Made by a program: the position numbers and the translations under genes
Shown here: piece after piece, positions 1-64,000 of the stretch
How positions within the stretch are numbered: the stretch's first letter is position 1
Layout: each line of letters starts with the position of its first letter
Notes under the pieces: generated by a model
The model's database searches: none
What the model was told of the DNA's origin: nothing
The model's input: the letters and a program-made list of their open reading frames with translations, nothing else
Source of the DNA: Thiofilum flexile DSM 14609
Lineage (GTDB): Bacteria > Pseudomonadota > Gammaproteobacteria > Thiotrichales > Thiotrichaceae
Reading direction: 5' to 3'
Length of the DNA: 64,000 nucleotides
Assembly: GCF_000380185.1 (NCBI RefSeq)
Contig: NZ_KB904758.1
Coordinates: 1-64,000 of the forward strand

Positions 1-884
1 CCTGACCGCGCACTCGCTTTGTATTTCAGTTGTGTCTTGAGCATAAACCAGCCCGCATCTAAAACGGATTTAGCCATGTTAGTTTTAGCTAGACCGGAAC
101 TGCTCACAGTGCCAATGATGATTAAGCCGTTTGCTTTCACGACTTTATTGGAAAATTGATGGATAACCTCTAAGCGCCTATTTTTGATCTGAGCGTGGAT
201 AGCCTTTACCCGTTTCTTTTGCTTAGCGCGTTGAGCTTTGCCTAGTTTTGGTTCTAGTTCACGATAGAAATCACCGCGCTCTAGCTTATCCCCATTGCTA
301 CAGGTCGCAGTGTCTTTTAGACCTAGATCGATGCCGACTTCGCCCGTAGCAGTCGATTCAATGTTGGGTACTTCCACGACAATATTGAAATACCAGCGGC
401 CTCGCGCATCTTGGGAGAAAGAGCCTGAACGAAACTCGTATTGAGCTAGGTTATAACTATCCCATACCTTAAAGAAGTGTCCCGCATAGCGTACTTGCCC
501 ATGCTTCCAAACCGCAGCACCTTTTTTAAAGGGTATCCAACCTAAGGAGCGTTTAGAACCACTCGAGACTCTCCAACGCAGTTTACTTTTCTTGAATTGT
601 TTACGCGCTTTTTCGTGAACGGCTATCGTTTCTTGAGTCGTCGAGGAGTGGATCATAAAGCCACGTTCTGCCTTAATACCTTTGAGTTGGCTTTGCAGGT
701 CATACGTACTGAGATAAAGCGAGTGAAAACCAAACTCCGGAATGAAAAAATGTGAATAATAGGCCGTTTCTTCATTGGCAGCATTCCACACCTGGTTCAC
801 CTCAAAGGCCATGCGATCAAGAATAGGCTTGTGTTTATCCTTGATGCGAACTTTGAGGGTTTTGAGGTGGGTGGCTGGTTTCAT
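1..884 (-). CDS. tnpB: IS200/IS605-type RNA-guided nuclease TnpB, 5' part (cut by window edge)
   Basis: The minus strand is open from an ATG at 884 to the window edge, about 294 codons. The translation starts MKPATHLKTLKVRIKDKH and carries the RuvC-I motif VGIDLGLKDTAT followed by the basic KAQRAKQKKR stretch, all typical of TnpB/OrfB. TnpB is an RNA-guided DNA nuclease that helps IS200/IS605 elements persist. In the RuvC-II area the sequence reads GLIIIGTVSSSGLAKT where canonical TnpBs have a glutamate (IVIEDL-like), so the usual second acidic residue is not at its standard place. The MAKSVLDAGW block that follows is intact. The zinc finger and RuvC-III lie beyond the edge. No tnpA is visible. 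Family call is firm; activity cannot be judged. Confidence 0.9.
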   Translation of the reverse strand, partial: MKPATHLKTLKVRIKDKHKPILDRMAFEVNQVWNAANEETAYYSHFFIPEFGFHSLYLSTYDLQSQLKGIKAERGFMIHSSTTQETIAVHEKARKQFKKSKLRWRVSSGSKRSLGWIPFKKGAAVWKHGQVRYAGHFFKVWDSYNLAQYEFRSGSFSQDARGRWYFNIVVEVPNIESTATGEVGIDLGLKDTATCSNGDKLERGDFYRELEPKLGKAQRAKQKKRVKAIHAQIKNRRLEVIHQFSNKVVKANGLIIIGTVSSSGLAKTNMAKSVLDAGWFMLKTQLKYKASARS

Positions 885-1006
885 AGTATTGATTATACTA
901 CAAAAGGTGCTAACTGTTATCGTTGTAGTACTACCTTTCATCGGCTATCGCCGATAGCCTGATATCCCCTAGCTGAAGCAAGGGGCTTTACGGCTGGTTC
1001 GGTAAA
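885..1006 (-). mobile_element. Probable left end of the IS200/IS605 element
   Basis: The DNA upstream of tnpB holds two perfect or near-perfect hairpins. One has 8-bp arms GGCTATCG/CGATAGCC around a single C (943-959). The other runs from CCCC at 966 to GGGG at 985 with an inner GCT/AGC pairing. Subterminal hairpins of this type are what IS200/IS605 transposases recognise. A TTTAC on the minus strand (plus 1002-1006) could be the TTAC-like target. The exact boundary is a guess. Confidence 0.5.
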
Positions 1007-1096
1007 GAGCTTTTACAAGCTTGTAATCCTCAATACCAAACGCCGTTTCCCTCAGAATAGTCTTCATCGAAACACTAAAACGATGGAGACCCAACC

Positions 1097-1192
1097 ATGA
1101 ACTGTATTCCACGCATCCCAAATCGTCCGTTCCCACCGCATCACCCCCATGACCTGTGGGATACGCTCTGGGATCTGATTACCAAACACTGA
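1097..1192 (+). CDS. Tiny ORF, 31 residues, unknown
   Basis: ATG at 1097 to TGA at 1192 gives MNCIPRIPNRPFPPHH and then a WDTLWDLITKH tail. Its ATG overlaps the TGA of a frame open from the IS end (ATGA at 1097-1100). That could be the tail of a gene cut by the IS element. It is the first of a compact run of four tiny ORFs with overlapping or adjacent ends. No family is recognised. It may be a decayed remnant. Confidence 0.25.
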   Translation: MNCIPRIPNRPFPPHHPHDLWDTLWDLITKH

Positions 1193-1218
1193 ACTGCAAT
1201 CGACAAGGAGAAACCAAC

Positions 1219-1299
1219 ATGCCTGACCTCACTACCCTTCTGGTGGCTGTCGCCGTCGCCGTGACCACTACCATCCTGAAATGCGACAAGGACAAATGA
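1219..1299 (+). CDS. 26-residue hydrophobic peptide, copy 1
   Basis: It encodes MPDLTTLLVAVAVAVTTTIL and then KCDKDK. This is one short hydrophobic helix with a charged C-terminus. A strong ribosome site, AAGGAGAAA, lies about 6-13 bases upstream. The gene and its leader are repeated almost exactly as copy 2, 127 bases downstream. The shape fits a small phage coat or accessory protein (inovirus-like) or a small membrane toxin. I cannot assign either. Confidence 0.45.
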   Translation: MPDLTTLLVAVAVAVTTTILKCDKDK

Positions 1300-1345
1300 T
1301 CCCCCCAACACAACACTGAACTGCAATCGACAAGGAGAAACCAAC

Positions 1346-1426
1346 ATGCCTGGCCTCACTACCCTTCTGGTGACAATCGCCGTCGCCGTGACCACCACCA
1401 TCCTGAACTGCGACAAGGACAAATGA
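1346..1426 (+). CDS. 26-residue hydrophobic peptide, copy 2
   Basis: It encodes MPGLTTLLVTIAVAVTTTIL and then NCDKDK, a near-duplicate of copy 1 with the same AAGGAGAAA ribosome site. The differences are few and keep the frame, the helix and the charged tail, so the duplication has been read as protein rather than drifting freely. Its TGA overlaps the ATG of the next ORF (ATGA at 1423-1426), which suggests translational coupling. Confidence 0.45.
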   Translation: MPGLTTLLVTIAVAVTTTILNCDKDK

Positions 1427-1524
1427 TCCCCCAACACAAGAGACCCACCCTGCAACTCATCCTACTCTGCTGCATTGCAGCAGCCGTAGCCGCAAAAGCG
1501 GCCTGCACCTACAAACAACGCTGA
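1423..1524 (+). CDS. 33-residue membrane peptide coupled to copy 2
   Basis: The ATG shares ATGA with the stop of the preceding peptide gene. The product starts MIPQHKRPTLQLILLCCIAA, then an alanine-rich helix, ending TYKQR. It looks like a single-span membrane peptide or a short signal peptide with cysteines. The first 26-residue copy is followed by a version of this ORF that stops after seven codons. Function unknown. Confidence 0.35.
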   Translation: MIPQHKRPTLQLILLCCIAAAVAAKAACTYKQR

Positions 1525-1535
1525 ACCCCACACCA

Positions 1536-1553
1536 GCAGCCCTACGGGGCTGC
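1536..1553 (+). terminator. Hairpin with TACG tetraloop
   Basis: GCAGCCC and GGGCTGC form a perfect 7-bp stem around a TACG loop, an extra-stable UNCG-type tetraloop. It follows the last tiny ORF directly, as a terminator or RNA-stability hairpin would. No clear T-run follows. Confidence 0.45.
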
Positions 1554-1559
1554 CCTTAG

Positions 1560-1922
1560 AATGCACTATGGCATATGTTGGGCTTTTTGCATCAGGATTA
1601 TCCGGGGCGAGACTCACTAGCACTGGATATGCTGGAGACCTTTCGTGCCAATGTGGATACACTGGTTTTGGAATGGCTACAACAAACACCGCTAGACAAA
1701 AGCAGTTTTTATTATAATGAGAGTGAAGGCTGTCGTCTAAGCAAAGCCACCCGACCACTATTTTATGCTGCATGGGCACGCTGGCGGCAGGATTGTCCGC
1801 GTCCTTTTGCTGCTACAAAAGATGCGGAACATTGGCCTCGTGCTAGCTTATCTGAAATCATCAATGGGCAGGTTATTCGGTTACGGGAACAGCTAAAACA
1901 GGTGGATGAGGGGCTGGCTTAA
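1560..1922 (+). pseudogene. cas1: C-terminal relic of CRISPR integrase Cas1
   Basis: The frame is open only from 1560 (an in-frame TAG lies at 1557) with a possible ATG at 1575. The product matches the end of Cas1: GFLHQDYPGRDSLALDMLE with FRANVDTLVLEWL after it, the conserved C-terminal helical region holding the histidine and acidic residues of the active site. Intact Cas1 is about 300 residues or more; only about 115 remain, so the N-terminal domain and the first active-site residue are lost. The break lies against the tiny-ORF cassette, which may have replaced the front of the gene. No cas2 is seen. The relic sits next to the CRISPR leader, where an adaptation gene would be expected. Confidence 0.8.
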
Positions 1923-2116
1923 GGGCGTAAAAACACTAGTCAGAGTTCATAACTTGTTATATTATTGTACGCAACTTTCGACTTTTAGTCGGGGGTTTTG
2001 AGGTCTATTTTTACTCAAATCACGTTTTTTAAAAGCTAACTCGGAAATGCCATTTTGATATCAAAATTTATACAGCATAAGTTATTGAAAATAAATGGAT
2101 TCCGACGAGCGGCGGG
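1923..2116 (+). promoter_or_regulatory. CRISPR leader region
   Basis: An AT-rich stretch of about 190 bases lies between the cas1 relic and the first repeat, with no coding frame of note. The repeat end (GGGATTAAGAC) has the orientation of a type III crRNA 5' tag if the array is read on the plus strand. That makes this side the leader. The recent-looking spacer duplications also lie at this end. Confidence 0.6.
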
Positions 2117-3049
2117 GTTTGAGTATCGCCCTGTTTGAGAAGGGATTAAGACGCCGGTGTTATTTCTGTAACCTCATCACTATTGGTTTGAGTATCGCCC
2201 TGTTTGAGAAGGGATTAAGACCTAACTATGGCTAAAGCCAGATAGGTTACTGCGTTTGAGTATCGCCCTGTTTGAGAAGGGATTAAGACGCCGGTGTTAT
2301 TTCTGTAACCTCATCACTATTGGTTTGAGTATCGCCCTGTTTGAGAAGGGATTAAGACCTAACTATGGCTAAAGCCAGATAGGTTACTGCGTTTGAGTAT
2401 CGCCCTGTTTGAGAAGGGATTAAGACAGTTAATTCTGTTGTGCCACGACATGCGTAACAGTTTGAGTATCGCCCTGTTTGAGAAGGGATTAAGACACTGA
2501 GCCTCTGGCGCACAGGTAACAGCATAAAGTTTGAGTATCGCCCTGTTTGAGAAGGGATTAAGACAGTCTGCTGATGCCTCTTTCTCTCAGCTCTGTAGTG
2601 TTTGAGTATCGCCCTGTTTGAGAAGGGATTAAGACGTCATCGACTTCCACCACACATAATTGTTTATTGTTTGAGTATCGCCCTGTTTGAGAAGGGATTA
2701 AGACTGAACACAGGTGCCGGTTGACCAGCGTCTATGAGTTTGAGTATCGCCCTGTTTGAGAAGGGATTAAGACTGAACACAGGTGCCGGTTGACCAGCGT
2801 CTATGAGTTTGAGTATCGCCCTGTTTGAGAAGGGATTAAGACAATAGCGCTAGGTCGCGGCCTGCCAGTCTATCAGTTTGAGTATCGCCCTGTTTGAGAA
2901 GGGATTAAGACCGTGCAAGCAATTGCCCTGCTGCCTCATTAATCGTTTGAGTATCGCCCTGTTTGAGAAGGGATTAAGACGTAGGTGTCCACTACGGCAT
3001 ACATTTGCGTTAGGTTTGAGTATCGCCCTGTTTGAGAAGGGATTAAGAC
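2117..3049 (+). CRISPR. CRISPR array, 14 repeats of 36 bp, 13 spacers
   Basis: Fourteen repeats that look identical by eye begin GTTTGAGTATCGCC and end GGGATTAAGAC. Repeat starts are 2117, 2186, 2254, 2323, 2391, 2460, 2529, 2600, 2669, 2738, 2807, 2876, 2945 and 3014. Spacers are 32-35 bp. Spacers 1 and 3 are the same, 2 and 4 are the same, and 9 and 10 are the same, so only ten are unique. No degenerate terminal repeat is seen at 3049. The array lies just upstream of a type III-B effector operon on the same strand. No cas6 is present here to process the transcript, so a trans-acting Cas6 is presumed. Protospacers were not searched. Confidence 0.98.
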
Positions 3050-3282
3050 CGACTCTTGGTAACTGCCACTATGCACATAGTGGTTTCAGTTTGACAAAAA
3101 ATGTCTTCAGCAATCTATAAAAAATATCATATCTATCTGATACCTATATCATTACTAGCCAACTAGTATTTACGATGGATACCCAATATGGGTAGTTTTC
3201 TAGGTAGGCACTAATCTCTACAACTCTCAACCTCACCCCAATAGTGCATTAAATATTTTTTGCTCTCACAAGCTTGTGAAGC

Positions 3283-3310
3283 GTGACAATCTGCCGTTTA
3301 TCGGGATAAT
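3283..3310 (+). promoter_or_regulatory. Predicted sigma-70 promoter of the cmr operon
   Basis: GTGACA (3283-3288) and GATAAT (3305-3310) are separated by 16 bases and end 38 bases before the cmr1 ATG. The rest of 3050-3282, between the last repeat and this point, is AT-rich with nothing recognisable. Confidence 0.45.
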
Positions 3311-3348
3311 GTGAGGTATAAACCCTTTTTCCCAATCAAAGGCTAGTT

Positions 3349-4551
3349 ATGAAATTGACCTTCAAAGAGCCGCATATTATTAGGGCGACTTATCGCATTG
3401 TCACGCCGATGTTTATTGGTGATGCCGAACAAAAAGCATCTGGTATTTCTCCCGCCTCAGTCAAAGGGGCATTGCGTTTCTGGTGGCGAGCGCTGAACTG
3501 GGGACGAATTCGCTCGCAAATCCAATCAGATCGAGAGGCACTGCAGAAATTGCATGAGGAAGAGGGTACGCTTTTTGGGACTTCCGCAGATAATGGTAAG
3601 GCTGCACAATTTACCCTTCAAGTATTCTACTCTGGCAATAAAACCTCCGACCCTAAAAAGCCTACGAATGGTATTCAATACTTGCTGGGACAAGGGCTAT
3701 ATCATTTTGGCAATGGCTATCTTCGTCCTGTGTTGCAATCTGGTAGTACTTTTGAAATTCAGTTGCAGCTACAACCAAAAAGATATGGGAAATCACAAGA
3801 ACAATATCTACAGCAAAAGAGTCAGCTTATTGACGCCTTGTTGATATTTGGTTTGCTTGGAGGCTTGGGCAGCCGTGCCCGTAAAGGTTTCGGATCTGTC
3901 GCTATTCAATCTATGAGTGTCGATGGCTCTGGGATTAAGATTCCAAGCAATAGTGATGAGTTCCTGAAGTTGGTACAGGCACATCGAACTAGGGTTAGTT
4001 TGCCGCCATTCACGGCATTTTCAGCACTCACCCGAATTGATATGTCACTACAGGGGGATGGTGATCCTCTTGTTTTGCTCGATAAAGTAGGAGAACAACA
4101 GCAACTATATCGCTCATTTGGACGTGCCGACAATACTGGTAAGCATAAAGTTGCGGGTAAGCCTGCAGAACAAAATTTCAAAAAAGATCATGATCTGGTT
4201 GAAAAAATCATTACCTCTAAAAGCGCAACTAGCATCCCACAACGTTCCATATTTGGTTTGCCTCACAACTACTTTTTTTCCTCAACAAAGAAAAAGGCGG
4301 ACTTTGCACCCGCAATGTCCGAGTGTACACGGCGTACTTCTCCATTACTCATTCATGTACATCAATTTCCTGATGGTAAGACTGCCATTGTTCAATCATT
4401 ATTCCCTGCTGAATTTTTACCAGATAACACAATACTAGAGTTCAAGATGCAGCAGGGCAAAGCGAATATCCATTTTAACCAGCAAATGATTGATTGGCAG
4501 GTAATTCACAAATATATGGATCGCTTCAGTGAGAGGATGCAGACGTTATGA
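3349..4551 (+). CDS. cmr1: Type III-B CRISPR RAMP protein Cmr1
   Basis: A 400-residue RAMP protein, first gene of the effector operon. The N-terminus YRIVTPMFIGDAEQKA followed by SVKGALRFWWRAL is the Cmr1 signature. A glycine-rich loop (LLGGLGSRARKGFGSV, near residue 170) is the RAMP G-loop that binds RNA. In Cmr complexes Cmr1 sits at the 3' end of the crRNA and helps capture target RNA. It overlaps cmr2 by 4 bases (ATGA), which implies coupled translation. Confidence 0.95.
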   Translation: MKLTFKEPHIIRATYRIVTPMFIGDAEQKASGISPASVKGALRFWWRALNWGRIRSQIQSDREALQKLHEEEGTLFGTSADNGKAAQFTLQVFYSGNKTSDPKKPTNGIQYLLGQGLYHFGNGYLRPVLQSGSTFEIQLQLQPKRYGKSQEQYLQQKSQLIDALLIFGLLGGLGSRARKGFGSVAIQSMSVDGSGIKIPSNSDEFLKLVQAHRTRVSLPPFTAFSALTRIDMSLQGDGDPLVLLDKVGEQQQLYRSFGRADNTGKHKVAGKPAEQNFKKDHDLVEKIITSKSATSIPQRSIFGLPHNYFFSSTKKKADFAPAMSECTRRTSPLLIHVHQFPDGKTAIVQSLFPAEFLPDNTILEFKMQQGKANIHFNQQMIDWQVIHKYMDRFSERMQTL

Positions 4552-6500
4552 GCAACACCCCTCACTACTTCCATTTCACCTTGGGCCCCGTACAAGGCTT
4601 TGTGGCTCAGGCTCGCCGTACCCGTGATTTCTGGGCTGGCTCATTCATCCTTTCATGGCTGTCAGCTGTCGCTATCAAGGCCACACAAATTCAGGGTGGA
4701 GAAATCAAGTTTCCATTACCCGACGATGATTACATGTCTTGGCTAGAAGGAAAAAACCAAGGGAAAAAACCCATCCAAGGCAGTATTCCCAACCGATTCA
4801 AAGCGGAAATAAACTCCACCACTTTTAAACCAGAACAAGTGGTTAGTGCCGTACAAGAGGCATGGAAAGCACTGGCTGACACCGTATGGGAGCGCGATCT
4901 TGGTCATATCAGCCCTGCTAGTCAAACAGCAACAATATGGGATCGACAAATTTCAGCATTCTGGGATATGAGCTGGATAATAACTGATGACCCAAAAGAT
5001 AGCTCTGCACTAGATAAACGTAAAAACTGGCGCTCTTATTGTCCACCAAATGAGCCGGGCGTGAAGTGTTCTATAATGGATGGATGGCAAGAGTTGTCCG
5101 GTGCCAACAGCCCAAACCGTGAGGCAATGAACCATTTCTGGAGCTCCGTGCAGAATAATGGCCGTTACGGGATGAAAAGTGATCTGGCCAAAAACGAAGC
5201 CTTATGCGCAATGGCTTTTGTAAAACGGCGCTTCAGTCGTCACTTTGACAGACTGGATCATTCGATGGCACAAGGCTGGCGTTTGAAAGGCTGGAAAGTA
5301 CCTAGTGCTGTGCCTTCCGTGACTTATATGGCAGCGGTACACTGGCTGGAGCACGCCCTGAATAAAGCAGATGCCAATACACTGGCGAATTTCCATCAGG
5401 AAGCTGAGCGGCTGGTCGGTGGTGAGTATGGAGAGTGGGAAACTCGTATGCCCTGTCTTGAGTCATCGCCCAATGCGGGAATATTTAAACGCCTGCGCTC
5501 TCTGGATGGTGGGGTGTTTTTCGATTCCATACTGGAAAACAAAAATCACTTTGAAGATCAGGAGCAGGCTAAAAAAGTTCAGAGCACACTCGCAGCAGTA
5601 CGCAGAAGTGCCAATAATCTAGAGCCAGTATCACCTTTTTACGCCATTCTGCTGATGGATGGTGATTCGCTGGGCAAGCACATGAGTGATACCCATAAAC
5701 AGCCACTCATCACACAGGGACTGGCTAAATTCACCCTTGGTGTACCTGCTATAGTTTACAACCATAATGGTTTTCTTGTTTATGCAGGTGGTGATGACGT
5801 GCTGGCAATTCTACCGCTGGAAGATGCCATTCCGTGTGCAGTCGCGCTCCGCAAACATTATCTGTCTTGCTTTGATCAAGAAAAATTTCTAGCCACAATC
5901 TCTGGCGCTATTGAATTTGTCCATATCAAAACCCCGCTGACTGAAGTGTTGAAAGACTCTCATAAATTACTAGATGAGGTTGCTAAGGAGGGGCGTGGAC
6001 GTGATGCGCTGGCTATTCGGGTTTGGAAGCCAGGTGGCTTGCAGATTGAGTGGGCACAGCCGTGGGATATTGCCTTGGCTCCTGAACAGAACAATACCTA
6101 TCTGGAATTACTGGTCAAAACATTCCGTAATATCAAAGAAGATCAGGAGCAGTTCGCTAGTAAGTTCTTCTACAAGATTCGTGAGCGTTTTGAGTTGTTG
6201 AATCCATCCAAAAATACGCAGCAAGAAAGTGTTCTTGATGATTCTGATGCGCTCAGCTTAATGGCAATGGAATACCTGAACTCTGGCAAGTCAGATTTGA
6301 ACGGGATCAAAAATGCTCAGGAACGTATGGACAAAGCCAAAGATCGGGTCAGGCCACTATTGACGCAATGTCGTCCTGTCAAACGAAAGCTGCAGGATCA
6401 CAAAGCAGCACCGCGCGAACAATGGGACAAAAGCCAGCGGCTTGAAGTTGATGGTGCTCTCTTGGTTCGGTTTCTAGCTCGTAAAGGAGTTGAGCGATGA
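4548..6500 (+). CDS. cmr2: Cas10/Cmr2, cyclic oligoadenylate synthase, without HD domain
   Basis: A 650-residue large subunit of the type III-B complex. It opens directly with FHFTLGPVQGFVAQARRTRD and WAGSFILSWL, the block that in longer Cmr2 proteins follows an N-terminal HD nuclease domain of about 200 residues. That HD domain is absent. The cyclase palm is intact: LLMDGDSLGKHMSD near residue 370 and YAGGDDVLAI with GGDD at residues 414-417. Expected role: on target RNA binding it turns ATP into cyclic oligoadenylates that activate CARF effectors. DNA cleavage by this subunit is not expected. Overlaps both neighbours by 4 bases. Confidence 0.95.
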   Translation: MSNTPHYFHFTLGPVQGFVAQARRTRDFWAGSFILSWLSAVAIKATQIQGGEIKFPLPDDDYMSWLEGKNQGKKPIQGSIPNRFKAEINSTTFKPEQVVSAVQEAWKALADTVWERDLGHISPASQTATIWDRQISAFWDMSWIITDDPKDSSALDKRKNWRSYCPPNEPGVKCSIMDGWQELSGANSPNREAMNHFWSSVQNNGRYGMKSDLAKNEALCAMAFVKRRFSRHFDRLDHSMAQGWRLKGWKVPSAVPSVTYMAAVHWLEHALNKADANTLANFHQEAERLVGGEYGEWETRMPCLESSPNAGIFKRLRSLDGGVFFDSILENKNHFEDQEQAKKVQSTLAAVRRSANNLEPVSPFYAILLMDGDSLGKHMSDTHKQPLITQGLAKFTLGVPAIVYNHNGFLVYAGGDDVLAILPLEDAIPCAVALRKHYLSCFDQEKFLATISGAIEFVHIKTPLTEVLKDSHKLLDEVAKEGRGRDALAIRVWKPGGLQIEWAQPWDIALAPEQNNTYLELLVKTFRNIKEDQEQFASKFFYKIRERFELLNPSKNTQQESVLDDSDALSLMAMEYLNSGKSDLNGIKNAQERMDKAKDRVRPLLTQCRPVKRKLQDHKAAPREQWDKSQRLEVDGALLVRFLARKGVER

Positions 6501-7774
6501 GTAAAAATGGCAAAAACAAGAGTGGCAAACATTCAGTCCAATATAGAAAAGGTCAACAACCCAAGCAAAAAAGTGAAACGACCACTCAGGCTCCTCCTAT
6601 GCAGAATAAAACTCAAACTATAGATTTCAGCCAAGCTGTCAGACTGGTTTTTCAGGCAACAGATACCCTGTTTTTCCGTGAGTCTCGTCCAATGGAGTCG
6701 ATGGGTGAACTGCAAAGCGTATTCCCGCCTTCGGTTCGTACTTTAGCAGGTGCCGTGCGCTCATTGATTGGTGAGCAGCAAAATATTGATTGGCAGGCAT
6801 TTCATATAGCTAAAGGTAATGAGTTAATCGGCTATGGTGATGATCTTGGCAAGTTGAAATTTCAGGGGGCATGGCTGAGTTATAATGGTGAACGTTTATA
6901 CCCTGCACCCTTGTTGCTGATGCAAAAAGAAAACCAGCAAAAGGATCAGAAGGAGCCTGAACTACTACGCCTAACGCTGGCAAAAAAAGGCATCTGGTGC
7001 GATCTGGGGAAAAATGCCCGGCTACCAGAGCTACCAGCCAATGCGGCTGGTAGCAAACCATTGGAAAATACATGGCTAACTCAAGCAGGACTAACAGCGG
7101 TTTTACAGGGCAACGCACCAAAGATTGCAGATGTTAAAAAAGCATCTGATCTTTTTGAGCGCGAACCTAGAGTCGGCATTGCTCGTGACAACAGCAACCG
7201 CACGGTAGAGCCTAGCCTATTGTACCAAACTCGCCATATTCGTCTGCAAAGAGCCGTCTCGATTGAACTGGATGCTTCAGGCTTGCCACAGGATTTTCCG
7301 CACAGCCACATTATCCGCCTCGGTGGTGAAGGACGCACAGCGAGTCTTGAAGTTAAACCTGAAAACAAGACCTTTCCCAAAGCACCGCCAATTGGTAGCA
7401 ATCAGGGTTTGATACTGTATCTGCTGACCCCACTACAGCTTAAACAGCAGAGCAAAGAGTGGCAGCCGTTCCCCAACTTTGTCCGAGAAGAGCGTGAGGA
7501 CTTAACAGTCTGGACGGGTTCCCTCAATGGTATTGAACTGGAGCTTCATGGTGCTGTGACGGGAAAAGCTCAGCGTGAAGGGGGGTGGGATATGGCAAAG
7601 CATGAGCCTCGTGCTGTCACCAGCCTGATTCCGGCAGGGAGTGCGTTCTTTTGCAAAGTAAAAAACGGCGATACGGAAACGGAAACAGCTATCAAGAAAT
7701 TACATAACCAACAAATCGGCGAATTGAAAGCCTATGGCTACGGACACCTAGCCGTTGGCCTTTGGAATGATTAA
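6497..7774 (+). CDS. cmr3: Type III-B CRISPR RAMP protein Cmr3
   Basis: A 425-residue Cas5-like RAMP that in Cmr complexes holds the crRNA 5' tag next to Cmr2. Typical Cmr3 features are DTLFFRESRPMESMG near residue 53, FPPSVRTLAGAVRS near residue 73 and a C-terminal IGELKAYGYGHLAVG glycine loop. The first 35 or so residues are basic and low in complexity (KNGKNKSGKHSVQYRKGQQ) and look like a disordered tail not usual for the family. The start overlaps the cmr2 stop (ATGA). Confidence 0.93.
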   Translation: MSKNGKNKSGKHSVQYRKGQQPKQKSETTTQAPPMQNKTQTIDFSQAVRLVFQATDTLFFRESRPMESMGELQSVFPPSVRTLAGAVRSLIGEQQNIDWQAFHIAKGNELIGYGDDLGKLKFQGAWLSYNGERLYPAPLLLMQKENQQKDQKEPELLRLTLAKKGIWCDLGKNARLPELPANAAGSKPLENTWLTQAGLTAVLQGNAPKIADVKKASDLFEREPRVGIARDNSNRTVEPSLLYQTRHIRLQRAVSIELDASGLPQDFPHSHIIRLGGEGRTASLEVKPENKTFPKAPPIGSNQGLILYLLTPLQLKQQSKEWQPFPNFVREEREDLTVWTGSLNGIELELHGAVTGKAQREGGWDMAKHEPRAVTSLIPAGSAFFCKVKNGDTETETAIKKLHNQQIGELKAYGYGHLAVGLWND

Positions 7775-7786
7775 AGGAAAGCAATT

Positions 7787-8719
7787 ATGACACAAGCAAG
7801 TACCATTCTGGGTTTGTTGGCACAGACCTCTATCCATGCCGGTACAGGACAAAATACCGGCATTATTGATCTACCGATCCAACGGGAAGGGCATAATGGC
7901 TGGCCCTGCGTATTTGGGTCTGCCATGAAAGGCGCTTTACGTACTCGTGCAGAAACCCAATATGGCAAGGAAAATGCCAGTGTGATCTATGTATTTGGCC
8001 CAAGCCCAAGCCCAAGCCCAAATACCAATAATGCCAGCGAGCATGCTGGAGCTATTATGGTGAGTGATGCCCGTCTATTATTATTGCCTATTCGTTCGCT
8101 CACATCTCAGTTCAAATGGGTGACATGCCCAGATGCTCTGAAGCGTTACCAGCGTGATGCTGAACGTTTTGGTCTGACAGTCGGCTTACTCAGCAGTGTG
8201 AATGTAGAAGTAGAAGGCGATGAAGCCCTTGTTGCGACAAAAGAGGCTGATGGGGCATTGTTCCTTGAGGAGTATCGTTTCAATGCTAAATCACAGGATC
8301 TGAGCGTAGCCATTAAATCCATAGCCCAACTGATGCAGCGCGACGATGCAGAAGAGGTTTTGCAAAATCAGCTAGTGATTGTCAGTAATGATATGTTTGC
8401 CCATCTTTGCCAACACGCAACACCAGTGAATGCTCATATTGCCATCGAATCCGAAACTAAAACTGTTAAAGATGGAGCTCTTTGGTATGAGGAAACTTTA
8501 CCACCAGAAACCTTATTGTACGTTGGGCTATCAGCCAATCCAGTGAGAAAACCCAAGGGGGATAAAATCAAGGTTCCGTTACCTCAGGATGAATCCGGCA
8601 AGTGGGTGCTTGAGTCGATTACCAACTTGTTCAGGGACAGACCATGGTTACAGATTGGCGGTAATGAAACCGTCGGAATGGGCTGGTGCGCCGTCAAAGT
8701 GCTGCAAGGAGGACAATAA
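7787..8719 (+). CDS. cmr4: Type III-B CRISPR RAMP protein Cmr4 (target RNA nuclease)
   Basis: A 310-residue Cas7-type backbone subunit that cuts target RNA every six bases. The N-terminus LLAQTSIHAGTGQNTGIIDL followed by PIQREGHNGWP is diagnostic; Asp28 in GIID is at the catalytic aspartate position, so target RNA cleavage should be active. A hexanucleotide repeat at about 8000-8021 encodes PSPSPSP inside a loop. The ATG at 7787 is preceded by AAAGGAAAGC, a good ribosome site. The stop overlaps the cmr5 start by one base. Confidence 0.95.
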   Translation: MTQASTILGLLAQTSIHAGTGQNTGIIDLPIQREGHNGWPCVFGSAMKGALRTRAETQYGKENASVIYVFGPSPSPSPNTNNASEHAGAIMVSDARLLLLPIRSLTSQFKWVTCPDALKRYQRDAERFGLTVGLLSSVNVEVEGDEALVATKEADGALFLEEYRFNAKSQDLSVAIKSIAQLMQRDDAEEVLQNQLVIVSNDMFAHLCQHATPVNAHIAIESETKTVKDGALWYEETLPPETLLYVGLSANPVRKPKGDKIKVPLPQDESGKWVLESITNLFRDRPWLQIGGNETVGMGWCAVKVLQGGQ

Positions 8720-9144
8720 TGCAAACAATCCAGCAACAGCGAGCTAAGTACGCACTGGAAAAGGTTAAAAGTGCAGCATTTGACAACCCTAGGATTGGGC
8801 ATAAGGAATTCAAGAGCTATGCATCCAATCTGCCTGCCATGATTCACATGAATGGTTTAGGGCAAGCCGCAGCCTTTTTTAAATCCAAAGGAAACAGCTC
8901 CCCTGAACATGCAGAGCTATACATGATTCTGTCAAACTGGCTTTGCAATCGTCATGATAATGAGCAAACCATGCCTCAACAGCCCTATAGCAATTACCCC
9001 GACCTGCTAGAGGGAATTACCCAAGCTGACATGCACACATACCGTCTGGCACAAGCTGAAGCTCAAGCATTGATGGACTGGGTAAAAAAATTTGCCAAGG
9101 CATTCATGACCGAGGGTAATGTGGGCGAAGGAGAGCAACCATGA
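8719..9144 (+). CDS. cmr5: Type III-B CRISPR small subunit Cmr5
   Basis: A 141-residue, mainly helical small subunit that forms the second filament of the complex. It starts MQTIQQQRAKYALEKVKSA, the classic Cmr5 opening (QxRAxxAxxxV). The start is the ATG at 8719, which follows AAGGAGG with good spacing; an upstream alternative start inside cmr4 is unlikely. A helix with ASNLPAMIHMNGLGQAAAFF matches the family core. Overlaps cmr6 by 4 bases. Confidence 0.93.
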   Translation: MQTIQQQRAKYALEKVKSAAFDNPRIGHKEFKSYASNLPAMIHMNGLGQAAAFFKSKGNSSPEHAELYMILSNWLCNRHDNEQTMPQQPYSNYPDLLEGITQADMHTYRLAQAEAQALMDWVKKFAKAFMTEGNVGEGEQP

Positions 9145-10337
9145 CAGTTCCCTTGTATGATCAATTACAGGCGCATAAGCCGGAGCTGGGACGGGAGGGC
9201 AATCGTGGGCTGTGGTTTGAGCGCTTTTATGATCAGTATGGCTCGCGTAACTGGGATATACTCAAACCGGATACTCATCATACAGACATAGGTAATTCAC
9301 ACTGGTTGCTGAAACACTTCAATAACAAAAAAGTAGGCAACAGCAAAGCTCTTGCACACCAATCATGGATGCAGATGAGGCTAACTAAGAGCCTGAAGGG
9401 ACAAAGCCACGTCTTCAAAGCATCTTGGCACTTCGTAACGGGCATGGGCAACCCACATCCTGTTGAAAATGGTTTTGCATGGCATCCAACTCTGGGTGTC
9501 CCCTATCTAACTGGAGCAGCCGTCAAAGGTCTGGTGCGGACTTACATTGAAAACTATCTGGATGACAACAATCCGGAAAATCCGAATAAAAAGCAATTAC
9601 TGCTTCAGTGGTTTGGTAGTGACGACAAAGACTCCAGAAAACAGGAATGTGATAGCAGGGCTGGTGAGCTAATTTTCTTTGATGCTCTGCCCATTGAACC
9701 AGTCACTCTAGCCGTGGATGTAATGACTCCACATATGGGCAAATGGTATGAAAAGGGAGGTAAGCAAGACTCTGCAATAACCTCTGAAGCCGTACCCGCC
9801 GATTGGCATGACCCCGTACCCGTATCTTTTCTAGTTGCTAAAGACATTACCTTACTATTCAGTTTTGCCATACGTGAATATCCGGGGCAACGGCCATCGT
9901 CAATCAATCTGGATGAGGTTGCCAATGTATTGCAACGTGTACTGCGGCATGAAGGAGCAGGTGGCAAAACTGCAACAGGTTATGGAGGTATGCAACAAGC
10001 ATCAAAAGCATTGGATGACTTACACCAGAAAATAGCTAAGGCTGAAGCAGATAAACAGGCACAAATACAACAACAAGTAGAGCGACAGGCTAAAGAAGCT
10101 GCCTTGCAACAGATGCACCCCATTGAGCGCGAAATTGCAGAGTTTTCAACCACTCCAGATGCTATTAAAGCATTGGAGGCTAATCAATGGAGTGAGATTA
10201 ACCAAAAAACAGCAGCACAGTTTCTAAAGGCGCGGATGCAACAAGAAGGTATCTGGAGGGAAGAGAGTAAAGCTAAAAATCCTAGCAAGGATAAAGACTA
10301 TCAGAGAACACAAGTTGTTCTGAAATATCTGCTGTAA
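9141..10337 (+). CDS. cmr6: Type III-B CRISPR RAMP protein Cmr6 with C-terminal extension
   Basis: A 398-residue Cas7-like subunit at the crRNA 3' end. Family marks include SWHFVTGMGNPHPVENG, LGVPYLTGAAVKGLVRTYIE and the GAGGKTATGYGGM glycine loop near residue 275. From about residue 285 on there is a long charged helix rich in Q, E, K and A (KAEADKQAQIQQQVERQ) and a further helical domain of about 90 residues. This is beyond the RAMP fold and probably forms a coiled coil. Last gene of the overlapping cmr1-6 run. Confidence 0.92.
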   Translation: MTVPLYDQLQAHKPELGREGNRGLWFERFYDQYGSRNWDILKPDTHHTDIGNSHWLLKHFNNKKVGNSKALAHQSWMQMRLTKSLKGQSHVFKASWHFVTGMGNPHPVENGFAWHPTLGVPYLTGAAVKGLVRTYIENYLDDNNPENPNKKQLLLQWFGSDDKDSRKQECDSRAGELIFFDALPIEPVTLAVDVMTPHMGKWYEKGGKQDSAITSEAVPADWHDPVPVSFLVAKDITLLFSFAIREYPGQRPSSINLDEVANVLQRVLRHEGAGGKTATGYGGMQQASKALDDLHQKIAKAEADKQAQIQQQVERQAKEAALQQMHPIEREIAEFSTTPDAIKALEANQWSEINQKTAAQFLKARMQQEGIWREESKAKNPSKDKDYQRTQVVLKYLL

Positions 10338-10431
10338 TCCATCTTGAAAGGATTATTTTGTCTGTGGGCGTATTTGCGTGAGTATCATGCGTGGACTACT
10401 TTTGGTAGTACCTCTTTTTTCGGTAACTGCT

Positions 10432-10755
10432 ATGTATGTTACTAATGTACGTGATTTACCCCCCTCCCTAGCTTTGCGGCAGGCAAAAGAGGCTCCCGTA
10501 CTCATACTCAAAGGCAATGAGCCGGACGCATTGCTTTTCCATCTAGAGAGATACCTGAGCGAGACCATCGCACAAATACGCCTGACACACGCTGCTAGTT
10601 TGTTTCGGGATGGTTTGATCTCACTTGGAAAAGCTGCTCGTATCAGTAGCTTGCCTAGGGCTGACTTTATTCTGCACCTAGATGAGCTTGGTATTGATGT
10701 CGTGCGCCATGATGAAACCGTAGAGCAATCGGTACAATCCGTGTACTGGCATTAG
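10432..10755 (+). pseudogene. Phd/UPF0175-like antitoxin, 3' end lost
   Basis: From the ATG at 10432 the product reads MYVTNVRDLPPSLALRQAKE and then APVLILKGNEPDALLF, like a Phd/YefM antitoxin N-terminus. It continues with LFRDGLISLGKAARISSLPRADFILHLDELGIDVV, a UPF0175 helix-turn-helix. Such proteins pair with DUF3368 PIN-like toxins. The frame then runs into unrelated residues (VEQSVQSVYWH) where a toxin fragment begins in another frame, so the natural C-terminus is probably replaced. A GTG at 10378 would add residues with no family match. Confidence 0.6.
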
Positions 10756-10850
10756 CCGAACAGGGGAGATTAATCCCAAGTGTCCGAAATTGCGTACAGG
10801 AAATGCACAGCTTTGGCCACTGTGTATCACTACGGTTTCTTGAGAGTTAA
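10731..10850 (+). pseudogene. C-terminal fragment of DUF3368 PIN-like toxin
   Basis: A second frame starting at 10731 reads GTIRVLALAEQGRLIPSVRN and ends FLES. This matches the end of DUF3368 toxins (GTxGVL, then AxxxGLIPSV). The N-terminal catalytic half is absent, so the toxin is dead. The fragment overlaps the end of the antitoxin frame, so one deletion joined the middle of the antitoxin to the end of its toxin. It is wedged between cmr6 and the Csx1-type effector. Confidence 0.6.
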
Positions 10851-10869
10851 ACGTTACAAGGAGTAAGAG

Positions 10870-10929
10870 ATGGCGAAGGTGTTTATCAGTTTTTTGGACA
10901 ATCACAGGAAATTAAATGAAACTAATTAG
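10870..10929 (+). pseudogene. Short CARF-like N-terminal remnant or leader peptide
   Basis: A 19-codon frame reads MAKVFISFLDNHRKLNETN and stops inside the next gene's start region. MAKVFISFL resembles the first strand of TIGR02221/Csx1-like CARF proteins (compare MKLISFLGLG of the next gene). It has a better ribosome site (AAGGAG, 7 bases upstream) than the full gene. It could be a relic of a second CARF gene or a coupling leader. Confidence 0.3.
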
Positions 10930-12514
10930 CTTTCTTGGGCTTGGAGAAGCCAAACGTGACTCCAATAGCAAACCAACAGGTGAATATTTCTATCACAAAA
11001 CCACATACCGTTTTAATCAAGATCCACAAACAGATATTAGTAATACCTGCTATGTTGTTCGGGCAATTACACAAGGTTATACCATTAATGAAAAAACTAC
11101 CGGCCTACAGAGAGTAGATGAGGTTGTATTATTAGCAACCGAACAGGCAGAAAAAGCTCATATCGATAAAATTCTGGCTGAGTTTGAAGTTTATCAACTC
11201 CCACGACCCCATGTTGTGCGCGTTCCTTTTGGAGCAAATGCTGAACAACAGTGGGAACAATTTCATACAATTCTGGAGAATATTCCTCAAGGGAATGATA
11301 AAAAGGTCATTTTTGATATTACCCATGGCTTCCGCTCACAACCCTTCTTTGCAGCAGCGGTGATCAACTATGTTCGCTCAACTCGAAATGTAGAAAATAT
11401 ACCGGATATGCGTATTTTATACGGCGAGTATAACAGTGCAAAACAGGTCTCCGACATTTGGGATATGAGTACTTTCATCAACCTACTCGACTGGTCAAGT
11501 GCTCTTCAAAGCTTTATAAAAACAGGACATGGTGCTGCCCTAGCACAACTAGCCAAGCGCGAAAATGCAACCATTCAAAAAACTGGGCAAGGCGAACGTC
11601 CACGTATGCTGGCAAAACTGGCGGAATCTATCAAAGCATTTTCCGACAATATAGCCACTGTGCGCGTACTACAAATCATCACGGAATCCGCTAAAGGGCG
11701 TGGTAGTGCTGCCAATGTCCTACAAACTATTACCGATAGTGAAGCCGAAATCCGCCAGCACTTCATGCCACTCTATCCGGTGCTAGAGCAATTAAAAGAA
11801 AAACTGAAAGATATCCCAGCTCAATCTCTGTTCAGCTCTCAAGGGCATGTGTCCATGCTAACACTAGCAAAGCTATACATTGATTACGAACGCTATCCTG
11901 AGGCTGCTATTGTGGTGCGTGAAGGCTGGGTTTCTTTATATGCCAATACCAATCTTACAGATAAAGAACTACTAGATAAAAAAGGGCGTGATAAAACCGA
12001 GAAATGTTGGTATGAAAAAGAGGGGGAAGAAAACAACCCACAAGGATATGCAGATTTAATAGGATTGATACGCAATGATATTCAACATGGTGGTTTCAGA
12101 TCCTCCCCTAGTCCTGCTGATAAACTGATCCAGAACCTACAAGATTTAGTAGGAAAATTTGAAAGTAAAATACAAGATTACGAAACTACCAATTGCTTAG
12201 AAATACCTCCAACAAAATCATCCAAAACCTACTTCATCTCTCGTCATCCTGGTGCTGCTCTTTGGGCAGAATCTGAAGGGTTTCACATTGATCAGCTACT
12301 GGCACATTTTGATGTGGGAATTGTGCAATCTGGAGACACAGTATTGGGAACGCTACCGATCAATCTAGTAGCCGAGATGAATGCACGGGGTGGTCGTTAC
12401 TTTCACCTGACTCTAGAACTACCTGCCGAGGCACGGGGGCAAGAACTGAGTGCTGATGATATGCGCCGTTACGGAGCACGCCTAGAATGCTTTACAGCAC
12501 AAAAGCAGGTATAG
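10916..12514 (+). CDS. csx1: Csx1-type CARF-HEPN RNase fused to C-terminal Csx16 ring-nuclease-like domain
   Basis: A 532-residue type III ancillary protein in three parts. Residues 1 to about 200 are a CARF domain (MKLISFLGLG start, DITHGF at 134-139, the DxTHG motif), which should bind cyclic oligoadenylate. Residues 210 to about 415 are helical with IRNDIQHGG, giving R386-x4-H391, the HEPN ribonuclease motif. Residues 437-532 match Csx16 (VVA1548 family): FISRHPGAALWAESEG, then SGDTVLGTLPINLVAE and LPAEARGQELSADDMRRYGA. Csx16 is, to my knowledge, a predicted or recently tested cyclic-oligoadenylate ring nuclease. The frame is continuous with no stop or shift, so the fusion looks real. Expected effect: an RNase that carries its own off-switch. 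Family calls are strong; the self-limiting role is inference. Confidence 0.9.
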   Translation: MKLISFLGLGEAKRDSNSKPTGEYFYHKTTYRFNQDPQTDISNTCYVVRAITQGYTINEKTTGLQRVDEVVLLATEQAEKAHIDKILAEFEVYQLPRPHVVRVPFGANAEQQWEQFHTILENIPQGNDKKVIFDITHGFRSQPFFAAAVINYVRSTRNVENIPDMRILYGEYNSAKQVSDIWDMSTFINLLDWSSALQSFIKTGHGAALAQLAKRENATIQKTGQGERPRMLAKLAESIKAFSDNIATVRVLQIITESAKGRGSAANVLQTITDSEAEIRQHFMPLYPVLEQLKEKLKDIPAQSLFSSQGHVSMLTLAKLYIDYERYPEAAIVVREGWVSLYANTNLTDKELLDKKGRDKTEKCWYEKEGEENNPQGYADLIGLIRNDIQHGGFRSSPSPADKLIQNLQDLVGKFESKIQDYETTNCLEIPPTKSSKTYFISRHPGAALWAESEGFHIDQLLAHFDVGIVQSGDTVLGTLPINLVAEMNARGGRYFHLTLELPAEARGQELSADDMRRYGARLECFTAQKQV

Positions 12515-12535
12515 CTATCTGAAGTAGCTGGTTAT

Positions 12536-13711
12536 TTACGGCTCAGACCAATGTATTTGCTCTGGTTGCAAGTGTAAGCCACAACGTGTGGCAGGACGCT
12601 GACCATAGGTATACAGCAGGTAGGGTGTGGCTTTCCCTAATCCAAGTGCCTGTTTTAGAGTCTTATTGATTTGAGATTTACGCTCCTCAAACCAGTTCTT
12701 TCCTATTCCTTGCTGCAACCCTTTAGCAACAGTATGGTAGCTGCCACGACTCCCAAATAAATCACGATAAATTTGCAAAAACTGTTCTGCCAGCACCGGA
12801 TTTTCTTGATCCCTCCAATGCAGTGGCGGGCGCTGTTGTTGACAACGCTGTAACATCCAAACATAAAAAACTATCAATATCGGTGGCATGGGAACAAGTT
12901 CCCCTCCACACCATAACTCGCGCTCTACGGACTTGAACACGACCATGGGATTATTTAGCTGATGCTGGGCTGCCTTAATACTAGCACTAAAGCTACTATT
13001 CCCCTCCAGCAATGCCTGCGGCAGCCCCTCACGCAAACGCACGAATGGAATATCTGCCAGAATTACCTCCACTTGAGCTGCATCAAATGGCTTGCCATCC
13101 TGCCCTGTTAACCATTGAGAGTAAGGGGGTGGGTAGAAAAAATCTGGCAAAAAGAAATAGGCATCATCTACCAATACATGCGTCAATCGATCCTGTAAGC
13201 GCCCAAATAGAGACAACGCATAACCAATATAGAAAGTCATGGTACGGCGTCCGCCTGAAAGTGAAATCACTAGTTGAGTGTCTGGAAATGCCGTCAGGCG
13301 ACGCACTACTTGGCTGATAAAATCAGCAGCATGGGTGTTATCCGAACGAGTACGAATATCATCCAATTCATATCCATCATCATCCGTGATCAAGTGTATA
13401 TGTTCAGGTGTGAAAGCTGGCAGGGGTAATTGATAATCATGGCAGAGACGACTGAGCCAACCCTCGCCCCCGTAAGCCTGATCTAACAGACGCTCCACAC
13501 CGATCTTCCCATGCCCAGTGGTAATGACATGCACCTCTGTTGCTTGCCAACTAGGTGTTTCATGCATTAGAGCATATAGTGTTTCGGTCACCACCTGTGG
13601 CGAACGGGCAGCCACTGCCAGCAGGATGCGTCGTGACCAAACATGCTCTACCTGTTGCTGTGCTTCAGTAGCTAGCGGTATAGCAGACAAAGGGGGATGA
13701 CTAGATAGCAT
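12536..13711 (-). CDS. NE0113-family CARF protein (Csm6-like ring nuclease family)
   Basis: A 391-residue protein on the strand opposite to the cmr operon, convergent with the csx1-csx16 gene. The CARF domain matches the TIGR02584/NE0113 family: RILLAVAARSPQVVTETLYA (from residue 28), EVHVITTGHGK, DIRTRSDNTHAADFI and ISLSGGRRTMTFY (149-161), then ALSLFGRLQDRLTHVLV. The C-terminal half is helical, winged-helix-like, and I find no R-x4-H HEPN motif. It may therefore sense or degrade cyclic oligoadenylate rather than cut RNA. The ATG at 13711, behind AGGA, is preferred to a TTG at 13783. Confidence 0.88.
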   Translation of the reverse strand: MLSSHPPLSAIPLATEAQQQVEHVWSRRILLAVAARSPQVVTETLYALMHETPSWQATEVHVITTGHGKIGVERLLDQAYGGEGWLSRLCHDYQLPLPAFTPEHIHLITDDDGYELDDIRTRSDNTHAADFISQVVRRLTAFPDTQLVISLSGGRRTMTFYIGYALSLFGRLQDRLTHVLVDDAYFFLPDFFYPPPYSQWLTGQDGKPFDAAQVEVILADIPFVRLREGLPQALLEGNSSFSASIKAAQHQLNNPMVVFKSVERELWCGGELVPMPPILIVFYVWMLQRCQQQRPPLHWRDQENPVLAEQFLQIYRDLFGSRGSYHTVAKGLQQGIGKNWFEERKSQINKTLKQALGLGKATPYLLYTYGQRPATRCGLHLQPEQIHWSEP

Positions 13712-13855
13712 AGGAATCCTGACTTGGGAGTAGGTATTTCTGAAAGATAGAGCGTATTTTGTAACTCTAAAATCATACACCAACCTATCTAGACTGGCTG
13801 AATTTTACTAGCTGGCATACACTGGTCGCTTCATTATAAAGCAAAAAGAGAAAAT

Positions 13856-15340
13856 ATGAACAACAGCGATCTGCCCGTCAGCACCCCAGACTACCCACCT
13901 GCCATCGTTTGCACCCAAGCGTCTGAAGCCATAGCTGCCCTAAAACAGCTCTACCATATTAGTACGGATTTCCTTTATCAGTCCTTTTGCCGCCTCATGG
14001 AGGGCAATGTTCCTGAGGTTCGTTTCCGTGCTTTCTACCCACAAGTCACGATTACTACGGGCAGTCACGCAAATATAGACTCACTATTAGCCTATGGTCG
14101 AGTACCAGGGCCTGGTGTCTATTTCACCACTATCACTCGCCCTGACCTCTTCGAGGTTTATCTACGACATCAGTTAGAAACACTGATCGCTAATCACCAA
14201 GTTCCGGTCACGGTCGGGATTTCAGATATACCTATTCCGCTGCATTTTGCCCTACCAGAAGGTATTCATGTGGAAGGCTCTATCCAAGAGCGTTTATCCC
14301 GCCCCCTGCGTGATGTGTGGGATGCTCCCAACCTTGCTCAGACGGATGATCGTATTGTCAATGGTGAATATGATGACCGTCCGGGTGTCCCCCAACCCTT
14401 AGCCCCTTTTACCGCCTCACGTATTGACTACTCCCTGCATCGGTTAGCACATTACACAGCGACTCGTCCGGCTCATTTCCAGAATTTCGTGCTCTTTACT
14501 AACTATCAGTTTTATGTGGATGAATTCGTGCGTCATGCGCGTGAAATCCTCATGCAACCCGATTGTGGTTATGAGGCATTAGTCGAGCCGGGCAATGTGA
14601 TCACCCGCCGCGGCAACCCTGTAGCAGAAGGCAAGCCAGTAACCCGCTCGCCCCAAATGCCGGCCTATCACCTGACCCGTTCCGATCATTCGGGTATCAC
14701 ACTGGTGAATATTGGTGTCGGCCCCTCCAATGCTAAAACGATTACCGATCATATTGCCGTACTGCGCCCCCACGCATGGCTAATGCTCGGACACTGTGCT
14801 GGGCTGCGTAAGGGGCAGTCATTAGGGGACTATGTACTCGCTCATGCCTATATGCGCGAAGATAATGTGCTAAATGAAGACCTACCCGTTTGGGTGCCCA
14901 TCCCTGCACTAGCAGAGGTACAAGTGGCACTCGAACAAGCTGTCGAGGAAGTCACCCAATTATCTGGCTATGAACTGAAAAAGATCATGCGTACCGGCAC
15001 AGTGGCGACCATTGACAATCGCAACTGGGAGCTGCGTGATCAATCCGGCCCCGTGAAGCGCCTGTCCAAGTCCCGCGCTATTGGGTTAGATATGGAGTCC
15101 GCCACCATTGCCGCCAATGGTTTCCGTTTCCGTGTGCCTTATGGAACGCTGCTGTGCGTCTCGGACAAGCCCCTGCACGGTGAGCTGAAACTACCGGGGA
15201 TGGCAACCGAATTCTACAATCGCCAAGTGGCTCAGCATCTCACCATCGGGATTCGCACCATGGAAAAGCTACGCGAAATGCCTTCTGAGCGCCTGCACTC
15301 ACGAAAACTGCGAGCTTTCGATGAGACGGCCTTTCAGTGA
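13856..15340 (+). CDS. amn: AMP nucleosidase
   Basis: A 494-residue enzyme that splits AMP into adenine and ribose-5-phosphate. E. coli Amn is 484 residues. The C-terminal nucleoside-phosphorylase fold shows NIGVGPSNAKTITDHIAVLR, LMLGHCAGLRKGQSLGDYV and GLDMESATIAANGFRFRVPY (the catalytic methionine-glutamate pair). The N-terminal Amn regulatory domain is also present. It has its own upstream region and runs divergently from the NE0113 CARF gene. Its end overlaps the convergent hydrolase by 7 bases. Most likely a core purine-salvage gene. Confidence 0.95.
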   Translation: MNNSDLPVSTPDYPPAIVCTQASEAIAALKQLYHISTDFLYQSFCRLMEGNVPEVRFRAFYPQVTITTGSHANIDSLLAYGRVPGPGVYFTTITRPDLFEVYLRHQLETLIANHQVPVTVGISDIPIPLHFALPEGIHVEGSIQERLSRPLRDVWDAPNLAQTDDRIVNGEYDDRPGVPQPLAPFTASRIDYSLHRLAHYTATRPAHFQNFVLFTNYQFYVDEFVRHAREILMQPDCGYEALVEPGNVITRRGNPVAEGKPVTRSPQMPAYHLTRSDHSGITLVNIGVGPSNAKTITDHIAVLRPHAWLMLGHCAGLRKGQSLGDYVLAHAYMREDNVLNEDLPVWVPIPALAEVQVALEQAVEEVTQLSGYELKKIMRTGTVATIDNRNWELRDQSGPVKRLSKSRAIGLDMESATIAANGFRFRVPYGTLLCVSDKPLHGELKLPGMATEFYNRQVAQHLTIGIRTMEKLREMPSERLHSRKLRAFDETAFQ

Positions 15341-16038
15341 TCAATAGGTTGAGCACTCAACCAGTCAATAATGGTAGCAGCCAGTTCTTCAGGCTGCTCC
15401 AGTGGTATCATATGCCCACTCCCGTCTAATACTTGCAATGAAGCATTAGGAAGTGCTGCGACTAATTCATCAGCCTCCTCTAAGGTGCGTAGCGCATCAT
15501 AGCGGCTCGCAATCACTAAAGTCGGGCAGTGGATTGCCGTAGGAACCTCCGCACGCCGCAGCGCCGATTGCGTCACTAAAGCCTCATAGCCTAAACGACT
15601 CCCCATCTGTTTGATCCGAGTAATTAATTCGCTATTGCTATGATCTGGGTGCAATGATTTAGCAATCGTGCTGTGACTTAAGCCTTTGAAGGTGATGGGG
15701 GATAGTGCCTGTATTGCCTGTTGCTTGGCTTGCATTTGTTGCTCGGTATCTTCGCGCAACGAGCTGGCTATGAGTATGAGTGCTGCCACCCGTTCGGGAT
15801 AATCTGCGGCTAATTGTCTGGCAATATAGCCCCCCATAGAAAAACCGATCAGTACGCACTGTTGTGGTAATTGACTAGCGATATATTGGGCTATCTCTTT
15901 GATGGTCTGACCACCATTCAGAGAAGCATGCCGTACCGGCCACACTTCAGGCAGATAGTTTTTAAACTCATCCCAAAGCGTCTCATCTAACATAAATCCC
16001 GGAATGAGAACTAGCGGCGGATAGACAGGGGTACTCAT
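15334..16038 (-). CDS. Alpha/beta hydrolase
   Basis: A 234-residue single-domain alpha/beta hydrolase. The triad is visible: nucleophile elbow GFSMGGYIARQ, acid in ASRYDALRTLEEA, and histidine in LDGSGHMIPLEQPEE. The opening PLVLIPGFMLDETLW supplies the oxyanion loop. No signal peptide, so cytoplasmic. It lies 12 bases after the acr3 stop on the same strand and may be co-transcribed with the arsenic genes. Substrate unknown. Confidence 0.85.
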   Translation of the reverse strand: MSTPVYPPLVLIPGFMLDETLWDEFKNYLPEVWPVRHASLNGGQTIKEIAQYIASQLPQQCVLIGFSMGGYIARQLAADYPERVAALILIASSLREDTEQQMQAKQQAIQALSPITFKGLSHSTIAKSLHPDHSNSELITRIKQMGSRLGYEALVTQSALRRAEVPTAIHCPTLVIASRYDALRTLEEADELVAALPNASLQVLDGSGHMIPLEQPEELAATIIDWLSAQPIDH

Positions 16039-16050
16039 GAGGTTCTCCTA

Positions 16051-17121
16051 TTAAGATTGAATACCGGCTTCATACCAGTTACGACTGCGATTCACTATCG
16101 CCACCACCGACAACATGACGGGTACTTCTACCAGCACCCCGACCACGGTTGCCAGTGCGGCACCAGAGTTAAAGCCGAACAAAGCAATAGCCGTAGCAAC
16201 CGCCAACTCAAAAAAATTGCTAGCACCAATCAGTGCAGAAGGTGCTGCCACACAATGCGCCACCCCAAAGCGCCGATTTAACCAATAAGCCAGCATGGAA
16301 TTGAAATACACCTGAATCAATATGGGGATAGCGAGCAACACAATCACCAGCGGCTGTGCCAATACCTGCTGCCCCTGAAAACCAAACAGCAGTACTAGTG
16401 TCGCCAGCAAAGCCAGCAACGACCAAGGCTGTAGGGTTTTCAGCGTCGACTCCAAGCGTCCTGTAGCCAGCAATAGTCGGCGCAATAGTTGGCTGATAAT
16501 AACCGGAACCACAATATAGAGCAGTACCGATAGCAACAAGGTATCCCACGGCACTGTAATCGCGGCAATACCCAGCAATAAGCCAACCAATGGTGCAAAG
16601 GCAAAGATCATGATCGCATCATTCAGAGCCACTTGTGATAGGGTGAAATGCGGCTCACCTGCTGACAAATTGCTCCATACGAACACCATAGCGGTACAGG
16701 GCGCGGCAGCTAGCAAAATTAGTCCAGCAATGTAACTATCAATCTGCTCGGCTGGCAGCCAAGGGGCAAACAGCACGCGGATAAACAGCCAACCCAACAA
16801 CGCCATGGAAAACGGTTTCACCAGCCAATTGATAAACAAAGTAACACCAATCCCCTTCCAGTGCTGTCTCACTTCCTGCAAGGCATGAAAGTCGATTTTC
16901 AACAGCATCGGGATAATCATCAGCCAGATCAGCAGCGCTACGGGTAGATTGACCTGTGCTACTTCTAGCAGCCCGATAGTCTGAAATGCAGCAGGAAACA
17001 AACTACCCAGCGCAATACCCACCACAATGCACAGCAAAACCCAGATGCTTAGATAACGCTCAAACAGTCCCATAGTTGCACCGGCCTGACGCTTAGCGGT
17101 GACTTCACATTGTGCCGACAT
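16051..17121 (-). CDS. acr3: Arsenite efflux transporter of the ACR3 family
   Basis: A 356-residue integral membrane protein with about ten hydrophobic spans. It carries the Acr3 motif APCTAMVFVWSNLSAGEPHF, including the conserved cysteine, and AAPSALIGASNFFELAVATA. It exports arsenite made by the arsenate reductase just upstream (3-base gap). Length and motifs match the bacterial ACR3 group. No arsR repressor is seen next to the pair. Confidence 0.93.
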   Translation of the reverse strand: MSAQCEVTAKRQAGATMGLFERYLSIWVLLCIVVGIALGSLFPAAFQTIGLLEVAQVNLPVALLIWLMIIPMLLKIDFHALQEVRQHWKGIGVTLFINWLVKPFSMALLGWLFIRVLFAPWLPAEQIDSYIAGLILLAAAPCTAMVFVWSNLSAGEPHFTLSQVALNDAIMIFAFAPLVGLLLGIAAITVPWDTLLLSVLLYIVVPVIISQLLRRLLLATGRLESTLKTLQPWSLLALLATLVLLFGFQGQQVLAQPLVIVLLAIPILIQVYFNSMLAYWLNRRFGVAHCVAAPSALIGASNFFELAVATAIALFGFNSGAALATVVGVLVEVPVMLSVVAIVNRSRNWYEAGIQS

Positions 17122-17124
17122 ACC

Positions 17125-17535
17125 CTAAGCCTCCAGTCCTAGTGCTGAGCGCACCGCCGGTAGCAGACGAGTACGAATATCATCACGTACCACAATAAAA
17201 CTGGATAGTGGCTCACCATGTGGATCATGAAAAGGCAGATGCAGGGTAGGTATCGGACGTGGAAATACTGGACAAGACTCCTTAGCGTTGTCACACACAG
17301 TAACAATCAAATCCAGTGTCTGATTCTGAAATACATCCACATCCTTAGGATACAAACCATCAATAGGCAAACCAGCCAATTGCAAAGCATCCAGTGCTCC
17401 GGCTGCAACGGCTGGCTGTGGACGAGTTCCGGCAGAAAAGGCTTGCACCTGTCCGGCCAGATCATAGTTAAGAATAGCCTCTGCCATCTGCGAACGGCAG
17501 GAATTACCAGTACAAAGAATCAGAACTTGAAACAC
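17125..17535 (-). CDS. arsC: Thioredoxin-type arsenate reductase ArsC
   Basis: A 136-residue low-molecular-weight phosphatase-like arsenate reductase. The P-loop CTGNSCRSQMAEAIL gives the CX5R nucleophile; DLIVTVCDNAKESCPVFP supplies the two resolving cysteines; FHDPHG is the general-acid loop. I place the start at the GTG at 17535 because GAGG lies 8 bases upstream and the family begins right before VLxLCTGNS. A longer reading from 17646 adds 37 unrelated residues. Coupled to acr3 downstream. Confidence 0.9.
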   Translation of the reverse strand: MFQVLILCTGNSCRSQMAEAILNYDLAGQVQAFSAGTRPQPAVAAGALDALQLAGLPIDGLYPKDVDVFQNQTLDLIVTVCDNAKESCPVFPRPIPTLHLPFHDPHGEPLSSFIVVRDDIRTRLLPAVRSALGLEA

Positions 17536-17756
17536 GGGTGAAACCTCAAGCAGAATAGGTATGTTCCGAAGATTAATGCACGGTCGGGATACCACTTTGT
17601 GTGGTTCCCAATCAATCATCAACTCAAATAAAGATAAATAACACAAACTAGCATAGGAGCTACTAGGAGGCTACTGTGCTCTTTGATTGATCATACGGCA
17701 ACTAGCAATCTACCAGCATAGAGAAACTTGAAGTGAGGGTGTAGAACTATGTCACA

Positions 17757-17793
17757 AATAAAAAAGTGGGATAGAGCGATCACCCTATCCCAC
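17757..17793 (-). terminator. Rho-independent terminator after VWD-like gene A
   Basis: The 9-bp arms GTGGGATAG/CTATCCCAC (17766-17774, 17785-17793) are followed on the minus strand by a T-rich tract. It lies 39 bases after the stop of the gene ending at 17832. Confidence 0.85.
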
Positions 17794-17831
17794 TTAGTTC
17801 TCAATACGTCAACCAACCAAATCTATATCAT

Positions 17832-18917
17832 TTATGCTGTAGCGCCTTCACCACCTCCGTTAGCACCAGAATGAACTGCAGGTCGTCCTCCTGCATCACC
17901 ATTGAAGCGGTTAAAGTTAGCGAAGGAAGTATCAAATAAACTACCCACCTCATACAGTTTTACGGTTTCTTTATCCCCTCTTTTGGAGATCGTGCCATCT
18001 AACTTTTCAATCGCACCGCCACCTTGAGCACCTACACCCACATCACCATTTCTCACTTTATTATCACCATCGGCGGTTTGTCCCCATAAGCCGTGTGGCA
18101 TTACACCATCCTTAGCAACATCTTTACTCTTAGCAGTAAAATCTAAATGCCCACCTTTAGAGGTAATGGTAACGGTATACTCTTCATCCTTGAGCGTTAT
18201 AACACCGCCTTTCTTAGTGACGCTACCACCACCATCGGTAGGATAGGTTCCATCCTGCTTCATAACTGTACCATTTAAAGTGAGTTGGCCTGAGGCATTT
18301 ACCTTCACGCGATCTCCACCGATGACCGCACCGATTTCACCCATTACGGTAGTACCGCTGTTACCCACGAACTTAGCGTTCATTTGGAAGCCAGCATCAC
18401 TGATAATGTTATAGTAAGTGTTTGGTTTACCTTGTACATCGTATTTACCACCATCAGCACCGATAAAATGTGGGTCTCCCCATGCACCACCGTTATTAGT
18501 AGTTCCTACTGGTGTAGTCGGTCTGGGGTTAGCGGTTCCCGGAGTCGTGGTTCCCGGAGTTGTAGTTCCCGGAGTCGTAGTTCCCGGAGTTGTAGTTCCT
18601 GGAGTGGTAGTTCCTGGAGTGGTAGTTCCCGGAGTTGTAGTCCCCGGAGTGGTAGTCCCCGGAGTTGTAGTTCCTGGTATTACTCCACCTCCTTGTCCGC
18701 CGGTATTAGTGTTAGCCATCATTTGTTGTAATAACAACATAATCATTTGCATGAAGTTATTATTACCTTGCAGACCAGCCCCTCCCCCTAGGTTGAATAT
18801 ATTGGTAAAATTCACACCTGTATTACATCCATTCAAACCTCCTGTGTTTAGTGTAGGAGAGGGAGAAATTCCGCGTGGGGGTGTAGTAGTAATGTTATTT
18901 TGTGTAGTGTTTAGCAT
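17832..18917 (-). CDS. VWD-like domain protein with PGTTT repeats (paralogue A)
   Basis: 361 residues. The opening MLNTTQNNITT is shared by all four paralogues. A hydrophobic MQMIMLLLQQMMA helix near residue 57 follows, then nine PGTTT units and a C-terminal domain beginning GGAWGDPHFIGADGGKYDVQ. The GDPHF, YDVQG and later PHGLWGQTADGD motifs resemble von Willebrand factor type D domains, which bind calcium and assemble in extracellular matrices. There is no classical signal peptide and almost no cysteine, so export, if any, is by an unknown path. The ATG at 18917 has AGAGG upstream. Function unknown; a surface or matrix role is a guess. Confidence 0.8.
   Translation of the reverse strand: MLNTTQNNITTTPPRGISPSPTLNTGGLNGCNTGVNFTNIFNLGGGAGLQGNNNFMQMIMLLLQQMMANTNTGGQGGGVIPGTTTPGTTTPGTTTPGTTTPGTTTPGTTTPGTTTPGTTTPGTTTPGTANPRPTTPVGTTNNGGAWGDPHFIGADGGKYDVQGKPNTYYNIISDAGFQMNAKFVGNSGTTVMGEIGAVIGGDRVKVNASGQLTLNGTVMKQDGTYPTDGGGSVTKKGGVITLKDEEYTVTITSKGGHLDFTAKSKDVAKDGVMPHGLWGQTADGDNKVRNGDVGVGAQGGGAIEKLDGTISKRGDKETVKLYEVGSLFDTSFANFNRFNGDAGGRPAVHSGANGGGEGATA
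18541..18675. repeat. Nine tandem 15-bp units encoding PGTTT
   Basis: The unit GGAGTNGTAGTTCCC (plus strand) is repeated nine times with few changes inside gene A. Unit length is a multiple of three, so gains or losses change linker length without breaking the frame. Confidence 0.95.
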
Positions 18918-19136
18918 TTTACTGACCTCTTTGAATTTTAAAATAATTTTGATTAATCATAAGTAGCAATAAACCAATATCAAACCACGGGCTAGATCAC
19001 TTTATTCGTTAGTAAAACGTTTGGGGTTGTCGCTTGTTGATAAGTTTAGTTATTTGTTGAATAAGATATTCTTATAATTGCCTTATAAAATGAAGTAGAA
19101 TTGAGATAGCCGAGAAGCTTTAGCAGGCAAAAGGTC
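18918..19136 (-). promoter_or_regulatory. Conserved upstream block, copy A
   Basis: About 215 bases upstream of gene A are shared with the three sister genes. Shared parts on the plus strand are CCAATATCAAACCACGG near the start codon, the inverted repeat ATAAGATATTCTTAT about 150 bases out, and a distal block of the type GAAGTAGAATTGAGATAG. Probably the promoter and 5' leader. Confidence 0.6.
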
Positions 19137-19178
19137 TTACTCTACCCTTAATATCAAAGAAAAATATTAAGAAGGTAT

Positions 19179-19280
19179 AAGTAATCGGGTATTTCTGGAG
19201 CAGTCTTGGTGGCAGGGATGCCGCATCGTAGCGTCCAGAGAGGTATTCACAGCGGCAGCGGAGGAAATACTCGATTACTT
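19179..19280. repeat. Element with 17-bp inverted ends (possible structured RNA or MITE relic)
   Basis: AAGTAATCGGGTATTTC (19179-19195) pairs with GAAATACTCGATTACTT (19264-19280), with one G-T pair. The 68 bases inside hold GATGC-C-GCATC and CTGGA/TCCAG pairings and are more GC-rich than the flanks. It lies between paralogues A and B and is not repeated between the others. No coding frame. The rest of 18918-19481 holds only upstream block A and terminator B. Confidence 0.45.
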
Positions 19281-19432
19281 TGGCTCAAGTACTTATAAAA
19301 GTAAGATCAGCTTAATTAATTCGGTGAGGGGAGGTAATGACAGGCTCATTGAACCCAGAGATATTGAACGACAGCAATGCTTGGTTTGGCTGATGCAGCG
19401 ATAAGCAATGGAATCTTATCCTCTAAACGAAC

Positions 19433-19456
19433 GAAGCCGCTTGAAAAAGCGGCTTC
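19433..19456 (-). terminator. Hairpin after VWD-like gene B
   Basis: Perfect 10-bp arms GAAGCCGCTT/AAGCGGCTTC around GAAA, 25 bases past the stop of gene B. Related hairpins follow genes C and D. Confidence 0.7.
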
Positions 19457-19481
19457 GAGCATCACCAAGTGATGAGTAAAC

Positions 19482-20579
19482 TTAGGCAGTAGCACCCTCA
19501 CCGCCACCATCGGCACCGGAATGAACTACTGACTCACCTCCAGTATCACCACTGAAGCGGTTAAAGTTAGTAAACGAGGTATCAAATAAGTTACCTACTT
19601 CATAAAGTGTCACGGTGTCTTTATCACCTCTTGCGGAGAGGGTACCATCTAACTTTTCAATGGCTCCACCACCTTGAGCACCGACGCCTACGTCACCGCT
19701 TCTCGCTTTACCATCACCATCAGCAGTTTGTCCCCATAAACCGTGCGGCATTATACCATCCTTAGCCACATCACTGCTTTTAGCATTAAAATCTAGATAA
19801 CCAGCTTGAGCGGTAACTGTAACGGTGTACTCCTCATCTTTTATCGTAATCTGACCACCTCGCTTAGTAATACTACCACCACCATCGGTAGGATAGGTGC
19901 CATCTTTTAACACATTACCATTTAGGGTGAGCTTACCAGATACATCAATCTTTATTTGATCAGCCCCCATAACCGCGCCGATTTCACCCATTACGGTAGC
20001 GCCCGCGCCCCATGACACGAACTTAGCATTCATTTGGAAGCCATCATCACTAAGAATGTTATAGTAAGTTCCTGCCTTACCTTGCACATCGTATCGACCG
20101 CCATCTGCACCAATGAAGTGTGGATCACCCCATGCACCACCATTATTACCGGTTGCCACTGGTGTAGGAGTAGGTCTCGGTGTTGTCGTGGGTACGGGTG
20201 TTGGCACTGGTGTCGGTACCGGTGTTGGCACGGGTGTCGGTACCGGTGTTGGCACTGGTGTTGGCACTGGCGTCGGCGTAGCTGGTGTCGGCGTAGCTGG
20301 TGTCGGTGTAGCTGGTGTCGGCGTAGCTGGTGTCGGCGTAGCTGGCGTCGGTGTTTGTCCGCCGAGTTGACCACCGAAACAATTAGGATCTGCAGCTAAT
20401 TGTTGTAACAGTAACATAATAATTTGTGCGAAATTATTATTACCTAAACCACCAGCAGGTCTAAATACATCGGTAAAGTTTAAACCTGTAGTACTTCCGC
20501 CCAAAAATCCTGTGGTTAAAGATGATGGTGGCTTAGTAGGGGTAGTAGTAGTAACGTTAGACTGATTAATATTTAGCAT
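19482..20579 (-). CDS. VWD-like domain protein with PTPAT/PVPT repeats (paralogue B)
   Basis: 365 residues from the ATG at 20579 (AGAGG upstream); a longer reading to 20642 adds 21 residues not seen in sister proteins. The layout is the same as paralogue A: MLNINQSNVTTTT start, NNFAQIIMLLLQQLA helix, a repeat linker of five PTPAT units then about seven PVPT units, and the VWD-like domain (GGAWGDPHFIGADGGRYDVQ, PHGLWGQTADGD). The C-terminal tail GADGGGEGATA is nearly the same as in A. Sequence between paralogues is closest in the VWD-like domain and most different in the linker. Confidence 0.8.
   Translation of the reverse strand: MLNINQSNVTTTTPTKPPSSLTTGFLGGSTTGLNFTDVFRPAGGLGNNNFAQIIMLLLQQLAADPNCFGGQLGGQTPTPATPTPATPTPATPTPATPTPATPTPVPTPVPTPVPTPVPTPVPTPVPTPVPTTTPRPTPTPVATGNNGGAWGDPHFIGADGGRYDVQGKAGTYYNILSDDGFQMNAKFVSWGAGATVMGEIGAVMGADQIKIDVSGKLTLNGNVLKDGTYPTDGGGSITKRGGQITIKDEEYTVTVTAQAGYLDFNAKSSDVAKDGIMPHGLWGQTADGDGKARSGDVGVGAQGGGAIEKLDGTLSARGDKDTVTLYEVGNLFDTSFTNFNRFSGDTGGESVVHSGADGGGEGATA
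20170..20358. repeat. Tandem 12- and 15-bp repeats encoding Pro/Thr linker
   Basis: Units of the type GGTGTCGGCGTAGCT and GGTGTTGGCACT (plus strand) make up the linker of gene B. Spurious long frames appear on both strands because of the periodic sequence. Confidence 0.9.
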
Positions 20580-20790
20580 ATTATTGGCCTCTCTAAATTT
20601 TAGATAATTTTGATTGATTGAGTGACAACGAACCAATATCAAACTACGGTTTAGATCACTTTACTATTTAGTAAAACGCTTGGGGTTGTAGTTACTATGA
20701 TAAATTTGGCTATTGATTGAATAAGATATTCTTATAATTATACTGTAGAGTGAAGTAGGATTAAGATAGTCGGGAAACTTTAGCGGGTAA
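20580..20790 (-). promoter_or_regulatory. Conserved upstream block, copy B
   Basis: The same order of conserved pieces as copy A: CCAATATCAAACTACGG, ATAAGATATTCTTAT and GAAGTAGGATTAAGATAGTC. The remaining 20791-20935 shows nothing I recognise. Confidence 0.6.
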
Positions 20791-20938
20791 AAGGTAAACG
20801 CCAATGAGTCTCCAGCAAAAAATATCAGGTAAGGCTAAATAATATGCAATAGAACTGACTATTACCGGAACGCTCGTAAAGCTCCAGTCTTTAAATAAGG
20901 GGTATCAGCTAATAGAACATGACTGCCAAAAAGCCAGA

Positions 20939-20957
20939 AGCCGCTTAAAAAGCGGCT
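20939..20957 (-). terminator. Hairpin after VWD-like gene C
   Basis: Arms AGCCGCT/AGCGGCT around TAAAA, 29 bases past the stop of gene C. Confidence 0.6.
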
Positions 20958-20985
20958 CCACGCTTGTTATCAATAGTTATAAAGC

Positions 20986-22023
20986 TTAGGCCATGTCACG
21001 TTCTCCACTACCATTAGCCCCAGAATGAACTACTGTATCCCCGCCGGTATCGCCAGTGAAGCGGTTAAAGTTAGTAAAGGCGGTATCAAATAAACTACCT
21101 ACCTCATAAAGTTGTACCGTTTGTTTGTCGCCACGTTTAGAGATAGTGCCATCTAGCTTTTCCAGCACACCGCCGCCTTGAGCACCTGTACCTGTATCAC
21201 CTTTTCTCACCTTTTTATCACCATCAGCAGTTTGTCCCCAGATACCGTGCGGCATTACTCCATCAGCAGCAACGTCTTTACTCTTGACTCTGAAATCTAA
21301 ATAGTTACCCCCCGCGCTACTTTTAGAGGTAATAGTCACGGTATATTCTTCATCCTTGAGGGTGATGACCTTACCCTTTTTAGTCACACTGCCCCCATTT
21401 TCGGTAGGATAAGTGCCATCCTTCATCACATTACCGTTCAACGTCAGTTGTCCATTTTTATCAACTTGTACCTTATCCGTCCCCATGACAGCGCCCATTT
21501 CACCCATTATCGTAGTTCCGGCATTTTTAAAGCCCACGAACTTAGCATTCATCTGGAAGCCATCATCGCTAAGAATGTTATAGTAATTTCCTGCCTTACC
21601 TTGCACATCATAACGACCACCATCGGCACCAATGAAATGAGGATCTCCCCACCCACCTGCGTTATTGGCCGTTGGTATAGTCATACCTGGTTTTGGAGAG
21701 GGTGTAGGTGCTACGGGTGTAGGTGCGGCTGGGGTCGGTGTAGGTGCTGTCGGAGTGGGGGTCGGTGTAGGTGCTGCCGGAGTTGGTGTAGGCGCTACTC
21801 CCCCACCGAGTTGTCCACCTACACAATTAGGATTAGCCGACAATTGCTGTAATAACGACATAATAATTTGTGTGAAATTATTATTCCCCGGCACAGCCCC
21901 CCCCGGTCTAAATACATCTGTAAAATTTAACCCAGCTAGGCCAGCACTATTCAAACTCCCCATAGTTAAAGCGGAAGAAGAGGACGAGGGTGTAGTAATA
22001 TTAGACTGATTAATATTTAGCAT
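20986..22023 (-). CDS. VWD-like domain protein (paralogue C)
   Basis: 345 residues with the ATG at 22023 and GGGA upstream. It has the shared start MLNINQSNITT, the NNFTQIIMSLLQQLSA helix, and a linker rich in APTPTP units rather than exact repeats. The C-terminal VWD-like domain has GGWGDPHFIGADGGRYDVQG, then PHGIWGQTADGD. The tail GANGSGERDMA differs from A and B. C and D share domain changes (VLEKLDGT, GIWGQ) that set them apart from A and B (AIEKLDGT, GLWGQ), which suggests two rounds of duplication. Confidence 0.78.
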   Translation of the reverse strand: MLNINQSNITTPSSSSSALTMGSLNSAGLAGLNFTDVFRPGGAVPGNNNFTQIIMSLLQQLSANPNCVGGQLGGGVAPTPTPAAPTPTPTPTAPTPTPAAPTPVAPTPSPKPGMTIPTANNAGGWGDPHFIGADGGRYDVQGKAGNYYNILSDDGFQMNAKFVGFKNAGTTIMGEMGAVMGTDKVQVDKNGQLTLNGNVMKDGTYPTENGGSVTKKGKVITLKDEEYTVTITSKSSAGGNYLDFRVKSKDVAADGVMPHGIWGQTADGDKKVRKGDTGTGAQGGGVLEKLDGTISKRGDKQTVQLYEVGSLFDTAFTNFNRFTGDTGGDTVVHSGANGSGERDMA

Positions 22024-22240
22024 ATTATTGATCCCACTGAATTTAAAATAATTTCGTTAATAATGAGTGGCAGAAAATCAATATCAAACTACAAGCTAAC
22101 ACTCTATTACTTAGCAAAATACTGGGAGTTGTAGTTTTAATAAAGTTAATTTTTTATTAAATAGAATATTCTTATAAGGATATTATGAAGTGAAGTAGGA
22201 TCAAGATAGTCGGGAAAATTCAGTAGGTAAAAGGTGTAAT
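22024..22240 (-). promoter_or_regulatory. Conserved upstream block, copy C
   Basis: It keeps CAATATCAAACTAC, GAATATTCTTATAA and GAAGTAGGATCAAGATAGTC, with more changes than copies A and B. 22241-22375 holds nothing recognised. Confidence 0.5.
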
Positions 22241-22379
22241 TCTACCGCCCATCCCAATAAAAAATAGGAAGCTAACGCTTTAATATCCATTTAGCGATGA
22301 GATTAATTAATATGCTAGGTATCGAACGGAGGGATTGGCTCAATCTGACCAACGATGAGGGCTATGGCTAACAGGAGTA

Positions 22380-22401
22380 GAGCCGCTTAGGAAAGCGACT
22401 C
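22380..22401 (-). terminator. Decayed hairpin after VWD-like gene D
   Basis: Arms GAGCCGCTT and AAGCGACTC pair except for one C-A mismatch, at the same relative place as the hairpins of genes B and C. Confidence 0.45.
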
Positions 22402-22419
22402 CACGATTACCGACCGTAT

Positions 22420-23418
22420 TTAAACGCTGTCAGCACCACCATTCGCGCTAGAGTGAACAGCTACATCACCGCCACTATTGCCACCGAAGCGGTTAAAGTT
22501 AGTAAAGGAGGTATCAAATAAGCTGCCTACCTCGTAAAGCTTCACGGTTTCTTTATCGCCACGTTTGGAGATAGTGCCATCTAATTTTTCCAGCACACCA
22601 CCGCCTTGAGCACCTGCGCCGGTATCACCAGTTCTCACTTTCTTATCACCATCAGCGGTTTGTCCCCAGATACCGTGCGGCATGATACCGTCTTTAGCAA
22701 CATCTTTACTGGATACCCTGAAATCCAAATATTTAGTCACATTGGTCGCTTTTGCCGTAATAGTAGCGGTGTACTCTTCTTCTTTTAGGGTAACAACCTT
22801 ACCCTTTTTAGTGACGCTACCACCATTACTAGTCGCATAGGTGCCATCCTGCATCACTTTACCATTTATGGTTAACTGCCCCTCTTTATCGAATTGCACT
22901 TTATCCATACCCATCACCGCGCCAATTTCACCCATAATGGTGGCTCCCGCGTTTCTATGGCTAGTAAACTTAGCATTCATTTGGAAGCCAGCATCACTCA
23001 GCAGGTTATAGTAAGTATTGACTTTACCCTGCACATCATAGCGACCACCATCGGCACCAATAAAATGTGGATCACCCCAACCACCTGCATTAACTCCGGT
23101 TCCTACCGGTGTTCCTGGTCTAGGTGTTGGTGTGGGTGTTGCCGGAGTTGGAGTAGCAGGTGTAGGAGTTGGAGCGGCAGGTGTTGGTGTAGGCGCAACT
23201 CCACCACCACTAATCTGTCCACGATTAGCTGCTAATTGCTGTAACAGCATCATAATCATTTGTAAGAGATTATTACCCCCTTGCAAACCACTACTACTTC
23301 CGTTAAAACCGTTAAGATTCAAACCAGTACTCGTTCCTCCCCAACGCCCTGTGCTTGGAGTAGGAGTTGGTGATATTCCACGATGTGTAGTAATGTTAGA
23401 CTGTGTAGTATTTAGCAT
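22420..23418 (-). CDS. VWD-like domain protein (paralogue D)
   Basis: 332 residues with the ATG at 23418. It has the MLNTTQSNITT start, LLQMIMMLLQQLAA helix, a short linker (APTPTPAAPTPTP, TPATPTP) and the VWD-like domain GGWGDPHFIGADGGRYDVQG. The end is shorter (ANGGADSV) and lacks the GEGATA tail of A and B. It is the most upstream member of the array and runs divergently from ygfZ. It shares the C-type domain changes. Function unknown. Confidence 0.78.
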   Translation of the reverse strand: MLNTTQSNITTHRGISPTPTPSTGRWGGTSTGLNLNGFNGSSSGLQGGNNLLQMIMMLLQQLAANRGQISGGGVAPTPTPAAPTPTPATPTPATPTPTPRPGTPVGTGVNAGGWGDPHFIGADGGRYDVQGKVNTYYNLLSDAGFQMNAKFTSHRNAGATIMGEIGAVMGMDKVQFDKEGQLTINGKVMQDGTYATSNGGSVTKKGKVVTLKEEEYTATITAKATNVTKYLDFRVSSKDVAKDGIMPHGIWGQTADGDKKVRTGDTGAGAQGGGVLEKLDGTISKRGDKETVKLYEVGSLFDTSFTNFNRFGGNSGGDVAVHSSANGGADSV

Positions 23419-23640
23419 TTCATTGATCTCACTAAAATTTAATCAAATTTTAATTGATGGTGGGTGACAGCAAACCAATATCAAACTACGGGTTAAATCG
23501 CTTTACTGATTAGTAAAATTTATATAGGCGTAGTTTTATATATAGTTAATTATTCGTTAAACAAATAGTCTTATAGTTCTAGGATCGAATGAAGTAGGAT
23601 TACGATAGTCGAGGAACTTTAGCGGGCAAAAGGCTACACC
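23419..23640 (-). promoter_or_regulatory. Conserved upstream block, copy D
   Basis: The fourth copy has CCAATATCAAACTACGG and GAAGTAGGATTACGATAGTC; the central palindrome is partly lost (AATAGTCTTATAG). It also forms the space upstream of the divergent ygfZ. Confidence 0.5.
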
Positions 23641-23671
23641 CCCTCCTTAATCTCAATAGGAAAACATCATT

Positions 23672-24697
23672 ATGAAAGCAAGTTGGCGTCAATTTCTTAC
23701 TCATCAAGGTGCCGAATTTGAGGCAGGAAAGCTGATCTCCTTTGGTAATCCCGAACGTGAACGCAGTATCCCCCCACAAGGCGCTATCCTGTGTGATCTT
23801 TCACATCAAGGTCTGATTGCTGTCAATGGCAAAGATGCACGCTCATTTCTACAAGGGCAACTCAGTGCGGATGTGGATACGGTCAGTCCCACTCACACGG
23901 TTCCGGCTGCTTATTGCACCCCTAAAGGTCGAGCGCTAGCCACTTTTCAGGTATTAGAGCGTGAAGGCACTTTATATCTAGCCACTGCCGCTGATTTAGT
24001 GGAGCCGATGCTCAAGCGCCTACGTATGTTTGTCATGCGCTCAGATGTGGCTCTCACCGATGCACATGATAGCTTTGTACATTTCGGCTATGCGGATCCG
24101 CAAGGTGAGCAACGTTTACAAGCTATTTTGGGTCGCTATCCGGCGAAGGTTGATCAAGTCCTACAAATTAATCAACTCACTATTATTCGCCGCCCTGCTG
24201 AGGTACCACGCTTTGAAATTTATGGTCAACTAACGGAAAGCCAGCAACTTTGGGAGGCGTTGAGCGTAAATGCGGCAGCAGTCACAACCGAGGTCTGGAA
24301 CTATTTTGAAATTGCCGCTGGTATTCCGCATGTAACACTCGAAAGTAGTGATGCGTGGGTGCCACAAATGCTTAACTTACAACTGCTTAATGGTATTAGC
24401 TTCACCAAAGGCTGCTACCCTGGGCAAGAAATTGTGGCGCGACTTAAATATTTGGGTAAAAACAAGCGCCAGCTCTATCGTCTCGGAGTAGATAGTTTTC
24501 ATACTCCTGCGGTGGGTGCGGTGATTAGTAGTCCTACTGAACCGGATGCGGGTCAAGTGCTCAATGCCGCTTTAAATCCTGATAGTAAAGTCGAAGTATT
24601 AGCCATAATGAAGATTGCTTATATCACTGAAGCATTGACCTTAGAGGGGCAAACTGTCCAAGTATTACCGCTGCCCTATGAGACCGATACCGAATGA
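23672..24697 (+). CDS. ygfZ: Folate-binding protein YgfZ (iron-sulfur cluster repair)
   Basis: A 341-residue GcvT-like protein. The YgfZ signature KGCYPGQEIVARLKYLGKNK is present near residue 250, and the N-terminal ALCDLSHQGLIAVNGKDARS block fits. YgfZ helps maintain certain Fe-S enzymes in a folate-dependent way. The ATG at 23672 sits behind AGGAAAAC. The stop overlaps the aceK start by 4 bases. Confidence 0.93.
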   Translation: MKASWRQFLTHQGAEFEAGKLISFGNPERERSIPPQGAILCDLSHQGLIAVNGKDARSFLQGQLSADVDTVSPTHTVPAAYCTPKGRALATFQVLEREGTLYLATAADLVEPMLKRLRMFVMRSDVALTDAHDSFVHFGYADPQGEQRLQAILGRYPAKVDQVLQINQLTIIRRPAEVPRFEIYGQLTESQQLWEALSVNAAAVTTEVWNYFEIAAGIPHVTLESSDAWVPQMLNLQLLNGISFTKGCYPGQEIVARLKYLGKNKRQLYRLGVDSFHTPAVGAVISSPTEPDAGQVLNAALNPDSKVEVLAIMKIAYITEALTLEGQTVQVLPLPYETDTE

Positions 24698-26436
24698 CGA
24701 CCTCAGCCCACTTAGCTTTAGCTCAAGAGATTGCCAGCACTATCCTACAAGGTTTTAATCGCCATTTTGAAATCTTTCAGGCTATTACCGCAGGGGCGCG
24801 GGAGCGTTTTGAGCAGGCCAAGTGGAGTCAGGTACAACTCGCCTCCCGCGAACGCATTGTGCTGTATGATCAACGGGTGGCAGAAACCATTGAGCTTGTC
24901 CAAGCACTCTATGCTATTGAGCCATTAGATCAAGAATTATGGCAAGCCACTAAACAATGCTATATGCGCCTGCTCGCCAACCATCGCCAGCCAGAACTCG
25001 CTGAAACCTTTTATACCTCGGTGTTTTGCCATCAATTCCCGCGCCAATACTATACCAATGCCTTTATATTTATTCGCAATACTATTTCGACTAACTATAT
25101 CCAAGGTGACTTACCCAGCTATCGCTGCTATTACCCTAATACCGTAGGCTTAAAACACTGTATTACGCAAATTATTTACGATGCGGGCTATACCCTACCC
25201 TTTGAAAATTTAGCCCGCGATATTCACCATATTTATCGCCGTATTGTTAAGCTCTTTCCGGGTAAAGCCAAACGTAAAACGGCCTTAAATTTTCAGCTTC
25301 AAGTGATTCGCTATCCCTTTTTCCGCAATAAGGGGAGCTATATTGTAGGTCGTCTGTTCAATGGGCGCGAGGAAGTCGGCTTTGCCCTTCCTATTTTAAA
25401 TAATGAGCAAGGCGGTCTTTATATTGATACGCTTTTACTAGGTGAAAAAGAGCTATCCTTAGTCTTTAGCTACTCACAAGCCTATTTTATGGTAGAGCAT
25501 CAAGTGCCCTCCGCCATTGTGAATTTTCTACAGCATATCTTACCCGATGCCAATCGCTCGGAACTCTACTCTGCTATTGGCTTACATAAACAAGGTAAGT
25601 CTGATTTTTACCGCGATTTCTTGCATCATTTACGCCACTCTAATGATGAACTAGTGATTGCCCCCGGTATTCGTGGCATGGTAATGATGGTTTTCACCCT
25701 CCCCTCCTACTCCTATGTCTTTAAAATTATTAAAGATAAATTTGCCCCGCAAAAAGAATTTACTCGCCAAGTGGTCGCCGAAAAATACCAACTGGTTAAA
25801 CGTCATGATCGGGTGGGACGCATGGCGGATATGTTAGAATACTCCGATGTTTCTATGCCCAAAACCCGTTTTAGTCCGGCCTTATTACAAGAACTCTATG
25901 AAACCTGTGGCAGCAGTATTACCGAAACAGACAATGGCTATATTATATTTAAACATATGTATATTGAGCGGCGTATGACTCCACTCAATATTTATTTAGA
26001 GCAGGCAACTGATACCGAGCTAGAACATTTAATTAAAGACTATGGTAATGCTATTAAACAATTAGCGGGTGCGAATATCTTTCCCGGCGATTTTTTATAT
26101 AAAAACTTTGGCGTAACACCCTTAGGCCGTGTGGTCTTTTATGATTATGATGAAATTACCTATATGACGGAGTGTAATTTCCGTAAAATTCCACCACCGC
26201 GCTTTCCAGAGGATGAGTTTAGAAGTACACCATGGTATTCGGTTGCACCCCATGATGTGTTTCCTGAGGAATTTGGTACGTTTTTATTAACTAATCCTAA
26301 GATTCGTAAAATATTTTTGCAACACCATAAAGACTTACTCGATTATCGTTATTGGCAACAAAAGCAAGAAAATATTCGCCAAGGTATTTATGAGGATGTA
26401 TTTCCCTACACTACCGAGATTCGCTTTAAACGCTGA
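24694..26436 (+). CDS. aceK: Isocitrate dehydrogenase kinase/phosphatase
   Basis: A 580-residue bifunctional enzyme that phosphorylates and dephosphorylates isocitrate dehydrogenase to control flow between the TCA cycle and the glyoxylate bypass. Family blocks are PRQYYTNAFIFIRNTISTNY, RGMVMMVFTLPSYSYVFKII and VVFYDYDEITYMTEC near the C-terminus. Length matches E. coli AceK (578). It overlaps ygfZ (ATGA). No aceA or aceB lies in the window. Its presence implies the glyoxylate bypass operates in this organism. Confidence 0.96.
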   Translation: MTTSAHLALAQEIASTILQGFNRHFEIFQAITAGARERFEQAKWSQVQLASRERIVLYDQRVAETIELVQALYAIEPLDQELWQATKQCYMRLLANHRQPELAETFYTSVFCHQFPRQYYTNAFIFIRNTISTNYIQGDLPSYRCYYPNTVGLKHCITQIIYDAGYTLPFENLARDIHHIYRRIVKLFPGKAKRKTALNFQLQVIRYPFFRNKGSYIVGRLFNGREEVGFALPILNNEQGGLYIDTLLLGEKELSLVFSYSQAYFMVEHQVPSAIVNFLQHILPDANRSELYSAIGLHKQGKSDFYRDFLHHLRHSNDELVIAPGIRGMVMMVFTLPSYSYVFKIIKDKFAPQKEFTRQVVAEKYQLVKRHDRVGRMADMLEYSDVSMPKTRFSPALLQELYETCGSSITETDNGYIIFKHMYIERRMTPLNIYLEQATDTELEHLIKDYGNAIKQLAGANIFPGDFLYKNFGVTPLGRVVFYDYDEITYMTECNFRKIPPPRFPEDEFRSTPWYSVAPHDVFPEEFGTFLLTNPKIRKIFLQHHKDLLDYRYWQQKQENIRQGIYEDVFPYTTEIRFKR

Positions 26437-26533
26437 GCAATCCGTCGACTAGCTACCACTAGAGCGGTTCGTGAGGGACAGCTCACTATACTCGTGTTAC
26501 AGTAGCGCCATAGTGTTGATAGGCATCTCAATA

Positions 26534-26923
26534 ATGATAAAAACAATCACCGTTACTCAATTTAAACGCGAAGCCTTACCCCCTAAATCAGAGCATCAAC
26601 AAATTTGGCGCTATGTGTGGCAGATTAAGGATGAAAAACAGCGCTTTCGGCAAATAAGTGCGCATATTTTTTTTAATACGCTCCAACAAACCTCATCCTT
26701 TCAAGCGGATCATGTGCGTGAAATGCCGCTAGTGGATGCTTTAATACGCCAACCGGTAGGAGCTATTTTTACCATCGACTTCACCGACTTTAATCATAGA
26801 CACTGCTATGACAGTCGTGCGCCCTATAAACTAGGAGTAGAAGCGCCTGCTGAGCATGATATTTTATTTCCTACTAGGGAAGGCTCTCATTACTTTCAGG
26901 TTGAGGTTCAAGGCTTTGTATGA
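26534..26923 (+). CDS. Conserved-looking protein of unknown function, 129 residues
   Basis: From the ATG at 26534 the product starts MIKTITVTQFKREALPPKSE. It is a soluble protein with no signal peptide. Near the C-terminus it has GAIFTIDFTDFNHRHCYDSR and an EHDILFPTREGSHYFQVEV stretch that looks like beta strands. A GTG at 26471 would add 21 residues with no support. It follows aceK by about 100 bases. I do not recognise the family. Confidence 0.6.
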   Translation: MIKTITVTQFKREALPPKSEHQQIWRYVWQIKDEKQRFRQISAHIFFNTLQQTSSFQADHVREMPLVDALIRQPVGAIFTIDFTDFNHRHCYDSRAPYKLGVEAPAEHDILFPTREGSHYFQVEVQGFV

Positions 26924-27049
26924 ATAAGCTGGCTTTTTAGTGAATTATCATTACCTCCGGTCGGTTATTAAGCCCTGCGCTATTTCTACGCTACCATACT
27001 CAGTACATTATCCTGATAAGTAGCATAACCAGCCGGGGGAGCCTTGCTT

Positions 27050-27856
27050 ATGTTGACTAAGATACGTCGTCAAATTACTTCTTACCGCGATTGGTTCTGG
27101 AATAAAGGCATCACTTGGCTGAACACCGAACCCCATCGACAGGATTTAGGAGCCTTAACTGATTTTGATTTTTTAGAGCGCGAAGTCCGACCGGCTGATG
27201 TGATTTTATTTGCGGGTCAAACGCGCGTGAGCCGTGTGATTCAAACCATTGTGTTATCCCCGTGGACACATGCGGCATTATATGTAGGACGTCTTAGTGA
27301 TGTACGTGACCCCGTAGCACGCGCCCGTTTAGCTGAGTTTTATCAGGGTGATCCTAATGAGCCTTTAGTGGTTGAATCCCTCTTAGGCAAAGGTACGGTG
27401 GTGAATACCCTAGCTCAATACCGGCATGAGCATTTGCGTATTTGTCGCCCAGCAGGACTGACTTGGAGTGATGCGGATAAGGTGGTTAATTTTGCCATTG
27501 AGCATTTAGGTTTGGATTATGATATTCGGCAATTGCTTGATCTGGCGCGTTTTATGTTTCCTTATGCCATTTTACCTCGCCGTTGGCGCTCCTCGTTATT
27601 CCAGCATAATGCAGGCAATCCAACGCATATTGTGTGTTCGAGTATGATTGCACGTTGCTTTCAACAGGTACATTATCCCATTTTACCCGTCGTAAAAAAC
27701 GAGAAAAACGAACAAGTACGCCTCTATGAGCGTAATTTTCGCCTGATCACTCCGAGTGATTTTGACTATTCGCCTTATTTTAGTGTGATTAAATATCCGG
27801 CTTGGAATGCTAGTAAAGAACCCGTGTATCGTACCTTACCCTGGCATCAAGAATAG
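27050..27856 (+). CDS. YiiX/NlpC-P60-like permuted cysteine hydrolase
   Basis: 268 residues. The core PADVILFAGQTRVSRVIQTI followed by SPWTHAALYVG gives the histidine, and THIVCSSMIARCFQQ gives the cysteine, in the permuted order of YiiX/YebB-like NlpC/P60 enzymes. Such enzymes act on amide or ester bonds in peptides or lipids. No clear signal peptide. The ATG at 27050, with GGGGGAG upstream, is preferred to the TTG at 27044. It is followed 18 bases later by the FadE-like gene. Confidence 0.8.
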   Translation: MLTKIRRQITSYRDWFWNKGITWLNTEPHRQDLGALTDFDFLEREVRPADVILFAGQTRVSRVIQTIVLSPWTHAALYVGRLSDVRDPVARARLAEFYQGDPNEPLVVESLLGKGTVVNTLAQYRHEHLRICRPAGLTWSDADKVVNFAIEHLGLDYDIRQLLDLARFMFPYAILPRRWRSSLFQHNAGNPTHIVCSSMIARCFQQVHYPILPVVKNEKNEQVRLYERNFRLITPSDFDYSPYFSVIKYPAWNASKEPVYRTLPWHQE

Positions 27857-27874
27857 CAAGAATAGGAGGTCAAT

Positions 27875-30001
27875 ATGTCTCGATTAGTGTCGCTGCGCCA
27901 GCGTTACTTTAGTCGTCCCATTATGCATTTTATGCGTCGTCAACTGCGCCTCACTGAGCCAGAGCTATTCATTCACCCTGAACCTAATCCTGATAGTTGG
28001 GATATTGAGGTTTTTTCCAGTACTCCCAATTGGCAACGCCTACAAGCCATTGCCTTTACTCAATTAATGCCGCACGAGCGCCAATTTTTAGAAGAAACAT
28101 TGCAACAACTCTGCGAGCAACTTTGCCATCATGCCACCAGTACCTTTGAACAACTGCCCGCTACACTGCAAGAACAGATACGCCAAGCCGGTTGTTTTGG
28201 TTTATTAATCCCCAAACAACAGCAAGGTTTGGGCTTTTCCGCGCTTGCTTATTCACAAGTACTTTTAAAACTGAATAGCTGTCATCAAGCAACGGCACGA
28301 GCAATATGGCGCACCAATAGCGGTTTAAGTGAATTAATTCAACGCTATGGCACTTCAGAACAACAAGCACGTTACTTACCCACCATCGCAGCCGGTCAGT
28401 GTAGTACCCACATTTTGCTCTCCCCTCAAGGCAGTACTAGCCTATATAATGCCATTACCTATGCCACTTTAATCAAACTCAAAAACCAAACTCAGTTACA
28501 GCTCCACCTAGCGCCGCACCTACTCCGCACCTTAAAGCCACGGACACTGGTGGGGATAGTGGTGCATCTACAAGATCCACATCAATTAGCCCATCAGGCG
28601 ATAGGGCGCGGGCTTACGCTATTAGTCAGCCCCTTAGAAGCCCTACAAACACCGACTGAACAGGGCATAGTATTACCCCTCAATCACTTACTAGGTGGAG
28701 AGGTATTCATTGGTCAAGGGGAAAGCATGCTGCTAAACACCCTGACCGGACGCGGCATAGGCCTACCTGCTTTAGAGGTTGGCATGGCTAAATATGCTAC
28801 CCGCTATACGGGGGCTTACGCTAAAATCCGCCAGCAATTAGGTATGCCATTAGGTTATCACCAAGGTATCGAAGGCTTACTCGCGCGTATTATGGGCAAT
28901 ACTTATCTCATGGATGCTGCGCGTATTTTAACCGCTACGGCTTTTGATCAAGGCCAACATCCGCTCTTAATCAGCGCCTTGGTAAAATACCAACTCACCG
29001 AACGACTACGCCAAGTGTTAATGGATAGCTTAGATATTATTAGTGGTCCCACCCAACCGCTACCTAGCCCGTATCTAGCACAGGTCTATGAACAACTCCC
29101 TCAATATCTAACCTTAGGGGGCAATAATTTACTATTACGCTCTTTATTAGTCTTTGGACAAGGCACCTTACAGTGTCATCCCCAACTATTAGCGGAAATT
29201 CGTAGCGCCCTTAGTAAAGATTTGCCTCAGTTTGATCAAGTGCTAATGCAGCATTTAACCCAGATTACCCATCACTTAGGGCAAAGTATTGGCGCAGGTC
29301 TCACCAATGGCATTTTAACCGCCCCCGGCAGCCCTAGTACCCGCCGCTATTACCGCCAGCTCAACCGCCTTAGCCGTCATTTTGTACTGCTGGTGGATTA
29401 TGTAGTGCTCTCTTTGGGGGGGAACTTACTGAATCACGAGAGTCTATCGGGGCGCATGGCGGATATTATTGCCAACCTTTATTTATGTTTAGCGGCACTC
29501 AAACACTATGCCGAACAAGGCGAACCGGAGACGGATAAACCCTTAATGGAATATGCTTGTACGCTTGCTATGCACCGTGCTCAGCAAGCGATGCTGGCGG
29601 TATTTCATACCCTCCCACATCCGTGGCTGACTAAAACGCTGCGCTTTGTTATGTTTCCCTATGGCAAACCGTTTAGCCCGCCTGATGAGCGTATGATTCA
29701 CGCAGTAGCTCAATTAGCCCTCGAACCCTCCACCACTCGCGAGCGGGTCACAGCAGGTATTTATCTAGGCACTGATAACCACCCGAATGAACTCACCCAA
29801 CTCGATAATGCGCTAGAGCAAGCGATGCTAACCGCTCCCGATTTTCATCAATTACGCCGCTTAGTCAAACAAGGCAAACTCAAAACCCAAACCTTACATG
29901 AGTGGATTGAAGAAGCCAGTACCCGTCACTTACTCCCACAAATCAGCATTGAACGCCTACGCCAAGCGCAACAACTGATGGAGAAAATGCTCTCCCCATA
30001 A
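27875..30001 (+). CDS. Acyl-CoA dehydrogenase of the FadE type, catalytic Glu missing
   Basis: A 708-residue FadE-like protein with an acyl-CoA dehydrogenase core (CFGLLIPKQQQGLGFSALAY, then GRGIGLPALEVGMAKYATRY) and the C-terminal extra domain seen in FadE. Where FadE has VEGANILTRS with the base glutamate, this protein reads LTLGGNNLLLRSLLVFGQG, so Glu is replaced by Gly. The substrate-binding N-terminal region also departs from the family (LLSPQGSTS in place of the usual TEPxAGSD). It probably does not work as a standard dehydrogenase. The ribosome site AGGAGG precedes the ATG. Confidence 0.82.
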   Translation: MSRLVSLRQRYFSRPIMHFMRRQLRLTEPELFIHPEPNPDSWDIEVFSSTPNWQRLQAIAFTQLMPHERQFLEETLQQLCEQLCHHATSTFEQLPATLQEQIRQAGCFGLLIPKQQQGLGFSALAYSQVLLKLNSCHQATARAIWRTNSGLSELIQRYGTSEQQARYLPTIAAGQCSTHILLSPQGSTSLYNAITYATLIKLKNQTQLQLHLAPHLLRTLKPRTLVGIVVHLQDPHQLAHQAIGRGLTLLVSPLEALQTPTEQGIVLPLNHLLGGEVFIGQGESMLLNTLTGRGIGLPALEVGMAKYATRYTGAYAKIRQQLGMPLGYHQGIEGLLARIMGNTYLMDAARILTATAFDQGQHPLLISALVKYQLTERLRQVLMDSLDIISGPTQPLPSPYLAQVYEQLPQYLTLGGNNLLLRSLLVFGQGTLQCHPQLLAEIRSALSKDLPQFDQVLMQHLTQITHHLGQSIGAGLTNGILTAPGSPSTRRYYRQLNRLSRHFVLLVDYVVLSLGGNLLNHESLSGRMADIIANLYLCLAALKHYAEQGEPETDKPLMEYACTLAMHRAQQAMLAVFHTLPHPWLTKTLRFVMFPYGKPFSPPDERMIHAVAQLALEPSTTRERVTAGIYLGTDNHPNELTQLDNALEQAMLTAPDFHQLRRLVKQGKLKTQTLHEWIEEASTRHLLPQISIERLRQAQQLMEKMLSP

Positions 30002-30036
30002 AAAAAAGCCCTGCTATCACTAGTCAGGGCTTTTTT
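30002..30036. terminator. Bidirectional terminator
   Basis: The 12-bp arms AAAAAAGCCCTG and CAGGGCTTTTTT sit between the convergent FadE-like gene and acnB, with T-runs on both strands. Confidence 0.92.
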
Positions 30037-30067
30037 CTTTTCAGCACAGTAGTACTGAATTAGGCGC

Positions 30068-32698
30068 TTAGGCTGCCGATTTATTCATCATAGGGATAAT
30101 GACTTGCTCAGCCGCATGTTGGTAGTTTTCCATTCTATCGAAATTCAAATAACGATAGATGTCACCTGCCATACTATTAAGCTGATTAGCATAGGCCATG
30201 TACTCTTCAACAGTAGGCAATTTGCCCATTACCGCCGCTACCGAAGCTAGCTCCGCTGAGGCTAAGAATACATCTGTATCCGTACCTAAACGGTTCGGGA
30301 AGTTACGAGTTGAGGTCGATACAGCCGTCGTACCTTCACGAATCCGTGCCTGATTACCCATACACAATGAACAGCCGGGCATCTCTAAACGTGCGCCTGC
30401 GCGACCATAGATATTGTAATAGCCTTCATCGCGTAATTGCGTTTCGTCCATTTTGGTCGGTGGAGCGATCCACATACGAGTTGGTAATTGCGCCTTCGCT
30501 GCATCGAGTAATTTACCCGCTGCACGGAAGTGACCAATATTGGTCATGCACGAACCGATAAAGACCTCATCGATCTTACGTCCTGCGACTTCAGACAATA
30601 ACTTAGCATCGTCTGGATCATTCGGCGCACACAGAATCGGTTCTTTGATTTGATCCATATCGATCTCAATCACCGCCGCATATTCCGCATCTTTATCAGC
30701 GCGTAAGAGGGTTGGATTAGCTAACCAAGCTTCCATGGCACGAATACGACGCTCAATAGTGCGTATATCACCATAGCCTTGGTTGATCATCCACTTGAGC
30801 ATCACGATATTAGAACGTAAATACTCAGCCACTGACTCTTCTGATAAGGTAATGGTACAACCCGCAGCAGAACGCTCGGCTGAAGCATCGGATAATTCAA
30901 AGGCTTGCTCAGCGGTCAGGGTTTCTAAACCTTCAATCTCTAAAATACGACCATTGAAGATATTTTTCTTACCTTTTTTCTCTACCGTTAGCAAACCTTC
31001 TTTGATCGCTTGGTGAGGAATAGCATGCACTAAATCACGTAAGGTAATACCGGGTTGCATAGTACCTGTAAAGCGTACTAATACCGACTCTGGCATATCT
31101 AAAGGCATTACCCCAGTCGCAGCGGCGAAGGCCACTAACCCAGAGCCTGCGGGGAAAGAAATACCAATCGGGAAGCGGGTATGTGAGTCACCACCTGTAC
31201 CGACAGTATCAGGTAATAACATACGGTTTAACCATGAATGGATAATACCATCGCCCGGACGTAACGATACCCCACCCCGATTCATAATGAAATCAGGTAG
31301 TGAATGATGGGTCACTACGTCAATGGGTTTAGGATAGGCAGCAGTATGGCAGAAGGACTGCATAACCAAGTCAGCCGAGAAGCCCAGACAAGCTAAGTCT
31401 TTTAACTCATCGCGAGTCATAGGGCCGGTGGTATCTTGTGAGCCTACCGTTGTCATTTTCGGCTCGCAATAAGTCCCCGGACGTACACCCGTGACACCAC
31501 ACGCTTTGCCAACCATTTTCTGCGCTAAGGTATAACCTTTGCCCGTATCGGCTGGTTGATCTGGTGCTTTAAATAAGGTGGAAGGTGCTAAGCCTAAAGC
31601 TTCACGAGCTTTACCCGTCAGACCACGACCGACAATGAGCGGAATACGTCCACCGGCACGTACTTCATCTTGCAGCACAGGAGTTTTAAGGGTAAAGGTG
31701 CTGATGACTTCGCCCGTAGTGTGATTTTTTACCACACCTTCATACGGGTAAACATCAATCACGTCACCCATATTCATTTTAGACACATCCATTTCGATAG
31801 GGAGTGCGCCCGCATCTTCCATGGTGTTGTAGAAAATAGGTGCAATCTTACCACCAAAGCAATAACCACCGGCACGCTTATTCGGTACATTAGGGATATC
31901 ATCCCCAAAGAACCAGAGTACTGAGTTAGTTGCTGATTTACGTGAAGAACCGGTACCCACTACGTCACCCACATAGGCAACAGGGAAACCTTTCGCTTTA
32001 ACCGCTTCGATTTGCTTTAAAGGCCCTTTAGTCCCCGGAACATCTGGCTCAATACCGGGACGTGCCATTTTCAGCATCGCATTAGCATGTAATGGAATAT
32101 CAGGACGTGACCATGCATCAGGAGCCGGTGAAAGGTCATCTGTGTTGGTTTCACCGGGTACTTTGAATACCGTTACGGTGATTTTATCAGCCAGTGCGGG
32201 GCGTGAAGTAAACCACTCAGCATTCGCCCATGATTCCATTACTTGCTTGGCATATTGATTGCCCGCTTTCATTTTTTCTTCGACATCATGGAAAGCATCA
32301 AACATTAATAGCGTGTTTGATAATGCTGTAGCCGCTGCAGCACCCAACTCTGGACCATCTAAGGCCGTAATTAAGGGCTGAATATTATAGCCACCTAACA
32401 TAGTGCCTAATAATTCAACCGCTTTAACGGGACTTACCAGTGGGCTTTTCGCTTCACCTTTAGTTACAGCCGCTAAAAAACCTGCTTTAACATAGGCTGC
32501 GTCATCCACACCTGCAGGTACACGGTTTTCTAATAAATCAACTAAAAATGCTTCTTCACCCGCTGGTGGGGCTTTTAACAATTCTACTAAAGCAGCCGTT
32601 TGAGCAGCGGTCAGTGGCTGAGGGGGTACACCTTCAGCCGCACGCTCCGCTACATGTTGACGGTATTCGGTTAACATGGTTTTTGTCTCCACAGTCAT
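30068..32698 (-). CDS. acnB: Bifunctional aconitate hydratase 2 / 2-methylisocitrate dehydratase
   Basis: 876 residues, close to E. coli AcnB (865). It converts citrate to isocitrate with a [4Fe-4S] cluster. The HEAT-like N-terminus is present, along with the swivel domain [20 protein letters not shown], the [20 protein letters not shown] block and the cluster cysteines in [20 protein letters not shown] and [14 protein letters not shown]. It lies 11 bases after gltA on the same strand, so the two are likely one operon. Confidence 0.97.
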
Positions 32699-32709
32699 AG
32701 ATATGAGTA

Positions 32710-34014
32710 TTAACGTTGATCTAACGGCACATAATCACGTTGCGTCGCACCAATATAGAGCTGGCGCGGACGACCAATACGTGATTCTTCATCACCCATC
32801 ATTTCATCCCATTGCGAAATCCAACCGATAGTCCGCGCTAGAGCAAACATCACGGTAAACATTTGCAAAGGAATGCCCATGCTTAGGAAAATAATACCAG
32901 AGTAGAAATCAACATTAGGATAGAGGCTACGCTTGATGAAGTATTCATCACTCAACGCAACTTGTTCTAATTCACGAGCTAGATCAAATAATTTATGGTG
33001 CGGATTATCTGCCGGTGTGCGAGCTAAGACTTCATCCGCAATCCGACGAATAATTTTGGCGCGAGGATCATAGTTTTTATAAACACGGTGACCAAAGCCC
33101 ATTAAACGGAAACGGTCATCCTTATCTTTAGCGCGATCAATCCAATATTGCAATGGCTTACCAGAGTCAACCATTTCTTGCAGCATACGGATTACCGCTT
33201 CATTAGCGCCCCCGTGAGCAGGCCCCCAAAGAGAGGCAATACCAGCGGCTGTAGCCGCATATGGATTGGCCTCAGAGCTGCCTGCTAAACGAACTGTGGA
33301 GGTTGAGGCATTTTGTTCATGGTCAGCATGGAGAATTAAGATTACATCTAATGCTTTAGCCATTAAGGGGTCAACTTCATACTCTTCCGTTGGTACGGCA
33401 AACATCATCCGTAGGAAGTTTTCTGCATAACCCAGTTTATTCAAGGGGTACATGAAAGGTAAACCCTTAGAATAGCGATAACTCCATGCGGCAATCGTTG
33501 GCATTTTAGCAATCAAACGATGAGCACAACGCTCGCGCTGCACGGGGTCTTGAATATTTAAATCTTCATGATAGAACGCGGATAAGGCACCAACAACACC
33601 AACCATGGTCGCCATAGGGTGAGCATCACGACGGAAGCCACGGAAGAAGAATTGCATTTGATCATGCAACATAGAATGGCGTGCAATAACCTGCTCAAAG
33701 TCTTGTTTTTGAGCGGCGTTCGGTAATTCACCCTTAAAGAGTAAATAGCATGTTTCGAGGAAAGTACTTTGCTCGGCTAATTGCTCAATGGGGTAACCCC
33801 GATACATTAAAGTACCTTTATCACCATCTAGATAGGTAATAGCACTCGTACAACTGGCGGTTGCGAGATAACCCGGATCATAGGTGAAGTAACCCAATTC
33901 TTTATAAAGCTTACGAATATCAATGGCTTTAGGGCCCATTGTTGGGCTTAATAAGTCAAAATCAATCTGTTTGCCGGAGACATTATCAGTCACAGTCACT
34001 GTTTGCTTAGTCAT
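32710..34014 (-). CDS. gltA: Citrate synthase (type II)
   Basis: 434 residues from the ATG at 34014, which has GGAG 7 bases upstream; a GTG at 34053 adds 13 unrelated residues. It joins oxaloacetate and acetyl-CoA. The active-site blocks are [32 protein letters not shown] and [18 protein letters not shown]; the aspartate lies in NVDFYSGII. Length and the N-terminal strand region fit the Gram-negative NADH-sensitive type. Confidence 0.97.
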
Positions 34015-34105
34015 CAGGGCACTCCAAGTGTCGATGCAATCAAAAACCACCACAAAACAGTGTTCGTGGCATAGTTAATTATGAAACCCCCTAGCGTAAT
34101 CACTA

Positions 34106-34131
34106 GAACCTATCCTAGATCAGATAGGTTC
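34106..34131 (-). terminator. Hairpin between sucD and gltA
   Basis: Perfect 9-bp arms GAACCTATC/GATAGGTTC lie 18 bases after the sucD stop. No strong T-run, so it may act as a weak terminator or a 3'-end stabiliser. Confidence 0.5.
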
Positions 34132-34149
34132 CGAACTTTGCAGTTGTAT

Positions 34150-35022
34150 TTATTTTTTACGACTTAAAGCTTCCGCTACACCTTTGCCTAATTCAGCAGG
34201 GGACTTAATGGTCACAACACCCGCTGCTTCTAATGCAGCGAACTTTTCTTGTGCTGTTCCTTTACCACCGGCAATAATCGCGCCAGCATGACCCATACGC
34301 TTACCTTTAGGTGCAGTCACACCCGCAATATAAGCAGCAACAGGTTTTGTGACGTATTCTTGAATAAAGGCAGCCGCTTCTTCTTCAGCCGAACCACCGA
34401 TCTCACCGCACATTAGAATCGCTTCGGTCGCAGGATCGTCTTGGAACATTTTAAGAATATCGATGAAGTTTGAACCGGGAATCGGATCACCACCAATACC
34501 CACGCAAGTACTTTGTCCCCACTCGCCGGTTTGTTTCACCGCTTCATAGGTTAAAGTACCAGAACGTGACACAATACCGATTTTGCCGGGTTTATGAATA
34601 GCACCGGGCATAATACCGATTTTGCACTCTCCCGGCGTAATCACACCGGGGCAGTTAGGGCCGATTAAACGTACTCCTAAGCTATCCACAATCACTTTAG
34701 CATCCAGCATATCTAATACGGGAATACCCTCAGTAATACATACGATTAATTTAACGCCAGACTCTGCCGCTTCAATAATCGAATCTTTACAAAAAGGAGC
34801 CGGTACATAAATCACAGAGGCATCGGCACCTGTCTCATTTACCGCTTCTTTCATGGTGTTGAATACAGGTAGACCTAAATGGGTGCTGCCCCCTTTACCC
34901 GGAGACGTACCGCCGACCATTTTCGTACCATAAGCAATGGCTTGCTCAGAGTGGAATGTACCTTGCTTACCAGTGAAACCTTGGCAGAGCACTTTAGTAT
35001 CTTTATTAATCAGAATGCTCAT
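34150..35022 (-). CDS. sucD: Succinyl-CoA synthetase alpha subunit
   Basis: 290 residues. The N-terminal CoA-binding Rossmann domain has [17 protein letters not shown]. The phosphohistidine loop is [20 protein letters not shown]. It makes ATP or GTP from succinyl-CoA with SucC. The start overlaps the sucC stop by 4 bases (ATGA). Confidence 0.97.
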
Positions 35023-36188
35023 GCCGCACCTCCTACTGCTGCTACTACTTTACGCGCAGCATCACCCAAATCATTAGCAGCAATCACCGCTAAACCACTA
35101 TTATTGAGTAATTCTGCACCTTTTTCAGCATTATTACCCTCTAAACGTACCACTACCGGAACGGTCACATTAACCTCTTTAACGGCTTGAATAATACCGT
35201 CTGCAATCAGGTCACAACGCACAATGCCACCAAAGATATTCACTAAAATACCTTTCACAGCCTGATCGGATAGGATAATTTTAAAGGCTGCGGCTACACG
35301 AGCTGCGGTTGCACCACCCCCTACATCGAGGAAGTTAGCAGGTTGACCACCGGATAGTTTAATAATATCCATAGTCGCCATCGCAAGACCGGCACCATTG
35401 ACTAAGCAACCAATATTACCCTCAAGAGCAACATAGTTGAGTTCCCACTCAGAGGCTTCAATTTCACGCGCATCTTCTTGTGACTTATCGCGCATAGCAA
35501 CGAGTTCAGGCTGACGGTATAACGCATTACCATCCACATTGATTTTACCGTCTAGGCATAATAAGTTGCCTTCAGCGGTCACTACCAAAGGATTGATTTC
35601 TACCAGTGATAGATCTTTTTCCACAAACATTTTGCCGAAGTTAACCAGTAACTTAGTAAATTGTTTGATTTGATTGTCATTGAGTCCGAGTTGGAACCCG
35701 ATCTCGCGCGCTTGATAAGGCATAACCCCAACTAGTGGGTCTACTACGGCCTTAAGAATTTTCTCTGGGGTTTCATGGGCGACTTTTTCAATCTCCATCC
35801 CACCTTCAGTCGAGGCCATGATGACAACACGACGGGTAGAACGGTCGACTACTGCACCTAGATATAATTCACGCGCAATATTGCAGGTTTCTTCTACTAA
35901 TACGACTGTAACGGGTTGACCATTCGCATCGGTTTGATAGGTGACTAAGTTTTTGCCTAGTAAACGCTCTGCAACATCCGCAGCTTCAGCAGGAGAGCTG
36001 ACTAGCTTCACACCACCTGCTTTCCCACGTCCCCCCGCATGCACTTGAGCTTTCACTACAACTTTAGAGGTACTAAGAGCTTGAGCAGCAGCGGCAGCTT
36101 CGTCAGGCGTTGAGGCCACTTTGCTTACCGGCACAGGCAAACCATATTGGCTAAACACCGCTTTGGCCTGATACTCGTGTAAATTCAT
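35019..36188 (-). CDS. sucC: Succinyl-CoA synthetase beta subunit
   Basis: 389 residues with an ATP-grasp N-terminal domain. It starts [20 protein letters not shown] and carries [28 protein letters not shown] and [16 protein letters not shown], all family marks. It forms the alpha-beta pair with SucD. A good AAGGAAATTTAAC ribosome site precedes the ATG. Confidence 0.97.
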
Positions 36189-36215
36189 TGTTAAATTTCC
36201 TTTGGTAGTTTTTTA

Positions 36216-36240
36216 GGCTAGGTACTTATCATACCTAGCC
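36216..36240 (-). terminator. Hairpin between lpdA and sucC
   Basis: Perfect 9-bp arms GGCTAGGTA/TACCTAGCC around a 7-base loop, 66 bases after lpdA and 27 bases before the sucC start. It may partly terminate transcription or protect the upstream message and so set the ratio of dehydrogenase to synthetase. No strong T-run on the minus strand. Confidence 0.5.
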
Positions 36241-36306
36241 ATTTGAACGTTGTGCTACAAGTTTTATGTTATATAACCTGTTTGAGGCAACCCATGGATA
36301 CTACGT

Positions 36307-37755
<1,449 letters not shown>

Positions 37756-38961
37756 TTACACATCCAACAGAATGCGAACGGGGTTTTCAACCAATTCTTT
37801 AATGGTTTTCAGGAAGGTTACAGCCCCTTTACCATCCACAATACGGTGATCGTAAGAAAGAGCAATATACATCATAGGTAGTACAACGATATTGTCATTC
37901 GCATCGACCATAGGACGCTTTTGAATCGAGTGCATACCTAAAATAGCGCTTTGCGGAGGATTCAAAATAGGGGTAGATAATAACGAACCGAACACACCAC
38001 CATTGGTAATGGTGAAGCTACCACCGGATAAATCAGACATATCTAATTTACCTGCTTGAGCTTTCTTCGCATACGCAGTGATAGCTGCTTCAATATCCGC
38101 AAGACCCATTTCTTCAGCACTACGTAATACCGGAACGACTAAACCACGATCAGACGATACCGCAATACCGATATCACAGTAGTTACGATAAATAATGTCA
38201 TTACCATCAATAGAGGCATTGATTTCAGGGAAACGTTGCAGCGCAATGGTAGCGGCTTTCACAAATAACGACATGAAACCTAAGCGCGTATTATGTTTCT
38301 TTTCAAACGCGTCTTTATACTCATTACGCATATCCATTAAAGGCTTCATATTGACTTCATTGAATGTCGTCAACATAGCAGTGGATTGCTTGGCTTCTAA
38401 TAAACGCTCAGCAATACGGGCGCGTAAACGAGTCATAGGTACGCGAGTTTCTTCGCGTGAACCTGCAACAGCTTTCGGTGCTACCGGAGCAGGTGCAACG
38501 GGGGCAGGAGCTGCCGTAACAGGAGCCGGAGCCGCTTTAGCCGTAGTAGCAGCTACGTCTTCTTTAAGAATACGACCATTTTTACCCGAACCATCGACAT
38601 CCGCTCTAGATAGATTAGCTTCATCCATCATTTTACGCACGGCGGGACTAGCAGGTGCTTCAGCGGCAGAGCTAGCAGCAGGTACACTTGCAGGAGCTGG
38701 AGCGGCAGGAGCCACAGCAGCGGCAGCACCAGCAGTAACGCGGCCTAATAATTGACTACTAGTAACCGTCGCACCTTCTGGTTGCAGAATCTCGCTTAAT
38801 ACACCGTCAACAGGTGCAGTGACTTCCAACATGACTTTGTCGGTTTCAATTTCAACTAATATTTCATCTTGCTTGACAGCGTCGCCAACTTTTTTATTCC
38901 AAGTTGCAACAGTCGCATCAGCAACTGACTCTGGCAGTACTGGGGTCAGTATTTCACTCAT
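37756..38961 (-). CDS. sucB: 2-oxoglutarate dehydrogenase E2, dihydrolipoamide succinyltransferase
   Basis: 401 residues. One lipoyl domain ([14 protein letters not shown], lysine near 43) is followed by an Ala/Pro linker and a peripheral-subunit-binding domain ([20 protein letters not shown]). A second Ala/Pro linker leads to the catalytic core ending [18 protein letters not shown]. This is the first gene of the sucB-lpdA-sucC-sucD run. The E1 gene sucA, which normally precedes it, is not here. Its upstream region has a strong promoter flanked by two TGTCGACA sites. Confidence 0.95.
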
Positions 38962-39015
38962 TCGTTCATATCCTCAACATATTATTTAGCGTGGCGTACA
39001 GCTTCACTACAAGAT

Positions 39016-39023
39016 TGTCGACA
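39016..39023. promoter_or_regulatory. Operator TGTCGACA, site 1 (sucB)
   Basis: The palindrome in the context GATTGTCGACATTATA touches the last base of the predicted sucB -10 box. A repressor bound here would block initiation. Confidence 0.7.
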
Positions 39024-39050
39024 TTATAGCCCCACAAGGTTACTTGTCAA
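39023..39050 (-). promoter_or_regulatory. Consensus sigma-70 promoter of sucB operon
   Basis: On the minus strand TTGACA (39050-39045) and TATAAT (39028-39023) are both exact consensus with 16 bases between. The -10 box runs straight into operator site 1. Confidence 0.85.
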
Positions 39051-39067
39051 TTATAAGCCATGGGTAT

Positions 39068-39075
39068 TGTCGACA
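39068..39075. promoter_or_regulatory. Operator TGTCGACA, site 2 (sucB)
   Basis: Second copy, in the context TATTGTCGACAACT, 18 bases upstream of the -35 box of the sucB promoter. The two copies are 52 bases apart, about five helical turns, which would allow looping. Confidence 0.65.
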
Positions 39076-39109
39076 ACTAAATAGTTATTAAGATAACGTG
39101 ACCTTAGCA

Positions 39110-39766
39110 CTATACCAATTTTTGTCCGGTTTTTTCCCAATCCTTCATAAATCCAGCGAGCCCTTTGTCGGTTAAAGGATGCTGATAGAGCTGATATAGA
39201 ATCTTAGGTGGCAAGGTTGCTACATGAGCACCGACGGAGGCAGCCTCAACGATATGCAAAGGGCTGCGAATAGAGGCGGCGAGTACTTGGGTATTGAGTT
39301 CGGGATAGTTGCGGTACATGTTCACAATATCGGCAATTAACTGAATCCCTGACTCACTCACATCATCTAAGCGCCCCATAAAAGGCGATACATAAGTGGC
39401 TCCTGCTTTAGCGGCTAATAAGGCTTGGGAAACGCTAAAACATAAGGTGACATTGGTCGCAATACCTTGGCTTGAGAGCACTTTACAGGCTTTTAAACCT
39501 TCCACCGTTAAAGGTAATTTAATACAGACATTATCCGCAATCGCACTTAGCACCTCGGCCTCTTTCAACATAGTCGGTGCATCCATGGCTAACACCTCGG
39601 CACTGACAGGGCCTGAGGTAATAGTGCAGATTTCACGAATGAGCTCTTTAAAGTCACGCCCAGAGTTAGCAACTAAGGAGGGGTTGGTGGTCACACCATC
39701 GACCATACCCGACTCACACGCTTGACGAATTTCAGCAATATCGCCGGTATCAATAAAAAATTTCAT
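39110..39766 (-). CDS. Transaldolase-like / fructose-6-phosphate aldolase (TalC/FSA family)
   Basis: 218 residues, the short TalC/FSA subfamily. It starts [20 protein letters not shown] and has [16 protein letters not shown]. The Schiff-base lysine is in [17 protein letters not shown], and the later block is [14 protein letters not shown]. It may work as transaldolase in the pentose phosphate pathway; members of this subfamily differ between transaldolase and aldolase activity. The gene sits alone between zapE and the suc operon. Confidence 0.9.
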
Positions 39767-39826
39767 TAGACTCTCCTAGAGGGTTGGGATGAGTTATTTA
39801 ATAATTATGGTTTATTAATCCGCTAC

Positions 39827-40936
39827 TTAAGCCGCTGCTCGGCGTTGATATTCATCACTTTGCATCTCATTTAAGCGACTCATAGCACGGTCGTATTCAA
39901 ACACTAGCTTTTCCCCCTGATATAAAGCATTTAAGGGAATGGCGGTAGACAAAATCAAGCGCACCTGACGATCATAGAGTTCATCAATGAGGTTCAAAAA
40001 GCGCCTTGCCGCATTCTCATGAGCTTCAGTCAAAACCGGCATGCCTGATAACACTACCGTTTTATAACCATCTGCAATCTCAATATAGTCACGCGCCGAA
40101 CGCGGCCCTTCACACAAAACAGGGAAAGTAAACCAGATAATATTATCAGCAAGTTTGTGGACAGGTAAGGAGCGCCCTTGGATTATTATCGTGGTATCGG
40201 TATAAATCTTACCTGTTGCAATGGTATTAAATTCTTGGGTTAACTCACGTTCTACTTCATCGTCTTGGTGGCCTTGAATAAAACCATGTTCACCAACCTG
40301 ACGCAACATACGATAATCCACATTATTATCCAGCTCCACCACATCCATGCTTCGTTTAATCAAAGCAATCGCGGGTAGGAAGCGGCTACGTTGCAAACCA
40401 TTCAAGTACAAATCATCAGGCTTACGATTAGAGGTTGTGACAAGAGTAATCCCCTGCTGGAAAAAGGCTTCTAATAGCCCATATAGCAGCATCGCATCCA
40501 CAATATCTAACACATGAAACTCATCTAAACACAATAAACGCATAGTAGGCGCTTCGCGTTTAGCTAATTCTTGTAAGGGATTTTGTACATGTGTAGTCTT
40601 TTTCAGCTCATCATGCACGTAATTCATAAAGTGGTGGTAGTGCATACGTTTTTTTTGCGTAATGGGAACGCGCTCATAAAAACTATCCATGAGCCAAGTC
40701 TTGCCACGCCCTACTCCGCCCCAAATATAAGCGCCGCGCACAGTGTGTGGGGCAGCCGCCTTAGGGCTAGCAAATAAGGAGAATAATCCCCGCTTAACTG
40801 GTGCTGCTTCCACGACTGGAGCGGCTACTAACTCATCCCAAATCCGTTGTAATACTTTCACCGCTGCCGCCTGTGCAGGATCGAACTGAATCACCTGCTG
40901 TTGAACGGCGTCTTGGTAGTATTCTTCTAATAACAT
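39827..40936 (-). CDS. zapE: Cell division ATPase ZapE (AFG1-like)
   Basis: 369 residues from the ATG at 40936 (MLLEEYYQDAVQQQ); a GTG at 40984 is less likely. Walker A is GGVGRGKTWLMDSFYERVP and Walker B is LLCLDEFHVLDIVDAM; the sensor region TSNRKPDDLYLNGLQRSRFLP is typical. ZapE binds FtsZ and helps constriction under low oxygen or heat in E. coli. A TGTCGACA site lies upstream, so it may share the TCA-gene regulator. Confidence 0.92.
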   Translation of the reverse strand: MLLEEYYQDAVQQQVIQFDPAQAAAVKVLQRIWDELVAAPVVEAAPVKRGLFSLFASPKAAAPHTVRGAYIWGGVGRGKTWLMDSFYERVPITQKKRMHYHHFMNYVHDELKKTTHVQNPLQELAKREAPTMRLLCLDEFHVLDIVDAMLLYGLLEAFFQQGITLVTTSNRKPDDLYLNGLQRSRFLPAIALIKRSMDVVELDNNVDYRMLRQVGEHGFIQGHQDDEVERELTQEFNTIATGKIYTDTTIIIQGRSLPVHKLADNIIWFTFPVLCEGPRSARDYIEIADGYKTVVLSGMPVLTEAHENAARRFLNLIDELYDRQVRLILSTAIPLNALYQGEKLVFEYDRAMSRLNEMQSDEYQRRAAA

Positions 40937-41074
40937 AACACCACATTTCTCTAGAAAGCTGATCAAATTAGGTGGATTATCCACTAAGACTCATGCTGGA
41001 GTCATCCAAGTAATAAAACCCTCGCTGCCTACAGCTAGGGATATGAAGTATTTTACGGAGCACAGCTTGAAAAT

Positions 41075-41082
41075 TGTCGACA
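41075..41082. promoter_or_regulatory. Operator TGTCGACA, site 3 (zapE side)
   Basis: Context AAATTGTCGACATTGTA. On the minus strand a TACAAT lies right before the palindrome, the same layout as at sucB, so it may control leftward transcription to zapE. A 69-codon frame over this region is not believed. Confidence 0.6.
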
Positions 41083-41156
41083 TTGTACTTGAAAAACAGC
41101 AATAACGTTAGTATTAATACCACTACTATGACCAATATTAGCAAGTTAACAATAGG

Positions 41157-41162
41157 TATAAT
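41157..41162 (+). promoter_or_regulatory. Predicted -10 box of gntR
   Basis: GGTATAAT ends 8 bases before operator site 4. The -35 box is not clear. Confidence 0.45.
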
Positions 41163-41170
41163 ACTAACAA

Positions 41171-41178
41171 TGTCGACA
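41171..41178. promoter_or_regulatory. Operator TGTCGACA, site 4 (gntR)
   Basis: Context ACAATGTCGACAAAC, between the -10 box and the gntR ATG at 41200. It lies where the transcription start is expected and suggests autorepression. Confidence 0.7.
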
Positions 41179-41199
41179 AACCACATGAGAACAGATTAG

Positions 41200-41895
41200 A
41201 TGGGCTTTAATCATTTAACACCCGAACCTATTACCATTGCTGATCGCTTATTTCAGGAATTGCGCCGCGCTATTTTAGGAGGTGAGCTGCCGCCTGGTAA
41301 AAAAATTAGTGAACCTGAATTAGCTAATCAATATAACGTTAGCCGTGGCTCATTACGTGAAGCCATTAGTAAACTGGAAAACTGTAATCTAGTCACTCGT
41401 AAACCCAATATTGGCGCACGGGTAGTTGGGTTTTCGACTAAACAACTGATGGAAATTTATCAAATCCGTGAGGCAATGGAGGGCATGGCGGCGCGTCTAG
41501 CAGCAGAAAATATGAGCAATGAGCAGCTCGCTCATCTCAATAGTTTAGTCGAGCACAATAAGACGGCAGTAACCACTCAAGACCCCTATGCTACTCCAAC
41601 TAGTGTTCATTATGACGCTGATTTAGATTTTCATTTTTGTATTATTCAGGGTTGCAATAATGAGCGTCTCCAGCGTATGCTCTATGTGGATTTATATGAT
41701 TTAGTGCGTTTTTATCGTTTCCGCTTAAATCCACGCTTTTCAGAACAAGCATTGAGTGAGCACGAATTAATTGCTTCCGCGCTTAATAATCGAGATGGTG
41801 AAATGGCTGAGCTGTTGATGCGCCATCATATTAGAGCCTCTAGGGCGCGCGCCCAACATCATTTATTGGCAATTCCACCTGATGAAATTGAGTGA
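41200..41895 (+). CDS. GntR-family regulator with FCD ligand domain
   Basis: 231 residues. The N-terminal winged helix has LFQELRRAILGGELPPGKKI followed by SEPELANQYNVSRGSLREAI. The C-terminal FCD domain has metal or acid ligands in DADLDFHFCIIQG, SEHELIASAL and MRHHIRAS. FCD regulators sense small organic acids and bind short palindromes. The gene lies between sdhCDAB and the zapE/talC/suc genes, and TGTCGACA copies occur at each of their control regions and its own. It is therefore the likely TCA-cycle regulator here. Whether it represses, and which acid it senses, are not shown by the sequence. Confidence 0.9.
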   Translation: MGFNHLTPEPITIADRLFQELRRAILGGELPPGKKISEPELANQYNVSRGSLREAISKLENCNLVTRKPNIGARVVGFSTKQLMEIYQIREAMEGMAARLAAENMSNEQLAHLNSLVEHNKTAVTTQDPYATPTSVHYDADLDFHFCIIQGCNNERLQRMLYVDLYDLVRFYRFRLNPRFSEQALSEHELIASALNNRDGEMAELLMRHHIRASRARAQHHLLAIPPDEIE

Positions 41896-41920
41896 TGGTA
41901 TTGACTAAGATCTAAAATAC

Positions 41921-41928
41921 TGTCGACA
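41921..41928. promoter_or_regulatory. Operator TGTCGACA, site 5 (sdhC)
   Basis: Context TACTGTCGACAATAA, 38 bases upstream of the predicted sdhC -35 box. Confidence 0.65.
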
Positions 41929-41966
41929 ATAAGCAGCAATATAGGGCGTTAAAACTGCAGTTGTGG

Positions 41967-41995
41967 TTGGAAAAATGCGTAAAAACCGCTATTAT
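41967..41995 (+). promoter_or_regulatory. Predicted sigma-70 promoter of sdhCDAB
   Basis: TTGGAA (41967-41972) and TATTAT (41990-41995) with a 17-base spacer, flanked by operator sites 5 and 6. Confidence 0.65.
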
Positions 41996-42015
41996 GCCCA
42001 GCGGAAAATAAAAGA

Positions 42016-42023
42016 TGTCGACA
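42016..42023. promoter_or_regulatory. Operator TGTCGACA, site 6 (sdhC)
   Basis: Context AGATGTCGACAATCT, about 20 bases past the -10 box, where binding would block initiation or early elongation. Confidence 0.65.
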
Positions 42024-42068
42024 ATCTTTTATAAACGTTAAACCTCACCAAACGGACTATTAACGCGC

Positions 42069-42452
42069 ATGCAGAACTCAACCAAACGACCTTTGTCACC
42101 CTTTATGTTGGGCACGCATTATAAGTGGCAACTCACTTCAGCGACATCACTGTTACACCGTGCTACCGGTATAGCAGCAGCGGTAGGCTCACTTGTCGTG
42201 GTGTATTGGCTCACCTCATTAGCAGCAGGTCCTCAAGCTTTTGATATTGCTACCTCTTTTTTAGGCTCATGGCTTGGTAAATTTATTCTGTTTTTCTGGA
42301 CTTGGGCTTTATTTTATCATTTATGCAATGGTATCCGCCACTTAATGTGGGATCTGGATTATGGCTTTGATCTGCCAACGACTTACCTCACGGGTAAGAT
42401 TGTTATTATTGCATCGGCTATTTTAAACCTTTTACTGTGGTTGGTTGCCTAA
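42069..42452 (+). CDS. sdhC: Succinate dehydrogenase cytochrome b subunit SdhC
   Basis: 127 residues with three membrane spans. The quinone/heme region SATSLLHRATGIAAAVGSL and the heme histidine in HLCNGIRHLMWD are family marks. It anchors the enzyme to the inner membrane. First gene of sdhCDAB, 20 bases before sdhD. Confidence 0.95.
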   Translation: MQNSTKRPLSPFMLGTHYKWQLTSATSLLHRATGIAAAVGSLVVVYWLTSLAAGPQAFDIATSFLGSWLGKFILFFWTWALFYHLCNGIRHLMWDLDYGFDLPTTYLTGKIVIIASAILNLLLWLVA

Positions 42453-42472
42453 CCTTTGACCGGAGATTTTCC

Positions 42473-42856
42473 ATGAGCCGTCTATTAACCCCTTTAAAGA
42501 AAGTGCGTGGCCTTGGTTCGGCTAAAGAAGGCGTACACCACTGGTGGATGCAGCGTGTTTCGGCTGTAGCACTCGTACCGCTTACGCTATGGGCTGCTTT
42601 CTCAGTCGCATCCATGGCAGGCAAGCCTTATGAAGCAGTCCTCACCTATTTTGCTGCTCCTTTTAATGTTGCCATGTTTACCCTCTTTTTATTTGCTGGC
42701 TTTTATCATGCATCCTTAGGATTACAGGTCTTTATCGAAGACTACATTCACCATGAAAACACCAAAATTGTAACCTTGATTGCAATGAAACTGTTGATGG
42801 TATTACTAGGCACAGTGAGCATTTTAGCCGTGCTACGTGTGACCTTTGGAGGCTGA
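42473..42856 (+). CDS. sdhD: Succinate dehydrogenase membrane anchor SdhD
   Basis: 127 residues with three membrane spans. It starts [20 protein letters not shown] at 42473, with CGGAG upstream; a longer frame from 42437 reads into the sdhC end. [19 protein letters not shown] and [13 protein letters not shown] are typical. Its stop comes 10 bases before sdhA. Confidence 0.94.
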
Positions 42857-42866
42857 GGAAAAGTTT

Positions 42867-44654
42867 ATGTCGGATTATAAAATTGAACACCATACCTATG
42901 ATGTTGTGGTAGTAGGTGCAGGTGGTGCGGGTTTACGTGCAACGTTTGGTATGGCTGTCAAAGGGCTATCTACCGCTTGTATTACTAAAGTATTCCCTAC
43001 TCGTAGTCATACGGTGGCTGCACAAGGTGGTATGTCGGCAGCTCTAGGTAATATGGGGCCTGATAAGTGGCAGTGGCATATGTATGACACTGTTAAAGGG
43101 TCTGATTGGTTGGGTGATCAGGATGCGATTGAGTATATGTGTCGTGAAGCCATCCCTGCCGTTATTGAGCTAGAGCATCAAGGTGTGCCTTTCTCTCGTA
43201 CCGAAGCGGGTCTGATTTATCAACGCCCTTTCGGTGGTATGACGACTAACTATGGTGAGGGTATTGCACAGCGTACTTGCGCGGCGGCGGATCGTACTGG
43301 TCATGCTATTCTGCATACTCTGTATCAACAATCACTGCGTCATCAAGCTGAGTTTTATATTGAGCACTTTGCTACTGACCTGATTATGGATGACGAGGGT
43401 GTTTGCCGTGGTGTCTTAGCGTGGGACTTAGCAACGGGTGTTTTACGAGTATTTCATGCTCAAACCGTAGTCTTAGCTACAGGCGGCTATGGTCGTGCTT
43501 ACTTCTCTGCTACCTCGGCGCATACTTGTACTGGTGATGGTAATGGTATGGTGACGCGTGCGGGTCTACCGCTGCAAGATATGGAGTTCACTCAATTCCA
43601 CCCAACGGGTATTTATGGCTCAGGTTGCTTAATTACTGAAGGGGTGCGGGGTGAGGGTGGTTACTTAACCAACTCCAATGGTGAGCGCTTTATGGAGCGT
43701 TATGCACCTAATGCCAAAGACCTTGCCTCACGTGACGTTGTTAGCCGCTCCATGACCGTTGAAATTAATGAAGGTCGCGGTGTAGGTGAGAAGAAAGACC
43801 ACATTCATCTGCATTTAGAGCATTTAGGCGCTGAAATTATTCACGAACGTCTCCCCGGCATTGCAGAAAGTGCGCGTATTTTCGCCGGTGTAGATGTGAC
43901 TAAGGAACCGATTCCAGTATTGCCTACTGTCCATTACAACATGGGTGGTATTCCAACCAACTATCATGGCGAAGTCGTTACCCTAAAAGATGGTAATCCT
44001 GATGCCATCGTTCCGGGTTTAATGGCGATTGGTGAGTGTGCTTGCGTATCGGTACATGGCGCGAATCGTTTAGGCTCTAACTCTCTACTTGATATCGTTG
44101 TGTTCGGACGTGCGGCGGCTAATCGTTGTGCTGAGACTTTAACACCGGGTGCTACTCAACCCGATTTACCGCAAGCCGGTTTACAAAAAGCATTAGATCG
44201 TTTTGATGCGATTCGTAATGCCAAAGGCACTAAATCCACCGCGACTATTCGTGACGAAATGCAGCACGCCATGCAAAAACATGCCGCTGTCTTCCGTACC
44301 GGCGCATCCCTGCAAGAAGGGGTGGACAAAATGAATACCATCTATAGCAGCTTCCAAGAGGTGGGTATTCAAGATCGCAGTTTAATTTGGAACTCCGATT
44401 TAATGGAAACCTTAGAGCTGGCTAACCTATTAGAATGTGCTCAAGTGTCAGTACAGTCCGCCTTAAATCGTACCGAAAGCCGGGGCGCTCATGCGCGTGA
44501 GGATTTCCCTGATCGTAATGATGAGCAATGGATGAAGCACACGCTGTCTTGGTTAGACCCACAAGGTAAGGTTACGATTGATTATCGCCCTGTACATACC
44601 TATACCCTAACCTCGGATGTCGAGTACATTCCGCCCAAAAAACGCACCTACTAA
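42867..44654 (+). CDS. sdhA: Succinate dehydrogenase flavoprotein subunit
   Basis: 595 residues. The FAD site is [19 protein letters not shown] and the covalent-FAD histidine is in [19 protein letters not shown]. The capping domain has [20 protein letters not shown] and the active-site [18 protein letters not shown]. The ATG at 42867 is chosen because the family begins just before the FAD strand and GAGGAAAAG lies upstream. It oxidises succinate to fumarate. Confidence 0.97.
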
Positions 44655-44666
44655 GAGACACCTACT

Positions 44667-45449
44667 ATGGCTGAATTTAAATTACCGGCAAATTCTGTCG
44701 TTAAAGAAGGCAAAACGTGGCCTGCTCCTAAAGGTGCGACCCGTATTAAAACCTTTAAAATCTATCGCTATGATCCAGATAGTGGTCAAAATCCCCGTTG
44801 GGACACTTTTCAAATTGATTTGGATAAGTGCGCCCCGATGGTACTTGATGCACTATTGAAGATTAAAAACGAGATTGATACCACCCTAACCTTCCGTCGC
44901 TCTTGCCGCGAGGGTATTTGTGGCTCTTGTGCTATGAATATTGGTGGTACTAATACGCTGGCTTGTATTAAAGCGATTGATGATATTCCGGGCGATATTA
45001 CTATTAGCCCCTTGCCGCATATGCAGGTGATTAAGGATCTAGTACCTGATCTAACCCACTTCTATGCTCAATATGCGTCCATTAAACCTTGGATGCAAAC
45101 CGACACCCCCATCTCTGGTGATCGTGAGCGTTTACAATCACCGGAAGATCGTAAGAAACTCGATGGCTTATATGAGTGTATCTTATGTGCAAGTTGCTCT
45201 ACCTCTTGTCCGAGCTACTGGTGGAATAGTGACCGCTACTTAGGCCCTGCAGTATTACTGCAAGCGTATCGCTGGGTCATTGATAGCCGTGATGAGGCGA
45301 CAGGTGAGCGTCTGGATAATTTAGAAGATCCTTTCAGGCTCTATCGTTGCCACACTATTATGAACTGTACTAATACCTGCCCTAAGGGTTTAAACCCTGC
45401 CAAAGCAATTGGTCAGCTCAAAAAGTTCATGGTTGAGCGTCGAGCCTAG
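44667..45449 (+). CDS. sdhB: Succinate dehydrogenase iron-sulfur subunit
   Basis: 260 residues. The [2Fe-2S] motif is [17 protein letters not shown]. The ferredoxin-like cysteines are in [16 protein letters not shown] and [17 protein letters not shown]. It passes electrons from SdhA to quinone. It ends the sdhCDAB run and is followed by a terminator. Confidence 0.97.
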
Positions 45450-45454
45450 CTCTC

Positions 45455-45487
45455 AAACCCCTAGGCCACTTGGTTTTAGGGGTTTTT
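45455..45487 (+). terminator. Terminator after sdhB
   Basis: AAACCCCTA (45455-45463) pairs with TAGGGGTTT, followed by TT, just after the sdhB stop. It separates sdhCDAB from sdhE. Confidence 0.85.
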
Positions 45488-45549
45488 CCTTATATTATCC
45501 TTCCCTTTATAGCCCTACCTTACCCTAGAGTGTATTGGAGTGATTAGCT

Positions 45550-45780
45550 ATGAGTGAATTCTCACGCCTTAAATTACGTTGCCGCCGTGGTATGAAAGAG
45601 TTGGATGTGATTTTGATACGTTACCTTGAGCGCCATTATGAGACCGCTAGTGAGCAAGAGCGCCGCTATCTCAATGAGCTACTCGACTTACAAGATCCCA
45701 TTTTGTACGGTATGGTGATGGGTATAGATCCAGCACCTGCCCCCTATCAGCCACTAATTGCTAAATTAGCTGCCTATTAA
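45550..45780 (+). CDS. sdhE: FAD assembly factor SdhE
   Basis: 76 residues. The conserved RGMKELDVILIRYLERHY block contains the RGxxE motif needed to help attach FAD to SdhA. It then shows LNELLDLQDPILYGMVMG, typical of the SdhE/SDHAF2 family. It lies downstream of its target complex. Confidence 0.93.
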   Translation: MSEFSRLKLRCRRGMKELDVILIRYLERHYETASEQERRYLNELLDLQDPILYGMVMGIDPAPAPYQPLIAKLAAY

Positions 45781-45795
45781 TGATGAGTTATTGCT

Positions 45796-46218
45796 ATGTC
45801 CGATCTTATTCATCTCCAACCTCAAGCGGCTTATGAGTTTTTACAAACGACCTCAACTAGTTTGCTAATCGATATACGCTCCTCAATGGAATATCTATTT
45901 GTAGGGCATGCCATAGGCTCCGTGCATATTCCTTGGATTGACGAGCCGGATTGGGTCGTTGATCCTAATTTTGCTCAAATCGTGGAAAAAACCCTAGCGA
46001 GTCGCTTTAAAGAAACAAGCCCTAAACAAGATACCCATGTCATACTCATTTGCCGGAGTGGTAAACGCACCTTAGATGCGGCTGATGCCTTGCTCAAATC
46101 AGGCTTTGAGCATGTTTATCATGTTGAGGAGGGTTTTGAGGGCGAAAAAGACGAGCAAAACCACCGTAGCACGGTAGGTGGATGGCGTTTTCATGGTTTA
46201 CCTTGGGAACAATGTTAG
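45796..46218 (+). CDS. Rhodanese-like sulfurtransferase
   Basis: 140 residues, one rhodanese domain with the active-site loop LICRSGKRTLDAADAL (cysteine nucleophile). It starts 15 bases after sdhE. It may move sulfane sulfur in the cytoplasm; no signal peptide. Many sulfur oxidisers have several such proteins, but this one has no special context. Confidence 0.88.
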   Translation: MSDLIHLQPQAAYEFLQTTSTSLLIDIRSSMEYLFVGHAIGSVHIPWIDEPDWVVDPNFAQIVEKTLASRFKETSPKQDTHVILICRSGKRTLDAADALLKSGFEHVYHVEEGFEGEKDEQNHRSTVGGWRFHGLPWEQC

Positions 46219-46358
46219 TATTCTAGAATCTAACCCCAGTTATAATTTGCTATTATGTACAGCTAAGCCATACTTACCCTACCAATACTGGCTAAAGACA
46301 TTGATTACACGGGCAAGTCAACGCGAGTAGACCTCTATTAACAAGGACGATTCTATCA

Positions 46359-47741
46359 ATGAAATTTAAATCATCCATTATTTTGGTGCTAGCTGCTCTA
46401 TGGGGATTAGGCAGCTGGTGGTGGTACACCTGTAATATCAAAGGGTTTTGTAGTATGGCGACTAATCAAGTCGCTGCTAATTCAGCCTACAACAACCCTA
46501 CCGATGATGAGAACCAAGATAATGATAAGGATGGTATTCGCAATGGCGACGAAAAGCGCCTCGGTACTGATCCTAATAATACCGATACCGATGGCGATGG
46601 TGTGCCTGATTTGGTAGAAATTAGTCAGATCCCTAATGATACGGATAATGATGGCTTAATCGATGCGCTAGATGACGACGATGATAATGATGGAATTCTA
46701 ACGAAAAACGAGCAACCCGATCGCAATAATGATGGACGGGTAGATGATGCGCTCGATAGTGATAATAATGGCACACCTGATTATCTACAGGCTAATAAAG
46801 TTGCCTCTAAGGATACTGAAGCATCCGTTGTGACAGCTCTTGTTGAAGAGGGTGCGGTGGATATTTATCGACCAGAGACTCAAGCGGCAGCGATGACGGC
46901 TGATGAAGAAAAACGCCTTAATCGTGGCACACTCTCTCCAGCCCCTATCGTTCCAGAGCCTCCCGCCACTGAGACTACGACTAGCACCAAAATAGCTACC
47001 CTAACCGATACTAAAGAAAATAGTAAAAAAGACAGTAAAGAAAAAACTGATTCCGAAGCTAAAAAATCGTCAAGTACTGACAACAATAAGAGTGCTACCG
47101 AATCCACTAGCAAAACGACCGAAAAAGAAAAGCCAACCTCCAAAACAAAAACAGCGGATAGTACAAGTAGCACGAGCAAAACGGATCAGGATCAGCCCAG
47201 CAAGTCAACTACGAGCAAGACCAAGGAAACTGCTAAAGAAAGCTCTGAGACAACTGAGAAAGCTAAATCGGCTGATAAAGCAAAATCCTCTAAAACTGAA
47301 ACAGCCCAAGAGTCAAAGGCAGAGCCAGAACCACAAGACCCAGAAGGTAAAGATCGTAATAAAATGGTGGTCTATCAAAATGGCAAATCGACCGATACCC
47401 GCCTAGGCCCTGCACGGCTTAATTTCCCTACTGGTTTGGCACGCCCAGCGTTAAGTGATGAAACAGCGGATTACTTTGATACAGTAGCGGCCTATTTGCA
47501 AAAACATAAACGCGCTACTATTAAAATTACAGGACATACCGATAGTCGCGGCGCTGCTGATTTAAACGAAAAACTGGCTTTAAAACGAGCAGAAATTGTA
47601 CGTGATGCGCTCATAGGTCGTGGTGCGCCTGAAAAGCAATTGCAGGTGAACTCCATGGGTGAGTCTAAACCTATTGCGAGTAATAATACCGCTGAGGGAC
47701 GGCAACAAAATCGGCGTGTTGAAATAATGCCCTTAAAGTAA
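46359..47741 (+). CDS. OmpA-family protein with thrombospondin type-3 repeats
   Basis: 460 residues. An N-terminal membrane segment (SSIILVLAALWGLGSWWWY) is followed by calcium-binding DxDxDG repeats (NDKDGIRNGDEKRLGTDPNN, DTDGDGVPD, DTDNDGLIDALDDDDDNDG). Next is a roughly 150-residue K/S/T/E-rich disordered stretch. The C-terminal OmpA peptidoglycan-binding domain has ITGHTDSRGAADLNEKLALK and RQQNRRVEI. It probably tethers the envelope to peptidoglycan. It heads a three-gene set with a 42-residue peptide and a helix-hairpin-helix protein. Confidence 0.88.
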   Translation: MKFKSSIILVLAALWGLGSWWWYTCNIKGFCSMATNQVAANSAYNNPTDDENQDNDKDGIRNGDEKRLGTDPNNTDTDGDGVPDLVEISQIPNDTDNDGLIDALDDDDDNDGILTKNEQPDRNNDGRVDDALDSDNNGTPDYLQANKVASKDTEASVVTALVEEGAVDIYRPETQAAAMTADEEKRLNRGTLSPAPIVPEPPATETTTSTKIATLTDTKENSKKDSKEKTDSEAKKSSSTDNNKSATESTSKTTEKEKPTSKTKTADSTSSTSKTDQDQPSKSTTSKTKETAKESSETTEKAKSADKAKSSKTETAQESKAEPEPQDPEGKDRNKMVVYQNGKSTDTRLGPARLNFPTGLARPALSDETADYFDTVAAYLQKHKRATIKITGHTDSRGAADLNEKLALKRAEIVRDALIGRGAPEKQLQVNSMGESKPIASNNTAEGRQQNRRVEIMPLK

Positions 47742-47768
47742 AACAAGGATGCTGAGTAGGATACAACT

Positions 47769-47897
47769 ATGATTGAACATTTAACAACACGCTACGACCT
47801 CAGCAATGCTGGCTGGGAGTTAGGTATTATTTTAGCCGTGGCTTTTATCTTAGGATTTTTATTTTGTTATTTTCAAAGTAATGTGGATGGAGAGTAA
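47769..47897 (+). CDS. Small single-span membrane protein, 42 residues
   Basis: ATG at 47769, TAA at 47897. It reads MIEHLTTRYDLSNAGWELGI and then one membrane helix (ILAVAFILGFLFCYFQSN). AGGATAC lies upstream. It fills the gap between the OmpA-like gene and the next gene, and the close spacing argues it is translated. Family unknown. Confidence 0.6.
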   Translation: MIEHLTTRYDLSNAGWELGIILAVAFILGFLFCYFQSNVDGE

Positions 47898-47905
47898 TTA
47901 ATAAT

Positions 47906-48826
47906 ATGGATGCTACTCATTACTCCCTCTTGCAAGCCAGTTTAGAAATTATAGGCTTGATTTTGCTAATGTTTCTCCTTGGGATATTGGCTTGTACCTT
48001 ATTACGCCGCTTAGGTATCTGTTGTCGTAACACTAATAGCGATGAGCCTTCTTTGTTTACGTTAAAGGAGCCGGCTGCTTTTGACTTTGATGCTTCATCT
48101 AATAAACCTTCGTTTGATGCTCATCCTACCTTTCCGCTCAATGGAAATATGGTTCCTAATAATAACGAACTTAATCGTGTTACACGCTCCAATAACCCAG
48201 CGCCCATGGTAAATCCGCAACATAATCGGAATATCCCCCCCGCGCCTATACCTCAACAGGAGCTACCCCCAGCACCCTCGCTAGAAGTCGAACTCCCTAC
48301 TCCCACGGCTACGACTATTACCAAACCAGAGCTGCCCCCTGTGACCGTAAATCCAATCGCACATACGGATGCAACAGAGCGCCCTGTCGCTAATAGTAAC
48401 AATAACTCTGGTTATGTCGTGGATATTGAGACCTTATTGCGCCGCAAACCTGAGGAGCCGCCCACGGCTACCATTGCAGCGGCGAGTAAGCATCATGGTA
48501 TTGAAACCACCGCCCGTAGCCCTGCGCTGAGCACGGTATCTATTGCTGAGTTGCTTAATACACAGGCTGATTTAATTGATAATTTGCGTAAACTAGAAGG
48601 GATTACTCCGCGCATAGAGGCGTTATTAAATGAGGCAGGTATTAAAAGTTATCAAGCCTTATCCCAACAAACTCCGCAGGTGCTCAGGCAAATTTTAATA
48701 GCTGCGGGTGAACCCTTTAAACAAATCGACCCACAAACATGGCCTTTTCAAGCAGAGCTAGCTTCTAAAGGGGAATGGGCGCGTTTACAGGATTATCAGG
48801 GTTATTTAAAAAATAATCCTATTTGA
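47906..48826 (+). CDS. Membrane-anchored protein with C-terminal helix-hairpin-helix domain
   Basis: 306 residues. One N-terminal membrane span (ASLEIIGLILLMFLLGILAC) is followed by a proline-rich linker of about 150 residues (PPAPIPQQELPPAPSLEVE). The C-terminal domain DNLRKLEGITPRIEALLNEA with GIKSYQALSQQTPQVLRQIL is of the helix-hairpin-helix / DUF4332-like type. The domain could bind DNA or protein. The order OmpA-like, small membrane peptide, HhH protein suggests an envelope-linked unit; the role is not known. Confidence 0.7.
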   Translation: MDATHYSLLQASLEIIGLILLMFLLGILACTLLRRLGICCRNTNSDEPSLFTLKEPAAFDFDASSNKPSFDAHPTFPLNGNMVPNNNELNRVTRSNNPAPMVNPQHNRNIPPAPIPQQELPPAPSLEVELPTPTATTITKPELPPVTVNPIAHTDATERPVANSNNNSGYVVDIETLLRRKPEEPPTATIAAASKHHGIETTARSPALSTVSIAELLNTQADLIDNLRKLEGITPRIEALLNEAGIKSYQALSQQTPQVLRQILIAAGEPFKQIDPQTWPFQAELASKGEWARLQDYQGYLKNNPI

Positions 48827-48891
48827 TCAAGATCTGTCGTGAGTTAGAGCGGCTCTACTCTGAGCTTATGACAGAGGAATACCATAGAAGT

Positions 48892-48937
48892 GCTAGCGGA
48901 TATAGCTGTGGCATATGCCATAGCTATATCCGCTAGC
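48892..48937. repeat. 46-bp near-perfect palindrome
   Basis: Two 23-base arms meet at TGGCAT|ATGCCA and end in GCTAGC on both sides, with a single G-T mismatch. It lies between the convergent HhH gene and the deformylase fusion. There is no T-run on either side. The rest of 48827-49176 has no believable gene; an 89-codon frame there starts at GTG and runs through the palindrome. Confidence 0.85.
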
Positions 48938-49176
48938 AGTGAAGCTCCCAAACTGCTACTAGCCTTTGTACTGGCGTTGTATTGGCTAGCACTGAGACTA
49001 CCATTTCCACCTTCAGCCGTGTTGGTAGTTGGCGATGCGATATTGGCTTTTATACCTAGTTTGCCCCCTAGGGATATGCTGCCTTACAGGAACGGAAGGC
49101 GTTTTTTGAGCGCTACACTGCGGACACTGATTTTCCAAAAAAGTGATTGGGAGCCGTGATTGGAGCTTTGCTAACC

Positions 49177-50157
49177 CTACTCCAAGCGTTCTACAAACAA
49201 AATACCCTCCAGATGATCATATTCATGCTGGATAATGCGAGCTACAAAACCGCTATATTCCTGCTCGTGTCGCGCCCCCATTGGATCGCACCAGCTTACC
49301 CGTAGACGGCTGGCGCGTTCTACCACACCCCGCTGCTCTGGTACGCTTAAGCACCCTTCTTCCCCGCTTTCACACTCAGCCGAGCACCATACCAGCTCTG
49401 GATTTATCATCACTACCGGCTCCATCAGAGGTGCATCCGTGTAACGTGGATTCGGGCGTGAGGCCACAATAATGATACGTTGCGACACAAACACCTGTGG
49501 CGCAGCAATCCCTACCCCATTAGCTGCCAGCATAGTCATACGCATGGATTCAATTAAATTCAGCAATACGGGGGTATTAAAATCAGCCTCCGGTACTGGC
49601 CTAGCCTTTTGTGCTAGGATAGCCTCGCCTTGCCGAGCAATGGGGAGAATAGTGGGTTCACACTGGACGGTGACTGGCACAATATTCAGCCCCTCTGATT
49701 CAGAGGGTATTTCAAAATAGCGCGTCACCTGATGAAATACCGCCACAGTATCAAACACCGCTCGCTCAGGCTGCTCGACGCTACGTTTAGCAATCTGCGC
49801 TAGGCAGCGTTCATCACTCACATCCAAAAAAATCAGCTCATGCTCACACCCCAGTTCCACACACAGTTGTTTAAACCATTGTCGCTGTTGCACAGTATTG
49901 GCGGGAAAATCCATAACCACATTCGTACCTGTACGCAGTATGTTCTGAACATGCGACTTCACCAATGGTTTGATCAGCGCTGCAAACTGTAGATAGTCCG
50001 CAAAGGAGTGAATTTGTTCAGGATATAAAGCAGAAAGCCACTCATCCTCGGATAGCAATACCGCATTTTTTTCGGTCGCCAGCATTTTTGCACGGGTAGA
50101 CTTCCCTGCCCCCATTTTTCCACAGAAAAAAGTTAATCGTCCTAACTGTTCCATCAT
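49177..50157 (-). CDS. P-loop kinase domain fused to peptide deformylase
   Basis: 326 residues from the ATG at 50157, overlapping the pgsA stop. Residues 1 to about 165 form an AAA_33/zeta-toxin-like kinase: RLTFFCGKMGAGKSTRAKML (Walker A), NVVMDFPANTVQQRQWFKQL and ELIFLDVSDERCLAQI. From about residue 175 a complete peptide deformylase follows: TILPIARQGEAILAQKARPV, GVGIAAPQV (motif 1), EEGCLSVPEQRG (motif 2, metal cysteine) and QHEYDHLEGILF (motif 3, HExxH). All metal ligands and the catalytic glutamate are present. The frame is unbroken across the join. Whether it is the cell's main deformylase is not known. Confidence 0.88.
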   Translation of the reverse strand: MMEQLGRLTFFCGKMGAGKSTRAKMLATEKNAVLLSEDEWLSALYPEQIHSFADYLQFAALIKPLVKSHVQNILRTGTNVVMDFPANTVQQRQWFKQLCVELGCEHELIFLDVSDERCLAQIAKRSVEQPERAVFDTVAVFHQVTRYFEIPSESEGLNIVPVTVQCEPTILPIARQGEAILAQKARPVPEADFNTPVLLNLIESMRMTMLAANGVGIAAPQVFVSQRIIIVASRPNPRYTDAPLMEPVVMINPELVWCSAECESGEEGCLSVPEQRGVVERASRLRVSWCDPMGARHEQEYSGFVARIIQHEYDHLEGILFVERLE

Positions 50158-50714
50158 GAATGCTTCGCCATAGTAGGATAGGCCGCCACTAAATACTGCC
50201 ACATGGACACTAAGGTTAGAATCGTTGCCACTAATAACGCGATGATCCCTATTTCACGAATCGGTAAAAACCATAAATCTTTATTATAAAGCAAACAGAT
50301 TAAAGCAATAATTTGTGCTGCTGTTTTTAATTTACCAATATAAGCGACTGCAACCGTTTGATGACTACCGAGTTTTGCCATCCATTCACGCAAGGCAGAA
50401 ATAATAATTTCACGCGCAATAATCACGATGGCGGCTAAGGTAAAAGCAAAATGCCCCTCACGCTCTACAATTAAAACTAAAGCGACGGCTACAATTAATT
50501 TATCCGCGACCGGATCTAAAAAAGCACCAAATCCTGATTCTAATTGGTATTTTCGCGCATAATAGCCATCCGCCCAATCGGTAATACCCGCAATGCCAAA
50601 AGTCAGAGCAGCAGCGAAGGGTGCCCATGAGGCAGGTAAATAAAAAAAGCCAATCAAGACCGGTATTAACGCAATGCGTAGCCACGTCAACATGACCGGC
50701 AAATTGAGCACCAT
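50154..50714 (-). CDS. pgsA: CDP-diacylglycerol-glycerol-3-phosphate 3-phosphatidyltransferase
   Basis: 186 residues, an integral membrane enzyme that makes phosphatidylglycerol phosphate. The CDP-alcohol phosphotransferase motif is in TDWADGYYARKYQLESGFGA followed by FLDPVADK. It starts MVLNLPVMLTWLRIALIPVL, typical. It lies 4 bases after uvrC, as in many gammaproteobacteria (uvrC-pgsA). Confidence 0.96.
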   Translation of the reverse strand: MVLNLPVMLTWLRIALIPVLIGFFYLPASWAPFAAALTFGIAGITDWADGYYARKYQLESGFGAFLDPVADKLIVAVALVLIVEREGHFAFTLAAIVIIAREIIISALREWMAKLGSHQTVAVAYIGKLKTAAQIIALICLLYNKDLWFLPIREIGIIALLVATILTLVSMWQYLVAAYPTMAKHS

Positions 50715-50718
50715 ATCG

Positions 50719-52686
50719 TTATTCTCCGTTAAATATATCGTAAATTTTCTGGGCTAACTCACGGCTAATGCTGGGGACTTTTGCCAGTTCTTCTACACTG
50801 GCACGCTCCACCGCTCGTATACCACCGAAATGCTTAAGTAATTGTTGACGACGTTTTGGCCCCAACCCTGAAATAGTCTCTAATACCGACTGTGTGCGGG
50901 CTTTTTGACGTTTAGCACGGTGGCCGGTAATGGCAAAACGGTGCGCCTCATCCCGAACTTGCTGCACTAGATGCAAAGCTCCAGAATGTTCGGGCAAATT
51001 TAAGCGCCCTTGTCCATTTTCAATAATCAGCGTTTCTAATCCCGGCTTACGCCCTTCTCCTTTAGCAACACCAACGACCTCTACACCTTGCACGTCTAAT
51101 TCCTTGAGGACGGTCAGAGCTTGTGTCACTTGCCCCTTACCGCCATCAATTAATAATAAACTAGGTAGTTTGCCATCGTCGCGCGTACTCGGACGAAAGC
51201 GCCGCGTAAGCGCCTGATACATTGCCGCATAGTCGTCACCGGCCTGAATACCTTCAATATTATAGCGCCGATACTCCGCTTTACAGGCTCCGTCCTGATC
51301 GAAGACCACACAAGAAGCCACTGTCGCTTCCCCTTGGGTATGGCTAATATCAAAACACTCAATGCGTAGCGGTAAGCTACTTAGCTGTAAAGCCTGTTGC
51401 AGTTCGACTAAACGTTGCTGTGTACCCGCTTGTGAACTGAGCTTAGTTTGTAGCGCATGTTGGGCATTTTTTTGGGCGAGTTCCAGCCATTTAATACGTT
51501 CACCGCGCTGGGGTTTGCTAATGAGAATACGGCGTTGTTGCTTTAACGCTAGCATATCCTCTAGCACCTCTTGATCTTCAGGTAAGGCATTGACCACTAT
51601 TTCTGGTGGCACATCATGATTCAAATAATACTGGGCTAAAAACGAACTCATAATATAGGCAATACTGGCCTCAGGATCGGGTAAGGCGGGGAAAAAATTA
51701 TGATTACCTAGATTATTACCATTACGAATCATAAACACTTGTACACATACCACCCCTGCTTGCTGCTCTAATGCAATCACATCTACATTACTATTCCCGC
51801 TACTAATATATTGTTGTTGGGAAATATGGCGCAGGTTTTCAATCAAATCCCGATACTCAGCGGCCTGCTCAAATTGCAATTGTAACGCGGCGTTCTCCAT
51901 ACGTAGTACTAAGTCGTCAATCACCTCTTGGGTACGACCTTGCAGAAACTGAGTGGCTTGTTGCACTTGGAGCTTATAATCACTGTCCAACACCAAGCCC
52001 ACACAGGGCGCGGTACAGCGTTTAATTTGATACTCCAAACACGGGCGCGAGCGATTCTTAAAATAACTATCCTCGCATTGGCGTACTTTAAATAGTTTTT
52101 TCATTAAATTCAGGGTATGGCGTACGGCCCCTACACTCGGATAAGGGCCAAAATATTGCCCCGCTTCTTTACGCGCCCCCCGATAAAATTCAATTTTAGG
52201 ATAAAGCTGCTGCGTACTGATATGGATATAGGGATAACCCTTGCCATCTTTGAGCAGGATATTATAGTGCGGCTTATGCTCTTTAATCAGATTACTTTCA
52301 AGCAGTAAGGCTTCGGCCTCAGTATTAGTGAGCGTAATTTGAATCGCTTGGATTTGCTTCACCATGGCACGAATCCGCGCACTGCTGAGATTCGCTCGAA
52401 AATAACTGGTCACACGATTACGTAAATCTTTCGCTTTTCCAATGTATAATATCTCCCCCTTAGCACTGAGCATGCGATAAACACCGGGTTTATGCGGGAC
52501 CGTTTTTAGAAATGCCTGAGCATCAAAACCTGCTGGCGTCACATCCAAGGCAAGTTCAGTCGACTGCTCAGTCTGTGCAGTAGGGGTGGATTCTGATGGG
52601 AGCATACTATTTGGTTTAGATGGTGCTAGGTTCAAGGGGAATGATTTGATTATATTAACAGAGCTACTATCAATCTTATACTTCAT
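50719..52686 (-). CDS. uvrC: Excinuclease ABC subunit C
   Basis: 655 residues. It has a GIY-YIG domain (VPHKPGVYRMLSAKGEILYI GKAKDL), a UvrB-binding helix (EQAAEYRDLIENLR) and the RNase H-like C-terminal nuclease (ECFDISHTQGEATVASCVVF). Paired HhH motifs close the protein (SGLGPKRRQQLLKHFGGI). It makes both cuts in nucleotide excision repair. The first 50 or so residues are not in the family (usual length about 610). An internal ATG at 52605 is possible but has no clear ribosome site. Confidence 0.96.
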   Translation of the reverse strand: MKYKIDSSSVNIIKSFPLNLAPSKPNSMLPSESTPTAQTEQSTELALDVTPAGFDAQAFLKTVPHKPGVYRMLSAKGEILYIGKAKDLRNRVTSYFRANLSSARIRAMVKQIQAIQITLTNTEAEALLLESNLIKEHKPHYNILLKDGKGYPYIHISTQQLYPKIEFYRGARKEAGQYFGPYPSVGAVRHTLNLMKKLFKVRQCEDSYFKNRSRPCLEYQIKRCTAPCVGLVLDSDYKLQVQQATQFLQGRTQEVIDDLVLRMENAALQLQFEQAAEYRDLIENLRHISQQQYISSGNSNVDVIALEQQAGVVCVQVFMIRNGNNLGNHNFFPALPDPEASIAYIMSSFLAQYYLNHDVPPEIVVNALPEDQEVLEDMLALKQQRRILISKPQRGERIKWLELAQKNAQHALQTKLSSQAGTQQRLVELQQALQLSSLPLRIECFDISHTQGEATVASCVVFDQDGACKAEYRRYNIEGIQAGDDYAAMYQALTRRFRPSTRDDGKLPSLLLIDGGKGQVTQALTVLKELDVQGVEVVGVAKGEGRKPGLETLIIENGQGRLNLPEHSGALHLVQQVRDEAHRFAITGHRAKRQKARTQSVLETISGLGPKRRQQLLKHFGGIRAVERASVEELAKVPSISRELAQKIYDIFNGE

Positions 52687-52750
52687 CTCGCAGCAGGCTA
52701 GTGCTTTTATACTGTCACTCTAGCTGATGCTGGATTAGGGCTTAAATGAA

Positions 52751-53713
52751 ATGACTGACTTTCGTATCCTAGCACGTGCAGTGATTGAAACAGAAATTAC
52801 AGCACTGCAACAACTACCTGAACACTTAGATGAGCAATTTAATCAAGCCTGCACGCTGATTTTGGAGTGCAGAGGGCGAGTCATTGTCACAGGTATGGGA
52901 AAATCGGGGCATATTGGTAATAAAATTGCAGCCACCTTAGCCAGTACCGGAACTCCAGCTTTTTTTGTCCATCCAGGTGAAGCTAGTCATGGTGACTTGG
53001 GTATGATACTCCCCGGTGATATTGTGATTGCCCTATCTAACTCCGGTACATCGGATGAGATTCTCACTATTGTACCCATGATTCGGCGCTTGCAGGTGCC
53101 AATTATTGCAATCACCAGCAATCCAGAATCTGCTCTTGCACAAGCAGCAACCTGTCATTTGAATATTGGGATTCATAAAGAAGCCTGTCCATTAGGATTA
53201 GCTCCTACCTCTAGCACTACGGCTACCCTCGTATTAGGGGATGCCCTAGCGGTCGCCTTGCTACAGGTACGTGGCTTTACCGCAAATGATTTTGCGCGGT
53301 CGCATCCCGCGGGGCGCTTGGGTAAGCGTTTACTGATTCATGTACGAGACTTAATGCAACAAGGTAAGGCGATTCCTAAAGTCCCGCCTCATGCAGATCT
53401 CAGTAGCGCTATTTTAGCTATCACTAAGCAGGGGTTGGGCTTAACCACGATTGTGACCCCTGATGATACCCTCTTAGGGGTATTCACCGATGGTGATTTA
53501 CGGCGCACGTTTGCTAAGGGGATCGATTGGTTTAGTAAACCGATTCACACCTTAATGACGACACCGTGTCAAACCATTGGGGCGGATGAGTTAGCGGTTG
53601 AGGCCTTAAACACGATGCAGCAGTACTCGATTACCGCCCTACCCGTAGTAGACAATCAGCGGGTAATCGGTATTATCCATATGCATGATTTATTAAAAGC
53701 AGGCATTGCATAA
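52751..53713 (+). CDS. kdsD: Arabinose-5-phosphate isomerase
   Basis: 320 residues. The SIS domain has VIVTGMGKSGHIGNKIAATL and IALSNSGTSDEILTIVPMIR, and two CBS domains follow (PPHADLSSAILAITKQGLGL, ADELAVEALNTMQQYSITAL). It converts ribulose-5-phosphate to arabinose-5-phosphate for KDO synthesis. First gene of the kdsD-kdsC-lptC-lptA-lptB run. Its stop overlaps kdsC. Confidence 0.96.
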   Translation: MTDFRILARAVIETEITALQQLPEHLDEQFNQACTLILECRGRVIVTGMGKSGHIGNKIAATLASTGTPAFFVHPGEASHGDLGMILPGDIVIALSNSGTSDEILTIVPMIRRLQVPIIAITSNPESALAQAATCHLNIGIHKEACPLGLAPTSSTTATLVLGDALAVALLQVRGFTANDFARSHPAGRLGKRLLIHVRDLMQQGKAIPKVPPHADLSSAILAITKQGLGLTTIVTPDDTLLGVFTDGDLRRTFAKGIDWFSKPIHTLMTTPCQTIGADELAVEALNTMQQYSITALPVVDNQRVIGIIHMHDLLKAGIA

Positions 53714-54267
53714 TGACTTATCCTGAGACGGTATTAGACACTGTATTAAACCGCGCACGCTTAATTCAACTGGTGATCTTTGATGTAGATGGTGTGCTGA
53801 CGGATGGGCGTTTGTATTTTAATGATGCCGGTGAGGAGACTAAGGCGTTTTACGCACGAGATGGTTTGGGTATGCGCCTCTTAATGGATCACGGGATTAA
53901 AACTGCCATTTTGACTGGACGCCAATCAGAATTAGTTTTACATCGCGCCCGTAATTTACAAATGGATCTAAGCTTAGTGTATCAAGGGTATCGCGATAAG
54001 CGCCCGGCTTTTAAACAATTACTCCAGCAAACTGGACTGCAACCGGAGCAAATTGCCTATGTCGGTGATGATATAGTGGATTTACCAGTTATGGCACAGG
54101 TAGGTCTAGCCATTGCGGTGCAAGATGCTCACCCCATGGTCAAACAACACTCACATTGGGTCACGGAGCATCAGGGGGGTAAGGGAGCCGTTCGTGATGC
54201 TTGTGAATTGATTTTGAGCGCCCAAGGTCATCTTGATGCTATTGTGGCGCGTTATTTAACTTATTAG
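53713..54267 (+). CDS. kdsC: 3-deoxy-manno-octulosonate-8-phosphatase
   Basis: 184 residues, a HAD phosphatase with the nucleophile in LVIFDVDGVLTDGRLYFNDA and later motifs AILTGRQSELV and AYVGDDIVDLPVMAQVGLAI. It removes phosphate from KDO-8-P. Overlaps kdsD by one base. Confidence 0.96.
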   Translation: MTYPETVLDTVLNRARLIQLVIFDVDGVLTDGRLYFNDAGEETKAFYARDGLGMRLLMDHGIKTAILTGRQSELVLHRARNLQMDLSLVYQGYRDKRPAFKQLLQQTGLQPEQIAYVGDDIVDLPVMAQVGLAIAVQDAHPMVKQHSHWVTEHQGGKGAVRDACELILSAQGHLDAIVARYLTY

Positions 54268-54283
54268 CCAGCCAGTAAGCCTA

Positions 54284-54847
54284 ATGAAACGAGTCTTTTT
54301 TGTGGTATTGATTTTGGTTGCGGTGTTAATGCTGTTGGATGTGCGCCAATATATTGCCCCTACCGCTACCCCTCCTAGCACTGCGACTAAGCCTGACGTG
54401 ATTGATTATTACTTTAATAGCTTTACCCTACAAAGCTATAATACAGCGGGGCAACGTAGCTATGAAATTCAGGGACAACATTTAAAGCATTGGCAAGCCC
54501 AACAAATGAGTTCTATTATCGCCCCCTATTTACAAAGCTTTACTGCACCAGGAAACCTAGAGAGTATCCTACAAGCCCAAGAAGCCATGCTTGACCATAA
54601 AAACAGACAGCTCGCGCTGAATCACGCCGTTAAAGTTGAATATCTGCCCCAAAGTGCTGATGTTATAACCTTAACCACGGAGCAGCTTGAGGCTGATTTA
54701 AATAATAAACTGATCACTACTACTCGCCACGTCATGATTCAATCACCTGAAGCGGTGATACAAGCCACTGGCTTGGAAGCAAAACTAAACGAGGCTTACT
54801 TGAGACTACCTGCCAATGTACAATCTGTCTATCAAACCCATTTTTAA
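54284..54847 (+). CDS. lptC: LPS export protein LptC
   Basis: 187 residues. An N-terminal membrane anchor (VFFVVLILVAVLMLLDV) is followed by a beta-jellyroll region with NSFTLQSYNTAGQRSYEIQG and ALNHAVKVEYLPQ, typical of LptC. It links the LptBFG transporter to LptA in the periplasm. Its end overlaps lptA by 32 bases. Confidence 0.93.
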   Translation: MKRVFFVVLILVAVLMLLDVRQYIAPTATPPSTATKPDVIDYYFNSFTLQSYNTAGQRSYEIQGQHLKHWQAQQMSSIIAPYLQSFTAPGNLESILQAQEAMLDHKNRQLALNHAVKVEYLPQSADVITLTTEQLEADLNNKLITTTRHVMIQSPEAVIQATGLEAKLNEAYLRLPANVQSVYQTHF

Positions 54848-55361
54848 ATACACCCTGCTAGCCTTCTTAGGACTCGCCCCCCAGTTAAGCTCGGCCTTAT
54901 CGAGTGATGTGGAGCAACCTGTGACCATTAATGCCGATGCGGCAGAATTTGATCGCAATGCAGGTAAAGCAGCTTATATTGGTAATGTAGTCATCAAACA
55001 AGGCACGCTAGAAATTAAGGCCGGTCGGGTGGATATTCTTGCCCCCAAAAATGAAATTCAGACCATTACCGCTGCGGGTAATCCAATTACCTTTAAGCAA
55101 GTCATGGACGATGGTAAAAATGCCTCTGGTCAAGCCAAGCAGATGATTTATCAAGTAAACCAAAAGCGGCTGGTACTAACAGGAGATGCTTTACTCATGC
55201 AAGACCGTGATAAATTTGCCAGCAATCGTATTGAATACCAAACCAATACGGGGCAATTAAAAGCAGGTAATGCGACGGCAGGGGCTGCGAATCTTCCGCC
55301 TGAACAGCGCCGGCAAGGACGTGTCAGTGCCACCTTCTACCCCACTAATAAAGCGCAATAG
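54816..55361 (+). CDS. lptA: LPS transport periplasmic protein LptA
   Basis: 181 residues with a likely signal peptide (YTLLAFLGLAPQLSSALS). The OstA-like jellyroll has PVTINADAAEFDRNAGKAAY, then KQGTLEIKAGRVDI and TAAGNPITFKQ. It carries LPS across the periplasm. The start at 54816 lies inside the lptC end and has no clear ribosome site, so it may depend on coupling. Confidence 0.93.
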   Translation: MYNLSIKPIFKYTLLAFLGLAPQLSSALSSDVEQPVTINADAAEFDRNAGKAAYIGNVVIKQGTLEIKAGRVDILAPKNEIQTITAAGNPITFKQVMDDGKNASGQAKQMIYQVNQKRLVLTGDALLMQDRDKFASNRIEYQTNTGQLKAGNATAGAANLPPEQRRQGRVSATFYPTNKAQ

Positions 55362-55367
55362 GTGCTC

Positions 55368-56093
55368 ATGAATATCTTACGCGCAGAGCACCTGAAAAAG
55401 CGTTATAAGCAGCGTCAAATCCTTAAAGATGTTAGCTTAACGATTAATAGTGCCGAAGTGGTCGGATTGTTAGGCCCTAATGGTGCGGGTAAAACCACTT
55501 GCTTTTATATGATAGTGGGTCTAGTAGGTGCTGATGAGGGACGTATTTTTGTCAATGAGCGTGAGATCACCAAGGCACCTATGCACGAGCGGGCGCGACA
55601 TGGTTTAGGCTACTTGGCTCAAGAGGCGAGTGTGTTTCGTCAATTGACGGTCGCTGACAATATTTTAGCGGTTTTACAATTACGTAAAGGTCTCAAACGC
55701 CAGCAGCGCCAAGAACACTTAGAGGCATTACTAGAAGAATTTCAGATCACTCATCTGCGTAATAGCTTAGGCATGAGTTTATCCGGTGGAGAACGTAGAC
55801 GCTTGGAAATAGCGCGTGCTTTAGCGACAGAACCGCGCTTTATTTTATTAGATGAACCCTTTGCAGGTGTCGATCCGGTGTCGGTCTTAGAGATCCAAAA
55901 AGTGATTCAGCAGCTCACCCAACGCGGTATTGGTGTCTTAATCACCGATCATAATGTGCGTGAAACCCTTGGAATTTGCCATCGCGCCTATATTTTAAGT
56001 GAAGGAAAAATTTTGACCGAAGGTAACTCAGAGCAAATTTTAAATAATGAGCAAGTACGCAAGGTCTACTTAGGAGCTGATTTTCGGCTATGA
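55368..56093 (+). CDS. lptB: LPS export ABC transporter ATPase LptB
   Basis: 241 residues from the ATG at 55368 ([20 protein letters not shown]); a GTG at 55362 adds two residues. Walker A is [15 protein letters not shown], signature [15 protein letters not shown], Walker [15 protein letters not shown], and the H-loop histidine is in [12 protein letters not shown]. It powers LPS extraction with LptFG. Confidence 0.97.
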
Positions 56094-56210
56094 ATTTGCT
56101 CAATTTCATTTGATCCTTACCGATATTCAGATACTTTTGCGCTTTATGAAAAATCTATTTACCATCAAATCTCACTCTTGTTGTTTACAAGGTCAGGATG
56201 CCAAACAATA

Positions 56211-57704
56211 ATGCTTAAACAGGGACTTGACATACGACTTGGACAATCATTGTCCATGACCCCTCAGCTTCAACAAGCGATTCGTTTGTTACAACTATCG
56301 TCTATTGAGCTAGAGGCCGAAATCCAACAAGCCTTGGAAGAAAATCCCCTCTTGCAAATGGAAGAGGAAGATTACACTTCTGGTTCTGAATCCTTAGAAA
56401 CCTTTGAAGAAACCAAAACAAGCCAAGAGACGAGTGACGAATCCTATGACGAAGACTTTTCTCCTGCTGAGCTAGGTGAGAATTCGAGCCTTAGCCAAGA
56501 AATACCTGAAGATATTGAATCATTAGATACTAACTGGAATGAGGTTTATGACTCGCCCAGTAGTACTGATGATAGTGATATAAATACTTTCATCGAAAAT
56601 CAAGCTGATAACTCTGATGATTTACAAAGCCATCTCCTATGGCAAGTCAATATGAGCCAACTCTCGGCTATTGATAAATATATCGCTGAAGTCATTATTA
56701 GCTGCCTCGATGGTGCAGGCTATTTAACCGAATCATTGGATGATATTTATACCCGCCTAGCAGATGAAGTCTTAGTTGATTTAGAAGATATCCATTGTGT
56801 ACTCACCTATATTCAGCAACTAGATCCTTTAGGTGTCGGCGCACGTAATTTAGGAGAGTGTTTGCTTATTCAGCTCAGGCACTTACCTAGTGACGAACCA
56901 CATCAAATCGCCTCCGCTTTAGTTGAAAAACATCTGGACTTATTAGAGCAACGCCACTATAAAGAAATTATGAAGCGCTTAAAAATAAGCCAGTCGCAAT
57001 TGGAGGATGCTGTGAAGTTACTACGCACGCTTCAGCCTAGACCGGGTAGTGTATTTTCTAATATTAAAACGGATTATATTGTCCCTGATGCTTATGTACG
57101 CAAAGTACAGGGTAAGTGGGTCGTTTCATTAAATCCATCCCTCACTCCGCATCTGAATATTAATCAGCATTATGCTGATTTGATTGGACAATCTAAAGAT
57201 GCCATGACTAATAATTACTTAAAAGGTCATCTCCAACAAGCGCGTTGGCTGATTCGCAGCCTTGATAATCGTAATAGCACCGTTTTAAATGTTGCACAGG
57301 CAATAGTTGAACGTCAGCACGGTTTCATGCAATATGGTGAACAGGCGATGAAACCTTTAGTACTCAGAGACGTAGCAGAGGAGTTGCAGATGCATGAATC
57401 GACCATCTCTCGCGTGACCACCAATAAGTATCTCCATACTCCACGAGGTATTTATGAATTTAAGTACTTTTTCTCCAGCCAATTAGATACCAATACCGGG
57501 GCTAGCTGCTCTTCCACTGCCATTCGTGCCATGATTAAACAACTGATCGAACAAGAAAGCCCACAGACTCCTTTAAGTGATAGTGATTTAACCCAATTAC
57601 TACAAGAGCAGGGCATTAGTGTCGCACGCCGAACAGTAGCCAAATATCGCGAAGCAATGTTAATACCGTCCTCTCATGAACGTAAAACATTGCTCGCTAC
57701 TTAA
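56211..57704 (+). CDS. rpoN: RNA polymerase sigma-54 factor
   Basis: 497 residues from the ATG at 56211. The N-terminal activator region is [20 protein letters not shown] with QQAIRLLQLSSIELEAEI. An acidic region II of about 100 residues follows, then the core-binding domain. The RpoN box is ARRTVAKYREAMLIPSSHER (region III). A longer frame to 56178 is unlikely. It sits at its usual place after lptB. Confidence 0.96.
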   Translation: MLKQGLDIRLGQSLSMTPQLQQAIRLLQLSSIELEAEIQQALEENPLLQMEEEDYTSGSESLETFEETKTSQETSDESYDEDFSPAELGENSSLSQEIPEDIESLDTNWNEVYDSPSSTDDSDINTFIENQADNSDDLQSHLLWQVNMSQLSAIDKYIAEVIISCLDGAGYLTESLDDIYTRLADEVLVDLEDIHCVLTYIQQLDPLGVGARNLGECLLIQLRHLPSDEPHQIASALVEKHLDLLEQRHYKEIMKRLKISQSQLEDAVKLLRTLQPRPGSVFSNIKTDYIVPDAYVRKVQGKWVVSLNPSLTPHLNINQHYADLIGQSKDAMTNNYLKGHLQQARWLIRSLDNRNSTVLNVAQAIVERQHGFMQYGEQAMKPLVLRDVAEELQMHESTISRVTTNKYLHTPRGIYEFKYFFSSQLDTNTGASCSSTAIRAMIKQLIEQESPQTPLSDSDLTQLLQEQGISVARRTVAKYREAMLIPSSHERKTLLAT

Positions 57705-57743
57705 ACCGTTTTGATCATAGTTGATCATAGAAACGGTTATTTT
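57704..57743 (+). terminator. Terminator after rpoN
   Basis: AACCGTTT (57704-57711) and AAACGGTT (57731-57738) are followed by ATTTTTG. The loop contains a direct repeat of TTGATCATAG. Confidence 0.75.
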
Positions 57744-57770
57744 TGTCTGACCTGAAATAGGAGCGCGTAT

Positions 57771-58112
57771 ATGCAATTAGAAATTACTGGTCATCATATT
57801 GAAGTTACTCCCGCCTTAAGTCGTTATATTCATGAAAAGGCTACTCGACTTAAACGCCACTTTGATCAGCTCCTAACCATCCATTTTACAATTGAAGTTC
57901 AGAAACTGGTGCATAAAGCCGAAGCGACCCTGACGGTCAGTGGTAGCCGTATCTATGCCGATGCTAGCTCTGATAATATGTATGCAGCCCTAGATGCTTT
58001 GGCGGATAAACTCGACCGTCAAATCATAAAACACAAAGAAAAACTCAAAGACCACCATACTAAAGAAGGTAGCCATCGCAATCTTGCTTTAGCGGATGAG
58101 TCACAAGTTTGA
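57771..58112 (+). CDS. hpf: Ribosome hibernation-promoting factor
   Basis: 113 residues, the short HPF/YhbH type. It starts MQLEITGHHIEVTPALSRYI, with the family's EKATRLKRHFDQLLTIHFTI and ADASSDNMYAALDALADKLD. It binds the 30S subunit and favours inactive 100S ribosomes in stationary phase. It is in the standard rpoN-hpf-ptsN order. Confidence 0.95.
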   Translation: MQLEITGHHIEVTPALSRYIHEKATRLKRHFDQLLTIHFTIEVQKLVHKAEATLTVSGSRIYADASSDNMYAALDALADKLDRQIIKHKEKLKDHHTKEGSHRNLALADESQV

Positions 58113-58127
58113 GGAATTAGTAAAGAT

Positions 58128-58601
58128 ATGGACCTTGTCACCCTACTTTCACCGGATAGAATGGCACTTCATCAAGAAGTGAGTAGTACTAAACGAGCCT
58201 TTGAGATCCTAGCTGAATTGCTTGCTAAAGATCAGCCTTATTTAACGACTGAAATGATCTTTGAGGCTTTCATTAACCGAGAGAAATTAGGGTGTACTGC
58301 CTTGGGGAATGGTGTCGCCGTTCCCCATGTTGCACTAGCATCCGCAGAGCCGTGTGCTGCTTTACTGTGTAGCAGCGAAGGCTTAAAAATGGGTGCACCT
58401 GATAAAAAGCCGGTCTATCTCTTTTTAGCACTCATTGTGCCACTGCAGGAGGCTAAAAATACCTCTTACTGTGCCATGATGACAGAGGTGGCTTTGACTT
58501 TTATGCACAATGATCTGAGTGAACAGATTAGCCGTTGTACGACACCTGAAGAGGCCATGGTTTACTTAGAATCACTCTTAAATCGTCCTTTGGCTGCTTA
58601 A
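58128..58601 (+). CDS. ptsN: Nitrogen-regulatory PTS protein EIIA-Ntr
   Basis: 157 residues. The phosphohistidine lies in ALGNGVAVPHVALASAEPCA. The upstream block EILAELLAKDQPYLTTEMIF and the helix FINREKLGCTALG are typical. It links phosphoenolpyruvate/nitrogen state to potassium transport and other targets. Its stop overlaps the rapZ start. Confidence 0.95.
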   Translation: MDLVTLLSPDRMALHQEVSSTKRAFEILAELLAKDQPYLTTEMIFEAFINREKLGCTALGNGVAVPHVALASAEPCAALLCSSEGLKMGAPDKKPVYLFLALIVPLQEAKNTSYCAMMTEVALTFMHNDLSEQISRCTTPEEAMVYLESLLNRPLAA

Positions 58602-59479
58602 TGTCTTCTACTCATTTACAACTTGTCATCTTAAGTGGTATGTCAGGTGCAGGTAAGAGTTACGCTCTGCATACCCTAGAGGACATGGGTTATTACTGTA
58701 TTGATAATTTGCCCGCGCAGTTATTAGAGGAGCTACTACTAACTCCACAAATTGCGCGGCAAAATTTACTAGCGGTCGGCATTGATATTCGAGGCGGTAA
58801 AGAAAATCTCCAAGAGACCCCTCAGATTATTAAACGTATTCGTAGTTCTTACCCCCTCACACGCTTAGTCTACCTTTATGCCACCCCTGAAGTGCTATTT
58901 AAGCGCTATAATGAAACAAGACGTCGCCACCCACTGAATTATGAGGCACGTGATTTAAAGAGTGCCATTGCCCGCGAAGCAGAACTATTAGCCGATTTAG
59001 CCGAAGGCGCTGATCTTAAAATTGATACCTCAAAAACCAGTGTTTATGATCTAGGTAACCTATTACGTTTACGGCTAGATATTCCCGTACAACCCGGCCT
59101 ATCCATTTTGTTTCAATCATTTGGCTTTAAGTATGAAATGCCCAGTGATTCGGATATGGTCTTTGATGTACGTTGCCTACCTAATCCCTATTGGGAACCT
59201 GATATTCGCCATCACTCTGGTCTAGAGACACCCATTATTGAGTGGCTTAAACAACATGAGCGGGTTGAGGATATGTATCAACATATCCAAAGTTTTCTAG
59301 ATTATTGGCTTGAGGATGCGGAACAAGTATGTCAGCGCGCTTATTTGACCGTATCGATTGGTTGTACAGGCGGACGACATCGCTCGGTTTATATCGTGCA
59401 GCGCTTATATGAGTATTATCACCAACGTTGGGGTAATCACGTCCTAGTGCATCATCGAGAATTAAACCAATTACATTGA
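58601..59479 (+). CDS. rapZ: RNase adapter protein RapZ
   Basis: 292 residues. Walker A is LSGMSGAGKSYALHTLEDMG and the second block is YCIDNLPAQLLEELL. The C-terminal RNA- and sugar-binding domain has SFGFKYEMPSDSDMVFDVRC with LPNPYWEPDIR and IGCTGGRHRSVYIVQRL. In E. coli it controls GlmS levels through small RNAs and RNase E. It ends the rpoN cluster; no ptsO (NPr) follows. Confidence 0.96.
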   Translation: MSSTHLQLVILSGMSGAGKSYALHTLEDMGYYCIDNLPAQLLEELLLTPQIARQNLLAVGIDIRGGKENLQETPQIIKRIRSSYPLTRLVYLYATPEVLFKRYNETRRRHPLNYEARDLKSAIAREAELLADLAEGADLKIDTSKTSVYDLGNLLRLRLDIPVQPGLSILFQSFGFKYEMPSDSDMVFDVRCLPNPYWEPDIRHHSGLETPIIEWLKQHERVEDMYQHIQSFLDYWLEDAEQVCQRAYLTVSIGCTGGRHRSVYIVQRLYEYYHQRWGNHVLVHHRELNQLH

Positions 59480-59484
59480 TCCCA

Positions 59485-59955
59485 TTAAAACTGCGCGGGA
59501 AACTCTACATACGAAACCTTACCAAATTGAGCGACAGCTAAACGTATCGTATGCGGTTTTGGGTTTAATAAAGTACGGGGAAATTCACCATACCAAACCG
59601 TCTCACCTCTTAATGGCTCAATAATAATATGCTGCTCTTTCTCCCCACCCACTAAGGACATCTCCATGCCTCGAATTCGGTCATTTGGAGTTAATTCAAT
59701 GCGTATTAAATTCGGCTGAGTAGCTGGTGCGTATTTTAGACTCACGGTTAGAGCCTCATGCCCTACTTGGCAACTTGACTCCAAAATACAAGTCCCCATA
59801 GGTTGCATGGGAAGCATTTTTACTTCCACTTTAGGTGCTGGTTTATCCTTAGTAGCCCATAAATCAGCTAAACCAAATCCCGCAATCGCTAACACAGGTG
59901 CAACCATAATAGCGATGCGCATATGTAAGCTCAGACCAAAAAACCACCTTAACAT
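59485..59955 (-). CDS. Membrane-anchored protein of unknown function
   Basis: 156 residues. It has an N-terminal membrane span (MRIAIMVAPVLAIAGFGLAD), then a periplasmic domain with two cysteines close together (TCILESSCQVG) and strands such as ALTVSLKYAPA and HIIIEPLRGETVWYGEFPRT. It ends 6 bases from the convergent rapZ. I do not recognise the family. Confidence 0.65.
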   Translation of the reverse strand: MLRWFFGLSLHMRIAIMVAPVLAIAGFGLADLWATKDKPAPKVEVKMLPMQPMGTCILESSCQVGHEALTVSLKYAPATQPNLIRIELTPNDRIRGMEMSLVGGEKEQHIIIEPLRGETVWYGEFPRTLLNPKPHTIRLAVAQFGKVSYVEFPAQF

Positions 59956-59982
59956 AGATTGTCACCCTATCTTTAAATAAAG

Positions 59983-60006
59983 AAAAGGCTCCTTAAGGAG
60001 CCTTTT
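59983..60006. terminator. Terminator after symporter gene
   Basis: AAAAGGCTCC and GGAGCCTTTT are perfect 10-bp arms around TTAA, between the symporter stop at 60030 and the start of the preceding small gene. A- and T-runs on both sides allow use from the right. Confidence 0.9.
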
Positions 60007-60029
60007 CACAAGACTAATTATGGTATTAA

Positions 60030-61934
60030 TTAGTGTGCAATAGCTGAGCTTGCACCCCGTGGGATACGTACACTTTCTACCAACTCTTGAATATGAGCTG
60101 GTGGTGGAGCCGTAACACGAGATACTAAAATAGCTACCGCGAAGTTAGCAATCGCACCGACTGTACCAAAGGCCTCAGGAGAGATACCAAAGAGCCAGTT
60201 AGCCGGAATATTCGCTGCCATCTCAGTGCCTTGAACAAAGAACCAGCCTTTGAACCAGAAGATATACACTAATGTTACACCGATACCCGTTAGCATACCC
60301 AGAATAGCACCGATACCATTGATGCGTTTAGAGAAAATACCCATCATCAATACCGGGAAGATAGAGGATGCGGCTAGGCCAAACGCCAAAGCGACAACCT
60401 CCGCAGCAAATCCTGGTGGATGAAGCCCCATATAACCTGCTAGTAAGATAGCAATGGTGATTGCAATACGAGACGCCATTAGCTCGGTTTTATCAGAGAT
60501 ATTAGGTGTGAAGATACCTTTCATTAGGTCATGAGATACTGCAGAAGCAATCGCTAATAATAAGCCCGCCGCTGTTGATAACGCCGCAGCGATACCACCT
60601 GCAGCCACTAAAGCAATAACCCAGTTAGGTAATTTAGCAATTTCAGGGTTAGCCAAAACCATAATGTCATTATCGACTTTGGTCATCTCATTACCCTTCC
60701 AACCAAAGCCACCGAACTTAGTAGCCGCATGCGCAGCGGTAGCTTTATCTAAAGCCGCTTGTGCTTTGTCTACATTGGCTTGTGCTGCAGTTTTATCTTT
60801 AGCATCGGCTAAGGCTTTATTAGCTGCTGCAAAATCACTTTGCGCTTTACCTAAACCACCATCATTATAGTATTGGATTCTACCGTCGCCGTTTTTATCT
60901 TCAAATTTAATTAAATCGGTAGGTTCCCAGTTTTTCATCCACTGCGGACGCCCCTCAATACTCAGATTGCCATCGGGTGAACCAACAGGCCCTGTTTGCA
61001 CAGTCTGCATTAAATTCAAACGCGCCATTGCACCTACTGCAGGAGCAGTTGTGTAAAGTAAAGCGATGAAGATTAATGCCCAACCAGCAGAAGAACGTGC
61101 ATCCGCAACTTTCGGTACAGTGAAGAAACGGATAATAACGTGGGGTAGACCGGCAGTACCAATCATTAATGTCATGGTTAATAAGAAGATATTAATCGTC
61201 GTATCATGTTGATCTGTATAAGACTTAAAGCCTAGATCTGTTACCACTTGATCTAGCTTATCCAACAGATACATATTGCTACCATCGGTTAACTGAGCAC
61301 CTAAGCCTATTTGTGGAATAGGATTACCAGTGAGGTTGAAGGAGATAAAGGCTACTGGGATAGTATAAGCTAAGATCAATACCACGTATTGAGCGATTTG
61401 AGTATAGGTAATACCCTTCATACCACCAAAGGCAGAGTAGAAGAATACAATGATCATACCTACTACTAAACCTACTTCCATCGATACGCCTAAGAAACGT
61501 GAGAAGGTAACACCGACCCCTTTCATTTGACCGATTACATAAGTCAGAGAAATGATGATTAAGCAGATAACCGCCACAATACGGGCAATTTTAGAGTGAT
61601 AACGATCCCCTACGAACTCAGGAACCGTGAATTTACCGAATTTACGTAAATAAGGTGCGAGTAACATGGCCATCAAAACATAGCCGCCTGTCCAACCCAT
61701 GAGGTAAACAGAAGCGTCATAACCTTTGAAAGCAATAATACCTGCCATAGAGATAAAGGAAGCAGCCGACATCCAGTCCGCAGCCGTTGCCATGCCGTTA
61801 GCGATAGGGTGTACACCACCACCTGCTACGTAGAAGTCGCTAGTAGAGCCTGCTTGAGCTCGGTAAGCGATATAAAAATATAAAGCAAAACTTAAGCCAA
61901 CAAGAGCATAAGTCCAAATTTGCAGATTAGTCAT
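60030..61934 (-). CDS. Sodium:solute symporter, large subunit (VC_2705-like, ActP relative)
   Basis: 634 residues with about 13 membrane spans of the SSS fold: ADWMSAASFISMAGIIAFKG, YVIGQMKGVGVTFSRFLGV and AALSTAAGLLLAIASAVSHD. A soluble insertion of about 110 residues near 325-425 carries an EF-hand-like loop (EDKNGDGRIQYY) and an Ala-rich heptad stretch (ANKALADAKDKTAAQANVDK). It is paired with a DUF4212 small subunit 12 bases upstream, as in the VC_2705/VC_2704 type. Substrate is probably acetate or another small carboxylate; this is inference. Confidence 0.9.
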   Translation of the reverse strand: MTNLQIWTYALVGLSFALYFYIAYRAQAGSTSDFYVAGGGVHPIANGMATAADWMSAASFISMAGIIAFKGYDASVYLMGWTGGYVLMAMLLAPYLRKFGKFTVPEFVGDRYHSKIARIVAVICLIIISLTYVIGQMKGVGVTFSRFLGVSMEVGLVVGMIIVFFYSAFGGMKGITYTQIAQYVVLILAYTIPVAFISFNLTGNPIPQIGLGAQLTDGSNMYLLDKLDQVVTDLGFKSYTDQHDTTINIFLLTMTLMIGTAGLPHVIIRFFTVPKVADARSSAGWALIFIALLYTTAPAVGAMARLNLMQTVQTGPVGSPDGNLSIEGRPQWMKNWEPTDLIKFEDKNGDGRIQYYNDGGLGKAQSDFAAANKALADAKDKTAAQANVDKAQAALDKATAAHAATKFGGFGWKGNEMTKVDNDIMVLANPEIAKLPNWVIALVAAGGIAAALSTAAGLLLAIASAVSHDLMKGIFTPNISDKTELMASRIAITIAILLAGYMGLHPPGFAAEVVALAFGLAASSIFPVLMMGIFSKRINGIGAILGMLTGIGVTLVYIFWFKGWFFVQGTEMAANIPANWLFGISPEAFGTVGAIANFAVAILVSRVTAPPPAHIQELVESVRIPRGASSAIAH

Positions 61935-61946
61935 TCACTACCCCTA

Positions 61947-62204
61947 TTACTCTTCATGCACGTCAAATTTACGGTCAATTTGTCCCATGCGCCAAGCATA
62001 GAAGAAAACGAGAATGACGAAGACGTAAATAGAACCTTGTTGGGCGAACCAAAAGCCTAGTTTATAACCGCCTAATTTGATGCTGTTCATTGGCTCAACT
62101 AGTAAAATGCCAAACCCAAACGAAACAACAAACCAGATAACTAAACATATCGTCAGCAAACGCACGTTTGCAGCCCAGTATGCCGATGCATTATCAGAAT
62201 TCAT
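61947..62204 (-). CDS. DUF4212 small subunit of sodium:solute symporter
   Basis: 85 residues with two membrane spans (LLTICLVIWFVVSFGFGILL; GSIYVFVILVFFYAWRMGQI), and the family order AYWAANVRLL, then GGYKLGFWFAQQGSIYVF. DUF4212 proteins are almost always encoded right before the large symporter subunit, as here. GGAG lies upstream of the ATG. Confidence 0.92.
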   Translation of the reverse strand: MNSDNASAYWAANVRLLTICLVIWFVVSFGFGILLVEPMNSIKLGGYKLGFWFAQQGSIYVFVILVFFYAWRMGQIDRKFDVHEE

Positions 62205-62249
62205 CGATAGGACTCCTCCATTAAAAACCTCAAACAGTTAACGTCACAT

Positions 62250-62294
62250 GCACATCACTTAAATAGGCGTTTTACACCTACTTAAGTGATGTGC
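62250..62294. promoter_or_regulatory. Long hairpin upstream of the symporter operon
   Basis: 18-base arms (62250-62267 and 62277-62294, from GCACATCACTTAA to TTAAGTGATGTGC) have one mismatch around a 9-base loop. It lies 46 bases before the DUF4212 start, in the 5' region of that message. It could be a regulator site or an RNA structure. The rest of 62205-62846 is AT-rich with no recognised gene or RNA. Confidence 0.6.
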
Positions 62295-62846
62295 GTCTAA
62301 AAATTGACCATACTTTACCCTACATTTCTCATGTATTATGAAAAAGATACGGTTGAATCAATCAACTAGCTAATGTGGTGTGTGTATTATGATAACTATT
62401 AATTTGACTTATCACAAAATCTGACCTCAAGGCCAGTATCTTGCGCTTGCCCTATGAGGCAATTTTAATTTTATGGGTGCTGTGTCGGCTATCCTAATAG
62501 ATACAGGGTAGGTAGGCAAGCGTTTAGAATTTTAAATCTAAGCTTAGTGCTGAATTCTGAACCAGACATGAAGCGCATACGGTCTATTATTCACTTAAAA
62601 AATTTAGTAATTTAGTAGAAAATTAATTATAACATCTTAATTAACCTACCGCTTAGCGGCCTTCCTTACTATTTGCACAATATAGCCTCCACACTTGCTA
62701 CACTTTATGGAACAACAAAACACAACAGCAGCGGCAGTGATACAAACTGTCCGTTTTTAACGATTCCGACTTGAGTCCCTAATCCGGTTGAACTGTAATT
62801 TAAATATTTTAAAACCTACGCGAAGTCCGACTTAGGAGAATACTAC

Positions 62847-63341
62847 GTGAATATCAAAACTTTATTAGTAGCCGGTCTAACTACTTTTGCATTAACCAGC
62901 TTCCCTAGTGCATGGGCTGGAAGCGACAATGTTTCTTGGAGTATCACTATTGGTAGTGGTGGTGGAGGTCATGGAGGCCATTACCGTCCTTATCATCGCC
63001 CACGCCCGGTCTACCATCGTCCACGTCCCGTCGTCGTTGTACAACATCGCCCACGTCCGGTCTACCATCGTCCGCGTCCTGTGTATGTTCAACCACGTCC
63101 TGTGTATGTTCAACCCCGCCCGGTCTACATCCAACCACGTCCGGTTTACCGTCCACGTCCCGTTGTAGTCGTACACCAGCGCCCTGTTTACCGTCCACGT
63201 CCCGTTGTGGTTATTCAATCACGCCCTAATTATCACCACTACCGTCGCCCGGTTGTAGTCGTGAATAAAGGGGGTTATGGTCATCGTGGTGGATATCGCT
63301 ATCAAGGTGGTTGCTATCAAAAATCTCGCTGCAACTATTAA
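62847..63341 (+). CDS. Secreted Arg/Pro/Tyr-rich repeat protein
   Basis: 164 residues. It has a clear signal peptide (IKTLLVAGLTTFALTSFPSA then WAG) and a Gly/His stretch (GSGGGGHGGHYRP). About ten degenerate repeats of the type HRPRPVY / QPRPVYV / RPRPVVVV follow, and the end GGYRYQGGCYQKSRCNY has two cysteines. The product is strongly basic, so it may bind acidic polymers or surfaces in the periplasm or outside. GGAG lies upstream of a GTG start (GTG AAT ATC). Function unknown. Confidence 0.75.
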   Translation: MNIKTLLVAGLTTFALTSFPSAWAGSDNVSWSITIGSGGGGHGGHYRPYHRPRPVYHRPRPVVVVQHRPRPVYHRPRPVYVQPRPVYVQPRPVYIQPRPVYRPRPVVVVHQRPVYRPRPVVVIQSRPNYHHYRRPVVVVNKGGYGHRGGYRYQGGCYQKSRCNY

Positions 63342-63351
63342 ACCATAGGCC

Positions 63352-63383
63352 TGTGGGATGATACGTTAAAATATCATCCCACA
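63352..63383. terminator. Terminator between the repeat protein and hrcA
   Basis: TGTGGGATGATA and TATCATCCCACA form a perfect 12-bp stem with an 8-base loop, between convergent genes and followed by AATTATTTCTTG. Confidence 0.8.
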
Positions 63384-63402
63384 ATTATTTCTTGTTCTTT
63401 CC

Positions 63403-64000
63403 CTAATCCCGTTGCATAGCCATGCTTAATAATTTAGCGGTTAAATCTACAATAGGAATGACTCGCTCATAAGGCATACGTTTCGGGCCTATCACCCCTA
63501 ATACCCCAATATGCTCATCTTCTAATGAGTAGGGAGCCGTTACTAAACTGCAATCATCAAACACCTCAAGCCCTGCTTCGCGCCCAATAAAAATTTGCAC
63601 GCCATCAGCTTGAATACTTTTATCTAATAACGACAATAGCTCGCGCTTTTTAGTAAAGGCTCCAAATAAATCCCGCAGCTTACTCACATCCGACAAATCA
63701 TCATAAGACATTAAATTAGTTTCACCGGCGATCACACAGTCCTCTCTGGACTCTGTTTCGGCTTGGTCAAACGCTTTTTCACCTAATTCAATGGCGGAGA
63801 GCATTAAGGCATTCATGGCCTCACGATCTTGATTCATGGCCTGTAATAATACTTCACGGGCTTGATGCAGTGTTTTACCTGTTAAATACTCATTTAAAAA
63901 GCTAGCCGCTTGATGTAATTCTGTTGTCGTAAAAGGCTGATCCACTTGGATAATACGGTTTTGTACCTCATTACGTTCTAAAACGAGGACGACTAATACT
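63403..64000 (-). CDS. hrcA: Heat-inducible repressor HrcA, C-terminal part (cut by window edge)
   Basis: The frame is open from the stop at 63403 to the window edge. It reads VLVVLVLERNEVQNRIIQVD and then QPFTTTELHQAASFLNEYL, HrcA blocks. The end DCSLVTAPYSLEDEHIGVLG with VIGPKRMPYERVIPIVDLTA is highly conserved in HrcA. HrcA represses groESL and dnaK operons by binding CIRCE. The DNA-binding N-terminus lies outside the window. An apparent internal start at 63945 is not the real one. Confidence 0.93.
   Translation of the reverse strand, partial: VLVVLVLERNEVQNRIIQVDQPFTTTELHQAASFLNEYLTGKTLHQAREVLLQAMNQDREAMNALMLSAIELGEKAFDQAETESREDCVIAGETNLMSYDDLSDVSKLRDLFGAFTKKRELLSLLDKSIQADGVQIFIGREAGLEVFDDCSLVTAPYSLEDEHIGVLGVIGPKRMPYERVIPIVDLTAKLLSMAMQRD

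What the first reader, a model, noticed from the sequence alone, without database searches (positions are those of the whole stretch)
10916..12514. Natural fusion of a CARF-HEPN RNase to a Csx16 domain: a self-limiting type III effector
One unbroken frame joins a DxTHG CARF domain, a HEPN domain with R386-x4-H391 and, at 437-532, a full Csx16 domain (SRHPGA, GDTVLGTLPINLVAE, RGQELSADD). Csx16 is usually a separate small protein and belongs to the families proposed as ring nucleases. An RNase joined to its own cyclic-oligoadenylate degrader would be a built-in timer. A Csx1-Crn2 fusion is known; I am not aware of a described Csx1-Csx16 fusion.
Basis: partly seen in the sequence, partly recalled or inferred. 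Interest (0 to 1): 0.88.

Follow-up and report, generated by a model that had tools for sequence, protein, structure and literature searches.

The report
RNA-cutting effector fused to its off-switch
One bacterial immune protein joins an RNA-shredding enzyme, switched on by a phage alarm molecule, to a domain of the family known to destroy that alarm; the design was already catalogued and exists in other bacteria, but here it seems to have arisen separately from two neighbouring genes.

Summary
Window 10916-12514 (+) is one 532-aa frame: CARF (DxTHG), HEPN (R386-x4-H391) and a complete Csx16 domain (439-530), directly downstream of a type III-B cmr1-6 operon with a CRISPR array. Conserved residues of both halves are kept, and the Csx16 part has no start codon of its own.

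The claim of novelty is only partly right. PADLOC-DB (2023) already holds a model named CARF_HEPN_CSX16, matched over the whole length (745 bits). I found six more fused proteins in a sample of 369 gammaproteobacterial genomes. Csx1-Crn2 is a characterised, crystallised analogue and the best whole-chain structural match.

New here: trees of both halves reject a common origin with the other fusions (p-AU 1e-7 and 2e-5). The nearest relatives are unfused Thiothrix genes; in one Thiothrix the two lie 9 bp apart. So the fusion most likely arose on its own from operon neighbours. The same genome has a second Csx1 and a single Csx16, so the fused domain would probably also quench the other effector in trans.

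Most likely mechanism: a cA4-activated RNase with a built-in cA4-cleaving off-switch at fixed 1:1 dose. Activity is inferred, not shown.

The parts
10916..12514 (+). Fused gene CARF-HEPN-Csx16, 532 aa
10916..11473 (+). CARF domain (residues 1-186), cyclic-oligoadenylate sensor
   Evidence: TIGR02221 82.9 bits; structural matches to CARF domains over residues 1-186
11315..11329 (+). DITHG motif (residues 134-138); H137 aligns with the His of the DLTHG motif of Marinitoga Csx1-Crn2
   Evidence: TIGR02549 E 5e-11; alignment
11474..12190 (+). Helical middle part and HEPN RNase domain (residues 187-425)
   Evidence: VIA-align Z 17.0, 225 residues, rmsd 3.5 to CARF-truncated Csx1-Crn2 8y7f
12071..12088 (+). 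HEPN catalytic motif R386-NDIQ-H391
   Evidence: R386 and H391 conserved in over 90% of homologues; aligns with the Marinitoga motif
12191..12229 (+). Low-confidence linker (residues 426-438) without stop, start codon or ribosome-binding site
   Evidence: pLDDT below 50 at 425-435; start and SD scan
12230..12505 (+). Csx16 domain (residues 439-530), predicted cA4 ring nuclease
   Evidence: PF09652 E 3e-30, TIGR02620 E 6e-26; all 18 invariant residues of 31 sequences kept; AF2 pLDDT 93.8 alone
3349..4551 (+). cmr1
   Evidence: TIGR01894
4548..6500 (+). cas10/cmr2: GGDD cyclase motif present, no HD domain match; only Cas10 of the genome
   Evidence: TIGR02577, PF22335, PF12469; own-genome search
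6497..7774 (+). cmr3
   Evidence: TIGR01888, PF09700
7787..8719 (+). cmr4
   Evidence: TIGR02580
8719..9144 (+). cmr5 (likely ATG start at 8719; listed frame begins at 8686)
   Evidence: TIGR01881, PF09701
9141..10337 (+). cmr6
   Evidence: TIGR01898
10378..10755 (+). UPF0175-like small gene between cmr6 and the fused gene
   Evidence: PF03683 E 2e-10
12536..13783 (-). NE0113-family CARF protein (CARF5; NCBIfam names the family a ring nuclease), divergent neighbour
   Evidence: TIGR02584 E 1e-63, PDLC01904
2117..3049 (.). CRISPR array, 14 repeats of 36 nt, 13 spacers; strand not determined

Best explanation
A type III-B CRISPR ancillary effector of the Csx1 kind with a ring nuclease of the Csx16 family fused at its C-terminus. 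Proposed working: target RNA binding makes Cas10 produce cA4 (inferred); the CARF dimer binds cA4 and activates the HEPN RNase (inferred from family and conserved residues); the Csx16 domains of the same dimer compete for cA4 and cleave it, so RNase activity is limited in time and starts only above a cA4 threshold (inferred from free-standing Csx16 and from Csx1-Crn2). Because the genome has a second, unfused Csx1 and no other Csx16, the fused domain would also lower cA4 for that effector. The fusion is a separate joining of neighbouring csx1 and csx16 genes in the Thiothrix lineage.
For: Both halves pass curated cut-offs and keep the catalytic or invariant residues. Full-length match to the CARF_HEPN_CSX16 model, 744.6 bits. 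Best whole-chain structural and PDB sequence matches are the Csx1-Crn2 fusion entries 8y6z, 8y7g and 8y75. Csx16 degrades cA4, not cA6, and Csx1-Crn2 is cA4-activated and self-limiting (PMC12409355, PMC7293037). Sits after a complete cmr operon with a GGDD Cas10 and a CRISPR array. Non-synonymous differences are few against saturated synonymous ones in the Csx16 part (pN 0.10-0.17, pS 0.72-0.92). Separate origin: AU tests reject one clade of fused proteins in both halves; nearest relatives are unfused, and in Thiothrix sp. UBA5583 the two genes lie 9 bp apart. Second Csx1 next to cas6 on another contig; single Csx16.
Against: No activity was measured. No Csx16 structure or catalytic residue is given in the held papers that I read, so an inactive or merely binding domain cannot be excluded. 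The CARF match to the Pfam Csx1_CARF model is below its cut-off. The two trees depend on short alignments and some long branches; only 7 fused sequences were used. Two CARF5-family proteins in the genome could also degrade cA4, which would make the fused domain partly redundant.
Confidence: 0.78

Rival explanations
1. The Csx16 domain binds cA4 without cutting it: a sponge or dimerisation module that sets the activation threshold rather than a timer.
For: No catalytic residue of Csx16 is known here; sponge action was discussed for Csx15 in PMC12409355. Csx1 itself can sometimes cleave cA4.
Against: All residues invariant in free-standing Csx16 are kept, and a free-standing member cleaves cA4.
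Confidence: 0.12
2. The main role of the fused ring nuclease is system-wide: it clears cA4 for the second, unfused Csx1 and other CARF proteins, and fusion to this Csx1 only fixes its dose.
For: Second Csx1 with cas6 on contig C27, single Cas10 and single Csx16 in the genome.
Against: Not exclusive of self-limitation; the two CARF5 proteins may share the job.
Confidence: 0.35
3. The join is an assembly or sequencing artefact of two adjacent genes.
For: Relatives carry the genes separately, in one case 9 bp apart; no second genome of this genus was available.
Against: No start codon or ribosome-binding site remains before the Csx16 part and no frameshift is needed; the same architecture occurs in six other genomes; the PADLOC model scores this protein well above the others (744 against at most 553 bits), as if a near-identical fused sequence was among its seeds (inference).
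Confidence: 0.04
4. The fusion is ancestral, shared with the other gammaproteobacterial fusions, and Thiothrix relatives split it again.
For: Same domain order and same place behind cmr6 in the other fused loci.
Against: AU tests reject one clade of fused proteins, p 1.4e-7 (CARF-HEPN) and 2.3e-5 (Csx16); the window is nested among unfused Thiothrix Csx1 proteins, so several splits would be needed.
Confidence: 0.12

Closest known systems
PADLOC-DB CARF2--CARF_HEPN_CSX16 (PDLC01842)
   Same: Same three domains in the same order; the model matches residues 1-531 with 744.6 bits.
   Different: Nothing in architecture. The other fused proteins found here are only 30-36% identical in the CARF-HEPN half and 41-54% in the Csx16 half and belong to a separate origin or origins.
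Csx1-Crn2 of Marinitoga piezophila (PMC7293037; PDB 8Y6Z, 8Y7G, 8Y75)
   Same: Type III-B, CARF-HEPN RNase with a C-terminal ring nuclease, 563 against 532 aa, same HEPN motif; best whole-chain match.
   Different: The ring nuclease is Crn2 (DUF1874), not Csx16. Marinitoga activity is measured; here it is inferred.
Free-standing Csx16 (PF09652/TIGR02620), cA4 ring nuclease (PMC12409355)
   Same: 76-82% identical to most Thiothrix stand-alone proteins (down to about 54% in the wider order); all invariant residues kept.
   Different: Has lost its own start codon and is tied to the effector.
Crn4 fused to Csm6-2 or TIR-SAVED (PMC12830947)
   Same: Ring nuclease at the C-terminus of a type III effector.
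   Different: Other ring nuclease and effector families; cA6 or other signals.

Membership tests
CARF_HEPN_CSX16 architecture (PADLOC PDLC01842) | Full-length match over CARF, HEPN and Csx16 | tested here: met
   744.6 bits, residues 1-531, profile 1-477 of 478
Csx1 (CARF-HEPN RNase of type III systems) | CARF domain with DxTHG motif | tested here: met
   TIGR02221 and TIGR02549 above cut-offs; Pfam Csx1_CARF only 15 bits against 24.7
Csx1 (CARF-HEPN RNase of type III systems) | HEPN R-x4-6-H catalytic pair | tested here: met
   R386/H391, conserved in over 90% of rows, aligned with the Marinitoga R/H motif
Csx1 (CARF-HEPN RNase of type III systems) | RNase activity switched on by cA4 | not testable with these tools
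   needs assay
Csx16 ring nuclease | Family profile above curated cut-off over full length | tested here: met
   PF09652 104.6 bits against 25; TIGR02620 90.5 against 46.35
Csx16 ring nuclease | Residues invariant across the family | tested here: met
   18 of 18 invariant columns kept; one conservative departure (M for V) among columns at 90% or more
Csx16 ring nuclease | Cleavage of cA4 | not testable with these tools
   shown for a free-standing member in PMC12409355
Csx16 ring nuclease | Small separate protein (survey limit 250 aa) | tested here: not met
   part of a 532-aa frame without own start; the limit in PMC12409355 is a search setting, not a functional criterion
Csx1-Crn2 | Related CARF-HEPN half | tested here: met
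   profile hit to 8y75 E 8e-27
Csx1-Crn2 | C-terminal Crn2 (DUF1874) domain | tested here: not met
   Pfam scan up to E 1 gives Csx16 and no DUF1874 at 439-527
Type III-B CRISPR-Cas | cmr1-6 with cyclase motif in Cas10 and a CRISPR array | tested here: met

The most novel reading that the evidence does not exclude
Effector-ring nuclease fusion is a repeated, selected outcome: Csx1 proteins of one subfamily have independently captured Csx16 at least twice (here from the neighbouring gene, with unfused, adjacent and fused states all surviving in one bacterial family), besides Crn2 and, by PADLOC model names, Csx20 and Csx3; and the fused off-switch also governs a second effector in the same cell.
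Probability: 0.55. Interest if true: 0.55.

Novelty: new member of a known kind. Interest (0 to 1): 0.42.

Why it matters
It gives a second ring-nuclease family in the self-limiting effector design already shown for Csx1-Crn2, so one can ask whether a fixed 1:1 dose of weapon and off-switch is the general principle. Thiothrix and its kin offer a natural series (genes apart, genes 9 bp apart, genes fused) for testing what fusion changes. The 2025 ring-nuclease survey excluded proteins over 250 aa, so fused Csx16 was not counted there; in my sample of Gammaproteobacteria 7 of 24 Csx16 matches are such fusions.

Tried and rejected
Chance match or frame artefact: rejected on domain scores and the absence of an internal start. 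'Uncatalogued fusion': rejected by the PADLOC model. Inherited fusion shared with other families: rejected by AU tests. L002 was first listed as a 1-531 match, but its frames show two genes. L038 looked like a reversed Csx16-Csx1 frame; it is a truncated csx16 relic with recombinase or transposase-like sequence upstream. Phage or plasmid origin: no fused relative in phage or plasmid collections, only separate Csx16 or Csx1. Fold search with the Csx16 domain alone gave only weak Rossmann-like matches (best Z 6.3 to resolvases; Crn1-type ring nuclease 7z55 Z 5.2, rmsd 3.0, 93 residues), which does not decide anything. Sequence search found no solved Csx16 structure. The paper that classified CARF proteins in 2020 (gkaa635) and the Csx1-Crn2 structure paper are not held, so whether the former discusses this fusion in its text was not checked.

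Full report
Observation. The frame 10916-12514 (+) encodes 532 aa without interruption. Pfam and NCBIfam place a CARF domain with DxTHG at the N-terminus and a complete Csx16 domain at 439-530, all but the Pfam CARF models above curated cut-offs. The HEPN pair R386/H391 aligns with the motif of the crystallised Csx1-Crn2 protein of Marinitoga, whose R397 and H402 were named as active-site residues in PMC7293037; H137 aligns with the His of its DLTHG motif.

Not two overlapping genes. Between codons 395 and 466 there is no in-frame ATG, GTG or TTG, and the only Shine-Dalgarno-like words nearby are a short AGGA at 12151 and a GGAG inside the Csx16 domain. The Csx16 part can therefore not be made separately by ordinary initiation. 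The predicted structure shows a low-confidence linker at 425-435 between two confident blocks; the Csx16 domain alone is predicted with pLDDT 93.8.

Context. Directly upstream lie cmr1-cmr6 with a Cas10 that has the GGDD motif and no HD domain match, and a CRISPR array with 14 repeats. It is the only Cas10 of the genome. A small UPF0175-like gene separates cmr6 from the fused gene, and an NE0113-type CARF protein lies downstream on the other strand. On another contig of the same genome are cas6, a second CARF-HEPN Csx1 (399 aa) and a second NE0113-type protein, beside Ssp genes. The fused Csx16 is the only one in the genome. If it cleaves cA4, it would therefore also damp the second Csx1; this step is inference.

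Is it known? PADLOC-DB 2.0.0 (2023) has a model named CARF2--CARF_HEPN_CSX16, matched over residues 1-531 with 744.6 bits; the library also names CARF_HEPN_CSX20, CARF_HEPN_CSX3 and CARF8 CARF_CSX16_TM. In an even sample of 369 gammaproteobacterial genomes I found 24 Csx16 matches; seven are CARF-HEPN-Csx16 fusions (the window and L032-L037, four other family codes), one is a membrane-segment fusion (G109), one is a relic, and the rest are separate genes. Among the 12 held papers that mention Csx16, I read the passages on Csx16 or fusion in the three where such fusions were most likely to be discussed and found no description of a Csx1-Csx16 fusion; most subscription papers are not held. The 2025 survey that proved Csx16 to be a cA4-specific ring nuclease limited ring nucleases to 250 aa and so left fusions out.

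Origin. Among 63 genomes of the same order, all 20 other good Csx16 matches lie in frames of 99-155 aa; a 21st is a 29-column fragment. The window's CARF-HEPN half is 72-73% identical to unfused Csx1 of two Thiothrix genomes, about 65% to that of UBA5583 and only 30-36% to the other fused proteins; its Csx16 half is 76-82% identical to most Thiothrix separate proteins and 41-54% to fused ones. Maximum-likelihood trees place the window inside the unfused Thiothrix clade for the Csx1 half (100/100, nearest to UBA5583 with 89/99) and among the unfused Thiotrichaceae for Csx16. Forcing all seven fused proteins together is rejected with p-AU 1.4e-7 and 2.3e-5. In Thiothrix sp. UBA5583 the two genes are separate with 9 bp between them; in T. 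caldifontis they lie about 5 kb apart. The simplest history is a fusion of operon neighbours, independent of the fusions in other families. The trees hold few fused sequences, so the number of events is a lower bound.

Constraint. Against separate Thiothrix genes, the Csx16 part has pN 0.10-0.17 with pS 0.72-0.92; the CARF-HEPN part has pN 0.17-0.22 with pS 0.68-0.83. No column conserved at 90% or more has changed in Csx16 apart from one M for V. The fused domain shows no sign of decay, though a young fusion would not yet show one.

Mechanism. The closest analogue, Csx1-Crn2, has been shown to be activated by cA4 only, to destroy cA4 in its C-terminal domain, and to cut RNA more when the ring nuclease is inactivated. 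Its structures are the best sequence and fold matches for the window protein. Csx16 fully degrades cA4 and not cA6. From this I infer a cA4-activated RNase whose own chain removes the signal. Shown here: anatomy, conservation, context, separate origin. Inferred: cA4 as activator, cleavage by the fused domain, and the effect on the second Csx1.

Verdict. A true, well-formed protein of a design already catalogued, with an interesting independent origin. Interest 0.42.

Noticed in passing
window 2117-3049: CRISPR array with 14 identical 36-nt repeats; 13 spacers of which three sequences occur twice (spacers 1-2 repeated as 3-4; spacer 9 repeated as 10), i.e. block duplications inside the array.
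   Followed up: partly
window 17832-23418 (-): Four tandem paralogues (332-386 aa) with Thr/Pro-rich linkers built of different short repeat units and a shared C-terminal part beginning GWGDPHFIGADGG, weakly similar to the VWD domain (E 9e-5 to 0.008); about 60-130 nt of upstream DNA is shared too.
   Followed up: partly
window 10378-10755 (+): UPF0175-like small gene between cmr6 and the fused effector, where some Thiothrix relatives have an HVO_A0114-type HTH gene.
   Followed up: no
window 12536-13783 (-): NE0113-type CARF protein, a family that NCBI names a ring nuclease; a second copy lies on contig C27 of the same genome.
   Followed up: partly
L061 (G000 contig C27) 7144-10612: cas6, second Csx1 and second NE0113 protein without Cas10 or array within the 10.7 kb read, next to SspC and SspA/DndA genes on the other strand.
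   Followed up: partly
L058 1607-2491 (-): Another Csx16 fusion: a 294-aa protein with likely N-terminal membrane segments and a C-terminal Csx16, directly behind cmr6; no CARF-HEPN match outside the Csx16 part.
   Followed up: partly
L002 8001-9497: The unfused Csx1 of Thiothrix sp. UBA5583 carries about 75-90 extra C-terminal residues without a Pfam match, directly before separate csx16.
   Followed up: no
L052-L056: Csx16 genes on viral contigs (37-55% identical), possibly anti-CRISPR ring nucleases.
   Followed up: no
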